This document shows positions 1 to 64,000 of a stretch of 64,000 bases of DNA, piece after piece. Under the pieces are notes generated by a model. That model ran no database searches, had not been told where the DNA came from, and saw only the letters and a program-made list of their open reading frames with translations. The DNA is from Fibrobacterota bacterium (lineage in GTDB: Bacteria > Fibrobacterota > Fibrobacteria > UBA11236): positions 1 through 64,000 of the forward strand of contig JAQBPO010000092.1 of assembly GCA_028287465.1 (NCBI GenBank), read 5' to 3'. Positions within the stretch are counted from its first letter, which is position 1. Every line of letters begins with the position of its first letter. The translations under genes were made by a program, and so were the position numbers.

Positions 1-39
1 GGACTTCGGATATTAGGGACAAACCCCAGGGGGACGGAA

Positions 40-1047
40 TTGACAGTATTTGACAAAGCGTTGCAGAAGGCCTGGGAACGGCGTTCGGATTTGCGTGGAC
101 ATGCCACCGCCTTCCGGCTCCTGAACGGAGCGGCTTCCGGGACACCGGGTCTCATCGTGGACATGTTCGGGGAATACCTGATCGTGTACGCCTACGATAA
201 GGACATGCGCTCACTCTACGGGGAATTCGAGGAGATACTCGCCAAGGTGACCGGAGCCAAGGGCATCGCGCTGAAGGACAGGAGCGAACGGGGCGAAGAG
301 GGGCGGGAGGAAGGGCGCAAGCTGTTCGGCACCGTTCCCGAGACCGCGGAAGTGCGCGAGGGTCCTTTGCGATTCCGCGTTCATCTGCAGCATCCGCGCA
401 ACGTGGGCCTGTTCCTGGACACCAGGTTGTTGCGCGAATCCCTGATAACCTCGTGCCGCCGCCACGACGTGCTCAACCTCTTCAGCTACTCCTGTTCCCT
501 CGGGTTGGCGGCCGCGTACGGCAATTCGGGTTCCGTGGTCAACGTGGACATTTCCGGGCGTTACCTGGGATGGGGCAAGGAGAACCTCACCCTCAACGGG
601 ATCGCCGCGGACAAGACGAAGTTCGTGACCATGGATAGCGAGAAGTACCTTGACTGGGCCGCGAAGAAGGCGCAGACATACGACGTGATCATCCTGGATC
701 CTCCGAGCTTCTCGCGATCGAAAGGCGCGGTCTTCACCTTCGACGAGGATTACTTCCGCTTGCTGGGCAAGGGCGTGAAGCTGTTGCGTCCCGGAGGCAG
801 GATATACGCGCTCACGAATTACGGCGGGGTAACGCCGGACCAATTCAAGCGCGGACTGGTGGAGACCCTGGAAGCATCCGGAGCCACGGGAGCGACCCTC
901 AAAAGGTTGACCCTTCCCGAGGATTTCGATGGAGCCGGGGATGCGGGAAAGGACGGCCAGGGGGCGGCGAACGCATCCGCGTCCGTCGAGGGGACTTTGC
1001 TCGCTTTCGAGGCCACCCTTCCAAACGCCGTGAATCCGCCACTTTAA
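40..1047 (+). CDS. Class I SAM-dependent methyltransferase, RlmI/RlmK-like 23S rRNA (cytosine-C5) family
   Basis: Family members methylate cytosine C5 in 23S rRNA using S-adenosylmethionine in the cytoplasm. The 335-residue product shows NLFSYSCSLGLAAA near residue 147 (SAM-binding motif I), VDISGRYL following it, and DVIILDPPSF near residue 218, which matches the catalytic motif IV region of RlmI. The segment NVGLFLDTRLLRESL matches the family signature before the Rossmann fold. It is about 60 residues shorter than E. coli RlmI and appears to lack the N-terminal PUA domain. The start is TTG, chosen because a GGGGGA box lies 6 bases upstream; no ATG fits. Family assignment is secure, but the exact rRNA target is inferred. 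Confidence 0.82.
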   Translation: MTVFDKALQKAWERRSDLRGHATAFRLLNGAASGTPGLIVDMFGEYLIVYAYDKDMRSLYGEFEEILAKVTGAKGIALKDRSERGEEGREEGRKLFGTVPETAEVREGPLRFRVHLQHPRNVGLFLDTRLLRESLITSCRRHDVLNLFSYSCSLGLAAAYGNSGSVVNVDISGRYLGWGKENLTLNGIAADKTKFVTMDSEKYLDWAAKKAQTYDVIILDPPSFSRSKGAVFTFDEDYFRLLGKGVKLLRPGGRIYALTNYGGVTPDQFKRGLVETLEASGATGATLKRLTLPEDFDGAGDAGKDGQGAANASASVEGTLLAFEATLPNAVNPPL

Positions 1048-1073
1048 GTTTGCGGAATTTCAACCTGGTCCCG

Positions 1074-1102
1074 GATCGGCGGCGTATTTGACGCCGCCGA
1101 TC
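1074..1102. terminator. Perfect 12-bp stem-loop after the methyltransferase
   Basis: GATCGGCGGCGT at 1074-1085 pairs perfectly with 1091-1102 around a 5-base loop. It lies 27 bases after the methyltransferase stop and before the next gene. There is no following T-tract, so it may end transcription through Rho, protect an mRNA 3' end, or be a protein-binding palindrome. Confidence 0.5.
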
Positions 1103-1122
1103 ATGGGCATCCCGGCCCAAAA

Positions 1123-1131
1123 AGCTATTTT
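1123..1131 (+). promoter_or_regulatory. Promoter-like AGCTATTTT box
   Basis: An AT-rich box (AAAAAGCTATTTT from 1119) stands out in GC-rich DNA 22 bases before the gene at 1153. Closely similar boxes precede the genes at 12364 and 55393. It resembles the TAnnTTTG -7 element known from Bacteroidota; use as a promoter here is inferred. Confidence 0.4.
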
Positions 1132-1152
1132 CATCACATCCGGAGAAGATGG

Positions 1153-2508
1153 ATGTCCTACCAGGTAACACTCAATTCCCGCAACGTCCTCATCCCCCTT
1201 TCCCTGGAAGATCACCAAGGGGAACGGATGAACGGCTCCCTCTCCAAATTGGATACCGCCACCGCGATGGTGATCCAGGTTTCCTCCACCGGCGGCTTTA
1301 CCCAGGATTTCATCCCTTTGCGCATCCGCATGGAAGGTTCCCGCGGGTATGAGGGCGGTGAATGGGAGCTTTGGGTCCAAAAGGCCTCGGCCTCCCTCCA
1401 CTCCTATTATATCGGGATCCCGGATCGCTTCTTCGCCGCGGATGCGGAAGGCCGGCCTCCCAGGTCCCTTTCCGTGCAGGTGGTCGGGACCTCGCCGCTC
1501 AGCGGCCGCGAGGATTTCACCGGCGGCGTGGACGTGACCCTCCTGGCCCAAATGGCTCCGCCCCTCATTCCCGGGTTCATGAACCTGGGCGCGCGCTTCT
1601 TCCCGGCCCTCCTGCCCCATAACTTCATAGAACGGCACGTGCTGGACGTTTTCGAATTCGGCGGACGGCGCCAACCCGTTCTCATGGCCGCCTTGCAGAT
1701 GGATCCTGCCGACAGGGTCCCGGTCAGCCTGGAAAAGCATTGGGAACCCAAGAACTGGATCCAGGCCGTGGTGGAAAACCTGGCCCCGCCCGCGGAAGGC
1801 CGCGAGGCCGGCTATTTCGCCATCAAGGGCGGATGCTTCTATGGGCGTAACCGCAAGATTTCCCACTGGTTCGGCGGCGACATCGGCCTAGAGGACGCGG
1901 GTTTCCGCCAGGCGGCCACGGAAAAGATCCGGTCCATGGGCCAGAGCGGCAATGGCGCTTGGGTCTTCTGGCTCGAGCCCCAGGGAAAGGCCGCCGACGC
2001 GGAATCCCTGCTTAAGGATCCGGAGGCGCTCGCCCGTCGGCGCATCGCCATCCGGCATCCCATGATGCACCGCCTGCTCCGCCACCGCGGCGCGGCCCCG
2101 GCTCAGGCCGAGGCGTCTCCGTTGGCCGATCTTCCGGCGGGCGAAGCGGTATCCGCATTGTCCAGCATGGCGCGGATCTTCATCGCCCATCAGGATGTCC
2201 TGCAGCGCGCCTCGGCGGAACCGTCCCACGCGGACTGGTCGGAACGCCCGAACCCCGTGGCCGAAGCGGTCATGGCCCTGGAAGGCCGCCTTCCCGCCGC
2301 CAATCCCCAGGAGCCGGGCCTTCCCGGAGGCCTTGAGTCCGACATCCGCGAGCTCTATCGCGCTCATGGGGAAACCCTGCGCGCCCTTGAAACCGTCTTC
2401 GACGAAACCTACGGCTATTCGGCCTGGGACGCGGTGGGCAATCCCATGCGCGATCGGATATCCGAATATCTCGTCGACAAGGCTTCGGACGTCCGCGCAC
2501 CGGCCTGA
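1153..2508 (+). CDS. Protein of unknown function with an N-terminal domain shared with the next gene
   Basis: I do not recognise a family. The 451-residue product has no signal peptide or membrane segment, so it is probably cytoplasmic. Its first 100 residues (MSYQVTLNSRNVLIPLSL, then a W-x-L-W segment and GIPDRFF near residue 92) parallel the following small protein, which begins MSFIVLANSTRVILPLRT and has GFPNVFF at the same place. The middle contains a WFGGDIGLEDAGFRQAATEK segment, and the C-terminal 150 residues look helical and charged. GGAGAAG at 1142-1148 serves the ATG at 1153; the ATG at 1149 is in another frame. It probably shares a transcript with the next gene, 12 bases downstream. 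Confidence 0.6.
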   Translation: MSYQVTLNSRNVLIPLSLEDHQGERMNGSLSKLDTATAMVIQVSSTGGFTQDFIPLRIRMEGSRGYEGGEWELWVQKASASLHSYYIGIPDRFFAADAEGRPPRSLSVQVVGTSPLSGREDFTGGVDVTLLAQMAPPLIPGFMNLGARFFPALLPHNFIERHVLDVFEFGGRRQPVLMAALQMDPADRVPVSLEKHWEPKNWIQAVVENLAPPAEGREAGYFAIKGGCFYGRNRKISHWFGGDIGLEDAGFRQAATEKIRSMGQSGNGAWVFWLEPQGKAADAESLLKDPEALARRRIAIRHPMMHRLLRHRGAAPAQAEASPLADLPAGEAVSALSSMARIFIAHQDVLQRASAEPSHADWSERPNPVAEAVMALEGRLPAANPQEPGLPGGLESDIRELYRAHGETLRALETVFDETYGYSAWDAVGNPMRDRISEYLVDKASDVRAPA

Positions 2509-2520
2509 CCGGCCCCTCCC

Positions 2521-2964
2521 ATGAGTTTCATCGTCCTCGCCAACAGCACCCGGGTGATCCTGCCATTGCGGACCCGCCTGGAAACCCCGGCTCGTCTGCC
2601 CGTTCTCACGGGCATACTCGTTTCCCAGGCCAAGGGCTCCGGTCATTGCATGCAATCCTTCATCGAGCTGGGGGAACCGGGACTGCCGCGGCCGTTCAAG
2701 GGGGAACGTTGGTGTTACGAGTGGCGGAGCGACGGCGAGAACATGCTGGCCTGCTGGCTCGGGTTCCCCAACGTATTCTTCTCGGGAGGCATCGATCCGA
2801 ATCTGCGGGTGGCCATCGAGGCCTTGGGCCGGTTCGGCGGCGGGCCGGGAATGTCCCGATCCCTATCCCGCATTTCCGTGACCATCAAGTCCGGGCAAAT
2901 GGTGCCGGGACCCGGAGAAGCGGTTTGGATGCCTGAAGACTCTCCGAAGACCTATCCCTTGTGA
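2521..2964 (+). CDS. Small protein of unknown function, paralogous to the N-terminus of the upstream gene
   Basis: The 147-residue product has no recognised family, signal peptide or membrane segment. It keeps the layout of the first 110 residues of its neighbour: a beta-rich start (MSFIVLANSTRVILPLRT), a W-containing strand pair (WCYEWRSDGENMLACWLGFP) and an FF pair. This suggests duplication of one domain, with the larger protein gaining a C-terminal half. No good purine-rich ribosome site precedes the ATG, so translation may be coupled to the upstream gene 12 bases away. A stem-loop closes the pair. Confidence 0.6.
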   Translation: MSFIVLANSTRVILPLRTRLETPARLPVLTGILVSQAKGSGHCMQSFIELGEPGLPRPFKGERWCYEWRSDGENMLACWLGFPNVFFSGGIDPNLRVAIEALGRFGGGPGMSRSLSRISVTIKSGQMVPGPGEAVWMPEDSPKTYPL

Positions 2965-2979
2965 GCGACCTGGGGTCGC
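2965..2979. terminator. Short hairpin between convergent genes
   Basis: GCGACC at 2965-2970 pairs with GGTCGC at 2974-2979 around a TGG loop. It sits exactly between two converging genes and could serve both directions. There is no T-tract on the plus strand; on the minus strand only scattered T residues follow. Confidence 0.4.
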
Positions 2980-2986
2980 CCCTCCT

Positions 2987-5251
2987 TCACTTCAACTTCT
3001 CCTTGAGTTTCAGGGCGAACCCGTTCCTGGGATTGATCTCAAGGATCTGCTGGACCGCGTCGCGCGCCTGATCTTTCATGCCCATGGCCTGGAAGGTCAC
3101 GGCCAACCCGCCGAAGGCGGAAACCTTCTGTTTGTCGACGACGTCCCCGGCCACCAGGACCTTTGAGTAGGCCACATTGGCTTCGGCGGTCTTTCCCAGG
3201 TCATTCAGGTCATCGGCGGCCTTAAGGCGTTCCGCCGCCGTATTGGGCCAGGTGCGGGTCTGCACCATTCCCATGAGGGCGGCTTCCCTTTCCGGGGTCA
3301 CATGGTTGTTGCCCTTGTAAACCGGGGCCTTTGCCGCGGCGGGCATCTTGGGTTGCACCGCCGGGGTCGCGCCTTTTTCGGCGCGTTCGGTCTGGGCGCC
3401 TGGTCGCGCGGGTTCTATGGGCATGGGCGGTTCCGAATAACCGTTGTTGGCGGTCGTCGCCGGGGCCGCTGGTTCCGGGGTATTCCGGGTTTCCGAGGCG
3501 ACTTCAGGATAGGGAGCCGCATCGTGACGGGGCGGGGGCGCCTTTTCCGTTGCCGCGGGTTCGGGGACGGCCGCGGGATGCAAGGCCTCCGGATCGGCCT
3601 GGGGCTCCAGGGATTCCCCGACCGCCTGGGTTCCGGCGACCTCATCCTTGTGGGCGGCATGGCTCCGCAGGTAGAGGAACAGGCCGACCAACCCCACCAC
3701 CAGGATCACCGCTCCCACGGTGCCGAGGAGAATCATCAGTTTGGTTTTGGCTTCCGCCGCCTTGGCCTCGGGCGTATAGATTCCGGTGCGATTGTCTCCC
3801 GCACCTTTGAAGCCATACGCCGTAAAGCCGCCCGGCTCGTTACCGGCAAGTTCCAGGGGATCCTTTTCCAGGGAGGAAAGGCTGACGGCCAAGGGTTTCG
3901 CCGGCTCAAGCGGCTCGCTCCTAGGTGCGGGTTTCGAAGGCGTCGAAAACAAGGGCGCTGAGGAGCCGAACAGGGTGCCCGGCGTTTCCAGTTCGCTCAG
4001 GCCCGAGGGCGGCGGCGCGTATTTCGGTTCAGCCCTTGGGGGCGCGGGCCGGGGTGGAATATAGGCCGGAGGGTCCTGGAAGGGCTTGGGGGTTTCCTGC
4101 CGCGGGGACACGAAGGCGGGCGCTCCGAAGAGGGTGTCGCCAGAGGATTTAGGTTCGGCAGCCTGACCTTGGTTCTTGTGGCCGGGAATTCCCGGATTCT
4201 GCGGCTTGGTCGGGGACCCGCCGTCAGGCGCCGCATCCGCGGAAGGGAAAAAATCGAAGAAGCTGTCGCCCTCGGTCTTGGACTGGCCGGAGGCCGCGCT
4301 CTGAGGCATGGCCGAGAAATCCGGTTCGGATGGCCGGTGGTGCGCAGGCGGATCGGGAAACATGGGTTCCTCACGACGCGCGGCCGGTTCTGGATTGCCG
4401 CGGACCGCGGAGGAAGAAGACCTGACGGCGCGTTCCTGCAACCGTTGCATGGCCCCCTGCAATTCCCAAAGGGCGTCGGAAAAGGCTCCGGCGTCCTGAA
4501 ACCGCTCTTCGGGACGGGGATGGAGGGCCTTGCCCAGGAAAACCGAGACATCCTTATCCATCGACCGCACTTCGGCAAGGGTTTGCGATGGATTGCCGGA
4601 AGGGTGTTCGCCCTTTATGAGGCGATAGAGCAAGCCGGCCACGGCGAAAAGGTCCGTGCTCGGATAGCTCAGGAAGCCGCCCCGGCCGGCCGCTTCGGGG
4701 GCACGGTACCCCTGGTATTCCGGCCGGACCGGCAACGGATCCGGAGTCATTTCCGTGTTACCCAGGGCGCGGGGATCCCAATCGCAGAGCTTGGCAACCA
4801 AGGGGCCGACTATGACGTTTCCAGGGTGGATGTTCAGGTGGCGGGTGCGTTCATGGAGGGCGGTAAGTCCTTGGCATGTCTGCCACAAGAGCTCCAGGCC
4901 TCTGGAATAATAGTTGCCGTCTCCGCGATGTTTTCGCGCCCATTCCTCGAAGGATTCCCCTTCGGTATGGGCCCGGGCCACGAAGACCTGGCCCATCTCC
5001 TCCTGTACATCGATGCAACCGCACAGATTATCATGCTCGATCTCGGTCATGATGCCGGCTTTGAGGAAGAAGTCCGGGGCCGAAAGGAGCCTTGCGGAGA
5101 CTTCCTGCCGGTAGGATTTCACGCAGAGCTTGCCCGCGTTGCCGTTGGCGAGATAGGTCCGTGAGGCGGGGGACTCCCCGATCAGGCCTTCCACGACGTA
5201 TTTGTTCGCGATTACTTCGCCTTCGGCATACTGGGGATTCGCGGCCATCAT
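2987..5251 (-). CDS. Membrane-anchored Ser/Thr kinase-like protein, predicted pseudokinase, with C-terminal TPR region
   Basis: The 754-residue product has an N-terminal eukaryotic-type kinase fold (about residues 14-290), a proline-rich linker (about 290-490), one membrane helix (about 504-526), a proline/alanine-rich stretch and a C-terminal TPR-like segment. The ATP lysine is present (CVKSY, K45) with a helix-C glutamate (E70), and YRAPEAA matches the APE motif. The catalytic HRD is HLN (138-140), HLNIHPGN replaces HRDLKPxN, the glycine loop is degraded and DFG reads DWD (157-159). Loss of the catalytic aspartate predicts little or no phosphotransfer, so it probably acts as a binding or scaffold receptor. 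The start at 5251 (ATGATG after ATGAGGG) is preferred because a longer 5452 start would overlap the divergent gene and add 67 unrelated residues. Confidence 0.8.
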   Translation of the reverse strand: MMAANPQYAEGEVIANKYVVEGLIGESPASRTYLANGNAGKLCVKSYRQEVSARLLSAPDFFLKAGIMTEIEHDNLCGCIDVQEEMGQVFVARAHTEGESFEEWARKHRGDGNYYSRGLELLWQTCQGLTALHERTRHLNIHPGNVIVGPLVAKLCDWDPRALGNTEMTPDPLPVRPEYQGYRAPEAAGRGGFLSYPSTDLFAVAGLLYRLIKGEHPSGNPSQTLAEVRSMDKDVSVFLGKALHPRPEERFQDAGAFSDALWELQGAMQRLQERAVRSSSSAVRGNPEPAARREEPMFPDPPAHHRPSEPDFSAMPQSAASGQSKTEGDSFFDFFPSADAAPDGGSPTKPQNPGIPGHKNQGQAAEPKSSGDTLFGAPAFVSPRQETPKPFQDPPAYIPPRPAPPRAEPKYAPPPSGLSELETPGTLFGSSAPLFSTPSKPAPRSEPLEPAKPLAVSLSSLEKDPLELAGNEPGGFTAYGFKGAGDNRTGIYTPEAKAAEAKTKLMILLGTVGAVILVVGLVGLFLYLRSHAAHKDEVAGTQAVGESLEPQADPEALHPAAVPEPAATEKAPPPRHDAAPYPEVASETRNTPEPAAPATTANNGYSEPPMPIEPARPGAQTERAEKGATPAVQPKMPAAAKAPVYKGNNHVTPEREAALMGMVQTRTWPNTAAERLKAADDLNDLGKTAEANVAYSKVLVAGDVVDKQKVSAFGGLAVTFQAMGMKDQARDAVQQILEINPRNGFALKLKEKLK

Positions 5252-5443
5252 ACCCTCATGAGTTTCCGGACCATGGCAAAGCTCACGCCGAGGTTCGGGG
5301 TAAGGGAAAGTATACATTTTTAGCCTACCGCCTTCCCCGGTACCCGAAGGGGGGCAGGGCTTTTTTATATATTTTGCAAGGTACGGCCCAGGCTGCTCCG
5401 CGTTGATCCACGTCGAGTCAAGGACCCGTTCCCACAGGTGTAG
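5252..5443. promoter_or_regulatory. Divergent promoter region between the pseudokinase and TPR genes
   Basis: This 192-bp region separates two divergent genes and must hold both promoters. An AT-rich island, TTTTTTATATATTTTGCAA (about 5364-5382), stands out and resembles the -10/-7-like boxes before other genes in the window. No clear operator palindrome was seen. Confidence 0.45.
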
Positions 5444-6859
5444 ATGTCGCAAAAACCGTCAGTCCCTTCCCTCCGAAGCAAGCTTCCCGGCTTTCCCTTG
5501 ATCCGGGCCGTGCTTTTGGGAATGATTCTGTGCGGTACCGCCTTCGCTTCCCGGAACAAGAATCCCGAACTCAGCGAGGATTCCCTGCAGGCGATGGTTT
5601 CGCGCGAACCGGACAATCCCATCCACTGGATGAAGCTCGGCACCTTGGCGGCGAACAACAGCCAGGTCGACCTGGCCAAGGGATATTTCGATGAAGCCAT
5701 AAAACTCTCAGGCAATCAGGGGAAAACCATTCTCGAAGTGGGGGATCTGTGGCTTTCCCAGGGGCGCATAAAGGTCAGCCTGCCTTACCTGATGCCCAAT
5801 CTCGGCCACCTGGATCCGGCGCGGCTGGACCAATTGCAGAACGGTCTCGAGAAGGAACGCATGTATTCCGCCCAGCTCCTGGTGCTGCGGAACCTGGGCT
5901 CACGCACGCAATCCTACCAACCCGTGAACCGCAAGACGGCCGTGCTCGCTTTCCGCCTTGGGGATTACGCCTTGTGCCAGTCGACCCTGGCGCGCTTCGC
6001 CGATCAACTCGATTTCGAGAGCGCGCGGAACCTCCTTCTGGTCAACTTCTTCCTGAACGGGACCCTCGACGCAAAGGTCCCGGCCTCCCTTTTCAAGCGG
6101 TTCCCGCAGGGGGAGATGGGATATCTCGTGAACCTGAATTACGCCCAACAGGGCAAATGGCGCGAGGTCCGGGACTTCCTCAAGCGCGAAGCGAACTCCC
6201 CTTCCTATCGCGACTATTTCAATCTGATAAAAGCCATGGAGGCCGCTTCGGAAGATCGGAACGAGGAGGCCGCGGAGGCCTACCAGAAAGCCCTGGAAAC
6301 CACCTGGGACCGGTTGCGGGTCCTCGTCCATGCCGATCTCTACCGGCTTTATTCGAGCACGGGCAACAAATTCAAATCCGACCAGATCTGGGAATCACTC
6401 AAGGAGGATTACCAGGAAGCGGATCCCGACCTTCAGGAGTTCATGGCCCGCCAGCTCCAGCTTCGCGGGTACGAGAAGCAGTCGAAGTACTTCTATCGCG
6501 TGGTCCTGCGCCGCAAGCCGGGCACCGCCGTGGCGCTTTCCGCATTGTGGGACGATTTGATGGGCAACGAGGATTACCAGACCATTTCAGACAACCTGAA
6601 GGTGCTGCTCGAGAAGGATCCCTTGTCTTGCGAGGGCAATACCCTGGCCATGGAATTCCACTACCGCCAGAAGAACGACAAGGAGCTGTTGCCTTACGGC
6701 CGCAATGCCACCGTCTATTGCTTCGAGGCCCTGGAGCCCTATTTCATCCTGGGAAGCACCTTGCTCAACCTGAGCAAGCCGGAAGAAGCGCGCTCATACT
6801 TCTCCACCTACATCCGCAAGGGCGGGGACGTCAACAAAGTACCGATGAGCGTACGTTAG
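5444..6859 (+). CDS. Secreted TPR-repeat protein
   Basis: The 471-residue product starts with a signal peptide: a basic N-region, then LIRAVLLGMILCGTAFA, with likely cleavage before SRNKN. Helical repeats follow, such as NPIHWMKLGTLAANNSQVDL and DLAKGYFDEAIKL, spaced about 34 residues apart, typical of tetratricopeptide repeats that mediate protein contacts. It is probably periplasmic or envelope-bound. It is divergent from a membrane pseudokinase whose outer part also carries a TPR-like segment, so the two may work together; that link is inferred. It overlaps the convergent vanZ-like gene by 4 bases at TTAG. Confidence 0.72.
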   Translation: MSQKPSVPSLRSKLPGFPLIRAVLLGMILCGTAFASRNKNPELSEDSLQAMVSREPDNPIHWMKLGTLAANNSQVDLAKGYFDEAIKLSGNQGKTILEVGDLWLSQGRIKVSLPYLMPNLGHLDPARLDQLQNGLEKERMYSAQLLVLRNLGSRTQSYQPVNRKTAVLAFRLGDYALCQSTLARFADQLDFESARNLLLVNFFLNGTLDAKVPASLFKRFPQGEMGYLVNLNYAQQGKWREVRDFLKREANSPSYRDYFNLIKAMEAASEDRNEEAAEAYQKALETTWDRLRVLVHADLYRLYSSTGNKFKSDQIWESLKEDYQEADPDLQEFMARQLQLRGYEKQSKYFYRVVLRRKPGTAVALSALWDDLMGNEDYQTISDNLKVLLEKDPLSCEGNTLAMEFHYRQKNDKELLPYGRNATVYCFEALEPYFILGSTLLNLSKPEEARSYFSTYIRKGGDVNKVPMSVR

Positions 6860-7275
6860 CCGCTTTCCTTCCCCCTGGCCGCCAACGGCCTTCCTCCCAT
6901 CCACCAGCCGAACAGCCGGAGTCCTGCCGCCACTCCGAGGGAATCCGCGGCCATGTCCCCATAGTCGTACATCCGCATGGGCACGAATAACTGGTGGATT
7001 TCGTCGCTGACGCCGTAAAGCATCCCCACGGCAAGTCCGGGAAAATCCCATCCTACCGCCCCGATCCTCGGCCCGCGCAGCATTTTCCGCAAACCGATGA
7101 GGGCGCCAAGGGCGGCATAAGCGGCGAAGTGAACGGCCTTGTCGCTATAGGGAAATGGCGGAAGGTGGATCCGGTCGCCGGGAAGGCTCGAGGCGTAGAA
7201 GAGGGCGGCCATGCAGGCCAAGGCCGGCAGCCAGGATATCAGTAAGGTCTTGGAACCTGGCTTGTGAGCGGGCAT
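6856..7275 (-). CDS. VanZ-like family membrane protein
   Basis: The 139-residue product has about four hydrophobic helices: WLPALACMAALFYASSLPG, the FAAYAALGALIGL region, the FPGLAVGMLYGVSDEIHQ region and AADSLGVAAGLRLF. The pair DKAVHFAAY and GVSDEIHQLFVPMR, followed by D.AAD.LG, is the signature of VanZ-like proteins. VanZ is linked to low-level teicoplanin resistance, but most chromosomal relatives have no defined role. The gene ends the minus-strand row surE-gyrA-unknown-DUF2007-vanZ and starts 9 bases after the previous stop. Nothing here points to antibiotic resistance. Confidence 0.82.
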   Translation of the reverse strand: MPAHKPGSKTLLISWLPALACMAALFYASSLPGDRIHLPPFPYSDKAVHFAAYAALGALIGLRKMLRGPRIGAVGWDFPGLAVGMLYGVSDEIHQLFVPMRMYDYGDMAADSLGVAAGLRLFGWWMGGRPLAARGKESG

Positions 7276-7284
7276 TCTTATGGG

Positions 7285-7530
7285 TTATTCGCCTTCGTCT
7301 TCACCGATGGCGGTTGCGCCCCGCTCATATTCTCCCATGACCGTCGCGGCATCCTCGGCGACCGATTCATCGACCAGCACGTCCACTCCTTCGGACGCGT
7401 CGAGGAACGGGAGATTGCCGTTCGCATCATCGGTCCGGAGCGAGGCTTCGACGCCGGCATCCTTCAGCATGTTCCGGACGAAGATGGCCTCGGTTCCCGT
7501 TTGCGCGGTGTAGATGACCTTAAGACTCAT
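7285..7530 (-). CDS. DUF2007-family putative signal-transducing protein
   Basis: The 81-residue product begins MSLKVIYTAQTGTEAIFVRN and continues with MLKDAGVEA, the pattern of DUF2007 proteins, which carry a small ACT/PII-like fold (signature: acquiring information by spanning inter-strand ...EA..vk.lLe..GI.a). The molecular function of the family is unknown. It has no signal peptide. The start is well fixed: AAGGAGG lies 6 bases before the ATG, the strongest ribosome site in this row. The acidic C-terminus (GEDEGE) is likely disordered. Confidence 0.75.
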   Translation of the reverse strand: MSLKVIYTAQTGTEAIFVRNMLKDAGVEASLRTDDANGNLPFLDASEGVDVLVDESVAEDAATVMGEYERGATAIGEDEGE

Positions 7531-7587
7531 GTAAATCCTCCTTGGGGCGGAAAGGGAAGTCCAATCGTAATGCGGAACGCGCCTTGG

Positions 7588-8664
7588 TTACCGTTCTTCG
7601 GCGGACAAGTGGACCGTTCCACGATAATATAGGTTCACCCCCAGGCGGAGCCCCGCATCTTCGAAGCGGAAAGCGGGGAGGGAGTCCCCGGGATCGGCCT
7701 GGCGCCGCACGATAGGAAGGAATTCCGACGCTTTCACCTGCCCGCCTTTGAAATCCTGGATTTGCCAGGACGGCCAATTGAACGCCTCGGGCAGACGTTG
7801 GGAGAATTTCACCAGGAAGGCCTGGGCCTCGCCGAGAAGCATCTGGGAGAGGTCCTTGGCGTAATCCGCCTGGGAGGCGTCGGGAATGGTCTGCAAGCCC
7901 TTCTTGATATCGATCAAGGCTCCGGACTCCCCTTCTTCCAGCCAGGCCTGCAGGACCAAGGGCTTTTTCCGATCGATGCGCACGAGCAGGCGTGAATCAT
8001 CGGAGGGGCTGAAACATGCCGGGGATCCCGCCGCCTTCAACCTTGCCGTGCCTTTCGCGGTCCCGGGCTTTTTCTCCGGGGTCCCCGTATCCTTGCAAGG
8101 GACATGGAGCCATCGGGAGGATGAATCCAATAGGGCGAAAACGCCTCGGTTGAGTCGCAGGGGGCCCGTCACCACGGCGGTGGCCGTAGGAGGGTTGGCG
8201 CGGAAGACCAGGAAATACCGGCCTTTCAGCACCCCGGACCCGAGCCAGCCTTTTTCCCCGGCGAAGCCTTTGAGAAGCCATTGCTGCTGAAGGCCTGGAT
8301 AGAGCTTAAGGGTCTGGGCGTCCATGGCCGCCATGGACTCGTGCCAGGCGGCGCCGTTGCCGTAATCCGAATTGAGCACGGAGAAGCTGTCGGGATCGAA
8401 CTCGCCGCCTTGTTCGATGCGGACCGCGACGATCGCCGGGCCGGACCAATCCAGATGGACGGTCGCGGAATCGCCGCGCGCCTTGCGGAAGAAGTCCACC
8501 GGCCGCCCGTCCTTGCGGACGGAGACCTTATAGTCCTTTTTCAGGTCGGTGGTATCCGGGAATTTCACCGCGGAAACCGGCGACGCGGCGGCAAGGACGA
8601 TACCCGCAAGGGCGGCTGCCAGGAGCCGGCCTTGCGGAGCCGATGACCGGTGGTTTCCGCTCAT
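7588..8664 (-). CDS. Secreted protein of unknown function
   Basis: The 358-residue product starts with a signal peptide (MSGNHRSSAPQGRLLAAALA, then GIVLAAASPVSA, cleavage before VKFPD). The mature part is beta-rich with no recognised catalytic motif; strands such as ATVHLDWSGPAIVAVRIEQG and RYFLVFRANPPTATAVVTGP suggest a sandwich or jelly-roll domain. The start at 8664 is 4 bases after the gyrA stop, and an upstream extension to 8745 would lie inside gyrA and precede the signal peptide. Expression is therefore probably coupled to gyrA. Confidence 0.65.
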   Translation of the reverse strand: MSGNHRSSAPQGRLLAAALAGIVLAAASPVSAVKFPDTTDLKKDYKVSVRKDGRPVDFFRKARGDSATVHLDWSGPAIVAVRIEQGGEFDPDSFSVLNSDYGNGAAWHESMAAMDAQTLKLYPGLQQQWLLKGFAGEKGWLGSGVLKGRYFLVFRANPPTATAVVTGPLRLNRGVFALLDSSSRWLHVPCKDTGTPEKKPGTAKGTARLKAAGSPACFSPSDDSRLLVRIDRKKPLVLQAWLEEGESGALIDIKKGLQTIPDASQADYAKDLSQMLLGEAQAFLVKFSQRLPEAFNWPSWQIQDFKGGQVKASEFLPIVRRQADPGDSLPAFRFEDAGLRLGVNLYYRGTVHLSAEER

Positions 8665-8668
8665 GGTG

Positions 8669-11302
<2,634 letters not shown>

Positions 11303-11331
11303 TCGTTCTCCTCAGGTCGGCTTTCGGACCG

Positions 11332-12105
11332 TTACAGCGAGTCCCAATGCGATTGCAGGCCCGCCAGGCGCCGGGATTCCCCGGAGTCCGATTGGCTTAT
11401 CTGCAAAGGGGTTATGGAAATGCGGTTTCGGGCCAGGGCGTAGTCGTCGGTCCCGGGAACGAATCGCTCCTCGGGTTTGTATCCCACCAGGCGGTGCTCG
11501 GTGATGCCGTGCTCGCTCTGGAGGACTTCATAGCTGTCCTTGAACATCACCGTGCTCATGGACGTGATTTCGACTCCGGTGATCCGGTCGGGATTGCAGG
11601 GCGGGAAGTTGATGTTCCAAAGCCCGCCGGGCCGCATCGGCAGAACGGAAGGCTCCCGGAGGAGCCTGATCAGCCAGTTCACGGCGTAATCGAGGTGGTC
11701 CGGCGCGTTATGCCAAACGGAGACCGCCAGGGAGGGGATCCCCCACATGGCGCCTTCCCGCGCGGCAGCGACGGTTCCGGAATAGATGGCGCTCATTCCG
11801 GCGTTCTCGCCCAGGTTGATGCCGGAAAGGATCAGGTCTATCTGCAGATGCTTGAACAGGTGGGCGACGGCGAACTTGACGCAGTCGCAAGGGGTGCCGA
11901 CGACCTGGAATTTGGGATATGGGGAGGTGTCATCGCCCCGATAGACGATCCGCTTGGCATGGCCATGGGTAAAGGCTTGGGACATGCCGCTTTGATCCAG
12001 GGACGGAGCGGCCACCAGGACCTCATGTTCCTTGTGCAGCGCATCCGCCAAGGTCGTCAGGACCGGGCTCAGGATGCCATCATCGTTTGTGACAAGAATC
12101 TTCAT
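11332..12105 (-). CDS. surE: 5'/3'-nucleotidase SurE
   Basis: SurE is a divalent-metal nucleoside monophosphate phosphatase linked to stationary-phase survival. The 257-residue product begins MKILVTNDDGILSPVLTTLA, whose DD pair binds metal, then has APSLDQSGMSQAF (metal-binding Ser region) and DLILSGINLGENAG with the conserved Asn. Length matches the family (about 250-260). It lies 29 bases upstream of gyrA on the same strand and so heads the likely operon surE-gyrA. Upstream is a 258-bp region shared with divergent hisS. Confidence 0.93.
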   Translation of the reverse strand: MKILVTNDDGILSPVLTTLADALHKEHEVLVAAPSLDQSGMSQAFTHGHAKRIVYRGDDTSPYPKFQVVGTPCDCVKFAVAHLFKHLQIDLILSGINLGENAGMSAIYSGTVAAAREGAMWGIPSLAVSVWHNAPDHLDYAVNWLIRLLREPSVLPMRPGGLWNINFPPCNPDRITGVEITSMSTVMFKDSYEVLQSEHGITEHRLVGYKPEERFVPGTDDYALARNRISITPLQISQSDSGESRRLAGLQSHWDSL

Positions 12106-12363
12106 TCCGTAGGCTGGGAAAGCGGTTTTCGCGGCCTCAAAATCGAGTCGGAAATGGTGTCCTCACAGCCCGGAAAATGTACCAAATTCCGGGTCCTTTT
12201 CCAAGGTTTCGGGCCCTCCGGGAAGCCCCTTTCCCGACCCGTTCCCTGCGGGTTTCGGGACGGCCTCCGGAAGCCTATGGAAGCCGTCCCGGGACCGGTT
12301 TATGGCGGGCGGTACATTAGCTATTTTGCGTGACCTACACCTCACGAAACCAGGCCCCGACGC
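12106..12363. promoter_or_regulatory. Divergent surE/hisS promoter region with two stem-loops and an AGCTATTTTG box
   Basis: The 258-bp gap holds both promoters. Near hisS, AGCTATTTTG at 12319-12328 lies 36 bases before the ATG and matches the box before the gene at 1153. Two hairpins precede it: ACCCG/CGGGT at 12236-12252, and a 9-bp stem pairing 12256-12264 with 12283-12291. Both lie upstream of the proposed hisS start site, so they are more likely operators or the surE side's leader than a hisS attenuator. No T-box features were seen. Confidence 0.4.
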
Positions 12364-13713
12364 ATGAACTCCCCGACCCAACCGAAAGCAGTCCAGCAGG
12401 TCCCGCTCCAGTCCCCCAAAGGCACCCGCGACTTCTACCCCGAGGACATGCGGGTCCAGAACCACCTTTTCGACGTATGGCGCCGGGCCTGCCTGGACTT
12501 CGGGTTCGAGGAGTACGAAGGGCCCACCTTCGAGCACCTGGAGCTGTTCACGGAAAAGTCCGGCCAGGAAATCGTGACCCAGTTGTACAACTTCAAGGAC
12601 AAAGGCGATCGGGACATCGCCCTGCGTCCCGAGATGACCCCGACCCTGGCCCGCATGGTCAACCAGAAGGGAAACAGCCTGAAGCTTCCCCTGCGCTGGT
12701 TCTCCATCCCGCGCCTGTTCCGCTACGAGAAGGCCCAGCGGGGGCGCCTGCGCGAGTTCTTCCAGCTGAACATGGACATCCTCGGCTGCAATACCATCGC
12801 CGCCGAGGTGGAATTGCTTTCCTCCATCGTCAACATGCTCAAGGCCTTCGGCCTGACCGCGGACGATTTCTCCATCCATGTGAGCAGCCGCCGGCTGCTA
12901 TCCGAACTGCTGGATCGGTTGGGCGTGCCCGCCGAAAAGAAGACCGTGGTTTACTCCGCCCTGGACAAGCGCGCCAAGATCGGAGAGGCCGAATTCAAGT
13001 CCCTGCTCGGCAAGGAAGGCATGAGCCCGCCGGCAATCGACTCCATCGAGACCTTTTTCAATTTCAAGGACATCGCAGCCCTGGAAGCCTGGATGAAGGA
13101 CGGCGGACTCGTGGACCCTGGGGCCATGGCCACCGAAGGCCAGGCCGCCTCGGGCCTGGAAGAGCTCAAATCCCTGTTCGGCTATATGCGGGCGCTCGGC
13201 CTCGAAGGGTTTCTGAGCCTCGATACCTCGGTGGTGCGGGGCCTGGCCTACTATACCGGCATCGTATTCGAAGTCTATGACAAATCCCTCGGGATGCGCG
13301 CGGTCGCGGGCGGCGGGCGCTATGACAACCTTTTGGCCAACCTGGGCGGGAATTCCATGTCGGGCGTGGGCTTCGGGATGGGAGACGTGGTCCTTGCCGA
13401 TCTCCTCCGCGAGAAGGGACTGATGCCCTCGGGCCGGGAACCCCTCGACTATTACCTGGTGGACGTGGCCCCGAATGAGACCAGGCTTCCCAATCCCCAA
13501 CTGATGCTCCTGGCCCAAAAGCTGCGCGCGGAAGGCCGCCGCGTCGGTTATTCCCTCTCCGGCGAAAAGATGAAAAAGCAGATGGTCCAGGCGAACGACC
13601 AGAACGCAGGACGCGTATTGTTCTTCGGCTCCGACAAAGGCGGGGAAGACCGGTACGAGGTGAAGGATCTGAAGACGGGGGAGCAATCGGTCTCCGCGTT
13701 CGAGGATCTTTGA
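12364..13713 (+). CDS. hisS: Histidyl-tRNA synthetase
   Basis: Charges tRNA-His with histidine. The 449-residue class II synthetase shows the N-terminal SPKGTRDFYPED, motif 2 (RLFRYEKAQRGRLREFFQLN), the histidine A signature RGLAYYTGIVFEVYD and motif 3-adjacent GGGRYDNLL. A C-terminal anticodon-binding region follows (about 350-449), which contains GYSLSGEKMKKQM. The start is followed by a 15-residue polar leader before the conserved core. It is preceded by the divergent surE promoter region and followed by an inverted-repeat element rather than a terminator. Confidence 0.95.
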   Translation: MNSPTQPKAVQQVPLQSPKGTRDFYPEDMRVQNHLFDVWRRACLDFGFEEYEGPTFEHLELFTEKSGQEIVTQLYNFKDKGDRDIALRPEMTPTLARMVNQKGNSLKLPLRWFSIPRLFRYEKAQRGRLREFFQLNMDILGCNTIAAEVELLSSIVNMLKAFGLTADDFSIHVSSRRLLSELLDRLGVPAEKKTVVYSALDKRAKIGEAEFKSLLGKEGMSPPAIDSIETFFNFKDIAALEAWMKDGGLVDPGAMATEGQAASGLEELKSLFGYMRALGLEGFLSLDTSVVRGLAYYTGIVFEVYDKSLGMRAVAGGGRYDNLLANLGGNSMSGVGFGMGDVVLADLLREKGLMPSGREPLDYYLVDVAPNETRLPNPQLMLLAQKLRAEGRRVGYSLSGEKMKKQMVQANDQNAGRVLFFGSDKGGEDRYEVKDLKTGEQSVSAFEDL

Positions 13714-13715
13714 TG

Positions 13716-13905
13716 GCGAAATTTCGCGATATGCAAATTGAAAATTGCAGATTGAAAAATGGAAGAGGAGAAGGGGCGCCTGGGTCTCGCGGCAGGGCGT
13801 TCCAATGGCGCTTCCAAGCGGTCGGGAAGCAAAAGCCGGAGGTCCGGTATTCTTCTTACAAATTGCGATTTTCAATTTGCAATTTGCCATTTTCAAAAAT
13901 TCCGT
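13716..13905. repeat. Inverted-repeat element between hisS and queF (MITE-like)
   Basis: GCAAATTGAAAATTGCAGATTG at 13733-13754 (22 bases, given here split as GCAAATTGAAAAT and TGCAGATTG) is matched by the reverse complement of 13859-13880 with about 19 of 22 identities. AT-rich ends flank a GC-rich centre of about 100 bp. A perfect GCGAAATTTCGC palindrome (13716-13727) lies just outside, 3 bases after the hisS stop. The base composition differs sharply from the surroundings, suggesting a small non-coding repeat that occurs elsewhere in the genome. It has no coding capacity. Confidence 0.6.
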
Positions 13906-13931
13906 TCCCTTTTTCTTTAGTCAGGTAATCC

Positions 13932-14321
13932 ATGCAAGAAAGCTCTTATGAAGGCCGCCAAACCCACATTCCCGGCATGGAAATGCCCGGTATCGAATCC
14001 TGGGAATTCCAATACCCGGGGACGGACACGACCATCGAGGTCAGCATTCCGGAGTTCACCTGCATCTGCCCCAAGACCGGCCTGCCGGACTTCGCGACCT
14101 TGCAGATCGCCTACGTGCCGAATGGACTCTGCCTGGAGCTGAAAAGCCTGAAGGAATACATCCTCAACTTCCGGGATATCGGGATTTTCCACGAGCACGT
14201 CGTGAACCGGGTACTGGGCGATTGCGTCAAGGCCTGCGCCCCGAAGCGCATGGAAATCCGGGGCGTGTTCAATGCCCGCGGCGGCATCCAGACCACGGCC
14301 GTCGCCAAGTACGGATCTTGA
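13932..14321 (+). CDS. queF: NADPH-dependent 7-cyano-7-deazaguanine reductase QueF
   Basis: QueF reduces preQ0 to preQ1 in queuosine biosynthesis. The 129-residue product is the short, unimodular type. It contains EFTCICPKTGLPDFATLQIA with the catalytic cysteine, ELKSLKEYILNFRDIGIFHE (the NADPH-binding and conserved His-Glu motif) and a C-terminal RGGIQTTAVAKYG. No other queuosine gene is in the window. A weak AGG site precedes the ATG. The last 19 coding bases are copied twice downstream in a 38-bp tandem array. Confidence 0.93.
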   Translation: MQESSYEGRQTHIPGMEMPGIESWEFQYPGTDTTIEVSIPEFTCICPKTGLPDFATLQIAYVPNGLCLELKSLKEYILNFRDIGIFHEHVVNRVLGDCVKACAPKRMEIRGVFNARGGIQTTAVAKYGS

Positions 14322-14392
14322 AAATGGGCGACGGGGCCGTCGCCAAGTACGGATTTTAGGGACTGGCGACGGGGCTGTCGCCAAATACGGAT
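14298..14392 (+). repeat. Three 38-bp-period direct repeats starting inside the queF 3' end
   Basis: The 19-base core GCCGTCGCCAAGTACGGAT occurs at 14298-14316 (encoding AVAKYG), 14336-14354 and, with two changes, 14374-14392. Spacing is exactly 38 bp. In copies 2 and 3 the linker plus core forms GGCGAC/GTCGCC stem-loops (14327-14344 and 14364-14383). The array ends the queF transcript region without a T-tract. Confidence 0.75.
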
Positions 14393-14513
14393 TTCAGAGT
14401 CTCAAAAAACGCCGTCAGGGGAAATCCCATTCTGCCATAAAGGCCAGGAACGGGGCGGGACAAAGGGTATCGAAAAGTCTAGATTTCGGATTCCGACACG
14501 AAGGGATAGCAAA

Positions 14514-15587
14514 ATGCCGAAGATTCATAATTTCAGCGCCGGCCCGGGGATCCTGCCCCGCCAGGCCATGGAGGCCGGCTCGAAGGCCTGCCTCGATTTC
14601 AACGGAACGGGCCTCTCGCTCCTCGAGATGTCCCATCGCGGCAAGGATTTCATCGCCGTCATGGACCAGGCCGTCTCCCTGGTCAAGGAACTGCTGGGCG
14701 TTCCCGCCGGCTACTCCGTCGTCTTCCTCCAGGGCGGCGCCAGCATGCAATTCGCCATGGTCCCCTACAACCTTTTGGACGAAGGCGAAACCGCCGCGTA
14801 CCTGGACACCGGCACCTGGGCCAACAAGGCGCTCAAGGAAGCCAAGCTTTTCGGCAACGTCAAGGTCGTCGCCTCCTCCAAGGACGCGAACTACACCTTC
14901 ATCCCCAAGGGTTACGAGATCCCCAAGGACGCGCGGTATTTCCACGTCACGTCGAACAATACCATCTTCGGCACCCAGATGCAGCACTTCCCTGAGTCGC
15001 CGGTCCCGGTGGTCGCGGACATGTCGAGCGACATCTTCAGCCGTCCGATCGACGTTTCCAAGTTCGGACTCATCTACGCCGGCGCCCAGAAGAACATGGG
15101 CATCGCGGGCGCCACCTTGGCCATCGTGCGGGATGATCTGCTCGGCAAGGTCAAGCGCAAGATCCCGTCGATGTTGGACTACAAGATCCATATCGAGAAC
15201 GAATCCATGTACAATACCCCGCCGGTCTTCGCCGTCTATATCGCCATGGAAACCCTGAAGTGGGTCAAGCAGATGGGCGGAGTGGCCGCCATGCAGAAGC
15301 GCGACGAGGAGAAGGCCCAGCGCCTTTACACGGAGATCGATGAGAATCCGCTCTTCAAGGGCACCTGCGCCAAGGAGGACCGTTCCCGCATGAACGTAAC
15401 CTTCGTGATGGAGAACCCGGAGCTCGAAGGCGCATTCAACAAGGCCGCCGAGGCCGCGAACCTGTCCGGCCTCAAGGGCCATCGCTCGGTGGGAGGCTTC
15501 CGCGCTTCCATTTATAATGCGTTGGAACTCGAGAGCATCGACGCCCTTGTTTCGGTCATGAGGGATTTCGCCAAGAAAAATGGGTGA
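14514..15587 (+). CDS. serC: Phosphoserine aminotransferase
   Basis: SerC is a PLP enzyme that converts 3-phosphohydroxypyruvate to phosphoserine in serine synthesis, and also serves pyridoxal phosphate synthesis in some bacteria. The 357-residue product begins [19 protein letters not shown], has [11 protein letters not shown], the phosphate-contacting [17 protein letters not shown], and [19 protein letters not shown] with the PLP lysine (AQKN). Length fits the family (about 360). GGGA precedes the ATG. The last 8 bases overlap the next gene, suggesting translational coupling. Confidence 0.95.
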
Positions 15588-17067
15588 GCGGAACCGCCCG
15601 CACGCGGCCTTATCCATTTCCATCCTGATCGGCTGCTGGCTCACCGTCTCCCCGACGGTGGGCCAGCCGGCCGGCGAATCCCTTTCCGCCCCGCCTGATT
15701 CCGGTGGGTCGGATACGATAGCGCATAACCCGGATCAACCTTCCCGCCGGATACCTGAACCGCACCGGGATCCCTTCCCGGGCGCACCCTTGCTTCTTTC
15801 CGTGCCCTTGAGCGACCTGCCCTATGGATTCAGGGGCGGATTCGGATCGCCGAGCATGCGGCAATCGGTGGAATGGAACGCCGGCGCCGCTCAATTGGCC
15901 AACCAGACCATCGGCTGGCTCTGGGAGGGCGCGCCTCCCGGCCTGCTCCGCTCCCTCGGCCTTTGGTCCTCCCTGGGTCTGTTCAATTATTTCTCCGCCT
16001 ATTTCCCGCCCGGCGGCGCCTGGATGCACGAAGAGTGGCATCGCGCCGTACTGACCCGCTACGGCATCCCCAGCTATAACGGCGTATATCACTGGGATAT
16101 CGGGGCCGGCGTCATCTCCGTCGACCATGTCCGCGACGCGGATCTTGCGGCCCTCAAGGCCGGGCACCCGGCGGATTTCACTCGCCTTATGGAAGCGGGC
16201 ATCGAGGGCGAGACCGAATCCTCGCGTCTGATGCGTCGCAACAATTTCTTCCTTGGCCGGCGCTCCGAGTACGATGCCCTCACCTGGTGGGCCACCAGCC
16301 TGAACGGGACGGCCTACATCTATATCTGCTCCATCAAGGATCCCGACGGAGAACTTGAGGCCATGAACCGGAAGGAAGATGTCGAATCCGAGCGGGACTT
16401 CACCGGTCTCGATTTCCGCGCCTGGGTTTACGATATGCGCCATCCGGACGAACCTTACGAGGCGAGCCCCCGGGGGCGTACCCATCCGACCGGGTCCGGA
16501 TTCGATCGCTACCTCCTCTACGGGGATTTGACGCCGGGCGAACGCGGTTACCTGCGCTTTCAGGCGGGCCTGTCCCTGCTCAACCTCGTTTCACCGCAGA
16601 TGTTCGGGCGCGATTGGCTTCCCGGCGCGTCTCCCTGGGGCGGCCAGGGATTCCTATGGAACTTCGGATTGCTCCATCACCTGACCCCGTTCGGATACGA
16701 TGTGGGCGGGGATGTCCTGGTGCGCCGGGGAAAGTGGTCCTGGGCCTTCACCCTTCAAGGCCTGGTCAACGGGGAAATGGCCTTGCCGGCACTGGGCGGG
16801 GAACTGTTCCGCTATCCGGTGAAGGTGGGCGCTTCGGAAATGTTCGTCACCCTGGGGGCTTCCGCGTGGCTGCAACCGGACGATCAGCGATACCGGACCA
16901 CGGATATCCTTCCAGGCGGAGCCATCTCCCTGGGCGCGGCCGTTCCGCTCCGGGGGGCCTTGGAAGTATTCGGCGAGGCGGATGCGAAGACGCCCGGCTG
17001 GATGCCGGGCAATGCCTACCTGGATGCGGCCGCTCAGGCCAGGGCGGGACTGCAACTCAGGCTTTAG
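15580..17067 (+). CDS. Envelope protein with HExxH motif, predicted outer-membrane metalloprotease-like protein
   Basis: The 495-residue product has a signal peptide ([19 protein letters not shown]) and no recognised named family. A zinc-protease-like HEEWH lies at residues 150-154 inside [19 protein letters not shown], and glutamates in GIEGETES (about 209-211) are candidates for a third ligand. The second half (about 290-495) has alternating strands rich in aromatic and glycine residues, ending ARAGLQLRL, which looks like a beta barrel. It could therefore be an outer-membrane protein with a membrane-proximal peptidase-like site. The ATG overlaps serC by 8 bases. Enzyme activity is an inference from the motif alone. 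Confidence 0.6.
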
Positions 17068-17111
17068 GGCCGGGATACCCGTCGGGCGCTCCGCCCGGTT
17101 CCCGGATAGGG

Positions 17112-17951
17112 TCAGCCCAACAGGATATTGTCTATCAGGCGCGTCTTGCCGTAGAAGACCGCCAAGGCCAGGACCGCGGGCACGTCCAGGGTGTCCAGCG
17201 GGGCCAGGGCGGATTGGGATACGGCTTCGATATAATCGATCCGCGTGGGCGACGACGCTTCGATCTCCCCTCGCATGATTCCCTTCAGAGCGGCGGCGGA
17301 TTTCCCGCCCTTGGCCCAGGCCTCCCGGGCCAGGAACAGCCCGCGAGAAAGCGCGGTCGCGCGCGACCTCTCGTCCGGTGAGAGGAATACGTTGCGGGAA
17401 CTCAGGGCCAAGCCGGAAGGCTCGCGCAGGGTCTCCACGATTTCCATTTCCAGGTCCAGCGAAAGGTCCCGCACCATCTTCTTCAGGATGAGCGCTTGCT
17501 GGATGTCCTTCTGCCCGAAATAGGCGCGCTGCGGTTGAACGATATTGAACAGCTTGAGCACCACGGTGCAGACTCCGCGGAAATGCCCGGGTCGCGCCGC
17601 GCCGCATAGATGCAGGTCCAATCCCGCGACTTCGCAAAAGGTCGAGAAATCCGGGGCATAGAAATCCGACGCCTCCGGAGCGAAGATCGCGGCCACGCCG
17701 GCTTCCCGGCACAAACGGCTGTCTTCGTCGAATGGCCGCGGATAACGGGCGAAATCCTCAGCGGGCCCGAACTGGAGGGGATTCACGAAGATGGAGACTA
17801 CGGTCAGCGGATCCCTACCGCGGCTGGACGCCACGAGTTTCAGATGGCCCGCGTGAAGCGCGCCCATGGTGGGCACGAATCCCACGCCCTGGTCAGGGGT
17901 CATGGCTTTGCGCCATTGCCTGTAATCCGCGATTGTCTTGAGGATCTCCAT
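17112..17951 (-). CDS. panC: Pantothenate synthetase
   Basis: PanC joins pantoate and beta-alanine using ATP, via pantoyl adenylate. The 279-residue product has GFVPTMGALHAGHLKLV with the HxGH nucleotide-binding motif, VSIFVNPLQFGPAEDFARYPR, YFGQKDIQQALILKKMVRDL, and the KMSKS-like loop LALSSRNVFLS. Length matches the family. It lies 16 bases after the folK-dNK fusion gene on the same strand, giving a small coenzyme and folate operon. panB and panD are not in the window. Confidence 0.95.
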   Translation of the reverse strand: MEILKTIADYRQWRKAMTPDQGVGFVPTMGALHAGHLKLVASSRGRDPLTVVSIFVNPLQFGPAEDFARYPRPFDEDSRLCREAGVAAIFAPEASDFYAPDFSTFCEVAGLDLHLCGAARPGHFRGVCTVVLKLFNIVQPQRAYFGQKDIQQALILKKMVRDLSLDLEMEIVETLREPSGLALSSRNVFLSPDERSRATALSRGLFLAREAWAKGGKSAAALKGIMRGEIEASSPTRIDYIEAVSQSALAPLDTLDVPAVLALAVFYGKTRLIDNILLG

Positions 17952-17967
17952 CGGCTTTTCGCCCGGC

Positions 17968-19146
17968 CTATTTCTTCCCCATGGAAGTCGGCGAGAAATA
18001 CGTGACCCCTTCCGGCACCTTCGCGATTGTTTCCACCAGGAGGTTGAGGTCCTCCGGGTTGCGGACGAAATCGATATTGTTGGTGTTGATGATCATCAAC
18101 GGCGAACCCGAGTAGTAATGGAAGAAGGTATTGTAGGCTTTGTTCAGGGCCTCGATATAGGCTTCGTCCATGGTCCTTTCATAAGGCCGGTCCCTGAGCT
18201 TGATGCGGTTCATCAAGGTCTTGGTGTCCGCCTGCAGGTAGATTACGTAGTCCGGTTTGATCAGGTTGCGTTCCAGGATGTCCGTGAACTTGTAATAAAG
18301 GTTCACTTCGTTCTCGTCCAGGTTCAGCGTCGCGAAGATCTTGTCCTTTGCGAACATGTAATCGCTGATGATCTGGGGGCGGAACAGATCCTGCTGGTGG
18401 AAGACCTCCTGGATCTGGCGGTAGCGGGACAGGAAGAAGAAAACCTGGGTCTGGAAGGCGTAACGGGATTTGTCCTTGTAGAAATCGGAGAGGAACGGAT
18501 TGTTCTCGAACTCCTCGAACAGGGACATGCATCCCATGCGATCGCAGAGGGCCTTGACCAGGGTGGATTTCCCGACGCCGATGACGCCCTCGACCGCCAC
18601 GTAACGCACTCGCTCGGGTAGGGGGATGGACGTCGCTGGCATGGGGCGGTATTCCTGGACATCCTGGCGGCCTTGCACCTCGATGCAGCGTTGCAATTGC
18701 CGGCCGACGGATTCCTTGAAGCCGGGCAACACGAATTCCGGATCCAAATCCACGAGGGGGACGAGGACGAATTGCCGGTCGAGGATGGACGGATGGGGAA
18801 CGGCAAGGCCTTCCTCGTGGATGATTTCGCGGCCGTAGGATAGGATGTCCAGATCGATTTCGCGCGCGGCCCACCGGCCCCGGGACTTGCGTCCGAGGCG
18901 GGTTTCCGTATCCGCGCAGAAGTGCAGCAGGGCCCGCGGTTCCATGCGCGTAGAGAAACGGACCACCAGGTTCAGGTACTTCCCCTGGGGACCGGGTCCC
19001 ACCGGCTCGGTCTCATAGACCTTCGATTTCTGGATGGGGGAGGTGGCGATTTCCCGGATGGCGTCCAGGGCGTTTTGGATATAGCCTTCCCTATCGTTCA
19101 GGTTGCTGCCAAGGGCCAAAAGGACTACGGTTTCGGGACGTGCCAT
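17968..19146 (-). CDS. folK: Fusion of HPPK (FolK) with a deoxynucleoside kinase domain
   Basis: Residues 1-165 are a 6-hydroxymethyl-7,8-dihydropterin pyrophosphokinase of folate synthesis: ALGSNLNDREGYI, WAAREIDLDILSYG and PHPSILDRQFVLVPLVDL are the expected motifs. Residues about 180-392 are a deoxyadenosine/deoxyguanosine kinase-type domain with the P-loop GVIGVGKSTL, SRYAFQTQVFFFLSRY and a DRPYERTMD lid region; it phosphorylates deoxynucleosides for salvage. The joint runs through a short linker (EYRPMPATSIPLPERVRYV) with no stop, so the fusion is real in this sequence. It precedes panC. Combining folate and deoxynucleotide functions in one chain is uncommon but has been seen in FCB-group genomes. 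Confidence 0.9.
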   Translation of the reverse strand: MARPETVVLLALGSNLNDREGYIQNALDAIREIATSPIQKSKVYETEPVGPGPQGKYLNLVVRFSTRMEPRALLHFCADTETRLGRKSRGRWAAREIDLDILSYGREIIHEEGLAVPHPSILDRQFVLVPLVDLDPEFVLPGFKESVGRQLQRCIEVQGRQDVQEYRPMPATSIPLPERVRYVAVEGVIGVGKSTLVKALCDRMGCMSLFEEFENNPFLSDFYKDKSRYAFQTQVFFFLSRYRQIQEVFHQQDLFRPQIISDYMFAKDKIFATLNLDENEVNLYYKFTDILERNLIKPDYVIYLQADTKTLMNRIKLRDRPYERTMDEAYIEALNKAYNTFFHYYSGSPLMIINTNNIDFVRNPEDLNLLVETIAKVPEGVTYFSPTSMGKK

Positions 19147-19373
19147 GCGGGTGGGAAATATACAAATAAGGGCGTGCCGGCTCCGGAAAGCGGTGATTTG
19201 GGCCTCTCAAAAGCATTCTCCCGGTGGCAATTTGTTACTATTTTCCTAATAGCCCGGCCGCCCCGGGTCCTTCCCTTTGGAGCGCCTTTTTATATCTTTC
19301 CGGATGTACTTCATCCCTTCTAATCCACCAATCACATGCTTCCCCGGATTCACCGCGTTTAAGGAGATCCATT
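19147..19373. promoter_or_regulatory. Divergent folK/rho leader region
   Basis: This 227-bp gap holds promoters in both directions. AT-rich boxes include TTGTTACTATTTTCCTAATA (about 19230-19249) and TTTTTATATCTTTCC (about 19288-19302) on the rho side, and TATTTGTATATTTCCC on the folK side. AAGGAG at 19361-19366 lies 7 bases before a TTG codon and fixes the rho start. No clear attenuator hairpin was seen. Confidence 0.45.
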
Positions 19374-20819
19374 TTGGCCACCAGACCCAAAGCCGCCATG
19401 AAAAAATCGTCGGATAAGTCCAAGGAGGATGACTTCTCCAATATGGAGAACGATTCCCGGGACAATTCCGCCGAAGGCCGCCGGAGACAGCAGGAAGAGT
19501 TGGATCAGGATGGCGGCGAAGGGGGCGAGAACCAAGAAAGCAACAACGCCCGCACCCTCCAGGAGGCGAAGAACCGCTGGACGGAACTGAAGAAGCTCGG
19601 CATGAAAGAGCTCATCAACATGGGCCTCGATCTCAACATCACGGATCCACGCAGCCTCCGCAAGCAAGCCCTGGTCTTCTCCATCCTCGAGCGCGAAAGC
19701 GGCGGCACCGCCTCCATCTACGCCGAAGGCGTCCTGGAAGTCATGGATGAGGGTTACGGATTCCTCCGCTCCCCGGAACATTCCTATGTCGCCGGTCCGG
19801 ACGACGTCTACGTGTCTTCAACCCAGATCAAGCGCTTCGGCCTCCAGACCGGCGATACCATCTCGGGCATGGTCCGCGCCCCAAAGGACAACGAACGCTA
19901 CTTCGCCCTGCTCCGCATCCAGAAGGTCAACGGCGAAGATCCCGAAGTCTGCAAGGATCGCGTTTCCTTCGACAACCTTACGCCCTTGCATCCGGACGTG
20001 GCGTTCAACGCCGAATACGATCCCAAGGAAATCAGCACCCGCATCATGAACCTGTTCACGCCCATCGGGCGCGGGCAGCGCGGCTTGATCGTGGCGCCTC
20101 CCCGCGCCGGCAAGACCATCCTGCTGCAGAACATCGCCAATTCAATCGTCCGCAACCATCAGGAAGTCAAGCTGATGGTCCTCCTCATCGACGAACGTCC
20201 CGAGGAAGTCACTGACATGCGCCGCAACGTGCCCGCGGAAGTCTTCAGTTCCACCTTCGACGAACCGCCGGAACGCCACATCCAGGTGGCCAACATGGTC
20301 ATCGAGAAGGCCCGTCGCCTCGTCGAGCACAACCAGCACGTGGTCATCCTGCTGGACTCCATCACCCGCCTGGCGCGCGCGCACAATGTGGTCATCCCGC
20401 ATTCCGGCAAGATCCTCTCGGGCGGCGTGGACGCCATGGCCCTGCAGAAGCCGAAGCGCTTCTTCGGATCGGCCCGTAACATCGAAGGCGGCGGCAGCCT
20501 CACCATCATCGCCACGGCCCTGATCGAAACCGGCAGCCGAATGGACGAAGTCATTTTCGAAGAGTTCAAGGGAACGGGCAACATGGAGTTGATCCTGGAT
20601 CGCCGCATCTCCGAGAAGCGCATCTGGCCCGCCATAGACGTTTTCAAGTCCGGCACCCGCAAGGAAGAACTGCTCATGACGCCGGACGACCTGCGCCGCG
20701 TTTGGATCCTGCGCCGCTACCTGCAGGACCTTTCCCCCGTGGAAATCATGGAGTTCCTGGTCGACAAGCTCAAGAGCACCAAGACCAACAAAGAATTCCT
20801 GGATTCCATGAATGGTTGA
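19374..20819 (+). CDS. rho: Transcription termination factor Rho
   Basis: Rho is a hexameric RNA-dependent ATPase that ends transcription. The 481-residue product has a charged N-terminal extension (about 1-75, [10 protein letters not shown] and EENQESN-like), the RNA-binding fold with [20 protein letters not shown], the Walker A motif [12 protein letters not shown], the catalytic [13 protein letters not shown] and the Q/R loop segments [21 protein letters not shown] at 19374 is chosen because AAGGAG precedes it by 7 bases; a start at 19224 would add a 50-residue stretch unlike Rho. The end overlaps proC by 8 bases. Confidence 0.96.
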
Positions 20820-21627
20820 GTTCCAGAACATCGGCGTCCTGGGCTGCGGCAACATGGGCGCGGCCCTTGTGCGCGCCCTGGTGTCTTCCGGAACAGCCGC
20901 CGCCAAGGACGTCTACGTGTACGATACGCTGGCCCCGGCCATGGAAATACTCAAGCGCGAGCTCGGGGTGCAGACCATGGTCCAGGCCCATGACCTTCCC
21001 GATCGCTGCGACGTGCTCGTGCTGGCCGTTAAACCCCAGATATTCCATCATATCGCCCCCGGGCTCAAGGCCCAGAGCGGTCCCAAGGAACGCGTGGTCC
21101 TGTCCGTCATGGCCGGCGTCACCACGGATATCATCCGTTCCCATTTCCCGGACGACTACCAGGTCGTACGCGTCATGCCCAACCTGCCCTTGTCGGTAGG
21201 GGAGGGCGCCACCGCCATCGAGACGGACGGCCATTCGGAAGCCACCCTGCTCCTTGCGGAGCACATCTTCAAGGCCGCGGGACGTACCGTGCGCGTTACT
21301 AGCCACCAGATGGACGCGGTCACCGGGCTGTCCGGTAGCGGACCCGCGTACGTGTTCGAATTCCTGGAAGGCCTGATCCTGGCCGGAGTCAAAGCGGGCC
21401 TCTCGCGCGATACGGCAACCTTGTTGGTGATGCAGACCGCGAAGGGTGCGCTCAAGCTGCTGGAAAGCGGCAAGGAATCCCCTTCCTCCTGGTCGGCCAA
21501 GGTCAGCTCCCCCGGCGGCACCACCATCCATGGGTTGCATGTCCTGGAAACGGCCGGCTTTAAGGGAATCCTGATGGCCGCGGTCGAGGCGGCGGTTTCC
21601 CGTTCCAAGGCCTTGTCCGGCAAATAG
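20812..21627 (+). CDS. proC: Pyrroline-5-carboxylate reductase
   Basis: ProC performs the last step of proline synthesis, reducing 1-pyrroline-5-carboxylate with NAD(P)H. The 271-residue product has the dinucleotide-binding motif [18 protein letters not shown], the LAVKPQ segment, [17 protein letters not shown] and the family signature around [20 protein letters not shown] with [14 protein letters not shown]. Length is normal. It overlaps the rho 3' end by 8 bases, so the two are probably co-transcribed and coupled; pairing with rho is unusual. A strong terminator follows. Confidence 0.95.
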
Positions 21628-21658
21628 ACGGCCCTTCTTAACCCGGTTCAGTATCGAA

Positions 21659-21683
21659 GGCCATCCCCGGATGGCCTTTTTTT
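21659..21683 (+). terminator. Rho-independent terminator after proC
   Basis: GGCCATCC at 21659-21666 pairs with GGATGGCC at 21669-21676, followed directly by seven T residues (21677-21683). It lies 31 bases after the proC stop and is the clearest intrinsic terminator in the window. Confidence 0.92.
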
Positions 21684-21740
21684 ACGCGCCTTCGTATCCA
21701 TTTAGAGAATAAATATCCAATAAAGGCCACCAGATGGGCT

Positions 21741-21746
21741 TATAAT
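21741..21746 (+). promoter_or_regulatory. TATAAT -10 element upstream of the TetR gene
   Basis: A perfect TATAAT lies 41 bases before the GTG start, leaving room for a leader of about 35 bases with GAGGGG as ribosome site. The -35 region is weak (CAATAA at about 17 bp), which suits a regulated or activator-dependent promoter. Confidence 0.5.
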
Positions 21747-21787
21747 GGGTATGAATTTATATTAAAAGGAAAAAGAGGGGTAAAGCC

Positions 21788-22672
21788 GTGAAAGTCTCCC
21801 GGGAAAAGAAACAGGAAAACCACCAGCAGTTCATCCAGGCTTTCGTTGAAGAGGTCCGGGCCAGGGGCTATGCGGCCGTTACCTTGCGTGATGTGGCGCG
21901 AAGGGCCGGGTTGAGCGACGGGGCCATCTACAAGTACTTCACCTCCAAGGAAAAGATCCTGCTGGCGTATTACATCCAGAAGATGGAAGGGCTCCGCAAG
22001 GAGGGTGAGGCGCTTCTCAGGAAGCCCTCCTATACCCTCGGCGAGCGCATCCAGGCCCTTTTGGAGTTCCAGATCGGGCAGTACGAAGGGGAAAAGGATT
22101 TCCTTGAAAAGACCTTCCATCCCACCTTCGTGGCCGCCAGCCTGATGTGGTCGGAAGTGGCCGCCATGCGGAAGGCCTATCTGGAGACGGTGGGCGCTTT
22201 CGTGAAGGAGGCGGAAGCCAAAGGGGAATTGCCCGCGGTGCCCTGGGCCGGCATCGTGGACGAAATGCTCTGGTGCCATTATATCGGCGTAATGATGTAT
22301 TGGCTCAAGGACGGCTCCGCGAACCATGAAGACACCACCCAGTTCATCGATCGGACCGTGAACCTTTTCTCGGCGGTGGTGGGCGGCCCTTTGCTCAGGC
22401 AGGCGGAGGAGCTGGTGGGATTCCTGGTCAATCGGCACTTGATGCCTTTGCTCATGAACCTTGGATCCTTCGGGCGATCGAAGGCCGGGTATGGAACCGG
22501 CGGCATGGGCGAGGAGTCGAAAGCCGGGAGAGGGGATAATGGAGGAGCGGGAAAAGCCGGAAAAGCCGGCTCGGGGCCGAGGGCCGGAGCCCGGAAACCC
22601 GGCGCCACGGCTCCGAAGGGCAGAACCGGGAAAGGCCCGGGAAGCAAAGGCTCCGAGCGGGGCCGGGAATGA
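21788..22672 (+). CDS. TetR-family transcriptional regulator with long basic tail
   Basis: The 294-residue product has a TetR/AcrR helix-turn-helix at about residues 12-58: GYAAVTLRDVARRAGLSDGA, then IYKYFTSKEKILLAYY. A ligand/dimerisation domain follows to about 225. The last 70 residues are low-complexity, rich in Gly, Lys, Arg and Ala (GAGKAGKAGSGPRAGARKPG), atypical for TetR proteins and probably disordered. Start is GTG with GAGGGG upstream. The stop overlaps the AarF gene start as ATGA, so the regulator probably heads an operon with it. Ligand unknown. Confidence 0.85.
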   Translation: MKVSREKKQENHQQFIQAFVEEVRARGYAAVTLRDVARRAGLSDGAIYKYFTSKEKILLAYYIQKMEGLRKEGEALLRKPSYTLGERIQALLEFQIGQYEGEKDFLEKTFHPTFVAASLMWSEVAAMRKAYLETVGAFVKEAEAKGELPAVPWAGIVDEMLWCHYIGVMMYWLKDGSANHEDTTQFIDRTVNLFSAVVGGPLLRQAEELVGFLVNRHLMPLLMNLGSFGRSKAGYGTGGMGEESKAGRGDNGGAGKAGKAGSGPRAGARKPGATAPKGRTGKGPGSKGSERGRE

Positions 22673-24045
22673 ACGAAAAGCCTTTGAAGGAACCCGGGCC
22701 GGGCGAAAAGCCGCGCCCGCTTCCCAAGCACAAGTCCATGCCCCTGTCCAAACTGGCGCGCGCAGGCGTAGCGGGCCGCTTGGCGGTCTCCTCGGCCTTG
22801 CGTACCATGCGTCCGGGGAAGTCCTCGCCCGAAGAGGAATGGACGCGTCGCGGGGAGGCTTTTTTCGCCGCCTGCGCGCGCCTGAAGGGCCTGCCCCTGA
22901 AACTGGCCCAGATGCTCAGCCAGGAGGAGGAATTGCTGCCGGAGGAATTCCGCAAGGAACTCTCCAGGTCCTGCTACCAATCACCGCCGATGAACCGCGC
23001 CTTGGTGCGCCAGACCATCGCGGCCAACCTGGGCGGTACGCCGGAAGGCCTTTTCAAGTCCTTTTCCGAAACCCCATTCGCCGCAGCGAGCCTGGGACAG
23101 GTCCACCTGGCCGAAACCCATGAGGGCCGTATGATCGCGCTCAAGCTGCAATACCCCGGCATCGCGCGGACGGTCAAGAATGATTTGTCCCTGGTCGGCG
23201 GATTCGCATCCGCCCTGCCCTGGCTCAAGGAAGTCCAGGGCGCGTGGAGCGAGGTCGCCGAACGGATGCTGGAGGAGCTCTCCTACGGGCATGAGGCCCG
23301 CTGGACGGAATGGTTCAGGGAGAACCTGGGTATCGCCGGAGTTACCGTGCCCTCCGTGCATTCCGCGTTCAGCACGGAAACCGTGCTCGCGACCGACTTC
23401 ATGGACGGACGGCATCTCCAGGAGTGGCTGGCGGCCAATCCCTCACAGGAGGAACGCGACGCCTTGGCCGGGGTGCTCTGGAGCATCTACCTGAAATCCG
23501 TCTACGTGCTCAACGCCCTCAACGCGGATCCCAATCCCGGCAACTTCCTGATCCGCTCGGACCCGTCGCGACCGGACCGGATGCGCAGGGACGGGGGCGT
23601 GGCCATGCTCGATTTCGGCTGCGTGAAATCCTTTCCTCCCTCGTTCAGCGGCAACCTGCGGAAGCTCTTCGCCATGCATGCCACGGGCTTCAGGGGCACC
23701 GGCTCCGCGCATTCCCTGGTCGAGGAATACGCCGACATCGGCATCCTCCGCATCACGGATCCGCGGGGCGATTTCTCGGATTTGGAAAAGCACCTGAGGT
23801 CCATGGGGGAATGGGTGCTGCGGCCCTATCGCGTCCCCACCTTCGATTTCGGATCCGCCGGGGATTATTTCCAGGAATGCCGGGCGGAGGCTTGGCGGCT
23901 TTTCAGGAACGTGAAGGGAATCGAGTTCGCGCCGGACTTCGTTTTCCTCGATCGGGCCCGGTACGGCCTTTACCGCACCTTCCAGAAGCTCGGAGCGCGC
24001 GTGGCCATGGGGAACCAATGGGAAGGCGGCACCGGCCGGGGATGA
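22669..24045 (+). CDS. ABC1/AarF/UbiB-family atypical kinase
   Basis: UbiB-family proteins are atypical ATPase/kinases linked to quinone and lipid metabolism. The 458-residue product has the KxGQ-related signature (LKLAQMLSQEEELLPEEF, with A for G), the AAASLGQVHLAE motif, an ATP lysine in IALKLQYPGI, NADPNPGNFLI in place of HADPHPGN, and metal-binding LDFGCVK. It has no C-terminal membrane helices, unlike E. coli UbiB, so it is nearer the ADCK/AarF soluble type. The ATG overlaps the TetR stop, so TetR likely controls it. Substrate unknown. Confidence 0.85.
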   Translation: MNEKPLKEPGPGEKPRPLPKHKSMPLSKLARAGVAGRLAVSSALRTMRPGKSSPEEEWTRRGEAFFAACARLKGLPLKLAQMLSQEEELLPEEFRKELSRSCYQSPPMNRALVRQTIAANLGGTPEGLFKSFSETPFAAASLGQVHLAETHEGRMIALKLQYPGIARTVKNDLSLVGGFASALPWLKEVQGAWSEVAERMLEELSYGHEARWTEWFRENLGIAGVTVPSVHSAFSTETVLATDFMDGRHLQEWLAANPSQEERDALAGVLWSIYLKSVYVLNALNADPNPGNFLIRSDPSRPDRMRRDGGVAMLDFGCVKSFPPSFSGNLRKLFAMHATGFRGTGSAHSLVEEYADIGILRITDPRGDFSDLEKHLRSMGEWVLRPYRVPTFDFGSAGDYFQECRAEAWRLFRNVKGIEFAPDFVFLDRARYGLYRTFQKLGARVAMGNQWEGGTGRG

Positions 24046-24086
24046 TATAACTCCATGACGGAACCGGGATTGCGGAAAAGCCCCGG

Positions 24087-24117
24087 TTGCGTTTCCACCC
24101 CATTGGAAGGGTATAAT
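24087..24117 (+). promoter_or_regulatory. Promoter candidate TTGCGT-N19-TATAAT
   Basis: A perfect TATAAT at 24112-24117 with TTGCGT at 24087-24092 lies just before the FecR-like gene. The expected start site falls at or next to the GTG at 24124, so the mRNA might be leaderless. The 19-bp spacing is one or two longer than ideal. Confidence 0.5.
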
Positions 24118-24123
24118 AGCGGG

Positions 24124-25806
24124 GTGAAAGCCTCTTTCCCCGCCAGGCGGTTCGGGTTCCGGATCGCCGCATGGCTCCTATCAGTCTTCGTAGCCCAAGC
24201 CGCGGCCAAGATTCCCGTCAGCGTCCTGGGCGCCTATGTGGAAGGCCGGGACTCCCTCTATCTCGACGGACTTTCCCGTGATCTGGCCCAGGCTGTGGCC
24301 GAGGATACGGCCATGCTGGTCTTCGACCTGCGCAAGAGGAACGCCGGAGCATTGGACTCCGCCCATGCGAACGGGACCCTGCGGCAAGCGGGATTGCTCG
24401 CGCCCATGAACGGGAACCAGGTCAAGTGGGGCCTGGTGATGGATTGCGAGGAGATGAAGGAGGAATACCGGTGCAAGCTGCAAGTCATCGACATGAAAAC
24501 CGGGGCCGGCAGGAACCTGGACATCCTGCATATCCTTCTGGAGGCCGGCGAGAAGCGGAAGCCTTTCGCCCAGGCGGCGGCACAGGCCTTTACAGCCTCC
24601 TTCTTCCCGAGGAAGGATGACTCCCCCGTGCTCGGAACCTTGAAGCTCAAGGTACCGGCCAATCCCGCCATGCTGGTGCGCGGCCTCGCCATCATCAGGA
24701 AAGGATCCATTTCCGAAGTGCCCTTGGGGACCACCCTGGTGATCGGCGACGCCCCTCGGCTCATCGTCCTCAGCATGGAGAACATCCATTTCGTGCTCTA
24801 CCCGCACTCCTCGTACACCTATCTGCTTCCCAAGGTGGTCCAACTCAACCAGGGAAGCCTTGGAATCATCAAGGGCGTTGATTCCACGTCCATCGAAGGC
24901 AAGCTCCGGTCCGCCACCTCGCTCGATCAGAGCAATCTCATCTGGAAAACCCTGTCCAAGGTAGCGGCCATGGACAGTTCCAACCTGATTTGGAAAGGCC
25001 TCGGCCAGGTCACGTCCCTGGACAGCCACAACCTCATCCTTAGGAACCTGCAGAAGGTGACGGCCATGGACACGAACAATGTCCTGTTCAAGGCACTCGG
25101 GAAGGTAACGGCCTTGGACAGCAATAACCTGCTCCTTCGCACCTTGAGTCAGGTGGCCGCCATGGACAGTTCCAATCTCGTCTGGAAAGGACTGGGGCAG
25201 GTCTCCACCCTGGACAGCACCAACCTGATCTGGCGCAAACTGGGGGAGATCGCCTCCCTGGACAGCAACAGCATCTGGCGCAAGCTTGGGCTCCTCGCCT
25301 TCCAGGACGAGAGCGTGGTGTTGACCCCGTCCTTCATCGTGCGCGGCCAGCCCCAAGCGGTGATGTTCCGCCATGAAGGCAGCATTTCCACCATGGAAGT
25401 GGTGAAGGGCAGCATGTCCGCCCAGCCTTTGCTGGGCTCCCAGGGCGCCATCCCCATCGGCGCCATGCGCGTCGTGCGCACGCGCGGGTATTCCCTGAAG
25501 CAGGAGAGGCTCAATCCCACCCGCGGGGATCGCATCGTCCGCGAGTTCGAAACCGTGGATCCGAACAAGGGCACCCGGCCGTTCGCCATGTTCCTGCCGG
25601 GGAAATTCTTCGGCGCGGGCGCTTCCCTGCGCACCTCGGACCGTTCCATGCAAGGCTTCATCGTTTCCGGATCGAGGGAAATGGACATGGAGATGGACGT
25701 GCTTTCCTCCGAGAAGGAAGGTTGGACCGACTTCAGCGGCACCCTCCATTCTGGATCGCAGGAATCCGGATGTTACCTCTGCAGCCCCGATCGGCTGGGG
25801 CCATGA
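24124..25806 (+). CDS. Secreted FecR-like protein split by nine 16-residue repeats
   Basis: The 560-residue product has a signal peptide (RFGFRIAAWLLSVFVAQAAA). An N-terminal envelope domain (about 30-165) is followed by a FecR-like fold in two parts: residues about 185-247 (PLGTTLVIGDAPRLIVL, VLYPHSSY) and about 394-450 (LTPSFIVRGQPQAVMF, STMEVVKGSM). Between them, residues 252-393 hold nine repeats of the form [LM]DSxNLxWKxLxxV. FecR domains sense or carry structural roles in the periplasm. GTG at 24124 gives a proper signal peptide; ATG at 24055 would add 23 extra residues and lie before the promoter. The stop overlaps the next gene as ATGA. Confidence 0.72.
   Translation: MKASFPARRFGFRIAAWLLSVFVAQAAAKIPVSVLGAYVEGRDSLYLDGLSRDLAQAVAEDTAMLVFDLRKRNAGALDSAHANGTLRQAGLLAPMNGNQVKWGLVMDCEEMKEEYRCKLQVIDMKTGAGRNLDILHILLEAGEKRKPFAQAAAQAFTASFFPRKDDSPVLGTLKLKVPANPAMLVRGLAIIRKGSISEVPLGTTLVIGDAPRLIVLSMENIHFVLYPHSSYTYLLPKVVQLNQGSLGIIKGVDSTSIEGKLRSATSLDQSNLIWKTLSKVAAMDSSNLIWKGLGQVTSLDSHNLILRNLQKVTAMDTNNVLFKALGKVTALDSNNLLLRTLSQVAAMDSSNLVWKGLGQVSTLDSTNLIWRKLGEIASLDSNSIWRKLGLLAFQDESVVLTPSFIVRGQPQAVMFRHEGSISTMEVVKGSMSAQPLLGSQGAIPIGAMRVVRTRGYSLKQERLNPTRGDRIVREFETVDPNKGTRPFAMFLPGKFFGAGASLRTSDRSMQGFIVSGSREMDMEMDVLSSEKEGWTDFSGTLHSGSQESGCYLCSPDRLGP
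24877..25302 (+). repeat. Nine tandem 48-bp (16-residue) coding repeats
   Basis: Repeats begin with the residues VDSTS (24877), then LDQSN (24922), MDSSN (24970), LDSHN (25018), MDTNN (25066), LDSNN (25114), MDSSN (25162), LDSTN (25210) and LDSNS (25258). Internal copies are exactly 48 bp; the first and last encode 15 residues. Consensus is [LM]DSxNLxWKxLxxVxx, and alternate copies start L or M. The regular period with conserved D, N, L and V points to a solenoid. Confidence 0.93.
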
Positions 25807-27020
25807 GGGATCCGCGCCCCGTTCCGTCCCGCCGATCCGGGTACCGCCCGGTTCCGGCCTGGGCATCCGCATGCGCCCTCTTCTTGGCCCTGGCGGCCTC
25901 CGCCTTCGCGCAGAAAACGGATTCCGCCGAAGGCCCGCAGGAGCATGGCTTCCCCTGGATCGCGCACAGTTCCATCGACATCTTCTACCTTCCCTCGCCC
26001 GCCATCCCCGGCAAGGACTATCCCTATCAGGCCAGCCTCTACCAGGCGTTCACCATCCAGTCCCTGTCCTTCGCATGGTTCCATCTCGGGCTCCGTTCCC
26101 GCGAGACCCTGGCCCCTGGGTTCTCCCAGGCCTACCGCGAGCCCTTGGCGCTTAAGCTGCAAGGCAGCGCCGAAGTGATCCAGGATTACCTTTGGGTCAC
26201 CTTGGGGGGCAATATCCCCATGCTCAACCGGACCATGGATCTTTCAGACACCCTGGCGTTGTACCAGGTGATGAACGGCTATAATCCCATGCCCTATGCC
26301 GCATTCCTGTCCCCGCAGGCCCTGCATGCCTCGATCTACGGCCGCTACGCCTGGACCAATTGGACCTTGCTGACGGGGGTCAGTTACGTGCGGCCGGCCC
26401 TGTTCTCGATCATCCCCGATAAATCCTTCTTTCCCGCACCTTACTTCGACCTGGATGCCCGCGCCATCTACCAGGGGAGGGCGGCCCGCCATCGCTTCGA
26501 TCTGAAAGGTTCGTTTTTCGCGGACGAGGGGAACGATATCCGCATACCCGCCCACAATGAAGGCGATTTGATCCAGTTCCGCTATGGATACCTGAAATCC
26601 CTGCGGCATGTCGGCTGGCAGGCGGGAGCCGGAAGCGCAGTCAAGCTGCCCGATGCCAATCGCCGGCTCAAGCTCAAGTCGGAATTGGCGCAGCCGGATC
26701 GGGACGACAACCTGCAAAGGCTTTTCGCGGAGTTCTCCCTGGCCTGGGCGCCGGATCCGGACATCATCTGGAGGCTCCATCTCCTGCCCAAGGCCCTCTT
26801 CACGTGGAACGGGGAGCAAACCGGCCACGAGACCGAGACCGGCCTCTCCGTGGGCCTCAAGATTTGGGAGTACCACCGCCTGCGGCTCACCGGCACCATG
26901 CTTTACGGCCAGGTCGCGGATGAAACCTATACGGGATTCGGATTCCGGGGCGAGTTCGCCTTCCGGCATCTGGGGTTCCAGGATATCGACGACGGATCCG
27001 ACCAAGGGGATCCGCAATGA
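25803..27020 (+). CDS. Predicted outer-membrane barrel-like protein of unknown function
   Basis: The 405-residue product has a signal peptide (VPAWASACALFLALAASAFA, cleaved before QKTDS). The mature part alternates aromatic-rich strands and polar turns, e.g. QSLSFAWFHLGLRSRETL, IYGRYAWTNWTLLTGVSYV and the C-terminal YGQVADETYTGFGFRGEFAF, a pattern typical of outer-membrane barrels. No specific family was recognised. Its ATG overlaps the stop of the FecR-like gene (ATGA), so the two are coupled and may form an envelope pair. A 27-base gap leads to the signalling gene. Confidence 0.62.
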   Translation: MRDPRPVPSRRSGYRPVPAWASACALFLALAASAFAQKTDSAEGPQEHGFPWIAHSSIDIFYLPSPAIPGKDYPYQASLYQAFTIQSLSFAWFHLGLRSRETLAPGFSQAYREPLALKLQGSAEVIQDYLWVTLGGNIPMLNRTMDLSDTLALYQVMNGYNPMPYAAFLSPQALHASIYGRYAWTNWTLLTGVSYVRPALFSIIPDKSFFPAPYFDLDARAIYQGRAARHRFDLKGSFFADEGNDIRIPAHNEGDLIQFRYGYLKSLRHVGWQAGAGSAVKLPDANRRLKLKSELAQPDRDDNLQRLFAEFSLAWAPDPDIIWRLHLLPKALFTWNGEQTGHETETGLSVGLKIWEYHRLRLTGTMLYGQVADETYTGFGFRGEFAFRHLGFQDIDDGSDQGDPQ

Positions 27021-27047
27021 AGAAGCAAGGAACGGACGCGGATTGAT

Positions 27048-28580
27048 ATGGAAGATTTGCGCAAATGGTACCGGGGCAGCCTCCCGGCCAGCATCGACGC
27101 CCTGAAGGCGGCCAGAAAGTCCCTGGCCAAGGATCCGGGAGGGGTGGAATCCGCGCGCCGGATAGCCCATTCCCTGCGGAGTTCGGCCTCCGCTTACGGG
27201 TTCCCGAACCTGAGCGAAGCCGCCAGGGTGTTGGAGAGGGCCCGCCCGGAGAACATCTCCGTTTGCCTTGACCAATTGCTCTCGGAATTGATCCGCGTGA
27301 GCGCGGCGATGGGGCCCGCGGATCTGCCCGGCATCCTCATCATCGAGCATGACGCGCAGATGTGCCGCTTGCTCGAAACCATCCTTTCCGGATCCGATAG
27401 GGAGGTGATTGCCCTGGGAAGCGCGGGCGAAGCCCTCGCCGTCCTCGAGGAACGCCAATTCGCTTTGATCGTCCTGGATCTTTCCCTTCCCGATACGGAC
27501 GGGCGCAATTTCCTGGTGCTCTTGCGCGAGCGTTCCGCCACCGCGGGAGTGCCCGTGATCGTGCTATCCGGGATCGGCGGCCCGCAGCCGAAAACCGAAT
27601 GCTACGCCCTGGGGGCGGACGCTTATTTCGAAAAGCCCCTGGCTCCGGAAGTGCTCAAGGCCGCGGTCTCCGCGCGCCTTCATCGATCCGTGGAACATCG
27701 GCGCGAGGCGCGCCAGGACGCCCTGACGGGACTGCCCAATCGGGCCGCGTTCTGCGAAGCCTTTCAGCGCGCGATGGCGATGGCGGCCCGCAAGAAGGAG
27801 CCCGCGACCCTGGCCTTGCTCGATTTCGATCTGCTCAAGCGTATCAACGATCATTTGGGCCACGTTGCCGGCGATGCCGCCTTGCGCCACGCCGCGCGCG
27901 CCTTTTCCGACGCCTTGCGCCGATCCGATCTGCTCGCCCGCTGGGGCGGGGACGAATTCGCCCTGCTTCTTCCCAGCACGGACCTGCAGGGCGCGCGGTT
28001 CGCCTTGGAGAAGATGTTCGCGACCCTTGCCACCTCGCCTTTCCGGACACAGGACGGGAGGGCCGTGCCGATGTCCTTTTCCGCAGGCATTGTTTCCGTG
28101 CCGGCCGATGCCAGCGTCGAGCGGGCTATGGCCGAGGCGGATCGGTACCTTTATCTTGCCAAGACGAACGGCCGAGGCCGCATGGTCTCCGAATCCGATC
28201 ATGCCAACGCCCCCATGAAGAAGATCCTTTTGGCGGAGGACGATGAGGATGTGGCCGCCATCGTTTCGGACAGTCTGCATCGGGAGGGATTCGAGGTGGT
28301 CCATTGCCGCAATGGCGCGGCCGCCCTACGATCGGCCCTGGCCATGCCTTGCGCCTTGTGGATCCTGGACCTCAAGCAGGAGGCGGAGGAGGGGCGGAGC
28401 CTGCTTTCGGATCTGCGCGCCGGTTGGCGCGGAAACCGCGTGCCGGTTTTGATGATCGCATCCTTGGGAACCGACCAGGCCTTGGCGCGCGGTTTCCAGT
28501 TGGGGGCGGACGATTACCTGGTCAAACCGTTTTCACCGTATGACCTGATGACCCGGGTCCACAACCTGTTGCGGAAATGA
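27048..28580 (+). CDS. HPt-REC-GGDEF-REC signalling protein, predicted diguanylate cyclase
   Basis: The 510-residue cytoplasmic protein has an HPt domain (about 1-88, phospho-His H41 in AHSLRSSASAYG), a receiver (about 94-208, D144 in VLDLSLPD), a GGDEF domain (about 220-380, WGGDEF with the last G/D at 300-304) and a second receiver (about 391-510, D441 in ILDLKQE, conserved K in LVKPF). The GGDEF domain keeps RRSD five residues ahead of GGDEF, the inhibitory c-di-GMP site. It is thus a phosphorelay-controlled c-di-GMP synthase with two phospho inputs. No histidine kinase is adjacent. It follows the FecR-like and barrel genes by 27 bases; the ribosome site is weak. Confidence 0.88.
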   Translation: MEDLRKWYRGSLPASIDALKAARKSLAKDPGGVESARRIAHSLRSSASAYGFPNLSEAARVLERARPENISVCLDQLLSELIRVSAAMGPADLPGILIIEHDAQMCRLLETILSGSDREVIALGSAGEALAVLEERQFALIVLDLSLPDTDGRNFLVLLRERSATAGVPVIVLSGIGGPQPKTECYALGADAYFEKPLAPEVLKAAVSARLHRSVEHRREARQDALTGLPNRAAFCEAFQRAMAMAARKKEPATLALLDFDLLKRINDHLGHVAGDAALRHAARAFSDALRRSDLLARWGGDEFALLLPSTDLQGARFALEKMFATLATSPFRTQDGRAVPMSFSAGIVSVPADASVERAMAEADRYLYLAKTNGRGRMVSESDHANAPMKKILLAEDDEDVAAIVSDSLHREGFEVVHCRNGAAALRSALAMPCALWILDLKQEAEEGRSLLSDLRAGWRGNRVPVLMIASLGTDQALARGFQLGADDYLVKPFSPYDLMTRVHNLLRK

Positions 28581-28631
28581 TGGACGCGCGAACGGGGAAT
28601 GGGGAAATGGGGAAGTGAAAGGGCCTGGGGC

Positions 28632-28955
28632 CTAAAGCGAGGGGTCGGAAAAGCCGGGATGGGACGGAGCGCCCTTTTCGGCGGCGGCGATCTTGGATGC
28701 GGCGGCCTTGGACAACAGGAATTTGCGGTGTTGCGCCCCGGGTTCCTCGCCGGTTTTCATTCCCGCGATGCTCTTCCGGATGATGAGGGCTGTTTCATGC
28801 GGCCGGTTGAGGATATCCTCGGGTTCCTGCATCACGCCCTTCGAGCGCCAATACCAGAAAAGGGTTTCCCTCAGAACGGCCAGGAACAGGATTGCCAGGG
28901 TCACCCCGATAACGAGGAAAACCAAGATGAGCAGCATTGCGCTGATGTTCCCCAT
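28632..28955 (-). CDS. Small membrane protein of unknown function
   Basis: The 107-residue product starts MGNISAMLLILVFLVIGV and has one or two membrane helices (about 5-32), then a charged tail with KAAASKIAAAEKG. ATG at 28955 is chosen because GGAGG lies 7 bases upstream; a longer 29045 start adds 30 unrelated residues. It is convergent with the HPt-GGDEF gene. No family recognised. Confidence 0.6.
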   Translation of the reverse strand: MGNISAMLLILVFLVIGVTLAILFLAVLRETLFWYWRSKGVMQEPEDILNRPHETALIIRKSIAGMKTGEEPGAQHRKFLLSKAAASKIAAAEKGAPSHPGFSDPSL

Positions 28956-29293
28956 GGAATCGCCTCCATCTCGTTGATCCCAGCCATATAATAATTCCGG
29001 GGCGGACCCGTGGCTTGGGGATTCCTCTGATTTTTTCTTTACCAATCACCCCGATAAAGTCAAATTCGCGGAAAAATTCCACGGGCCAATCCGGAATGAC
29101 GGACAATTTTACGGAAATCGGATGCCGCGGCCGGAATCACCCGGAACGGCGCGAGGCCGTCCGGGCGCCCTGCGGAGCAGACCGCTCGCGGCACGGCGGG
29201 GACCAGGACGTGTACGGGCCTTGGAAGCCTTCCCGGACGGAAAAATGACACTAATCGGGACACCGATCACGCGGTGGAATCCGGATGACCGGG
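28956..29293. other. 338-bp region without a gene
   Basis: This gap holds the promoter and leader of the small membrane protein (minus strand) and the 3' end of the GH57 transcript. A weak CACCG/CGGTG hairpin lies at 29261-29276, 18 bases after the GH57 stop on that strand, with an ATTTTT run about 20 bases farther. Short open frames on both strands show no ribosome site or conserved pattern. I see no RNA gene. Confidence 0.5.
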
Positions 29294-30865
29294 TTACGAA
29301 TAGACCTTGTAATTGATTTCCGGGAAGATATTGTCCGTGGATTCGAGGTTCTGGAGAAAGGGTTCGTAGATCGACCTGGTACGGATCTGGCGGTACAGTT
29401 CCAGGCAATTGTGGACATGGACCTTGGTCCGCTTGACGGCGTATTCGACCATGGTCCCGGTCTTCATGATGAAGGCCCAGTCCGAGGATTGGGCCAGGAG
29501 GAGTTCCCGCGCCATCTGGTTGCGAGCGCGCCGGTCCTGATCGTCGCCGTCCGGAAGCCCGGCCACCTCGTGCATCAGGTCCCCGATCTTGTGCAGATGC
29601 GGGTAGATCCAATCGTTGGAACCGTTGAGCCAGACGTCCGCGTAACCGCCCGCCCCCCATGAGGAGAAGGCGGGATCGGATTTGGGCGGGTCCTTGTGGG
29701 TCAGAAGGTAATCGCGCGGGGTGGAAAGCTGCACCCGATGATTGGGTTCCGTGAGCACCCGGCGCATGACATTGCCCAGGAACATGGGGCCTTCGTACCA
29801 CCAGTGGCCGAAGAGCTCGGCGTCGTAAGGGCACACGATGCAGGCAGGCGTATCCAACCGGGTGGAAAGCCACTCGTCCTGCTTGTCCCGGTTGAAAACG
29901 AAGTTCTCGGAATGTTCCCGGGTCGCCTGGTTGGCCCATTCTTCGACGTAAGGTTCCTTGTAGTTGCCCTTGCCGGTGATGCGGAAGTATTTGATGCCTG
30001 TGTTGATCCGCAGGCCCATCGGATGGATGTACGGGCCGATGTACTTCATATCCAGATCGAAACCGATGTCCCGGTAGAATTCCCGGTATCGGAAATCGCC
30101 GGGATAGCCTTCTTCGGCCGACCACACGGCCTTGGAGGATTCCTGATCGCGGGCGAATGCGAAGGCGCCGTGGGGCGTCTCGATGGGCGCGTAATTCCCT
30201 TTGGGGGAGGGCGGTTCCCCCTGCAGGATCCCGTGGGTATCCACGAAGAAGTACTTGAGTCCCGCTTCCTTGATCTGCTTGTCCAACCCGCGGTAATAAC
30301 CGCATTCCCCGAGCCAGATGCCCCAGGGTTCCTGCCCGAAATGCTTCCAGTAGTTGCCGACGGCCACGGCCAATTGGGCCTCGACCGTCCGCGGGGAAAC
30401 CCTGAGGTTGGGGAGGAATCCGTGGGTGGCGCCGCAAGTGATGATCTCAAGGTTCCCGGATTTCTGGAACTTGCGGAACCCGTTCAGGAGATTGCGGTCA
30501 TAGCTCTCGAAGACCTTGTGGCACTTCTCGAAGAGGTTGCGGTACATGGCGGCGAGATAGCAGAAGGATTGATCGTTCTTGGTGCGGGTGCATTCCTTCT
30601 CGGCCAGTTCGCGCAATCGGTTGATATGGTTGATGTAACGCGTCTGCAGCAATTCGTCCGCGAGCATCTCGCACAAGGGCGGCGTTATGCTCATCGTGAT
30701 CTTGAACGGCAGGCGGGCCTTGGCCAGGGCTTCGAATTCCTGGAGCAAGGGGATATAGGTTTCCGTTATCGCCTCGAAGAACCAGTCTTCCTCCAGGAAG
30801 CGGGCGTGTTCGGGATGTCTGACGTAAGGAAGATGGGCGTGAAGGACGAAATTCAGGTAACCCAT
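29294..30865 (-). CDS. Glycoside hydrolase family 57, 1,4-alpha-glucan branching enzyme type
   Basis: GH57 members act on alpha-glucans such as glycogen. The 523-residue product starts YLNFVLHAHLPYVRHPEHA, a family hallmark, has ITCGATHGFLPNL, the nucleophile Glu in IWLGECGYYRGLD and the acid/base Asp in PYDAELFGHWWYEGP, plus a DUF1957-type C-terminal helical domain. Length matches branching enzymes (about 520-560). It has no signal peptide, so it works in the cytoplasm on storage glucan. It starts on the TGATG of the upstream DUF4912 gene (1-base overlap), a recurrent pairing. Confidence 0.9.
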   Translation of the reverse strand: MGYLNFVLHAHLPYVRHPEHARFLEEDWFFEAITETYIPLLQEFEALAKARLPFKITMSITPPLCEMLADELLQTRYINHINRLRELAEKECTRTKNDQSFCYLAAMYRNLFEKCHKVFESYDRNLLNGFRKFQKSGNLEIITCGATHGFLPNLRVSPRTVEAQLAVAVGNYWKHFGQEPWGIWLGECGYYRGLDKQIKEAGLKYFFVDTHGILQGEPPSPKGNYAPIETPHGAFAFARDQESSKAVWSAEEGYPGDFRYREFYRDIGFDLDMKYIGPYIHPMGLRINTGIKYFRITGKGNYKEPYVEEWANQATREHSENFVFNRDKQDEWLSTRLDTPACIVCPYDAELFGHWWYEGPMFLGNVMRRVLTEPNHRVQLSTPRDYLLTHKDPPKSDPAFSSWGAGGYADVWLNGSNDWIYPHLHKIGDLMHEVAGLPDGDDQDRRARNQMARELLLAQSSDWAFIMKTGTMVEYAVKRTKVHVHNCLELYRQIRTRSIYEPFLQNLESTDNIFPEINYKVYS

Positions 30866-32151
30866 CAGTTCAGGACCAGCTCCTTGAGGTCGTACGTGAA
30901 GGAGCGGCTCGAGCCGGCGCGCGAGGTGAGCTCCAGGTTAAGGACGTCCTTGTTATAGGGGAATTCCGTCTTGAAGAATCCGGAATCGTCCACGATGACG
31001 GCATTGCCGCTGACGAAGACCTGGGTCCCCGGCAGGACCTTGCCGGATACTTCCAGCCGGGCCTTGGGCGAGGCGGGTCTTGCCTTCGGGGCCTTCACCG
31101 CCGGGACCTTCGCATCCGATTGGTTCTGGGCCGCCTCTCCGGACGGTCCACGGGACCAGGAAGAGGAACTCATGCTTTCGGAGCTGAGATTCCATTCTGG
31201 GACGAAAGCACGGGCGTCCTCCACGACCAAGTGTTCGGAGCTTCCCAGGGTCTTGGTGTGGCTGGACGTGTAGGCGAGGACTTCGCCTTGGTCGGCCAGG
31301 CGCTTCTGGGTGGCTGCCCAGCTTTCCGGCAGCTCGGACAGGTTGGAGCGGATGATGGAGATGAAGTGGCCGCTATCCGAAAGCCAGCCCAATTCCACCT
31401 GGTAGCGCTGTCCCACCTGGGGAACGCCGAAATACCATTTCCGCGCCCAGAAGAAAACGGGAATGAAGGTGAAATTCGGTTCGAATAATGACTTCGATTC
31501 CCAATTAATCTTGAGGGTCTCCCGATAGTTGCCGCTGGGGAGCTTCTCGCGCTCCTTTTCCTCTATCAGGTTCGGAGTCATTTCCCAGTAGCAGAACATG
31601 TACTCCGGATCCTTGGGCATCAATACGAGTTTCGGCTGGCCATACTGGCCGGGCAATTCCGGAGCCACGTCCGGGAAGCCGAAGTCGCGTTGGGCGGGAT
31701 GCTGCTGGAAGCTTTTGGTGCGCCAGATGCGTTCCTTGGTTTCCCCGGGTTTGATGATGGAAATGGAGAATTCTTCCAGGCCCAGGTCGGAAGCCGACTC
31801 TTCCGCTCCCGCTTTCGCGCGGGATCGGGCGGCGGCCTTGCCGGCGGCGGGACGATTGGAGACCGGGGCGGGTGCTTCCCGCTTGGCCTGGGACGGGGAC
31901 TTTCCCGATTTTCCTTCGGTGGATTTGGCTGAGGAACGGAGGGGCGCGGCCTTGCCCTTGGAGGGGGCCTCGGCCTTCGTGGCCTTGGATTCCGGTTCGG
32001 ATTTGGACTTTTTCATGGAAGCCGGGGACGCTTCCGGAGCGTTCTTGGAAGGCGGCGCTCCGGCCTTCGGTTTGGACTTGGAGTCGGAGGAAGTTGTTTC
32101 CTTGGACTTGCCAGAAGGAAGTTTTGCGTTCTTATCCAGCTTGTTTTTCAT
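30865..32151 (-). CDS. DUF4912 protein with charged N-terminal tail
   Basis: The 428-residue product has a long Lys/Ser/Ala-rich disordered start (about 1-130, SKPKAGAPPSKNAPEASPAS), then a DUF4912 domain (LVLMPKDPEYMFCYWEMTPN and following strands), and a C-terminal beta segment with GKVLPGTQVFVSGNAVIVDD. DUF4912 proteins commonly sit next to GH57 enzymes and may bind glucan or the enzyme; that role is inferred. GGAGG 8 bases before ATG at 32151 fixes the start; a TTG at 32166 would overlap the ribosome site. It overlaps the GH57 gene by one base. Confidence 0.82.
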   Translation of the reverse strand: MKNKLDKNAKLPSGKSKETTSSDSKSKPKAGAPPSKNAPEASPASMKKSKSEPESKATKAEAPSKGKAAPLRSSAKSTEGKSGKSPSQAKREAPAPVSNRPAAGKAAARSRAKAGAEESASDLGLEEFSISIIKPGETKERIWRTKSFQQHPAQRDFGFPDVAPELPGQYGQPKLVLMPKDPEYMFCYWEMTPNLIEEKEREKLPSGNYRETLKINWESKSLFEPNFTFIPVFFWARKWYFGVPQVGQRYQVELGWLSDSGHFISIIRSNLSELPESWAATQKRLADQGEVLAYTSSHTKTLGSSEHLVVEDARAFVPEWNLSSESMSSSSWSRGPSGEAAQNQSDAKVPAVKAPKARPASPKARLEVSGKVLPGTQVFVSGNAVIVDDSGFFKTEFPYNKDVLNLELTSRAGSSRSFTYDLKELVLN

Positions 32152-32180
32152 AGGTCGAACCTCCAAGGCAGTTGGACCGG

Positions 32181-33407
32181 TCAGGGGCGTTTACGGACTG
32201 GTTGTCCCCACACGCTTACACCGGTCAAGGTCACGGAAAGCTTTAAAAAATCTTCCGTCCATAAATTATTTTCTAGGCTACCGCGATGTCCATACTTTAT
32301 TGCGACATCTAACAAGTTCCCTCTCCTACCCAAGGGCAACCCCGTGCCGAAGGTCAGGAAATAGAGGTCCGTCTCGTCCAAATATAACCTTTCGAACCCT
32401 AGCCCCCCCCGGTACGCGACCTTACGGAAATAGGGCTCATATGGGCCTCCGGGGCCCTGGAACTCATATCCCGTGCCCACCCGGAAGGCCGGATTCAATA
32501 CGCTGGAATACGAATCGTCCCAAGATTCATAGGCAATATCGGCCGCCAAGGTCTGGTTGATCCTGGGTTTATAGGAAACGCCCGCTTGGACCGTCCAGGG
32601 AAGGTCGCGTTCGTCCGTACGCTTTTCGGCCGACGTCAGGTTGGTCAGGGTCCTCTGAAAGGTCCGATCCAAGGTGGTGCCCAAGGTTCCCATGGCTGCG
32701 AGGCTCCATGTCTTCTGGCGGAAAGTCGCGGAAAGGGAGGGATACCCACCGGAGCTGCGGGTGGAAACCGTATCGCCGGTCAGATCCTCGCCATTGGGAA
32801 GATCTTCGTTGTTGGTGTTTTGGGTGAAAGAGGCGGGTTCGATGGTGCGTTCGCGCCCGATCAGGAAATGATAACCCAAGGCCAGGGCCAGGAACGGCTT
32901 CGGGGCATAGGCCAGGGTGGCTGCGAGCTCGTAAAGCCCACCTTCCGTGGTGAAGGATTCAATGGTGGTCGGGCTGGCCTGGAGGGCCGGTGTATAGCTG
33001 AAGTTCCGATGATAGCGCTGGTGATAGAAAAGGCCGAGGTTCACGGGCCAGCGGCCCTTGAAATTCAGGGCGATATCGGGGATGAGGAAGCTGGTGGTCC
33101 GGTTGGAAAAATCCTCATCCTGGAGCCAGTCCACATCCGTATCGAAGGTCGCCGAAAACGAAGTCTTTTCGTTGAACGCCGTTTTGGAGGGATTGGGTAT
33201 GGACGGTCCCTGGCGGTTCACGGAGGCGAGGCCCGCCTCGCCCATGCCCCGTTCGCGGGCATTGTAGCCGCTGACTTCGACCCCGAAGCCTTCGGGAAGG
33301 ACGCTCAGAGGGGAGGTTTCGGCGCGCGGCGCGCGGTCCACGGCGCAGAGGGAAACGGCCGCCAGGACGGGCAGGATTCGCAGGGTACGGATTGATGAAA
33401 AGCCCAT
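32181..33407 (-). CDS. FadL/OmpP1-like outer-membrane barrel
   Basis: The 408-residue product has a signal peptide (RTLRILPVLAAVSLCAVDRA) and then SGYNARERGMGEAGLAS, which matches the N-terminal plug of FadL-type hydrophobic-compound channels, followed by strand pairs such as RWPVNLGLFYHQRYH and YELAATLAYAPKPFLALALG. The C-terminus ends in a barrel-like LSVTLTGVSVWG. It probably sits in the outer membrane; substrate unknown. It begins one base after the lipoprotein gene upstream, so the pair is an operon. It leads into the DUF4912-GH57 pair 29 bases downstream. Confidence 0.75.
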   Translation of the reverse strand: MGFSSIRTLRILPVLAAVSLCAVDRAPRAETSPLSVLPEGFGVEVSGYNARERGMGEAGLASVNRQGPSIPNPSKTAFNEKTSFSATFDTDVDWLQDEDFSNRTTSFLIPDIALNFKGRWPVNLGLFYHQRYHRNFSYTPALQASPTTIESFTTEGGLYELAATLAYAPKPFLALALGYHFLIGRERTIEPASFTQNTNNEDLPNGEDLTGDTVSTRSSGGYPSLSATFRQKTWSLAAMGTLGTTLDRTFQRTLTNLTSAEKRTDERDLPWTVQAGVSYKPRINQTLAADIAYESWDDSYSSVLNPAFRVGTGYEFQGPGGPYEPYFRKVAYRGGLGFERLYLDETDLYFLTFGTGLPLGRRGNLLDVAIKYGHRGSLENNLWTEDFLKLSVTLTGVSVWGQPVRKRP

Positions 33408-33408
33408 T

Positions 33409-35304
33409 TCAGCGCGCCTTCAGAGGATAGAGGTACATGTCGACGTCGACCTGGAGGAGGCCGGCATTGAGCTTCGGAGGGATCACGGAAAGGACGGGGT
33501 AGGGGACCTTGTCCGGCACGTTGGTGCCGGATTTGTCCACCGAGGTATCCACGGCCGAAGGGGAGGCCGGCCGGAACTCGAAGTCCTGCAGGATGTTGGT
33601 GCCCGTGCGGGCTCGATTGAGAAGGCGCTGGAAGCCATGGGTCGCGCGCAAGGTGATGGACGTATCCCCGGGCTTGAGGTAGTGGGGCAGCAACTTGATC
33701 AAATCGTTGACGGTCTCTCCGGTGGCCGGGTCCTTGAATGCGTTTTTCTCGAACTCCGGGCGGACGGTGAGGTAGCTCCTTACGGTCAGGGAGGAGGAAC
33801 CTGCTTCCAGGGTCATCATGAGCCGGCTGCTTCCGTAACCGCCCAAGCCCGTGTTCATTTCCTTGGTCTCTCCCCGGCGTATGTAGATGGAGTCGTTGCG
33901 GGAAGAATCCCTCGAGAAGCTGAGGATGACCTGGCGCAGATCGGAATCCCTGGTGACATAGGAGATGCTGACATTGTCCAGGATGTTTTCCGGATGGCCG
34001 GGCTCGAAGGTGTACCACAGGACCTTGCTGGATCCGGAGGGGACCTCATCGATGCGGACCCCGCCCTTGACGGTGTCCCCGAGCAGGGAGTCGATGGCGG
34101 TCACCATCCTCATTTCCAGGGGGAAGCCTCCTTCAAGGGTGGGCGTATCGACAGGCAAGGTGATTTTCGCGAAGGGCACGAAATAGGAAAGGTCGAAATC
34201 GCTCTCGCCGGAACGGGGGTGGACGGGCATGTGGTTGCGCACCAGGAAGGCGTCTATGCTGTCGAGCAGGCGGGCGCGATCCAGGACCACGTGAAGGCCG
34301 CGAAGGTTGGCGGTCAGCATGTTCTCGGGCGGCCCGGCGTACCGTAACCTGTAATTGACCCCCCGGAGGGAACCGATGGCCTGGGTCTGAAGGCGGTTCT
34401 TGGAATTGCCTCCCTTGGCCGATGCGGTTTTCCCGAAGAGAAGGAGCGGGCCGTTCGCGAGGCCGGCATTGTCGCCCAATTGCCCGCCCAGGCGGAGCAT
34501 GACCGCGCCGGAATCAGGGCCCGGTGCCGGGAGATAGGTAAGGCGGAGGTGCACCAGATGCTTATTGGCGGGAGCCTTTAGCAATTGCCTGAATAGTCCG
34601 GGGAGCGTGCGCGCCTGGATGGCATCGCCGGTATCCGAATACGCGGTCTTGGACCTCAGGTAGATCGTGTCCTTGGCGGTGGGTGCGGGCAGCGCGCCGG
34701 AGGTATCCTGGCGGTAGAGGAAGGTGCGGGTCAATACGGCGACCCGGGTCTTCCACGCATCCTCGGTCAGGCCGGCGTCGGTGGAGTCCCACGAGGAAAC
34801 CTCGAATCCGATGCTGTCCCGCGATCCCGCCTTTTCTACGGAGGCTTTCAGTTCTTCGAGGCCGAAGCTGGGTCTCGGGAAGGCCAGGGTCAGGCGCAGG
34901 GAAGAGGAGTCCCCGGGCACCAGGCTGTCGAGCATGGAGGTATCCGAGATCTGGAAGGACATGCGCGGCTCGCTCGTGAAACCGCCGCTGCGGCCCGCCA
35001 GGAGGATGGTGTCCCCGAGATGGCTCGGTTCGCCGCCCAATCGGTCCAAGTCTTCGCGAATGCGTGACGGGGCGTCGTACGTGGTCCAGAAGGTGTCCGC
35101 GGGAATCCCCTTCAGGGAGACGTGGAGAAGGGAATCCTGGAGCAGGATCCCGTGGGTGGCGAGGTACTCCCCGCCGGTCTGGTTGGGACCGTCGGAAATG
35201 CAGGAGGACATGGCCAAGGCGAATGCGCCCGACAGGAGGGTCTTTTTGACCAGGCCGGGCATCCGACGTGAGGTCAGTAGGGGAAAATCATGCTTGGAAC
35301 CCAT
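33409..35304 (-). CDS. Large predicted lipoprotein of unknown function
   Basis: The 631-residue product has a hydrophobic N-region (LVKKTLLSGAFALAMSSC) ending in a lipobox-like MSSC, so it is likely lipid-anchored. The mature part is beta-rich with many Asp/Ser loops (DSLVPGDSSSLRLTLAF, SDTSMLDSL), without a named domain. ATG at 35304 and 35262 are both possible; 35262 gives a more compact signal peptide, and neither has a strong ribosome site. It is the first gene of an operon with the FadL-like barrel, suggesting an outer-membrane lipoprotein partner for it. Confidence 0.65.
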   Translation of the reverse strand: MGSKHDFPLLTSRRMPGLVKKTLLSGAFALAMSSCISDGPNQTGGEYLATHGILLQDSLLHVSLKGIPADTFWTTYDAPSRIREDLDRLGGEPSHLGDTILLAGRSGGFTSEPRMSFQISDTSMLDSLVPGDSSSLRLTLAFPRPSFGLEELKASVEKAGSRDSIGFEVSSWDSTDAGLTEDAWKTRVAVLTRTFLYRQDTSGALPAPTAKDTIYLRSKTAYSDTGDAIQARTLPGLFRQLLKAPANKHLVHLRLTYLPAPGPDSGAVMLRLGGQLGDNAGLANGPLLLFGKTASAKGGNSKNRLQTQAIGSLRGVNYRLRYAGPPENMLTANLRGLHVVLDRARLLDSIDAFLVRNHMPVHPRSGESDFDLSYFVPFAKITLPVDTPTLEGGFPLEMRMVTAIDSLLGDTVKGGVRIDEVPSGSSKVLWYTFEPGHPENILDNVSISYVTRDSDLRQVILSFSRDSSRNDSIYIRRGETKEMNTGLGGYGSSRLMMTLEAGSSSLTVRSYLTVRPEFEKNAFKDPATGETVNDLIKLLPHYLKPGDTSITLRATHGFQRLLNRARTGTNILQDFEFRPASPSAVDTSVDKSGTNVPDKVPYPVLSVIPPKLNAGLLQVDVDMYLYPLKAR

Positions 35305-35456
35305 AGGGGGAATCAGGCTTTCCGCAAATCCGGGCTTTGCTCATAGAGGGGAACTTTTCCCGTCCAGTCGGTCCCTCCGTGAGGGAGAACCCCGCAAAAA
35401 TATAAATATTCCGGCCTCAGGAAAAATCGCCGGGCCTAAATTCCTACATTGGAGGC

Positions 35457-36785
35457 ATGTCCTTCAACGCACGCTTCAAAGGCTTCAGCACAGGCAATAC
35501 CTTTCCCCTCGACCAGGTCGTCTATAGGGACTCCGACGGCGGACTGCTCGAAGTGGAACACGATTTGGCGCAATTGCGCACCCGATCCGCGACCGAATGG
35601 AAAAAGCTCTTCGAATCCCGCTGCGGCAGCCATAATTGGCCTTACGCATCAGGCGTATGGGGCAAGAAGGAATGGGTCCTTCCCGGCATCGCCGACGAGG
35701 ATATCATCTCCCTGAACGAAGGCTGGACCAATCTTTTCTATGCCAAGCGCTTCGGCGAGCACCTTGGCCTGGACGATTTGTGGGTCAAGCTGTGCGGCAA
35801 CAGCCATACGGGTTCCTTCAAGGACCTGGGGATGACCGTGCTCGTCTCCCAGGTCAACCACATGCGGCGCATGGGGGTTCCCATCAAGGCCGTCGCCTGC
35901 GCCTCAACGGGGGACACCTCGGCCGCCCTCGCCGCGTATTGCGCTGCGGCCGGCATTCCCTCCGTGGTATTCCTTCCCGGCAACAAGATCAGCGTAGCCC
36001 AGTTGATCCAGCCGATTTCCAACGGATCGATCGTGCTCTCCCTGGACACCGATTTCGACGGTTGCATGAAAATCGTCCAGGAGGTCACGGAGGACAAGGG
36101 CCTTTACCTGGCCAACTCGATGAATTCCCTGCGCATCGAGGGCCAAAAGACCATAAGCGTCGAGATTTGCCAGCAATTCGGCTGGGAGGTCCCCGATGTG
36201 ATCATCATCCCTGGAGGCAATCTCGGAAACGTATCGGCCCTCGGCCGTGGATTCGATATGATGCTGGACCTGGGCCTCATCGATCGCAAACCGAGGTTGG
36301 TGGTGGCCCAGGCCGCCAATGCCAATCCGCTCTACCGCGCCTACAAATCCGGGTATTCCCAATTCACTCCCATCCAGGCGAAGCGCACGGAGGCTTCCGC
36401 CATCCAGATCGGCAATCCCGTCAGCTATGATCGCGCCGTGCGCGCCCTCAAGAAATACGACGGCATGGTCTACGAGGTTACGGAAGAGCAGCTGGCCAAT
36501 GCCGCCCATCTGGCCGACCGCACGGGACTTTATTGCGATCCGCATACGGGCGTGGCCATCGGCGCCCTCCTGCAAATGGTCGACGAGAAGGCCGTGACCC
36601 GCAAGGACCGCATCATCGTGGTCTCGACGGCGCACGGGCTCAAGTTTTCGGAGTTCAAGACGAAATACCACAAGGCGGAACTGGCGGGCGTCATGGCGAA
36701 ATACGCCAATCCGATTTCGGAGCTGCCCCCGGATGTCGAAAAGGTGAAGGCCGTCCTGGAGAAACGGTTCAAGGAAATCGTCTGA
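35457..36785 (+). CDS. thrC: Threonine synthase
   Basis: ThrC converts O-phosphohomoserine to threonine with PLP. The 442-residue product has the PLP lysine in SHTGSFKDLGM (K122), CASTGDTSAALAAYCAAAG, the glycine-rich phosphate loop PGGNLGNVSALGRG and STAHGLKFSEF near the end. It is of the shorter bacterial type with an N-terminal segment ahead of the core. GGAGG sits only one base before the ATG, too close for a normal ribosome site, so the start or its mode of recognition is slightly uncertain. thrA and thrB are absent here. Confidence 0.93.
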   Translation: MSFNARFKGFSTGNTFPLDQVVYRDSDGGLLEVEHDLAQLRTRSATEWKKLFESRCGSHNWPYASGVWGKKEWVLPGIADEDIISLNEGWTNLFYAKRFGEHLGLDDLWVKLCGNSHTGSFKDLGMTVLVSQVNHMRRMGVPIKAVACASTGDTSAALAAYCAAAGIPSVVFLPGNKISVAQLIQPISNGSIVLSLDTDFDGCMKIVQEVTEDKGLYLANSMNSLRIEGQKTISVEICQQFGWEVPDVIIIPGGNLGNVSALGRGFDMMLDLGLIDRKPRLVVAQAANANPLYRAYKSGYSQFTPIQAKRTEASAIQIGNPVSYDRAVRALKKYDGMVYEVTEEQLANAAHLADRTGLYCDPHTGVAIGALLQMVDEKAVTRKDRIIVVSTAHGLKFSEFKTKYHKAELAGVMAKYANPISELPPDVEKVKAVLEKRFKEIV

Positions 36786-36826
36786 AAGGGCGCTCGGCCC
36801 CCGGGTTCAAAGGGCGATCAGCCCTT
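36785..36826. terminator. Paired hairpins between thrC and gerW-like gene
   Basis: AAAGGGCG-CTCG-GCCC (about 36785-36800) and AAAGGGCG-ATCA-GCCC (about 36809-36824) are near-identical short hairpins 24 bp apart. The second (AAGGGC/GCCCTT, 36810-36826) overlaps the stop of the minus-strand gene. They sit between converging genes and likely terminate both. Confidence 0.6.
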
Positions 36827-37147
36827 ATCCTTCTTTAGCAGGGCCAGCACTTCGGGAACCATGTCGATGGCCTTCCCGAAGACGTCCTTTTCCCGCGTCA
36901 GGCTCATGATGCGGGTATTCCCGTCGCTCACTACGATGAAGGCGATGGGCTCCACGCTCAGGCCTCCGCCCGATCCGGTCAATTCCGACTTTCCCGTATT
37001 GGAGCCCAGGCCGAAGCCTACGGACACCTTTGAAACCGGTATCAAGGTGGTATTGTCCACGGTAATGGGCTTGCCGATGACGGTTTCCGTCTGGGCGATG
37101 CCGCGGAGCTTCTCGAGTATAACGGAGGCGATGGAATCGATACTCAT
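36818..37147 (-). CDS. GerW/YtfJ-family protein
   Basis: The 109-residue product shows the family pattern: an N-terminal helix (SIDSIASVILEKLRGIAQTE), VIGKPITVDNTTLIPVSKVS, the glycine-rich GFGLGSNTG and GGGLSVEPIAFIVV. GerW (YtfJ) is known from spore germination in Bacillus, but similar proteins are widespread in non-spore formers and their role is unknown. There is no signal peptide. An AT-rich TTATATTCC box lies a few bases before the ATG. It lies 43 bases downstream of the htrA-type gene's stop boundary, on the same strand. Confidence 0.85.
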   Translation of the reverse strand: MSIDSIASVILEKLRGIAQTETVIGKPITVDNTTLIPVSKVSVGFGLGSNTGKSELTGSGGGLSVEPIAFIVVSDGNTRIMSLTREKDVFGKAIDMVPEVLALLKKDKG

Positions 37148-37190
37148 TCCCGGAATATAAGTAATTCGGGGAACGATGGGAAAAAATGAC

Positions 37191-38744
37191 TCAGCGTCCC
37201 TTGACCACGGCGTAGAAGGTGCTGCCCTGGCGCGTCACCAGGAACAGGATTTTCTTTGCCTTGCCGGCTTTCGATACGGCCGTTTGCAGATCCTTGGCGC
37301 TCTCCACCTTCTTCCTGTTGGCCTCCAGGATAACGTCGCCCACCTGGATGCCCGCCTGGGCCGCGCCGCCTTCCGGATCGAGGTTGATCACCACCGCCCC
37401 GGACTTCACGCTCCTTCCCAGTTTCAAGCGCTGGCGCAGCTCATCCGAAAGATCCGCCGCTTCCATCCCCAGACCGGTGACGCGGCCCCCTTCCTCCGTT
37501 TCCTCCTGGCCCTGGCCCTGATCCTGGGCTGCGAGCCTTTCCTCGTCCCGTTTGGTGATCTTCGCTGAGAGGGTGGACTCCCTGCCGTCCCGGAAAACGG
37601 TGAGGTCCACCTTGGTTCCCGGCGCGATCATGGCGATCCGGTTCATCAAATCGTTCGCGTCGCGGATATCCTGGCCCTGGAGCTTGAGGATCACGTCGCC
37701 GCGTTTCAATCCTGCCTTGTCGGCTGGTCCGCCTGGAACCACGTCGCCGATCAAGGCGCCCTTGCGGCCCTTGAGGCCAAGGGCCTCGGCCATGTCCATG
37801 GAAACGGCCTGGATGGATACGCCCAGCCATCCACGCGTGACCTTGCCGTTCTTGACCAGGCTTTCCATGATGTTCCGGGCCAGGTTCACCGGGATGGCGA
37901 ACCCGATTCCCATGTAGCCGCCGCTCTGGGAGTAGATCGCGGTGTTGATGCCCACCACCTCGCCGTCCAGGTTCAGCAATGGCCCTCCGGAATTGCCAGG
38001 ATTGATGGCGGCATCGGTCTGCAGGAAGTTCCCATAGGTGCTCAATCCGGTGTTCTGCCTTCCCTTGGCGGATATGATCCCGGTCGTGACGGTTTCATTC
38101 AAGCCGAAGGGGGCGCCCACGGCCACGACCCATTCCCCTATCAGCAACTTGTCCGAATCGCCCAGCTTGAGGGGGACCAGGCCTTTGGGCACGTCCCCCT
38201 TGATCCGGATCACGGCCAGATCGCTGGGCTCATCCGTGCCCACGACCTCGGCCTCGAATTCGCGCTCGTCGGAAAGCTGGACCGTTATTTTCTGCGCGCC
38301 TTCCACCACATGGTTGTTGGTCAGGATGAATCCCTTGACGTCCGTGATGAAACCGGATCCCAGGCCGCTCTCCTTTCGCTTGCGGAGTTCATGGCCCTGC
38401 GGGGACGCGCCGTCATCGCCGTTGCCGCCTCCTCCGAAGGGGCTCTGGTTGAAGAAGAACTCGAACGGGTTGGTCGGCGCGGTCACGGTCCTTTCCATGG
38501 CGACGCTGACCACGGAGGGTACGGCGACCTTGGCCACGTCGGAGAAGATGTTCCGGAACGCCCCGTACCTTCCCTGTGACCCCCCGGGAGCCTGCACCCG
38601 AACCATCGTATCCGCAGGCGCGGGAGCCGGAGGGGAAACCGCGGCGGCGGCCGATACGCGCTCGCTGGTTTCATTATGGCGGCAGCCGGAAAAGGGCAGG
38701 ATTGCCAGGAGCGCGGCGGTCGGCAGGCATCTGGGGATAATCAT
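37191..38744 (-). CDS. DegP/HtrA-type serine protease lipoprotein
   Basis: HtrA proteases degrade and refold envelope proteins under stress. The 517-residue product has a signal peptide with lipobox LPFSGC, then a linker with FFFNQSPFGGGGNG, the catalytic His in TNNHVVEG, Asp in SDLAVIRIKGD and Ser in NPGNSGGPLL. Two PDZ domains follow (about 300-390 and 410-500; first with GVVPGGPADKAGLKRGDVIL-like sequence). ATG at 38744 is chosen because GGAG lies about 6 bases upstream; a longer start reads into the promoter. Lipid anchoring is unusual, since DegP is normally soluble. A 17-bp tandem repeat sits upstream. Confidence 0.92.
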   Translation of the reverse strand: MIIPRCLPTAALLAILPFSGCRHNETSERVSAAAAVSPPAPAPADTMVRVQAPGGSQGRYGAFRNIFSDVAKVAVPSVVSVAMERTVTAPTNPFEFFFNQSPFGGGGNGDDGASPQGHELRKRKESGLGSGFITDVKGFILTNNHVVEGAQKITVQLSDEREFEAEVVGTDEPSDLAVIRIKGDVPKGLVPLKLGDSDKLLIGEWVVAVGAPFGLNETVTTGIISAKGRQNTGLSTYGNFLQTDAAINPGNSGGPLLNLDGEVVGINTAIYSQSGGYMGIGFAIPVNLARNIMESLVKNGKVTRGWLGVSIQAVSMDMAEALGLKGRKGALIGDVVPGGPADKAGLKRGDVILKLQGQDIRDANDLMNRIAMIAPGTKVDLTVFRDGRESTLSAKITKRDEERLAAQDQGQGQEETEEGGRVTGLGMEAADLSDELRQRLKLGRSVKSGAVVINLDPEGGAAQAGIQVGDVILEANRKKVESAKDLQTAVSKAGKAKKILFLVTRQGSTFYAVVKGR

Positions 38745-38781
38745 TTTGGGCTCCGGTAGGGGCTTTGGACGGTTTCGAATA

Positions 38782-38815
38782 GGGTCCGGATAAATAAAGG
38801 GTCCGGATAAATAAA
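38782..38815. repeat. Perfect 17-bp tandem duplication upstream of the HtrA-type gene
   Basis: GGGTCCGGATAAATAAA occurs at 38782-38798 and again at 38799-38815 without a mismatch. It lies 38-71 bases upstream of the minus-strand ATG, exactly where a promoter would be. Each unit contains the palindrome TCCGGA and an AT-rich half, so it may be a doubled operator or -10/-35 region. Confidence 0.7.
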
Positions 38816-38998
38816 ACATCCGCGCGCTTCGGGCACAACGGAAACATCCTCGCGGCCGGTTGCCGCGATCCGCGCCGTCACGATCCGCGCCTCATCCGAT
38901 GATGGGCGCCGCTTCCATCCGAGTCCGGAAAAATCTTCTTTCACGTTAGGCCGGGCGAACCCGTAATAATGCCGGTCCACTGCGACAAGGAGCGACCT

Positions 38999-39667
38999 AT
39001 GGATGCGTTAAGAAAGACGACACTTGCCCTTTGCATTCTGGCCAGCCTGGCTGCCGTTCACCAGGCCCATGCGGAGTGGGGCATAGGCCCTTTGGGAGGC
39101 GCGAACCTGGCGAATGCCGAAGTGGATGGCCACTCGACGAGTTCCGTCACGGGATGGGCGTTGGGCGCCCGTCTTGAAATGGGAATGATGCCCATCCTGA
39201 GTCTCATGTTCGATCCCATGCTGGTCCAGTCCGGCGCCCAATTCGACAATTCCGGCGCTCCGGTGGACGGCAGGGGGAAGTTCGTAGCCATGGAAGTCCC
39301 CATGCTCCTGAACGCGAAGGTGAAGTTGATGAATGTGGGCGTTTACGGATTCATGGGCCCGGATCTGGTCATCAACACCGATGCGGGCGGAAACGTGAGC
39401 CGCCAAAATGATTTGGGACAAGGGGATCTGGCGCCCGTGGGCCTGGCCGGCCAGGTGGGGGCCGGCGTGGCCATGGGGGTGGCCCCCTTCATCGATGTCA
39501 CGGCGGATGCCCGGTATTCCCATGGATTCACGGATCTCCTGGACGGCGCGAAGGGGGATGTGGAACATTGGAAGAGCCGCGATGTGCGCCTGAATCTGGG
39601 CGTCCTCCTCCATACGGATCATTGGCGCAATCTGCGCACGGGTGGAAGCGCCTATCAATCCCGATGA
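38999..39667 (+). CDS. Small outer-membrane beta-barrel protein
   Basis: The 222-residue product has a signal peptide (KTTLALCILASLAAVHQAHA, cleaved before EWGIG). Strands such as WGIGPLGGANLANAEVDGHS, YGFMGPDLVI and VTADARYSHGFTDLL fit an 8-10-strand porin-like (outer membrane protein beta-barrel 2) fold. AAGGAG precedes the ATG at 38999 by 6 bases, so the earlier ATG at 38969 is not used. It is divergent from the HtrA-type gene. Function unknown. Confidence 0.72.
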   Translation: MDALRKTTLALCILASLAAVHQAHAEWGIGPLGGANLANAEVDGHSTSSVTGWALGARLEMGMMPILSLMFDPMLVQSGAQFDNSGAPVDGRGKFVAMEVPMLLNAKVKLMNVGVYGFMGPDLVINTDAGGNVSRQNDLGQGDLAPVGLAGQVGAGVAMGVAPFIDVTADARYSHGFTDLLDGAKGDVEHWKSRDVRLNLGVLLHTDHWRNLRTGGSAYQSR

Positions 39668-39690
39668 TTTCGGAAAGGGACCGAAAGCCC

Positions 39691-39730
39691 GATTCCGGCT
39701 GAAAATGGCAGGAATCGGCGGTAAACCGCC
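39691..39730 (+). terminator. Two adjacent hairpins after the barrel gene
   Basis: GATTCC (39691-39696) pairs with GGAATC (39711-39716), and immediately after, GGCGG (39717-39721) pairs with CCGCC (39726-39730) around TAAA. They lie about 24 bases after the barrel stop. No T-tract follows, so Rho-dependent or mRNA-stabilising function is possible. Confidence 0.4.
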
Positions 39731-39861
39731 AAAACCGGATCGAAGAGTCCATTCGGGGGCGTTATAGGGTGGCCCGGCACCCTGTCCTGGTCATACTATT
39801 CCTTCAGGCGGAAACCGGGTCCGGACGGCTCCCGGGGTATCCGCCCAGAATGGGGTAAAGC

Positions 39862-40128
39862 ATGCTGGCCCGAAACGAATCCGGTTCCGAACGCCGCAAC
39901 AATATCTACCGCTTCCATACCCTGCTCGAACTCCTCGATCATTATTCAGAATTCCTGTCCGCCCAACAGATGGAAGCGGTCATCCGGGATTCGGCCCGGG
40001 TCTTCGTAGAACGGGATTGGGCCAGCGAACAGGAGACCCGGCTGCAGTTCATCAAAAAATGCGAATATATCATGGAGGCGCTGGTCGCCATGAAAGAGGC
40101 CACGCTCAAGCATGGGATCTCGGAGTAA
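39862..40128 (+). CDS. Small protein of unknown function
   Basis: The 88-residue product is soluble and helical (LLELLDHYSEFLSAQQMEAV, FIKKCEYIMEALVAMKEATL), with no recognised family. GGGGTAAAGC precedes the ATG. It is followed by a GGATCCC-AAA-GGGATCC hairpin and the opposing tRNA-Arg. It may be an accessory or regulator, but nothing in the context shows its job. Confidence 0.55.
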   Translation: MLARNESGSERRNNIYRFHTLLELLDHYSEFLSAQQMEAVIRDSARVFVERDWASEQETRLQFIKKCEYIMEALVAMKEATLKHGISE

Positions 40129-40195
40129 TCCCGTTCGGGTTTTCCGGTGAACGGCAATCCCTGACGCCCCGAAGGGGCCCGCTATACCCTCTCCG

Positions 40196-40212
40196 GGATC
40201 CCAAAGGGATCC
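40196..40212. terminator. Perfect 7-bp hairpin
   Basis: GGATCCC at 40196-40202 pairs with GGGATCC at 40206-40212 around AAA. It lies between the small gene at 39862 and the minus-strand tRNA, about 30 bases past the tRNA 3' end, so it may end one or both transcripts. Confidence 0.5.
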
Positions 40213-40240
40213 GTTCAAGGTCGACTGATAGGGGAAAAAG

Positions 40241-40314
40241 TGCGAGTGCCAGGAGTCGAACCTGGAATCTTCTGATTCGTAGTCAGATGCCTTATCCAGT
40301 TTGGCCACACCCGC
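40241..40314 (-). tRNA. tRNA-Arg (anticodon ACG)
   Basis: On the minus strand GCGGGTG (40314-40308) pairs with CACTCGC (40248-40242) as the acceptor stem with one G-T pair, and discriminator A at 40241. The anticodon stem is TCTGA/TCAGA with loop CTACGAA, giving anticodon ACG at 40280-40278. The T arm contains the typical GGTTCGACTCC. No CCA is encoded. The ACG anticodon needs A34-to-inosine editing by TadA to read CGU, CGC and CGA. Confidence 0.93.
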
Positions 40315-40402
40315 ATAAATTGGGGAAGGGGAAAGATAAACAACCCTGTCCCATTTGTCACCCGGAAGGCGCTTTTTTCCGGTTCCCGTTGGTAAAATCC
40401 GG

Positions 40403-41341
40403 TTATTTTTTGCGTTTAACCAGGCGCAAACCCAGCCTGTAGAACCCTTCCGTATCGGCGGGAATGCTCAGGCGGATGACGTAGATGCCCGGAGCGGCGG
40501 GCGAACCCAGCAGGTCATCATGCTTCGAATAATCGGCATTGAACCCGAGTGAGGCGCTTCCCTTGGCCTTGGTGGAATCGGTCAGGAAAGCCTGGGAGAA
40601 GACATAATCCTTCAGGACCGCATCCAAGCCTACCGGAGAAAAGGGCCCCGCCATCTGGATCTTGATATTCAGGCCCTTGGAGCATGTCAGGAGCACGCGG
40701 AGGGTATCCGGCGGTATCATCTTGACGATCTTGTAATCCTGCCGATCCTCCTTCCCGAAATTGCTGCTGAAATCCAGGCGGCCTTCCGTCACCAGGGAGT
40801 CCGAAAAGGATGACCCGTCGATCCAGGTTGAGTCCGTGGCGAACAGGGAATCGTATCCCGTGAACGATGCATCCTGGAAATCCCGGTCCGTCCAGGCATA
40901 AGGCTGGAAGGATTCGACAATGGCGGTGCGGCCGTTCCCGGCGGGATCCTTGAGTCCGGAAAGGGTGGCGGTGAAGGGCGAGTTCACGGGGAAATGGGCG
41001 GTGCCCGAGGAACTGGCGGTCCCGAAAATGACAAGGCGCGCCTGATCCTTGAACCGGGCGCCGATGCCTTCCACGGGAGAGAAGGCGACGGCCAAGGCCG
41101 AAGTGTCGATTTTCTCGCTGAAGTCGACGACCAGGGTATCGGTGACGCCGAAGCGGTATTTCCCTTGCGACTTCGGCAGGTTGATTATATGATCCGGTGG
41201 GGTGTTGTCCGACGAAGTCGATTCCCTGGAATTGCACCCTATCATGGAAAGGACAGCCAGCCCCGAGAGCAGGGCGGCGCCAATCCCGAAGCCGTGCGGA
41301 TTGCTGGCGGAAGGAACGGGGCCCGATTGCGAAGAAAGCAT
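40403..41341 (-). CDS. Ig-like (SbsA-type) envelope lipoprotein
   Basis: The 312-residue product has a lipobox (AVLSMIGC) after a hydrophobic stretch, then an SbsA/Big-like region: TDTLVVDFSEKIDTSALAVA and FTATLSGLKDPAGNGRTAIV resemble the Ig-like domains that recur in surface proteins. The rest is beta-rich. AAGGAG with a 7-base spacer fixes ATG 41341; an ATG 21 bases upstream has no ribosome site. Likely anchored to the outer membrane; role unknown. Confidence 0.68.
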   Translation of the reverse strand: MLSSQSGPVPSASNPHGFGIGAALLSGLAVLSMIGCNSRESTSSDNTPPDHIINLPKSQGKYRFGVTDTLVVDFSEKIDTSALAVAFSPVEGIGARFKDQARLVIFGTASSSGTAHFPVNSPFTATLSGLKDPAGNGRTAIVESFQPYAWTDRDFQDASFTGYDSLFATDSTWIDGSSFSDSLVTEGRLDFSSNFGKEDRQDYKIVKMIPPDTLRVLLTCSKGLNIKIQMAGPFSPVGLDAVLKDYVFSQAFLTDSTKAKGSASLGFNADYSKHDDLLGSPAAPGIYVIRLSIPADTEGFYRLGLRLVKRKK

Positions 41342-41458
41342 GCGATTACTCCTTGCCTTCACCCCCGGGTCCGATGGAACCGGCGGGGCTGATCGACTGG
41401 CGGATGGAAGCCAGCAAGATAAAAAAATGCCGGGACAAAATTTTTACCTTATGGATGC

Positions 41459-43822
41459 ATGTTGAGTAAAATAAAGGCGGCTGGAATCGGCTCCTTCTTT
41501 TCCGATTGGTTCCGCCACGTGCGGAAGGACCTCGGCAAATCCGCCTACCGGCGCAGCGTATTGCGATGGTACCTGATCCTGGGTTTTTTCCCGGTATTGG
41601 GGATGCTCGCCTTCGCGGCCGTGGTCCTTTTCTATTCCCGTTCCCTTCCCTCCCTGGAAACGCTGGAACGGATAGAACCCAATCTTATCACCAAGGTCTA
41701 CGACAAGGATACGTCCCTGGTCCACGAGTTCTTCACCCAGCGCCGGATCTGGACTCCGGCGGAAGAGATCCCCAAGGCCCAGAAGCTCGCCGTATTCGCC
41801 ATCGAGGACCAGAAGTTCTACGAGCATTGGGGCGTCGATCTGGCCGCCTATCCGGCCGCCCTGCTTCCGGCCCTCATGGGTAAAAGGGCCCGCGGAGCCT
41901 CCACCCTGACCCAACAGTTGGCGAAGAACCTTTTCCTCACCCCGGAGCGTTCCATCGTCCGCAAGCTCAAGGAAATACTGGTGGCGGTCCAGATAGAGCA
42001 GACCTATACCAAGAACGAGATCCTCGAGTTCTATTTCAACCAGGTCTACCTGGGTTCGGGGGCCTACGGCTTCGCCGCCGCGGCGCAGCGGTATTTCGCC
42101 AGACCCCTCGATTCCCTCGCCATCAACCAGTACGCCTTGCTGGCCGGTCTGCTGCAAAGGCCCGAGGCGTATCGGCCGGACGTCTATCCCGAGGCCGCGC
42201 GCGAACGCCGCAACACCGTTCTCGGAGCGATGAAGTCGATGGGATACATCACCCGCGCCCAATTGAAGGAGTCCCAGAAGTCCGGCCTGGACGTGAAGAT
42301 GTGGCAGCCGCCCACGGGGTTCGCCGGCTATTACGTGGAAACCGTCCGCCAGTTCATGGAAAAGAAATGGAATGAGGACATGATCTACAACCAGGGCGTG
42401 ACGGTCTATACCACCCTGGATTCCAATCTGCAATCCTTCGCCGAATCCACCCTGGTGGCAAATCTCCATAAGACGCGGGTGCGCCTTCGATACCGGACAG
42501 CCCGGGCCTTCAACATGGCCGGCCTCCTGAAGCAGCCCATGGACTCCATCGTCCGCCACTGGGACGAAACGTACCCCAGGTTCGATTCGCTCTACCTCCA
42601 TGATCACGACACCACGATCGCGTATCAGAAGCGCTTCCCGGATTCGATGCGTTACGTTCACGCGCAGTCGGCGCTCTTGATCCTCGATAATGAGACGGGA
42701 GCGGTGCGGGCCATGGTGGGCGGCGAGAACTTCGAGAAGTCGAAATACAATCGCGCCATCCAGGCGGTGCGGTCGCCGGGATCCTCATTCAAGCCTTTCG
42801 TGTACGCCACGGCCGTAGACAACGGGGCCAGCCCCGGGGACATCCTGAACGATCAGCCTATCACCATCCCCGATCCCATGGATTCCACCAAGTTCTGGAG
42901 GCCGCATAATTACGATCCCGGTTTCGACGGCAAGATCAGCATGCGCCGGGCCTTGTACAAGTCCAAGAACCTTCCCGCGATCGAAGTGGGCATGAAATAC
43001 GGGCTCAAGACCGTGGTCTCCTATGCGCGCAAGTTCGGCCTGACCCACAGCGTGCTGCCCGTGCCCTCCCTGGGGATCGGTTCCTGCGAGGCGACCCTGA
43101 TGGAAATGACCTCGGCCTACACGGCCTTCCCGGACGGCGGCATAAGGCCCACGCCTTACCTGATCGAGAAGATCCTGGACAAGAACGGCCAGACGATCTA
43201 CGCCAACGTGCCGGAGACCCATGAGGTGCTCCGCAAGGAAGCCGCCTGGATAATGTGCACCATGCTCCGGGACGTGAACATCCACGGGACGGCCGCGGCC
43301 ATCTGGGCGAGCGGATTCAACCACCCGTCCGGCGGCAAGACCGGCACCACCAACGACTACAACGACGCCTGGTACATCGGCTTCACCAAGCGCCTCACCA
43401 TGGGGATCTGGGTGGGCGCGGACGACCATGCCTCAATGGGCCCGGGTCATACCGGAGCGGACGATGCCGTGCCGGTTTGGATCTCGGTGATGACCAAGGC
43501 GGAGAAGGGCAAGAAGCTTCTCGCCTTCCCCCGGCCCGATGGGGTCGTGGAGGCCACCGTCTGCCAGGTTTCCGGATTGCTGGCGCAAAGCTTTTGCAAG
43601 CTGACCACGAGCGATTATTACATCGCCGGGCACCAGCCCACCGAGTTGTGCACCCAGGAAATGCATAACAAGAACAATTCCGGCGAGGACATCTTCACCT
43701 CCAACCAGCATAAGGATCGCCGCGCCATCCAGGTGACCGCGAGCCTTGAGCCGGGCAAGGATAAGGACAAGGAAAAAGACAAGGCGAAAAAGCCGGATAC
43801 CCGGGTCCGCAAGACTTTCTGA
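41459..43822 (+). CDS. Penicillin-binding protein 1A-type, bifunctional GT51/transpeptidase (first copy)
   Basis: Class A PBPs polymerise glycan strands from lipid II and cross-link peptides. The 787-residue product has one N-terminal membrane helix (about 37-58), a GT51 domain with catalytic Glu in FAIEDQKFYEHWGVD and RGASTLTQQLAKNLFL, and a transpeptidase with SPGSSFKPF (SxxK serine), KSKN (SxN) and GGKTGTTNDY (KTG). The tail is Lys/Asp-rich (KDKDKEKDKAKKPD). It is clearly paralogous to the gene at 45810. The ATG lies 13 bases after AT-rich ACCTTATGG; the ribosome site is weak. Confidence 0.95.
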   Translation: MLSKIKAAGIGSFFSDWFRHVRKDLGKSAYRRSVLRWYLILGFFPVLGMLAFAAVVLFYSRSLPSLETLERIEPNLITKVYDKDTSLVHEFFTQRRIWTPAEEIPKAQKLAVFAIEDQKFYEHWGVDLAAYPAALLPALMGKRARGASTLTQQLAKNLFLTPERSIVRKLKEILVAVQIEQTYTKNEILEFYFNQVYLGSGAYGFAAAAQRYFARPLDSLAINQYALLAGLLQRPEAYRPDVYPEAARERRNTVLGAMKSMGYITRAQLKESQKSGLDVKMWQPPTGFAGYYVETVRQFMEKKWNEDMIYNQGVTVYTTLDSNLQSFAESTLVANLHKTRVRLRYRTARAFNMAGLLKQPMDSIVRHWDETYPRFDSLYLHDHDTTIAYQKRFPDSMRYVHAQSALLILDNETGAVRAMVGGENFEKSKYNRAIQAVRSPGSSFKPFVYATAVDNGASPGDILNDQPITIPDPMDSTKFWRPHNYDPGFDGKISMRRALYKSKNLPAIEVGMKYGLKTVVSYARKFGLTHSVLPVPSLGIGSCEATLMEMTSAYTAFPDGGIRPTPYLIEKILDKNGQTIYANVPETHEVLRKEAAWIMCTMLRDVNIHGTAAAIWASGFNHPSGGKTGTTNDYNDAWYIGFTKRLTMGIWVGADDHASMGPGHTGADDAVPVWISVMTKAEKGKKLLAFPRPDGVVEATVCQVSGLLAQSFCKLTTSDYYIAGHQPTELCTQEMHNKNNSGEDIFTSNQHKDRRAIQVTASLEPGKDKDKEKDKAKKPDTRVRKTF

Positions 43823-44182
43823 GGCTGCCGTTTACCGGTAGCTTCCCCACTCCCGGTCCGGTACCGGGCTCCACGTGAAATCATTTCGGTATCGGTTTAA
43901 ATACTCCAACCCGTCGGCGGTTACGGAGGGGTACACCGCCGACGGAATTGGAGGGATTTCCCGTCGGCGTGGGTGGTGGGGGAGAAATGCCGCCGCCGGG
44001 AGTCCATCGTTTCGGGCCGCGGCCTCGGGGTTAACCGCCCGCCGCGCCCGGAAATCCTTTCAGGATACGCTATCCATACCGAACAAAGATAAGGCGGAAT
44101 CCGGCGACCATGAAAGGATTCCATTCTTATATTATCCCATGTATAATCAGGCTGGAAAGCGTGGGGGGAAGGAAACGCGATC
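43823..44182. promoter_or_regulatory. 360-bp region between PBP and regulator with 10-bp inverted repeat and TATAAT
   Basis: CCGTCGGCGG at 43911-43920 is exactly mirrored by CCGCCGACGG at 43936-43945 around a 15-base loop, and CCGTCGGCG recurs at 43961-43969. This could be an operator or RNA hairpin. Near the regulator, TATAAT at 44142-44147 with TTCCAT 17 bp upstream forms a promoter, and AAGGAA precedes the ATG at 44183. A 105-residue open frame at 43875 has no coding features. No other gene is seen. Confidence 0.6.
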
Positions 44183-45709
44183 ATGGCCGTAATCGGACGC
44201 GGGAAGCGGTTATTTGAGGCTTTGGCGGATGAATTGCGTGGGCGCCGGGACGCTTTCCCCGGCGGCCGCCTCGATTCCATACCGACCCTGGCCCGGCAAG
44301 CCGGGGTATCCAAGGCCACCATGCAGAAAGCCCTGGATACCCTCCGCGACGAAGGCCTGGTGGAAAGCTTCCGCGGTAAAGGAACCTTCTGGAAGGGTCC
44401 AGGGAACGGCGATGCGCTGGATCGGCCGCCGCGCCAGGGTAACTCCCTGGTTACCCTGGCCGGTAAGCTCCGGGACCGCGTCCTGGACGGGACCTATCGA
44501 GTGGGCCACGCCCTCCCCAAGGTGGGCTTCATATCGTCGCAGGAAGGCGTCTCCCCGGATACGGTATGCGCGGCCTTCAAGATCCTGGAGGGTGAAAACC
44601 TTATCCGCAAGCACGGGAAGAGCTGGCTGGCCGGCCGCGCCGAAGCCGCGCGCCATGCCGCCATCGCCCCGACCCATCGCACCCCGCGCAATGCTCCGGC
44701 CATCCTGCTGCTCGTGCCGGACTACCCGTTCTGGGACAAGGCCTATCACGAAGAGCATTCGGGGAAGTTCGTCCAGAACTTCTACCTGGAGATCGAGCGT
44801 ATGGGCCTGGAAACCCACCTTGCGACGGTTTCCCCCTCGGATTCCGGATTCTTCGCGGCGGGAAGGCCGCGCATCCAGGCGCTGATCCAATCCCTGGGCG
44901 ATCGATACCAGGGCGCCATGTACATCGCCCGGGACGCGGAGCCGGGCCTTCTCTCCTGGCTGGGCAGATTCAAGCGCCCCGTGGTGTGGCTCGACCTGGA
45001 GTGCCTGGTCAAGGATATGGATATGCGCTCCATTCCGGGCGGCTCCCGTCTGTTCCGCTGCCTGAAGGACGAGGAGGCCGCGGTCTCGATGGCCTTGGAA
45101 ACCCTCGCGGGCCTTGGCCATCGCCGCATCGGCTTTCCGCTGTTGCGGTCACCGGAGTTCCCCTGGATCGCGCATCGATCCGCCGTCCTCAAGGAATGCG
45201 CGGCCGTGTACGATCCTCCCCTGGTCATCGTGGAAAACGATCATAAGGAGGGATTCTGGCACCCCAAGCCTTGGCTGGGCCCGGAGGATTTCCCGGGCTG
45301 GCTGGAGTCCTTCCGCGGAGCCAAGTCGGCGGGGAAACGCAAGACCCTGCGTGAGATGATCCCTTCCCTGATGGACATGCTGGATAAGGACAGGTCGGCG
45401 CGGTTCGGCGGTCCGGTGACAGCGATCCTCGCGCCCAACGACTATTTCGCGCACCAATATTACCTGTGGTTCAGGGAGATGGGAATGCGCGTGCCCGGGG
45501 ATGTCACCCTGCTTTCCTTCGACAACAACCATTGGTCCCGACCGTTTTCAATCTCCTCAATAGACTTCGGCTTCAGCGATCTCAGCTACCAGGTGGCTCA
45601 CATCTTCCTGGGGGACATCCCGGTGAAGCCCGATGCCCTGCATAACCTGCGAAGCCGCCCGGTATTGATGGGGCGGGATACCTTGGGCGCGGTGAAGGCC
45701 AATAGGTAG
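44183..45709 (+). CDS. GntR/LacI-type hybrid regulator with two winged-helix domains
   Basis: The 508-residue product starts with a GntR-like winged helix (about 5-70: DSIPTLARQAGVSKATMQKA, GLVESFRGKGTFW), followed by a second GntR-like unit (about 85-150: FISSQEGVSPDTVCAAFKIL, ENLIRKHGKSWLAG). The rest is a LacI/periplasmic-binding-like ligand domain: GHRRIGFPLL, ILAPNDYFAHQYYLWFREMG and PGDVTLLSFDNN are typical motifs (although the last is PGDVTLLSFDN). Carrying two DNA-binding domains in one chain is uncommon. It stands between two PBP genes on the same strand, suggesting it controls peptidoglycan synthesis, probably by sensing a sugar; both points are inferred. Confidence 0.78.
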   Translation: MAVIGRGKRLFEALADELRGRRDAFPGGRLDSIPTLARQAGVSKATMQKALDTLRDEGLVESFRGKGTFWKGPGNGDALDRPPRQGNSLVTLAGKLRDRVLDGTYRVGHALPKVGFISSQEGVSPDTVCAAFKILEGENLIRKHGKSWLAGRAEAARHAAIAPTHRTPRNAPAILLLVPDYPFWDKAYHEEHSGKFVQNFYLEIERMGLETHLATVSPSDSGFFAAGRPRIQALIQSLGDRYQGAMYIARDAEPGLLSWLGRFKRPVVWLDLECLVKDMDMRSIPGGSRLFRCLKDEEAAVSMALETLAGLGHRRIGFPLLRSPEFPWIAHRSAVLKECAAVYDPPLVIVENDHKEGFWHPKPWLGPEDFPGWLESFRGAKSAGKRKTLREMIPSLMDMLDKDRSARFGGPVTAILAPNDYFAHQYYLWFREMGMRVPGDVTLLSFDNNHWSRPFSISSIDFGFSDLSYQVAHIFLGDIPVKPDALHNLRSRPVLMGRDTLGAVKANR

Positions 45710-45809
45710 GCGGTCCGCCCCAAAGTTGCCTCCCAAATTTCGGGAAGCGGGAGGGGAGCGAAAATCCTATTTTGGGAGAGGACGTTTTTAACTCGGGAAG
45801 AACAATACC

Positions 45810-48101
45810 TTGGGCCTCACGGAATCCAGACTCCGCCTTCGAATCGCCTTGTCCGATCCGGAATTCCGCCATTGGTACCGCGTGCTGGGCTATATCCTCG
45901 CCGTACCCTTCGGCCTGGGCCTGCTTCTCTTCGGGTATTTCTGGTTCACCTTGCCTCCGTTATCGCAATTGGAGCGTATCGCCCCGAGCCTGATTACGCG
46001 CATGTACGACAAGGATTCCACCCTCATCAGGGAATTCTACACGGAAAGGCGCACCTGGATCCCCATTTCCAAGGTCCCGGACCGCCAGATCAAGGCCGTG
46101 CTGGCCATAGAGGATCAAGGATTCTACAAGCATGGGGGCGTGGACCTTTGGGCCATCCCCGCGGCCATCCTGCCGGCGGTGACGGGACATCGCGTGCGCG
46201 GCGCGTCCACCCTCACCCAACAGCTGACCAAGCTGGTATTCCTTGGGCCGGAGCGTTCCCTTTCCCGCAAGTTCCGCGAGATCCTCCTGGCCGTGCGCAT
46301 AGAACGGACCTATACCAAGAACGAAATCCTGGAGTTCTACCTCAACGAGGTGTACTTGGGCGCGGGAGCCTATGGGTTCGCCGCTGCGGCGGAGAGGTAC
46401 TTTTCCCGTCCCCTCGATTCCCTTACCCTGCCCCAACAGGCCTTGATGGCCGGTTTGCTGCAGCGCCCGGAGACCTTGAGGCCGGACAAGCATCCCCAAC
46501 GCGCCTTGTTCCGGCGCAATACGGTTCTCCGCGCCATGGAATCCAACGGCGCCATCAACCGTGCCCAGATGGATTCGGCCCTTACGACCCCCTTGGCGGT
46601 CCGGATGAAGGAGTTCGAGCAGGTGTCCGGGGACGAGGCATCCTATTTCGTGGAAACGGTCCGCAAGGAATTGGAAGGGCGGTACGGGAAGGGATTCCTC
46701 GACAGCGCGGGCACTCGCATCCGCACCACCCTGGACCGCCGCGCCCAGGCCTTGGCCGACTCGTCCTTGTCCTCGCACATCGCCGAAATCCAGGAACGCA
46801 TGAACGTGGCGACCATGCTGGATCTTGGGATGCCGGGAAGGCTCAGGAAATCCCAGGAGGAAATCCTCCGCCATTGGGACAAGCACTACGCGCGGTTCGA
46901 TTCGCTTTTCCTGCGCAAGGACACCCTGGAAACGCGCAAGTTCCCGGAACACGCGCGGTATCACAAAGCGCAAGGGGCCGTGGTGGTTATCGAGAACGCG
47001 GGGGGAGCGGTCCGCGCCCTTTCAGGCGGCCTTGATTACCGGGAGTCGAACTACAACCGGGCCACCATGGCCGCTCGTTCTCCCGGTTCGGCCTTCAAGC
47101 CCATCGTCTACGCCACGGCCGTGGACAAGGGCGCGAGCCCCGGGGGCCGCGTGGTGGACGGCCCGCTTTCCATGCCGGACCCGGACGACTCCACCAAGCA
47201 ATGGCGGCCGCACAACCTGGAATACGATTATGAGGGAGGCATGACCCTGCGCCGGGCCTTCTACCGGTCGCGCAATATCCCCGCCATCAGGGTGGCCCTG
47301 GAGACGGGCATGGACACGGTCGCCGCCTATGCCTTGCGCTTCGGGATATCCCGCCCCCTGCGGCCCGTGCCCGCAATGGCCTTGGGGGCATGCGACGCCT
47401 CGCCCCTGGAAATGGCTTCCGCCTTTTCGGTATTCGCGAACGGCGGCGAATGGATCCGGCCGCGTTTCCTCGAATCCATCCTCGATAGAAACGGATCCTC
47501 CCTGGCCCCCGGCGATCCCGGCGTCCGCCGCGTAATCAGCGAACCGGCCGCGTGGATCCTGGCGGGAATGATGCGGGACGTGAATATCCGCGGTACGGCG
47601 GCGGACGTATGGGCTTCGGGTTTCTACCAGCCTTCGGGCGGCAAGACCGGAACCTCGAACGATTACCGGGATGCCTGGTACATCGGGTTCACCAAGCGCT
47701 ATACCGTGGCCATCTGGGTGGGAACGGACGATCACGCGTCCCTGGGTTCCGGCCATACCGGCACGGATGATGCCTTGCCCATCTGGCTGGATATCATGCG
47801 CGGCCTGCACAAAGGGATGAAAACCCATGAGTTCGAAACGGATTTCCCGCGACCGCCGGGAGTCGCGGACGTCCGCATCTGCAAACTGACCGGAAGGACG
47901 GCGCAATCCTTCTGTGATTCGGTGGCCCAGGATTTCAAGGTGGCGGGAGTGGGGGAGAAGCTTCCTGCATGCCGCGTGGAACTCCATGAAGCCGCACGTG
48001 AATCAAGCGGTGATCAAGGAGGACCTTCGGCCAAGGGCCCGAAACCGACTGGCGGTACCTTTCTCGAGGGATTGTTCAGGAAGATCCGAAGCCCGTTCTG
48101 A
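45810..48101 (+). CDS. Penicillin-binding protein 1A-type, bifunctional GT51/transpeptidase (second copy)
   Basis: The 763-residue product matches the one at 41459 in layout: an N-terminal helix (GYILAVPFGLGLLLFGYF), GT51 with AIEDQGFYKHGGVD and RGASTLTQQLTKLVFL, and transpeptidase with SPGSAFKPI, SRN and GGKTGTSNDY. All catalytic residues are intact, so both copies should be active. The start is TTG at 45810, with GGGAAG about 9 bases upstream; no ATG fits the helix. It lies about 100 bases after the hybrid regulator gene and lacks the charged tail of the first copy. Confidence 0.94.
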   Translation: MGLTESRLRLRIALSDPEFRHWYRVLGYILAVPFGLGLLLFGYFWFTLPPLSQLERIAPSLITRMYDKDSTLIREFYTERRTWIPISKVPDRQIKAVLAIEDQGFYKHGGVDLWAIPAAILPAVTGHRVRGASTLTQQLTKLVFLGPERSLSRKFREILLAVRIERTYTKNEILEFYLNEVYLGAGAYGFAAAAERYFSRPLDSLTLPQQALMAGLLQRPETLRPDKHPQRALFRRNTVLRAMESNGAINRAQMDSALTTPLAVRMKEFEQVSGDEASYFVETVRKELEGRYGKGFLDSAGTRIRTTLDRRAQALADSSLSSHIAEIQERMNVATMLDLGMPGRLRKSQEEILRHWDKHYARFDSLFLRKDTLETRKFPEHARYHKAQGAVVVIENAGGAVRALSGGLDYRESNYNRATMAARSPGSAFKPIVYATAVDKGASPGGRVVDGPLSMPDPDDSTKQWRPHNLEYDYEGGMTLRRAFYRSRNIPAIRVALETGMDTVAAYALRFGISRPLRPVPAMALGACDASPLEMASAFSVFANGGEWIRPRFLESILDRNGSSLAPGDPGVRRVISEPAAWILAGMMRDVNIRGTAADVWASGFYQPSGGKTGTSNDYRDAWYIGFTKRYTVAIWVGTDDHASLGSGHTGTDDALPIWLDIMRGLHKGMKTHEFETDFPRPPGVADVRICKLTGRTAQSFCDSVAQDFKVAGVGEKLPACRVELHEAARESSGDQGGPSAKGPKPTGGTFLEGLFRKIRSPF

Positions 48102-48146
48102 GGCGCTGCCTGCGATGGGTGCCGGCGGACCCGGCGGAAGGGGAGC

Positions 48147-49004
48147 CTAGAGGGCTATTTCCATCTTCTCGCGGGCGAAGGCCACGTCCAACTTCGGATT
48201 AAGGGTCCGGCACTTGTCCTTCACCTCGGCCTCGTAGCCTTCCAGGAAATCGTCGTTGTGGTTGGGGTCGTGGTGGAAGACGATGTATTTCTTCACGCCC
48301 GCGTACCCGGCGAGTTCGAAGCCCTTCTCCCAGGTGGAATGGCCCCAACCCTTATACTTGGTCTCGTATTCTTCCGGCGTGTACATGCCATCGTAGATGA
48401 GGAGGTCGGCTCCCTTGGCCAAGTCCCCGATATTCAGGTCCATGCGGTTCGCGTAATGCTCGGTATCGGTCGCGTAGACGAAGGCCGTGCCTTTGCGCAA
48501 GTCATCCAACCGGTATACCAGGACGCCGTTCGGGTGGCAGCCCTGGGCGCAGGTGACCTTGGCGATGGTTTCCCCGGCAGGGGACTTGATGGGGATGGAT
48601 TGTCCCGGAGTGATATCAGAGTAGGTGAATTTCGCGCCGAGCTGGTGCAGGGATACGGGGAAGTTCGGCCCTTCCATCTGCCCGGCCAGGATTTCGCCCA
48701 GGGTATTGTCGGCCTTGCCGCGGCCGTAGACGTCGATGCTGTATCCGTCCCGGTATCCGGGCCCGAAAAAGGGGAAGCCTTGGATGTGGTCCCAATGGAC
48801 ATGGCTCAGGAACATGTCCAGCTTGGGTTTGTCCTTGCGCTCGAGGATGGTATTGCCGAGGTTGCGGATGCCGGTGCCCGCGTCGAAGATCACGATGTTT
48901 CCGCCCAGATCGGCGGAGAGGCAGGACGTATTGCCGCCGAACCGGACCGTTTCTTCGGAGGGGGTGGGAATGCTTCCCCGTACGCCCCAGAACCGTAGTT
49001 TCAT
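48147..49004 (-). CDS. Metallo-beta-lactamase-fold hydrolase
   Basis: The 285-residue product begins KLRFWGVRGSIPTPSEE, typical of the phosphodiesterase-like MBL subgroup, and has the metal motif SHVHWDHIQG (H68, H70, D72, H73), with later His/Asp (AQGCHPNG, VYATDTEH, VFHHDPNHND). Such enzymes hydrolyse phosphodiesters or small esters; the substrate is unknown. No signal peptide. The start matches the family N-terminus. It is on the same strand as proS but 255 bases away. Confidence 0.85.
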   Translation of the reverse strand: MKLRFWGVRGSIPTPSEETVRFGGNTSCLSADLGGNIVIFDAGTGIRNLGNTILERKDKPKLDMFLSHVHWDHIQGFPFFGPGYRDGYSIDVYGRGKADNTLGEILAGQMEGPNFPVSLHQLGAKFTYSDITPGQSIPIKSPAGETIAKVTCAQGCHPNGVLVYRLDDLRKGTAFVYATDTEHYANRMDLNIGDLAKGADLLIYDGMYTPEEYETKYKGWGHSTWEKGFELAGYAGVKKYIVFHHDPNHNDDFLEGYEAEVKDKCRTLNPKLDVAFAREKMEIAL

Positions 49005-49064
49005 TTCTCTTATGCCTCAGCGCCCGTCATTTGCACCATTTTAACCCATTTTCCCGGGATTCCA

Positions 49065-49183
49065 CAACAAGATATTGTTGTTTTGGCATGTCGTAAGGGA
49101 GGCAGCGGCCGGAATGTGATAGGCCACACAGGCCTCGGCCGGTAAATCGGGACGTCGAATGCGAAACCAGGCCGCATTCGACG
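49065..49183. other. Two inverted repeats between proS and the MBL gene
   Basis: CAACAA-GATA-TTGTTG at 49065-49080 is a perfect short palindrome near the MBL promoter (minus strand). CGTCGAATGCG at 49153-49163 pairs perfectly with 49173-49183 (11 bp, 9-base loop), 77 bases after the proS stop; it may be the proS terminator, though no T-tract follows. The rest of the 255-bp gap shows nothing clear. Confidence 0.5.
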
Positions 49184-49259
49184 ATCCGGGGGTCAGGCAA
49201 CCCTGGACAGGAATGGTCCGATCGGAGGCCTTCCGGTCGGGGGATTTCCGGGGTGCAAA

Positions 49260-50975
49260 CTAGGCTTTGTAGAAGTCCTGCAATTTCCGACCCAGCTCGC
49301 CGATAGGGATCTTGGTGAATTCCTTCTCACGGCGCGGTTTCCATTCCGCGAGTCCGCCTTCAGCCAAGCCTTTCTTGCCCACGGCGATGCGGATGGGAAT
49401 GCCCCAGAGATCCGCATCCTTGAATTTGACGCCGGGGCGTTCGTCCCGGTCGTCGAAGAGCACTTCCAGGCCCAGGGATTCCCATTCCTTGACCAGCTTG
49501 GCGCAGGTGTCCATGACTTCGGGTTCGCGGCCGATATTCAAAAGGTGTACATGGAACGGGGTCAGTTCCTTGGGCCAGATGGGGCCGAATTCGTCATGGG
49601 AGTTTTCGATCACCGAAGCCATCAGGCGGCCCACTCCTATGCCGTAACATCCCATGGTCGGGGTCTGTTGCTTGCCTTCCTCATCCAGGTAGGTGCAGCC
49701 CATGGATTGGCTGAACTTGGTCCCGAGCTTGAAGATGTTCCCGATTTCGATCCCGCGCACCGCGCGCAGCACCGATTTGCCGTCCGGGGCCAGGTACCCT
49801 TCCTGGGCCTTGGCGAAATCGCCGCAATGAGGCGTAGTGAAGTCCCGGCGGAAATTCACGTGCTTATAATGGAATCCGTCCTCGTTGGCGCCGCCGACCA
49901 GGTTGCCGCCTTCGCTGACCGAAAGGTCGGCCAATACCAGCAGGTCCTTGCGCTCCGCGATCCCGATGGGGGACGCGTATCCGGGAACGATGCCGAAGGA
50001 GCGGATGAACTCCTCCTGGGCCGGCAGGAGCCACGGCACCTTCAGGTAGTTCCGCAATTTGACCTCGCTGATTTCCAGATCCCCGCGGATGACGGCGAAG
50101 ACCAGGCATTTCTTCTTGTCCTGTTCGGCTTCGAAGAGCACGGCCTTCATGGTATGTTCGGGTTTCATCCCCATGAACGCGGCGACGTCCTCGATGGTTT
50201 TCTTTCCCGGCGTGGGTACCTTCTCCAAGGGGAGTGGATCCGACTTCGCGTGAACGCGCGTGAACTCCGCGATTTCCTGGTTGGCGGAATAGGAGCCGTC
50301 CTGGGAGATGATCAGGTAGTCCTCGCCGAATCCGGATTCGAGCATGAATTCATGGGCGATTTTCCCGCCCATGATGCCGGTGTCCGATTTGACGACGATG
50401 GGCTTGATGCCGGCGCGGGCGAAGATGTTCTCATAGGCCTGGTAAGCGCGTTGGTAGTACGCGTCGAGATCCGCATCGTCCTTGTGGAAGCTGTAGGCGT
50501 CCTTCATGACGAATTCGCGCACGCGCACGAGGCCGCCGCGGGATCTCGGTTCGTCCCGGAATTTCGTCTTGAACTGCCAGATCATGAAGGGCAATTGCTT
50601 ATAGGAGGAAAGCACGTAACGGGCCAGATCCGTGATGGCCTCCTCGTGGGTCATGGCCAGGACCATGTGATGCTCGGAGCGATCCTTGAATCGGAGGAGC
50701 TCCGCGCCGATAACCCCGTAACGTCCCGACTCCATCCACAGTTCTGCGGGCTGCACCAGGGGCAGGTCGACCTCCTGCCCTTCGATCTTGTCCATCTCAT
50801 CGCGGATCAAGGCCTCGATCTTGTTCAGGATGCGCTTGCCCAAGGGCAGGATCGAATACAGGCCGGAGGCCAATTGCTTGACGTAGCCGCCGCGCAACAG
50901 GAAGATGTGGCTCGGCAATTCGGCGCCGGAAGGGGATTCACGGAGGGTTTTCAGGAGGTATTTGGATACTAGCAT
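49260..50975 (-). CDS. proS: Prolyl-tRNA synthetase (bacterial, with editing domain)
   Basis: Charges tRNA-Pro. The 571-residue product is of the long bacterial type: class II motifs (GGYVKQLASGLYSILPLG, MTHEEAITDL, KFRDEPRSRGGLVRVREFVM), an inserted editing domain (about 225-400, with AFMGMKPEHTMKAVLFEA) and a C-terminal anticodon domain starting at VHLLNIG. ATG at 50975 matches the family start (MLVSKYLLKTLRESP); extending to 51134 reads into the divergent promoter. The ribosome site is weak. It is divergent from the SprA-like gene, about 80 bp away. Confidence 0.95.
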   Translation of the reverse strand: MLVSKYLLKTLRESPSGAELPSHIFLLRGGYVKQLASGLYSILPLGKRILNKIEALIRDEMDKIEGQEVDLPLVQPAELWMESGRYGVIGAELLRFKDRSEHHMVLAMTHEEAITDLARYVLSSYKQLPFMIWQFKTKFRDEPRSRGGLVRVREFVMKDAYSFHKDDADLDAYYQRAYQAYENIFARAGIKPIVVKSDTGIMGGKIAHEFMLESGFGEDYLIISQDGSYSANQEIAEFTRVHAKSDPLPLEKVPTPGKKTIEDVAAFMGMKPEHTMKAVLFEAEQDKKKCLVFAVIRGDLEISEVKLRNYLKVPWLLPAQEEFIRSFGIVPGYASPIGIAERKDLLVLADLSVSEGGNLVGGANEDGFHYKHVNFRRDFTTPHCGDFAKAQEGYLAPDGKSVLRAVRGIEIGNIFKLGTKFSQSMGCTYLDEEGKQQTPTMGCYGIGVGRLMASVIENSHDEFGPIWPKELTPFHVHLLNIGREPEVMDTCAKLVKEWESLGLEVLFDDRDERPGVKFKDADLWGIPIRIAVGKKGLAEGGLAEWKPRREKEFTKIPIGELGRKLQDFYKA

Positions 50976-51020
50976 GGCCGAAAGATAGCAAAACCCCAAA
51001 AGTCCAAGCCAACCGAAGGC

Positions 51021-51050
51021 TTGCGGCGGATCGGCGCCGGCCCTTATAAT
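51021..51050 (+). promoter_or_regulatory. Promoter TTGCGG-N18-TATAAT
   Basis: TTGCGG at 51021-51026 and TATAAT at 51045-51050 are separated by 18 bp, the best sigma70-like promoter in the window. The expected start site (about 51057) lies at the first start codons of the next gene, so the mRNA may be leaderless or have about 13 leader bases. Confidence 0.65.
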
Positions 51051-51054
51051 CGGC

Positions 51055-51819
51055 TTGGTGCAGTCCTCGATGTTCTCGCAGATAGCCTCGGTTTTCTCGA
51101 CCCATGGAGTGGTGCTTCCCGGCTCCGAGCGCATTCCCGTTTACAAGAAGGCTCCCGAAGCTCCCTGCGACCATAAGAACAACTGTTCCTGCTTCGCACC
51201 CAAGTTCGAGCAGGCTTCCGCGAAGCTGGAATTGTCCAAGCGGGCCCGGGACGGGATATCGGCGGCGGCCGCGCGGAAAGAGTCCGGTTCCATGGATGCC
51301 GCGGCGTCCGAAGGGGCGCCCGGTTCCAAGTCCTCCGATGGCAAGCCGCTAAGCGAGGATGAGAAAAGCCAGGTCGTTGACCTGGAGAAACGCGACCGCG
51401 AGGTGAAGGCCCATGAAGCCGCGCATTCCGCCAATGCGGGCGGGTTCGCCAAGGGCGGCGCCGGATATGAATATCAGACGGGTCCGGACGGCAGGAAGTA
51501 CGCCGTGGGCGGCCATGTGGATATCGACGTGAGCCCGGTACGGGGAGACCCGCAAGCCACCCTTCAGAAGGCGCAGACTGTGCAGCGCGCGGCTTTGGCC
51601 CCGGCGGATCCTTCCGGCCAGGACCGGGCGGTCGCCGCGGCCGCGGCCCAGATGGCCATGCAGGCCCAAAAGGAAATGAACCAGGGTGGAGAAGCGGGCG
51701 GGACCGGGGGCCCGGTGGACGGAAACCGCACGTCCCAGCCCGACGGCGGCCGCGACCCCAGGCGCGCCTATTCCCGGGTCCCATCCAGGACGGGATCGGG
51801 TCTCAGCGTCTACGCCTGA
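51055..51819 (+). CDS. SprA-related putative metalloprotease (HExxH)
   Basis: The product (up to 254 residues) contains SQVVDLEKRDREVKAHEAAH then GGAGYEYQTGPDGRKYAVGG and HVDIDVSPV, the core of the SprA-related family (PF12118, also called putative metalloprotease CJM1_0395 type). HEAAH at about 120-124 is an HExxH zinc site. The N-terminus has cysteine-rich CDHKNNCSCF; the C-terminus is Gly-rich and disordered. There is no clear signal peptide. Starts at 51055 (TTG), 51058 (GTG) or 51070 (ATG) are possible; the promoter at 51045 favours 51058 or 51070. Activity is untested for the family. Confidence 0.8.
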   Translation: MVQSSMFSQIASVFSTHGVVLPGSERIPVYKKAPEAPCDHKNNCSCFAPKFEQASAKLELSKRARDGISAAAARKESGSMDAAASEGAPGSKSSDGKPLSEDEKSQVVDLEKRDREVKAHEAAHSANAGGFAKGGAGYEYQTGPDGRKYAVGGHVDIDVSPVRGDPQATLQKAQTVQRAALAPADPSGQDRAVAAAAAQMAMQAQKEMNQGGEAGGTGGPVDGNRTSQPDGGRDPRRAYSRVPSRTGSGLSVYA

Positions 51820-51831
51820 TTCCGGCTCCTC

Positions 51832-52281
51832 TCAGCCGCCCCTGAGCGGCCAATCCTTGCGCTTCCTTTCCTCGTAGTCCGGCACCTGCCTCGGGTATTC
51901 CCCGTTCATGTACGGGGACGAGAAAAGGAAATCCGCCGAGGCCATATTGCTGACCACGGGGATGTTCCACACCACGGCGATGCGCAACAAGGCGCGCACG
52001 TCCGGGTCGTGCGGTTGCGCGGCCAGCGGGTCCCAGAAAAAAATGAGGACATCGACCTTGCCTTCGGATATCAAGGCTCCGATCTCCAAATCGCCGCCCA
52101 GGGGCCCGCTCCTCATCTTCTCGACCTGCAGTTTGGTTTCCTTTTCGATCAGGGAGCCGGTCGTTCCCGTGGCCATCAATTGGTGGACCGCCAAGGCTTC
52201 CCGATGGCGCTTGGCCCATTCCACCAGTTCCGCCTTCTTATGATCATGCGCGACCAAGGCGATGTTTTTCCGCTTGGGCAT
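51832..52281 (-). CDS. mgsA: Methylglyoxal synthase
   Basis: MgsA turns dihydroxyacetone phosphate into methylglyoxal and phosphate, bypassing lower glycolysis under phosphate limitation. The 149-residue product has [23 protein letters not shown], the catalytic-Asp segment [13 protein letters not shown] and [20 protein letters not shown], all near identical to E. coli. ATG at 52281 fits the family length (about 150); an extension to 52398 has no match. It is divergent from the secreted repeat protein at 52516 and convergent with the SprA-like gene, 12 bases apart. Confidence 0.95.
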
Positions 52282-52515
52282 TGTGGTTTCGATGTATTCC
52301 AGGGCCAGCCTCCTTGTCCTCACGTACACTGCTGCACATAATGTACCTAAAGGTACGGAATCGCGTAAAAGCGGGAATGCGGACCCCAAAAAACCCATTC
52401 AATCATGGGGTGGGGTGGGTTCCGACACGACCTTTCGTCGGATACCTTTATGCCTGATTGAATGCGGCCGCCAGGGGATATGAGCGGTCCTTACCATTTC
52501 AACCTAGGGGATTCC
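52282..52515. promoter_or_regulatory. Divergent mgsA/secreted-protein promoter region with palindromes
   Basis: The 234-bp gap has a perfect GTACC-TAAA-GGTAC palindrome at 52343-52356, flanked by GTACA...TGTAC (about 52324-52346). CATTCAATCA at 52396-52405 is mirrored by TGATTGAATG at 52455-52464, and TCCGAC/GTCGGA brackets about 52421-52444 between them. Operators for the two divergent genes are likely; the nested arms could also form one RNA structure. AGGGG precedes the ATG at 52516. Confidence 0.55.
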
Positions 52516-54237
52516 ATGAAAAGAACCATTCGCTCGCTATTGTTTTCCGCCTTCCTGCTTCCGGCCTTCGCGGTCCAAGCGGCCATCGTTACCGGCACGG
52601 TCACCAACCGTTCTTCCGGAGATCCCATCGCCGGGGCCCGGGTAATCATCACCACCTTCGACGGCGGGACTTCCGCGGATACCACCACGACGGATGCCAA
52701 AGGCGTCTACTCCTTCGATAGCGTTTCCGTCGGGTTCCACAGCATGGTTGCGTCGATGACCGGATTCCAGCCGAGCACGGGCAACGTGAACGCCGCTACC
52801 AAGAACGGTTCGTACACCCTCAACATCTCCCTTCTTCCTTCCACGGGAGGCGTCTCGACCGGAATGATCGTCGGCACCATCAAGGATGACTCCACCAAGG
52901 AAGCCATCAAGAACGCGACCGTAATCCTGTCGCATCCGGCGGGCCGCGGCGGACCGACGCCCATCGACACCGTTCTCACCGATGGGGAGGGTCGCTACTC
53001 CTTCTCCGCGGTTCCCGCTTCCACGGGCTACATCGTCGTGGCAAGCGCCGAAGGCTATGCCAACGCCAGCAACAGCAACGTGACCGTGGTCGGCAAGGAT
53101 ACCGTAAGCGCTCCCCTGTCGCTCAAGAAGCTGCCCAAGCCCAATTCCGCCATCGTCGGCAAGGTCACGGATGCGGCTTCCAAGGAAGCCATTTCCGGCG
53201 CAACGGTAGTCTTGCGCAAGCGCGTAACCAGCGGCGCGACCCTGATCTGGCAGGCCATGGACACCGTCCAGACCAACGGCGAAGGCGCGTTCACCTTCTC
53301 CAGCCTGGCCGCTTCCGGCTCGACCTTCCCTTACTCACTGCTGGTTTCGAAGACCGACTTCACCAATGCCACTTCGGCGAATATCGTCCTCGCCGCCAGC
53401 CAGACGGACACCGTCAACGTGGCCCTGGTCAAGATCGCAAAGGGTGTCATGAGCGTATTCGTCGGACTCGATTCGACCGGTAACGCGGCCCTGGCCGGCG
53501 CCGAAGTGGCGGCCTCGCTGAACGCCCCCAGCGGCGAAATCTATACCGGTACCACGGACGCCAAGGGCTGGGTGACCTTCCCGAGCGTCATCGCAGGCAG
53601 CTATTCCGTTTCCGCCAATCTCCTCGGGTTCGTGAGCAAGGTAGCCGCCCGCACCGTGACCGCCAGTGAGAAGGACACGGGATACATCTACCTGGCCCGC
53701 GCCACCGCCCAGAATTCCAAGGCGCTTTCCGGCCTGGTCCGGGACGCGGACGGCAAGGCCGTCGCAGGGGCCAAGGTCATCCTTGAAACCAGCGGCGCAA
53801 ACGGCATCACCTTGTCCGCGACGTCATCCGCCACGGGCGACTATTCCTTCAGCGGCATTCCCAGCGCCATCGCCGGCGGTACGGTCACGGTCACCATGAA
53901 CGGGTATGCTGAATTCACCGCGCCGGTAACCTTGTCCGGAGCGGCGAGCTTCCTCAACGTGACCTTGAAGAAGGCCACGGGCATCTTCAGCATCGGCAAT
54001 GGCGCTTACAAGCTCCGCCTTGTAAAGAACGGCAACGGCCTGGCCTTGGAGTTCCCCGCTTCCGCTTCGGCAGGGCGGCTTTCGCTCTATGATATCCGCG
54101 GCGCCTTGGTGAGCGATATCGCGATCCCGGCCGGTTCCGTCCGCGCCGCCTTGAACGGTTCCGCCTCCGGCGCCCGCTTCCTGGTCCTTAAGCAGGGAGC
54201 CTCGGCGCAGCGCCTTTCCCTGCCTTCCGCGCCCTGA
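52516..54237 (+). CDS. Secreted protein of carboxypeptidase-regulatory-like repeats with sorting-like tail
   Basis: The 573-residue product has a signal peptide (RTIRSLLFSAFLLPAFAVQA). Five carboxypeptidase-regulatory-like (Ig-type) domains follow, each starting like VTGTVTNRSSGDPIAGARVI (about 22, 118, 209, 310 and 413), mean length about 95. The last 70 residues (RLSLYDIRGALVSDIAIPAG and GARFLVLKQG) resemble the C-terminal sorting domains of FCB-group type IX or related secretion. It may be exported and surface-anchored; whether a secretion system exists cannot be told from this window. AGGGG fixes the ATG. A strong terminator follows. Confidence 0.8.
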   Translation: MKRTIRSLLFSAFLLPAFAVQAAIVTGTVTNRSSGDPIAGARVIITTFDGGTSADTTTTDAKGVYSFDSVSVGFHSMVASMTGFQPSTGNVNAATKNGSYTLNISLLPSTGGVSTGMIVGTIKDDSTKEAIKNATVILSHPAGRGGPTPIDTVLTDGEGRYSFSAVPASTGYIVVASAEGYANASNSNVTVVGKDTVSAPLSLKKLPKPNSAIVGKVTDAASKEAISGATVVLRKRVTSGATLIWQAMDTVQTNGEGAFTFSSLAASGSTFPYSLLVSKTDFTNATSANIVLAASQTDTVNVALVKIAKGVMSVFVGLDSTGNAALAGAEVAASLNAPSGEIYTGTTDAKGWVTFPSVIAGSYSVSANLLGFVSKVAARTVTASEKDTGYIYLARATAQNSKALSGLVRDADGKAVAGAKVILETSGANGITLSATSSATGDYSFSGIPSAIAGGTVTVTMNGYAEFTAPVTLSGAASFLNVTLKKATGIFSIGNGAYKLRLVKNGNGLALEFPASASAGRLSLYDIRGALVSDIAIPAGSVRAALNGSASGARFLVLKQGASAQRLSLPSAP

Positions 54238-54280
54238 GCCCATCAAGGCCAAGGTAAGGATTTCCAAACCGTTTCTTGGA

Positions 54281-54308
54281 GGCCGGCCCCACCCGGGGCC
54301 GGCCTTTT
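54281..54308 (+). terminator. Intrinsic terminator after the secreted repeat protein
   Basis: GGCCGGCCCC at 54281-54290 pairs with GGGGCCGGCC at 54295-54304 (10 bp, ACCC loop), followed by TTTTCATTT. It lies 44 bases after the stop. Confidence 0.88.
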
Positions 54309-54386
54309 CATTTCCATTCCGATCCGCGTCCGGTCGGGACCGTCATCGCGAAACGCCCTTGCAGAATGGACGGGAACCGTTAGATT

Positions 54387-55355
54387 ATGGGAGGAAAACG
54401 TGGTTCGGTGGGGGGAAACGTGGGTCGAATTGGACTGCTTCTGGCATGGTCGTTCTTGATGGTCGGAGGGCCCGGATCGTCGCATGCCGTGGATGTCTCC
54501 GCTTTCCAGGCGCGAAGCCAAAAAATGGGCGCGGGAAAAACCATCGTTTACCGGCTCTTCGTCCCCAAGAATTATCAGGCCGGGAGGAAATATCCCCTGA
54601 TGCTGACCCTGCACGGCGCGGGGGAGCGGGGCAGCGACGATTCCCTGCAACTGTACCATGACTTCAACCGCATGTGGGCCTCGGATTCGATCCAGAACGC
54701 CCATCCCTGTTTCGTGGTGGCGCCCCAATGCCCAAAGGACAGCCAATGGGTGAACACCCCATGGGCGAAGGGCTCGTACGAACTGGACAAGATCACCATC
54801 AGCGAGCCCATGAAATCCGTGGTGGGCATCCTGGATTCCCTGGAGAAGGAATTCAATATCGATCGGGACAGGGTCTACCTTTCCGGCATATCCATGGGCG
54901 GGTACGGGACCTGGTTCCTGGCGATGAAATATCCTACGAGGTTCGCCGCTGCGGTGCCGGTTTGCGGAGGAGCCGATCCCCGGAAAGCCCCGGACATCGC
55001 CAAGCTTCCCATCTGGACCTTCCATGCGGAAGACGACGGCACGGTCCCTGTGGCGGGCACCAGGGAAATGGTGGCGGCCCTGAAAGCGGCGGGCAGCTCG
55101 GTCAAATACACGGAGTACCCAAAGGCTCTCGGCATCAACCATGCCTCCTGGGTTCCCGCCGGTAAAACCCCTGAACTGGTTCCTTGGGTTTTCCAACAGG
55201 TCCGTTCTCCGGTCAGCCTGCTTCCCTTTGGGACCGCCCCAGGTGCGCCTGGTTCCGCGAAAAAGTCCGGAGAAGAAGATCGCACCGATGCCCTGGGGAA
55301 AACAGGAAGGCCGGATCGGCATGCCCCTCCCGGTTTTTCCTGCCCGGTTCCCTGA
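54387..55355 (+). CDS. Secreted alpha/beta hydrolase (esterase/depolymerase-like, prolyl-oligopeptidase-type fold)
   Basis: The product (up to 322 residues) has a signal peptide (LLLAWSFLMVGGPGSSHA). The alpha/beta hydrolase core shows TLHGAGERGSD (oxyanion), the nucleophile in LSGISMGGYGTW, an Asp in HAEDDGTVPV and His in INHASW. The pattern is close to carbohydrate esterase and PHB-depolymerase-like enzymes. It probably acts in the envelope on acyl or feruloyl esters. GTG at 54420, just after GGGGGGAAAC, gives a better ribosome site than ATG 54387 and the same signal peptide, so the start is uncertain. The 70-residue tail is low-complexity. Confidence 0.75.
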   Translation: MGGKRGSVGGNVGRIGLLLAWSFLMVGGPGSSHAVDVSAFQARSQKMGAGKTIVYRLFVPKNYQAGRKYPLMLTLHGAGERGSDDSLQLYHDFNRMWASDSIQNAHPCFVVAPQCPKDSQWVNTPWAKGSYELDKITISEPMKSVVGILDSLEKEFNIDRDRVYLSGISMGGYGTWFLAMKYPTRFAAAVPVCGGADPRKAPDIAKLPIWTFHAEDDGTVPVAGTREMVAALKAAGSSVKYTEYPKALGINHASWVPAGKTPELVPWVFQQVRSPVSLLPFGTAPGAPGSAKKSGEEDRTDALGKTGRPDRHAPPGFSCPVP

Positions 55356-55370
55356 TGGCGTTCCGGAAAA

Positions 55371-55381
55371 AGCTATATTTG
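55371..55381 (+). promoter_or_regulatory. Promoter-like AGCTATATTTG box
   Basis: AAAAAGCTATATTTG lies just 12 bases before the ATG at 55393. TATATTTG fits the TAnnTTTG consensus of Bacteroidota -7 elements exactly. It matches the boxes at 1123 and 12319. The leader would be very short (about 5 bases). Confidence 0.45.
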
Positions 55382-55392
55382 AGGCCGGTTTT

Positions 55393-56121
55393 ATGGATCA
55401 ACCCGCCTTCTCCCGGCCTTCCCGCATTCCCAAGCTGCTAATCAGCCGAGCCTTGAAGGCCCTCGGCCTGATGATTTCCATGCTGGCCGTTTCCGCCTCC
55501 CCGGCTACCGCTGCCGCTTCTCCCGAGACCCACAAAAAAGAAGTCCGGTTTCCGGACGGGAAGCTTAAGGAAACCTATTCCTATTACCTGGACGACAAAA
55601 AGCACGAGGTCCGGGATGGGCTCGACGAGGAATTCTTCAATAGCGGCTCCAAAAAGGGGGAGATCCCCTGGCAGGATGGCAAGGAAAACGGACCCGTCAT
55701 CTACTACTACGCGGATGGGCGCAAATCCTACGAGGCCACCTATAAGGAAGGCAAAAAGAACGGCTATGCCACGGTCTGGTACCAGAACGGCCAGAAGCAA
55801 TGGCAGACCGTGTTCCGGGACGGCCTGACCCATGGGGTCTGGCGCGAATGGTACGCCGACGGGAAAAAGAAGTTCGAAGCGAACTATAGCGATGGAAAGC
55901 TGGAGGGCCTGGCCACCTGGTGGCACGAGAACGGCCGCCTCTGGCAAGAACGGTCCTTCCAGGCCGGAGTGCTGGTCAAAGGCACGGTGCGCGAATGGGA
56001 CAGGGCGGGGAGGCAGACCTTTCCTCCGCCCGATACCCAGGGTATGGGTTACGGCGAACCGGGCGAGCCGGGAAAACGCGACTCCCTGGTCGGGGGCTCG
56101 GACGCCCAGTCCGGAAATTGA
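55393..56121 (+). CDS. YwqK/MORN-like repeat protein with signal peptide
   Basis: The 242-residue product has a signal peptide ([21 protein letters not shown]) and about five YwqK-type MORN-variant repeats of the form [40 protein letters not shown] and so on. In Bacillus YwqK acts as an antitoxin, but the MORN-variant family is broad, and no toxin gene is next to this one. Proteins of this type often occur in the periplasm of FCB bacteria. The earlier in-frame start at 55141 lies in the preceding gene. It overlaps nothing and is followed by purE after 22 bases. Confidence 0.75.
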
Positions 56122-56143
56122 ACGGGACCCGAGACAAGGCGGA

Positions 56144-56674
56144 ATGATGGCCAAAACCGACAAGCGATCCAAGTCCCGCGCCTTCTCGGGCGGAAAACCC
56201 CTGGTCGGGGTGATCATGGGCAGCATTTCCGATTGGGAGACCATGAAGGATGCGGCCAAGATCCTCGAGGATTTCGCCATTCCCTTCGAATCCAAGGTCG
56301 TTTCGGCCCATAGGACCCCGGAGCTCATGGTGGAATACGCCCAGGCAGCGAGCGGCCGCGGCATCGAGGTGATCATCGCGGGCGCGGGCGGCGCGGCCCA
56401 TCTGCCGGGAATGACCGCTTCCCTGACCTCGCTTCCCGTAATCGGGGTTCCCGTCACTTCCAAGCATCTGAACGGGATGGATTCCCTGCTTTCCATCGCC
56501 CAGATGCCGGCCGGCATCCCCGTGGCCACCATGGCCATCGGCAACGCCCGCAACGCCGGCCTGATGGCCGCGCGCATCCTCGCCATCAAATATCCGGCCA
56601 TCGCCGCCGCGGTCGACAAGCACCGCGCCTCCCTGGATCGGGACGTGCGCGCCATGAAGATCCCGGAGGCCTGA
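56144..56674 (+). CDS. purE: N5-carboxyaminoimidazole ribonucleotide mutase
   Basis: PurE (class I) converts N5-CAIR to CAIR in purine synthesis. The 176-residue product has [29 protein letters not shown] with the catalytic His, [15 protein letters not shown] and [17 protein letters not shown], and ends with [13 protein letters not shown]. Two adjacent ATG codons (56144, 56147) are possible; AAGG precedes both. It runs directly into purK (3 bases apart), which supplies N5-CAIR, confirming the class I assignment. Confidence 0.95.
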
Positions 56675-56677
56675 GCC

Positions 56678-57820
56678 ATGCGGACCGTGCTTCCCGGGGC
56701 CACCCTGGGCATCTTGGGCGGTGGCCAACTGGGGCGCATGTTCGCCCTCGAAGCCAAACGCATGGGCTACCGGGTCGTTACCCTCGAGCCTTCCCCGGAT
56801 TCCCCGTGCGGCCAGGTCGCCGATGTCCAGATCGAAGCCGGGTATTCCGATCCCGGCGCGCTCCGGCGCCTCGCCGAGGAATGCGACGTGATCACCTACG
56901 AATTCGAGAACATCGACGCAGGTGCCGTTGAATTCCTGGAAGGCCTGGGCAAGGACGTGCATCCGGGCAGCCGCGTGCTGCGCATCTCACAGGACCGCTT
57001 GTTGGAAAAGAATTTCCTCAGGGACTCGGGGCTTGGCGTCACCGCCTTCATGGCCGTGGACTCGGAAGCGGATCTCATGGAAGCCGCGCGCACCGTGGGG
57101 CTGCCCGCCGTGATCAAGACCGTCCGGGGCGGTTATGACGGCAAGGGCCAGGCCGTTGTTTCCGACGAGGCCGGCGCCTTGGCCGCCTTCCGCAAGCTGC
57201 ATGGCGATCATCCCCTCATCTGGGAGCGCAAGGTCCCGTTCCTCAAGGAGCTGAGCGTGGTGGCCTGCCGCGGCATCGACGGCAAGGCGACTGCATTCCC
57301 GGTCTCCGAAAACATCCATGTCGACAACATCCTGGATACCGGGATCGTTCCCGCGCGCATTTCCGCCACCGCCGCCGAACGGGCCCGCTCGGTCGCGAAG
57401 TCCGTTGGCGACGCCTTGGGCATCGTCGGGTCCTATTGCGTAGAGCTCTTCCTGATCGAAGGAGACCAGGTCCTGGTGAATGAAATCGCCCCGAGGCCGC
57501 ACAACTCCGGGCACTATACCTTGGATGCGTGCGTATGTTCGCAGTTCGAACAGCAGGTGCGGGCCATCTGCGGTCTGCCCCTTGGTTCCACGGAAGTCCT
57601 GAAGCCTTCCGTCATGATCAACATCCTGGGGGACGGCAAGGGCAATACCCTGTTCGGAGCGGACGAAGCCATGCGGGAGGCGAATCTGGTCCTCCACCTT
57701 TACGGGAAGACCCAGGCCGTCGCAAAACGGAAGATGGGGCATTTCACCGTGCTCGGCGATTCAGTCGAATCGGCCCTGGCCAAGGCGCTGGCCGCCCGGG
57801 CCCTGTTGCGCTGGGGCTGA
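56678..57820 (+). CDS. purK: N5-carboxyaminoimidazole ribonucleotide synthase
   Basis: PurK makes N5-CAIR from AIR, bicarbonate and ATP. The 380-residue ATP-grasp protein starts GATLGILGGGQLGRMFALEA, has VITYEFENIDAGAVEFL, the ATP-binding PAVIKTVRGGYDGKGQAVV and EIAPRPHNSGHYTLDACVCS with the metal ligands. Length is normal. It follows purE, its product's user, after 3 bases and forms a clear purEK operon. The metallophosphoesterase gene comes 38 bases later. Confidence 0.96.
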   Translation: MRTVLPGATLGILGGGQLGRMFALEAKRMGYRVVTLEPSPDSPCGQVADVQIEAGYSDPGALRRLAEECDVITYEFENIDAGAVEFLEGLGKDVHPGSRVLRISQDRLLEKNFLRDSGLGVTAFMAVDSEADLMEAARTVGLPAVIKTVRGGYDGKGQAVVSDEAGALAAFRKLHGDHPLIWERKVPFLKELSVVACRGIDGKATAFPVSENIHVDNILDTGIVPARISATAAERARSVAKSVGDALGIVGSYCVELFLIEGDQVLVNEIAPRPHNSGHYTLDACVCSQFEQQVRAICGLPLGSTEVLKPSVMINILGDGKGNTLFGADEAMREANLVLHLYGKTQAVAKRKMGHFTVLGDSVESALAKALAARALLRWG

Positions 57821-57858
57821 CCCTTTCCATAAGAATCCGCATAGGAGGCGAACCGCCG

Positions 57859-58980
57859 ATGACCTTTGGACTCCTATCCTTCCTGCTCAGCGTCATAGGC
57901 ACCTGGGTCGCCATGCATTATTACGCCTATGTGAACCTGGCGGCGATCGGATTGGACCGCGGCTTTTTGACGGCCGCCCTATGGACCCTGGCCCTGGTCT
58001 TCCCCCTTTCGCGCCTGTTCACCCTCAAATGGAGCCATCCGGCCTTGCGCGCCTTCTATTGGATCGGCGCCGTCTGGATGGGAACGGTCTTTCTGCTCAG
58101 CTTCTGGTTCCTGGTCTCGTTCCTAGTCCGTCGCCTTTCCAGGCTTGCCGGCCTCGATGCGGCCCTGGATCCGGTTCCGTGGATCCTCGCCACCGCCCTT
58201 GCGGTCCTGGCCATGGTCCTCTGGGGGATCATCCACGCCCTTCGCGGGCCCAAGGAGGTCCGGTTCGCCGTGGATCGTTCCGGTCGATATCGCATGGGAA
58301 AGGCCGTCCGCATCGTCCAGATCTCGGACGTGCATTTGGGACTCACCCTGGGAACCGGTTTCCTGGCCGCCCAGGTGGAACGCATCAACCTGCTCAAGCC
58401 GGATCTGGTCTTCATCACGGGAGACCTGTTCGATCCCGAGTTCCCATCGGACGCCGAGGCGTCCGCGATCCTGGCTGGTCTGAAAACCTCCCAAGGGACA
58501 TACGCCGTGAGCGGCAACCATGAATTCTATTCCGGGCTCCAGCGTTTCCTGGACATGATGTCGGCGGCGGGTATTCCCGTCCTGGACAATGAGGCCAGGG
58601 TCACTTCGGGAGGCATCCAGATCGCCGGGATCCATGACCAGACGGCCAACCGCTTCACCGCGTTGGGAGTCGCCTGCGACCTGGGGAAGGCATTGCGTGA
58701 TATCCGTGACGATAAACCATCCATTCTCCTCGCGCACCAGCCGAAGGAATTGGAACCCGCGGCGGCCAAGCGCATCGATCTGATCTTCAGCGGCCATACC
58801 CATGCGGGACAGGTATTTCCGTTTCGCGCGGTGGTGCGCCTCGCGTACAAATACCTGGGCGGGAAATACCGGCTTGGGTCGGATACGGATCTCATCGTGA
58901 ATACGGGAACCGGCTTCTGGGGCCCGCCCCTGCGGGTCGGGACGGATTCGCAAATCGTGGTCGTCGAATTCGCCTATTAA
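57859..58980 (+). CDS. Membrane-bound metallophosphoesterase
   Basis: The 373-residue product has four or five N-terminal membrane helices (about 2-140: TFGLLSFLLSVIGTWVAM, RAFYWIGAVWMGTVFLLSF). The calcineurin-like domain follows with QISDVHLG, FITGDLFD, VSGNHEFYSG, LLAHQP and SGHTHAGQ, all metal ligands intact. Such YkuE/LpxH-like proteins cleave phosphoesters at the membrane, for example in lipid or cell-wall metabolism; the substrate is unknown. GGAGG precedes the ATG at 57859 by 8 bases. Confidence 0.88.
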   Translation: MTFGLLSFLLSVIGTWVAMHYYAYVNLAAIGLDRGFLTAALWTLALVFPLSRLFTLKWSHPALRAFYWIGAVWMGTVFLLSFWFLVSFLVRRLSRLAGLDAALDPVPWILATALAVLAMVLWGIIHALRGPKEVRFAVDRSGRYRMGKAVRIVQISDVHLGLTLGTGFLAAQVERINLLKPDLVFITGDLFDPEFPSDAEASAILAGLKTSQGTYAVSGNHEFYSGLQRFLDMMSAAGIPVLDNEARVTSGGIQIAGIHDQTANRFTALGVACDLGKALRDIRDDKPSILLAHQPKELEPAAAKRIDLIFSGHTHAGQVFPFRAVVRLAYKYLGGKYRLGSDTDLIVNTGTGFWGPPLRVGTDSQIVVVEFAY

Positions 58981-59193
58981 CGCAGACGTTTCATGAATTT
59001 GGGTTTGCCCGCGCCGCTCAAGATCCAAGAACCGCAAAAGGCGTAAATCCCGCTTTCCGTCCTTTCCGCTTTTGACGGTATTCGCGTGCGATAGCCGCGG
59101 TGTGATCCCTGCAATCGGATTCATTTTATCCTAACTTCATGGATGGCTGGGAAGTTATTTTTCTTCCATTGTTTATTCGTACCGAGGTGAAAG
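58981..59193. promoter_or_regulatory. Promoter region upstream of the zinc-ribbon gene
   Basis: The 213-bp gap has an AT-rich stretch GAAGTTATTTTTCTTCC (about 59149-59165) that could be a promoter, and GAGGTGAAAG directly before ATG 59194. Nothing else is seen. Confidence 0.35.
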
Positions 59194-59715
59194 ATGGATG
59201 TGCAGACCTACGACCTGACGCATGAATTGGCCGACCTGCTCTTCACGGAGCTGCAGCGCTTATACCGCGAACAGAGGCTGACCAAGGTCGAAGACAAGCT
59301 GAAGGAGATTTCGGCGAATCTTCCCAAGGGATATTCCATCACGGTCAATTTCTCCGTCGAGGTCTTCGACGAGAACCGCGATAAGTCCCTGAAGACCACC
59401 GACGGCGGCATTACGTGCATGGACGGGGACCGTCCGTACCTCTCGACGAGCGAATCCTCGGCCGCGAAGTACATCGTCGACGGCGAGTTGATGAAGGTGC
59501 CCCACGATCATTGCCCCAATTGCTGGTCCCGCTGGAGCTTCAAGTCCCGCATCCGTGAATGCCGTGAATGCGGATATCGGATGGGGAAGGAGATCAAGCT
59601 CCTCCTGGACACCAACGTCTGCCCGCATTGCGAAAACAGCCCCATTTCCGTACACAATCCCCAATGCGAGAAGTGCGGATACGTGGCGGATCAGAACATC
59701 GTCAGTTGGGGCTGA
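59194..59715 (+). CDS. Protein of unknown function with C-terminal double zinc ribbon
   Basis: The 173-residue product has an N-terminal helical domain (about 1-50: HELADLLFTELQRLYREQRL), a beta region with NFSVEVFDENRDKS, and two zinc ribbons at about 107-127 (CPNC...CREC) and 143-162 (CPHC...CEKC). The ribbons may bind RNA, DNA or a protein. No signal peptide. GAGGTGAAAG serves the ATG. No named family. Confidence 0.6.
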   Translation: MDVQTYDLTHELADLLFTELQRLYREQRLTKVEDKLKEISANLPKGYSITVNFSVEVFDENRDKSLKTTDGGITCMDGDRPYLSTSESSAAKYIVDGELMKVPHDHCPNCWSRWSFKSRIRECRECGYRMGKEIKLLLDTNVCPHCENSPISVHNPQCEKCGYVADQNIVSWG

Positions 59716-59853
59716 CGACCCGCCGTGGCGTTTCCCTCCGCCCGCGGTCATGGCCCGCGGTGACGGCCTTTTCCATTCCGACATGATGCAATGGCCCAGT
59801 CGCACGCTTCCGCCGATTGCGTCGGAGGCTTCCACCCCTTAAAATGGAGGGGT

Positions 59854-60222
59854 ATGACTGAACAACCTCCCCAGCAAGATATCGACGAATTGGTCCGCCG
59901 CCTCGAAAGCGGCAAATACCCCGCTGACCATATCCGCGAAGCGGGTGAGATCCTCGCTTCCGTGCAGTCTCCCGCGATTACCTACAAGATGGCCCTGGGA
60001 TTCTGGGAATCCCCCAATGCGCAGGTGCGCACCTTGGCCATGAGCATGATGGAGGCGCTCGCGCCGACCCATGACGCGGCCCGCGGCTTCGTGGCGGGAG
60101 CCAAGGACGCGGCCAGGTTACTCGCGAAAGAGATCAAGCCAGACGTGCCCGACTACAGCGCCATCGGCGAAGTCATCAAGATCTGGATGCGGGAACACCG
60201 GCAGCAGCGTAAAAAGCGGTAG
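59854..60222 (+). CDS. Small soluble protein of unknown function
   Basis: The 122-residue product is helical (DIDELVRRLESGKYPADHIR, MALGFWESPNAQVRTLAMSM) with a basic end (REHRQQRKKR). No family was recognised; the layout suggests a HEAT-like or helical bundle. A GGAGGGGT site lies 3-4 bases before the ATG at 59854; an upstream ATG at 59791 has none. It is followed by a lipoprotein gene after 47 bases. Confidence 0.6.
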   Translation: MTEQPPQQDIDELVRRLESGKYPADHIREAGEILASVQSPAITYKMALGFWESPNAQVRTLAMSMMEALAPTHDAARGFVAGAKDAARLLAKEIKPDVPDYSAIGEVIKIWMREHRQQRKKR

Positions 60223-60269
60223 TCCGGCGAATTGTTACCTTTTCCAGAGCACTAACGCTGAGGTACCCC

Positions 60270-60731
60270 ATGAAACTCTTCCGGAATCCCATGGCCGCCC
60301 GCCGGATACTCTGGGCATTCGCCGCCCTCTCCCTTTTTCTGGCGGGTTGCGCCAGGCAACCGTCCCGCACGGGCAATTTCGGCACGCCGGACAATGTACT
60401 GAGCTATGGGGTGTATACCGCGACCGTGCTCGATTCCGGACTTTCCGTCAAGTTGAGCCTGAATCAGAACGGCACCTATTCCAAGAAGAAGTTCCAGGGA
60501 AGTTGCTTCCTGATGGAATACAAGGGGGACTGGTCCTGCGATAACGGATCCATCGAATTCCACCTCGCCGAAATCCGCCATCGTCCGGATTGCTCGAATG
60601 AGGATTGGCAGACGGAAAAGGCCGATCGCTCCAGTCGCAGGCTAATCCGAGGCGTCACGACCATGTCTTTCGACCTGCTGGATCAGGATGATCAATCCTC
60701 CGATGAGTGGGTCAAGTTCGTAAAACGGTGA
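60270..60731 (+). CDS. Small lipoprotein of unknown function
   Basis: The 153-residue product has a signal peptide (ILWAFAALSLFLAGC) with lipobox LAGC, then a small beta-rich domain (SLNQNGTYSKKKFQG and so on) resembling NlpE or lipocalin-like barrels. Two Cys residues (CFLM, WSCDN) may form a disulphide. Likely anchored in the outer or inner membrane. Role unknown. Confidence 0.65.
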   Translation: MKLFRNPMAARRILWAFAALSLFLAGCARQPSRTGNFGTPDNVLSYGVYTATVLDSGLSVKLSLNQNGTYSKKKFQGSCFLMEYKGDWSCDNGSIEFHLAEIRHRPDCSNEDWQTEKADRSSRRLIRGVTTMSFDLLDQDDQSSDEWVKFVKR

Positions 60732-60828
60732 TTCCGCACTTAATCGACCTTTTCAACGGTTATCCGGCCTTGCCCCCCCTGTCGGAAAGCCAACCGGGGT
60801 TGCCTCCGGCCCCAGCAAACCTATCTTG

Positions 60829-60853
60829 TTCCCAAGTCCTTTTCCTTTGGGAA
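60829..60853 (+). other. 7-bp inverted repeat upstream of the flippase-like gene
   Basis: TTCCCAA at 60829-60835 is mirrored by TTGGGAA at 60847-60853 around an 11-base loop. It lies about 38 bases before the TTG start and may be an operator or a leader hairpin. Confidence 0.35.
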
Positions 60854-60890
60854 TCATGGAATTCGTCCCGGTTGGGGGCGGGAGCGTACC

Positions 60891-61979
60891 TTGGGTAGAA
60901 TCCGGAAAAAGAGTGGGGGACGGTCCGTTTCCCGTAAGGAAGCGCCGGCCTCGCTCGACCCCGCATCGCCCAAGGTCCCGGGCAAGGCGGCGAAATACCT
61001 GTCCTGGGGCGGAACGGTCCTGGGGATCCTCCTTCTGGCCCTGGCCGTCTGGGTTTTCGGAAAGACCCTGCGCCATTACGATATGGCCGAGGTCGTTCTG
61101 CGCCTTGGGCAGATCCCGGAATACAGGCTGGCGATTGCCGTGATTTTCGTCGCCCTGAGTTACGCAACCCAGACTTTCTACGACTACCTCTCCGCGGTCT
61201 CGGTTCGATTGGGCATTTCGCCTGCCAGGGCGATGCTGGCGGCTTTCATCGGCAATGCCTTCACCAACAATATCGGATTCTCCCTATTGACGGGAACCTC
61301 CCTGCGTTACCGGTTCTACCTGGCGTGGAATTACTCCGCCCTGGAAATCGCCCAAGTGATCGCCCTGGCGAAACTGGCCTTCTGCAACGGCCTTTTCCTT
61401 TTCGCGGGACTGACGCAGTTGATCGATCCCGTCCACCTGCCCGATTCCATTTCCCTGCCCTTGCCGCCCCGCCTTTTGGGAGGACTGCTGATTTTGCCTC
61501 CCATCCTGCTGCTCGTATGGAACGGCCTATCGCGCGGCAATACCTTGCGCCTGGGTAAGGTGCGCTTGGTCCGTCCTGCCCAAACCCTGCTCATTCTGCA
61601 AATGGCGGTGTCCTGCCTGCACCTGGCGTTCGCTTCGTGCACCCTGTATTACCTGCTTCCCGCCGACGCCTTGCATGCCGCCGGTTTCCATGGGCCGTTA
61701 TCCTTCCTGGGGACTTTCATGGCCATCAAATTCGTGGTGATGTTCGTACCGGTACCCGGAAGCCTGGGGGTATTCGAAGGCACCGCGGTCGCCCTCCTCA
61801 CTCCGGCACTTCCGGATTACCCCGTTTTGGGCGGCCTGCTCGCCTACCGGCTGGTCTACTACGTGATGCCGTTCGCGGTCGCTTTGATCACGCTCGCCAT
61901 CTACGAGCTTTCCGCGCGCAAGGGCTTCCTCGCTTCCATGCTGCGGCGGCGCAGGCGGCAGGCCAGCGGAGTCGCTTAG
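60891..61979 (+). CDS. Flippase-like membrane protein (lysylphosphatidylglycerol synthase TM/UPF0104 family)
   Basis: The 362-residue product has about seven membrane helices (e.g. GGTVLGILLLALAVWVFG, IAVIFVALSYATQTFYDYLS, FLGTFMAIKFVVMFVPV, YRLVYYVMPFAVALITLAIY) and the family signature NNIGFSLLTGTSLRYRFY. Proteins of this type (YbhN, the TM part of MprF) are thought to move lipids or lipid-linked precursors across the inner membrane. The start is TTG at 60891 with GGGAG 6 bases upstream. It is a single gene between unrelated neighbours. Confidence 0.85.
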   Translation: MGRIRKKSGGRSVSRKEAPASLDPASPKVPGKAAKYLSWGGTVLGILLLALAVWVFGKTLRHYDMAEVVLRLGQIPEYRLAIAVIFVALSYATQTFYDYLSAVSVRLGISPARAMLAAFIGNAFTNNIGFSLLTGTSLRYRFYLAWNYSALEIAQVIALAKLAFCNGLFLFAGLTQLIDPVHLPDSISLPLPPRLLGGLLILPPILLLVWNGLSRGNTLRLGKVRLVRPAQTLLILQMAVSCLHLAFASCTLYYLLPADALHAAGFHGPLSFLGTFMAIKFVVMFVPVPGSLGVFEGTAVALLTPALPDYPVLGGLLAYRLVYYVMPFAVALITLAIYELSARKGFLASMLRRRRRQASGVA

Positions 61980-62082
61980 CCGGTCCCGTTCCTCCGCGCC
62001 GGATCCGTCAAATTTCCTGGCACCTCCCGATCCAATCTTTTAGTTTAAGTTAACCCCGAACGGGGTTGAAAGGCCGGCGCCC

Positions 62083-62829
62083 ATGGAAAGCCTAAGCCAC
62101 ACCATCCTGGTGGTAGACGACGAAGCGCATATCCGGGACTTCGCCCGGCACGTGCTGGAGAACCAGGGCTACCAGGTGCTGACCGCCAAGAACGGCGTGG
62201 AAGCCGTCCTCCTGGGCGAGCACCACCCCGGCGCCATCAGCGCGCTCATCACGGATCTGAACATGCCCCCCTACATGGGCGGATGCGAATTGGCCCAGTC
62301 CATGCGCCGCATGCGTCCCGGAATCGGGGTGATTTACATTTCCGGTTACCCCGCCGACGCGGTCGTCCAGGGCGAGGTGCTGGAGGAGAAGGCGGATTTC
62401 CTGGCCAAGCCCTTCACGCCGGAAATGTTGATCAACCGCCTGAAGGAAATGCTGCGTCGCCCGGCGCCGGCCCCCGTTGAACAACCGCGCAAAACCGATC
62501 GAGCCATCCTCCTTCTCGTCCCGGACGGGACCTTGCGCACGGGTATCGCCGCCCTGTTGCGCGTGGAGGGCATGCAGGTACTGGAGTCGCGCAATTTCGC
62601 CGAAGCCTTGATCATCTGCCAATGGCATGTGGGCCTAATCGGCTTGTTCCTGGCCGACAAGGATATGCTGGCCCGCCTGCCCTCGGAATTGCTCGAACGC
62701 CTGGGTCAGGTGCGGCCGGAGATGCGCATCCTGGCGGCTTCGGCGGCCCCCGGGGAGGGTGAGCCCATCCATGAAAGGGTGCGCCGGCTATTGGAGGAGT
62801 GGGGCCTGGAAGTCACCGGAGAGGAATAA
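62083..62829 (+). CDS. Response regulator with a second, degenerate receiver domain
   Basis: The 248-residue product has a receiver (about 6-126): VVDDEAH acid pair (D12, D13), phospho-Asp D58 in ITDLNMPP, GYPADAV and the conserved LAKPFTPE lysine. A second, receiver-like segment (about 138-240, AILLLVPDGTLRTGIAALLR) lacks the phospho-Asp pattern and probably only binds partners. No DNA-binding domain, so it acts by protein contact. The kinase is not in the window. Its 3' end lies in a 15-bp tandem repeat. Confidence 0.85.
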   Translation: MESLSHTILVVDDEAHIRDFARHVLENQGYQVLTAKNGVEAVLLGEHHPGAISALITDLNMPPYMGGCELAQSMRRMRPGIGVIYISGYPADAVVQGEVLEEKADFLAKPFTPEMLINRLKEMLRRPAPAPVEQPRKTDRAILLLVPDGTLRTGIAALLRVEGMQVLESRNFAEALIICQWHVGLIGLFLADKDMLARLPSELLERLGQVRPEMRILAASAAPGEGEPIHERVRRLLEEWGLEVTGEE

Positions 62830-62875
62830 ACCGGAGAGGAATAAACCGGAGAGGAATAAACCGGGGAGGAATAAG
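62816..62875 (+). repeat. 15-bp tandem repeat carrying stop codons at the response-regulator 3' end
   Basis: CCGGAGAGGAATAAA occurs three times from 62816, then CCGGGGAGGAATAAG at 62861. The gene's TAA (62827-62829) is in the first copy, and later copies repeat TAA in the same frame. Each unit also contains GAGGAAT, a ribosome-site-like string. Confidence 0.8.
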
Positions 62876-62921
62876 GAGGAGTGCGGACAGGCCGGAAGGC
62901 CTTGGTCCGGAAGCCGGGATC

Positions 62922-63191
62922 TCAGCGGACGTGGAAACCCTTATAACCGCGCACTTCTCCCGGAGCGGCTTCGACGCCTTCCACCCGCGCATGCGGCGGA
63001 CCCTGGCGGCACCAGGCCAGGAATTCATCCAGCTTGGCCCGATCGCCTTCGGCTTCGGCGAAAACGCAGCCGTCTTCTTCGTTGCGGACGAATCCATCCA
63101 AACCCAGGCGATTGGCTTCGGCGCGTGCCGAGGCCCGGAAAAAGACTCCCTGGACCTTGCCGGATACCCGTATATCGTAGTGCAGTAACAT
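62922..63191 (-). CDS. acyP: Acylphosphatase
   Basis: Acylphosphatase hydrolyses carboxyl-phosphate bonds in small acyl phosphates. The 89-residue product shows the family motif GKVQGVFFRASARAEANRLG, with the catalytic Arg (FFRA) and later GFVRNEEDGCVFAEAEG with the catalytic Asn. Length is typical (about 90). It is on the minus strand between two plus-strand genes. No ribosome site stands out at the ATG. Confidence 0.93.
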   Translation of the reverse strand: MLLHYDIRVSGKVQGVFFRASARAEANRLGLDGFVRNEEDGCVFAEAEGDRAKLDEFLAWCRQGPPHARVEGVEAAPGEVRGYKGFHVR

Positions 63192-63239
63192 GCAGATTCA
63201 AAATAGATAGCGCAGGCCGAACTTCCTAGATTAGCGCGT

Positions 63240-64000
63240 ATGAGCGACACGGCAGGACCCGCTGGACACGGGATGGACGGAAAGCCCTGGGGCGCGCTCA
63301 TCGCGGAAGGTCCGTCCGATTGGCAGATCCTCCAGCAGGGCCCCTCTGGGACGGCGACCATCGCGCTCTCGGGCCGCTGGGCCCCCAAGGAATCGATGGG
63401 ACTGCTGGGCGCATCCGGAGGCATGGTCGAGATCCGGCTGGTGCGCGAGGATTCCGGCGTACCCGTGACCGCGGCGTTGAATTGGCGCGCTGCCGAAACG
63501 GATGCGGATGGCTCTTGGCGTGGCGAACTCGGATGGGTTCCCGCGGGCGGTCCTTATCGCCTGGAAACGCGCTTCAATCCCAAAGGCAACAAACTGGGGG
63601 AATGGTCCCTGCGCGGGGACATGCGCCATTTCCTGGGGGTCGGGGATTTGTGGATCATCGCGGGGCAAAGCAATGCCTCCGGATACGGTCGCGGCCCTTA
63701 CGATGATCCTCCCGAACTCGGTTTGCATATGTTGCGCCACCATGGGGCCTGGACCCTGGCCGCGCATCCCCTCAGCGACGCTTCCTCAACCGTATTCCCC
63801 GCCGCGCGCGAAACCTATAATACCGGCCATTCGCCCTTCCTGCATTTCGCCCGCGCCCTGAAGCGGGAATTGCGCCATCCCATCGCCTTGCTGCCCACCG
63901 CCCTCGGCGGTTCACCCTTGCAGGACTGGCATCCGGACTCAGGTCCCTTGTTCGCCAATCTCAAGGCCATGGTGGACCTCGCGGGCGGGCGCGTCAAGGG
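63240..64000 (+). CDS. SGNH/SASA-type acetylesterase (cut off by window end)
   Basis: The reading frame is open from ATG 63240 to the end of the window, giving at least 253 residues. It has IIAGQSNASGYGRGPYDDPP, the GQSN serine motif of sialate O-acetylesterase-like (SASA, CE6-related) hydrolases, and ALLPTALGGSPLQDW, a conserved Gly/Asn block region. Such enzymes remove acetyl groups from xylan or sialic acid. The first 25 residues are polar, so no signal peptide is visible. A beta-rich N-terminal domain (about 25-130) precedes the catalytic part. The C-terminal His/Asp residues lie beyond the window. Confidence 0.75.
   Translation, partial: MSDTAGPAGHGMDGKPWGALIAEGPSDWQILQQGPSGTATIALSGRWAPKESMGLLGASGGMVEIRLVREDSGVPVTAALNWRAAETDADGSWRGELGWVPAGGPYRLETRFNPKGNKLGEWSLRGDMRHFLGVGDLWIIAGQSNASGYGRGPYDDPPELGLHMLRHHGAWTLAAHPLSDASSTVFPAARETYNTGHSPFLHFARALKRELRHPIALLPTALGGSPLQDWHPDSGPLFANLKAMVDLAGGRVK

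Follow-up and report, generated by a model that had tools for sequence, protein, structure and literature searches.

The DNA examined here is a stretch of 64,000 nucleotides from a Fibrobacterota genome (the window), and the locus of interest is a gene whose product carries nine tandem copies of a short repeat between two beta-rich segments (Table 1). From its N terminus, the protein would comprise a signal peptide, a domain resembling the TolB-N/PelC fold, and a FecR-like beta domain interrupted by the repeats as nine short amphipathic helices. The signal peptide-like N-terminus suggests that the protein is exported, as the preliminary description of this DNA had assumed in calling it periplasmic; the sensor role given to it there would be conjectural. 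In the immediate vicinity of the repeat gene lie genes for a TetR protein, an ABC1 kinase, a barrel-like protein and a GGDEF regulator; genes upstream vary between species, and the barrel-like gene directly follows the repeat gene in six of six genomes of the genus. This linkage is strict, and the distribution of the barrel-like gene is that of the repeat gene, namely all six genomes of the genus and none of the other 162 Fibrobacterota genomes searched. The barrel-like protein has no profile match, and its sequence abounds in aromatic residues alternating with polar ones; judging from its sequence, it is probably an outer-membrane barrel. The Hpt-REC-GGDEF-REC gene lies in the same direction as the repeat and barrel-like genes, and was not found in this region of the sixth genome (L020, G003).

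Table 1. Features of the repeat-protein locus, in coordinates of the window
Feature	Coordinates	Strand	Details
TTGCGT, -35-like element	24087..24092	+	19 bases before TATAAT; TTGC invariant in six orthologous upstream regions
TATAAT, -10-like element	24112..24117	+	six bases 5' of the GTG start; invariant in six species
Repeat-protein gene	24124..25806	+	560 aa; GTG start; stop TGA 25804-25806; orthologues in six genomes
Putative signal peptide	24124..24210	+	residues 1-29; hydrophobic segment; helix 8-27 in AlphaFold model
N-terminal domain, predicted TolB-N/PelC-like fold	24214..24606	+	residues 31-161; AlphaFold and Foldseek
Putative FecR-like domain, first half	24637..24873	+	residues 172-250; joined-flank alignment to FecR paralogue; no Pfam match
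Nine repeats	24877..25302	+	consensus LDSxN[LV][IL][WLF]KxLxxVxx; 15 + 7x16 + 15 residues; number fixed in six species
Putative FecR-like domain, second half	25303..25443	+	residues 394-440: QDESVVLTPSFIVRGQ...VVKGSMSAQP
C-terminal region	25444..25803	+	ends in conserved CYLCSPDRLGP
Exported, probable outer-membrane beta-barrel gene	25803..27020	+	ATG overlapping the repeat-gene stop; barrel predicted from sequence
Hpt-REC-GGDEF-REC regulator gene	27048..28580	+	downstream in 5/6 genomes

Because the invariant TATAAT lies so close to the GTG codon, the transcript of the repeat gene is predicted to be leaderless. Three TATAAT-N5-8-RTG arrangements occur on the forward strand of the window (0.47 expected); the two others, at 17231-17247 and 51045-51060, may be further leaderless starts. 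Elsewhere in the window, four near-perfect tandem 15-mers (ACCGGAGAGGAATAA), each with GGAG and TAA, occupy 62815-62874 at an apparent gene end. Another tandem repeat, of 38 bases (GGCCGTCGCCAAGTACGGATTTT...) and 2.6 copies, lies at 14297-14394, where an open frame ends; this frame is preceded, at a distance of a few hundred bases, by the inverted elements GCAAATTG/CAATTTGC.

The array begins with the degenerate copy VDSTSIEGKLRSATS and ends with LDSNSIWRKLGLLAF, with seven 16-residue copies between them, so that both the boundaries and the number of copies given in the preliminary description were exact, as was its remark that the first and last copies are one residue short (15 versus 16 residues). 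When the protein was compared with itself at an offset of 16 residues, 51 identities were counted, against a maximum of 26 at any offset in 2000 shuffled sequences, and the array was also detected by TRF as a 48-base periodicity at the DNA level. A superperiod of two copies (32 residues; 96 bp in TRF) was rejected, being not significant at the protein level (p 0.06 for identity and 0.23 for BLOSUM scores). Among the 42 full-length copies of the six species, Asn5 is invariant and position 9 is Lys or Arg in 41, while position 8 is most often tryptophan and, from copy 2 to copy 8, follows the order W W L F L W W in each species (n=6). The alternation of Leu and Met at position 1, which had been taken as a property of the repeats, is confined to this genome; in the remaining five species, Leu occupies the position almost throughout.

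Each of the six genomes of the genus has an orthologue of the repeat gene, with 64-79% identity, and no relative was found outside the genus among the 168 Fibrobacterota genomes searched. A match in genome L007 (E 3.9e-4) was discarded as an unrelated Ser-rich low-complexity stretch with stops. No relative was found in plasmids, nor was one found in viral contigs or, with the repeat region as query, in phages; a scan of genome contigs, which reaches close relatives only, returned two records, and these represent two species that are already among the six. The repeats had no family match in Pfam, NCBIfam, PHROGs or PDB sequences, and no profile of known repeat families (TPR, HEAT, LRR and others) matched them; weak hits to Pfam Tse3_N, NRF and DUF3161 (E >= 0.04) were taken as chance. 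The repeat is thus absent from the libraries searched, in line with the earlier remark that no described family is known to have this layout, and a literature search returned no paper.

Conservation of codons between copies had been read as a sign of recent expansion. However, identical residues in two copies are encoded by the same codon 47% of the time, close to the 45% that the gene's codon usage would give by itself, so that synonymous sites between copies are saturated. Repeat numbers, counted in each species, do not vary: in each of the six genomes the array has precisely nine copies, whose lengths also agree. Copies at the same position are 81% identical between species, whereas different copies within one protein are 52% identical, and each copy therefore carries its own conserved identity across the six species. 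Together with the chance level of codon sharing, these figures indicate that the copies predate the diversification of the genus, and the periodicity visible in the DNA of this array does not mean recent expansion.

The repeats are also the most constrained segment of the protein and are under strong purifying selection. Their pN/pS ratio is 0.186; the flanks have ratios of 0.25 and 0.216, the C-terminus 0.30 and the N-terminal domain 0.438, values that serve for comparison between segments and not as absolute measures, since synonymous differences between species are near saturation. This lowest ratio of all segments disfavours a flexible spacer, and the arm suggested in the preliminary description is unlikely, the repeats being conserved at least as much as their flanks. 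The detectable 48-base periodicity would fit a recently expanded flexible arm of variable length; given the fixed nine copies, their separate identities, the chance-level codon sharing and the purifying selection, we consider such an arm very improbable. The array is an old structural module of fixed number, without recent expansion.

Two lines of analysis suggest that each repeat forms one amphipathic helix of 11-12 residues preceded by a DSxN turn. When hydrophobicity was averaged over the full-length copies, the largest moment (positions 5-15) was found at 90-100 degrees, and turn propensity peaked at positions 2-5. An AlphaFold model of the array alone contains eight helices of 11-12 residues, each beginning near position 6 and ending at position 1 of the following copy, and the DSxN stretch forms a loop; the mean pLDDT is low, at 39. 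Confidence in the repeat region is low in both AlphaFold models, of the array alone and of the protein, a probable consequence of having only six close sequences. The moment and the model agree but are not fully independent, and a Foldseek search with this model (pLDDT 39) gave no match below E 7. Were the repeats instead a beta-solenoid with the invariant Asn as its ladder, the constancy of Asn5 and the many residues of high beta propensity would be accounted for; this arrangement is improbable, as the hydrophobic moment favours 90-100 over 160-180 degrees and AlphaFold places helices in nearly every copy, albeit with low confidence.

Amphipathic helices may also lie on a membrane and hold the protein flat on the leaflet rather than pack into a module. 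The frequent Trp at position 8 and the basic residue at position 9 would suit such an orientation, as would the hydrophobic moment (0.34-0.45) and net positive charge of every repeat helix. The hydrophobic positions, however, span a wide arc, and the copy-specific conservation of position 8 suggests specific packing over generic contact with lipid; we regard the membrane-lying arrangement as unlikely. In a packed module, each repeat would form a helix over about positions 6-17 with Asn5 as its likely N-cap, and the packed helices would present one structured docking surface of set length.

The N-terminal domain (residues 31-161) is the only part of the protein predicted with moderate confidence (AlphaFold pLDDT about 57-77 by block). 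It had no match in Pfam; when its model was compared with solved structures by Foldseek, TolB (E 1.1e-4) and PelC (E 3.3e-4) were retrieved with probability 1.00, matches ranging to 1e-3, and the TM score (target) against PelC was about 0.5. The domain thus appears to resemble the TolB-N/PelC type, with a beta-alpha-beta-alpha-beta-beta-beta-alpha fold.

The two segments flanking the array had been described as halves of one FecR-like domain. They are beta-rich on both sides, and this part of the description stands. With the array removed, they can be aligned as a single domain to a FecR paralogue that five of the six genomes contain; the Pfam FecR family (PF04773; gathering cut-off 24 bits), on the other hand, matched neither the six orthologues nor the flanks joined after excision of the array at E <= 10. 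With the filters of HMMER switched off, the flanks scored near zero bits against FecR, and AlphaFold confidence is low over their region (pLDDT about 21-32). Against 31 FecR domains, drawn from the phylum and from the genome itself, hhalign matched the second half locally and in the correct register, but weakly (P 0.043; 7 of 150 column shuffles as good), and its global score was reached by one of 150 shuffles; none of these profile comparisons makes homology to FecR significant. The joined flanks aligned with the FecR paralogue in the expected register (6 of 1000 column shuffles as good, a figure somewhat flattered, as the paralogue was picked after the resemblance had been seen), with LNQGSLGIIKG joined to FQDESVVLTPSFIVRGQ facing LTSGRVMATSQQEEALVRVVTPWGIAVGR across the junction. 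The flanks might belong to some other beta-rich domain, or to two separate domains that the repeats merely link, as the missing Pfam match and the weak comparison with the 31 domains would allow. We consider this rather unlikely, because the alignment of the joined flanks keeps the right register through the junction and is better than that of either half alone (37 and 84 of 500 shuffles as good). The flanks are plausibly a diverged FecR-like domain, and the FecR domains examined here do have, as had been noted, a short loop at the position of the array.

Taken together, these observations are compatible with an envelope protein that would be periplasmic and probably associated with the outer membrane, and whose fixed helical module would dock to the neighbouring barrel or to the membrane. 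We put this forward as a tentative reading that has a good chance of being correct without being the probable one. The docking partner would most likely be the outer-membrane barrel encoded by the adjoining gene or the inner face of the outer membrane, although both role and partner are what we infer. It is possible, but somewhat more doubtful, that the repeat (LDSxNLxWKxLxxVxx) represents an undescribed 16-residue one-helix module, present as a nine-copy block in a FecR-like loop and forming part of an envelope complex with a dedicated barrel unique to the genus. If so, a unit with a single helix in 16 residues would be unusually short for a helical repeat, the insertion of a fixed number of copies would be a case of a beta domain extended by a structured helical module, and the two proteins would constitute a genus-specific envelope system in a little-studied phylum, possibly tied to c-di-GMP signalling.

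Comparison with known systems places the protein near three groups. The periplasmic proteins TolB-N, PelC, LpoB and GNA1162 are outer-membrane-associated, and residues 31-161 would share with domains of this type a common predicted fold and a periplasmic setting; sequence identity to them is 9-17%, and the repeat protein continues with a different domain, not with the beta-propeller of TolB. Tandem amphipathic helices are common to the predicted array and to alpha-solenoid repeats. In TPR, HEAT and Sel1 repeats, a unit consists of two helices in roughly 34-40 residues, whereas the repeat protein would have one helix per 16 residues, with no profile match to these families and no significant two-copy period. 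With FecR domains (PF04773) of the Fibrobacterota type, represented by the paralogue of the genus, the flanks share the motif order GTTLVIGD...LYPHSSYTY...VVQLNQGSLGI...VVLTPSFIVRG...VVKGSMSA. Unlike FecR anti-sigma regulators, the repeat gene has no sigma factor (ECF) gene beside it, and its product lacks the usual IRGT motif, falls below Pfam detection and carries, in place of the short loop, an insertion of 142 residues.
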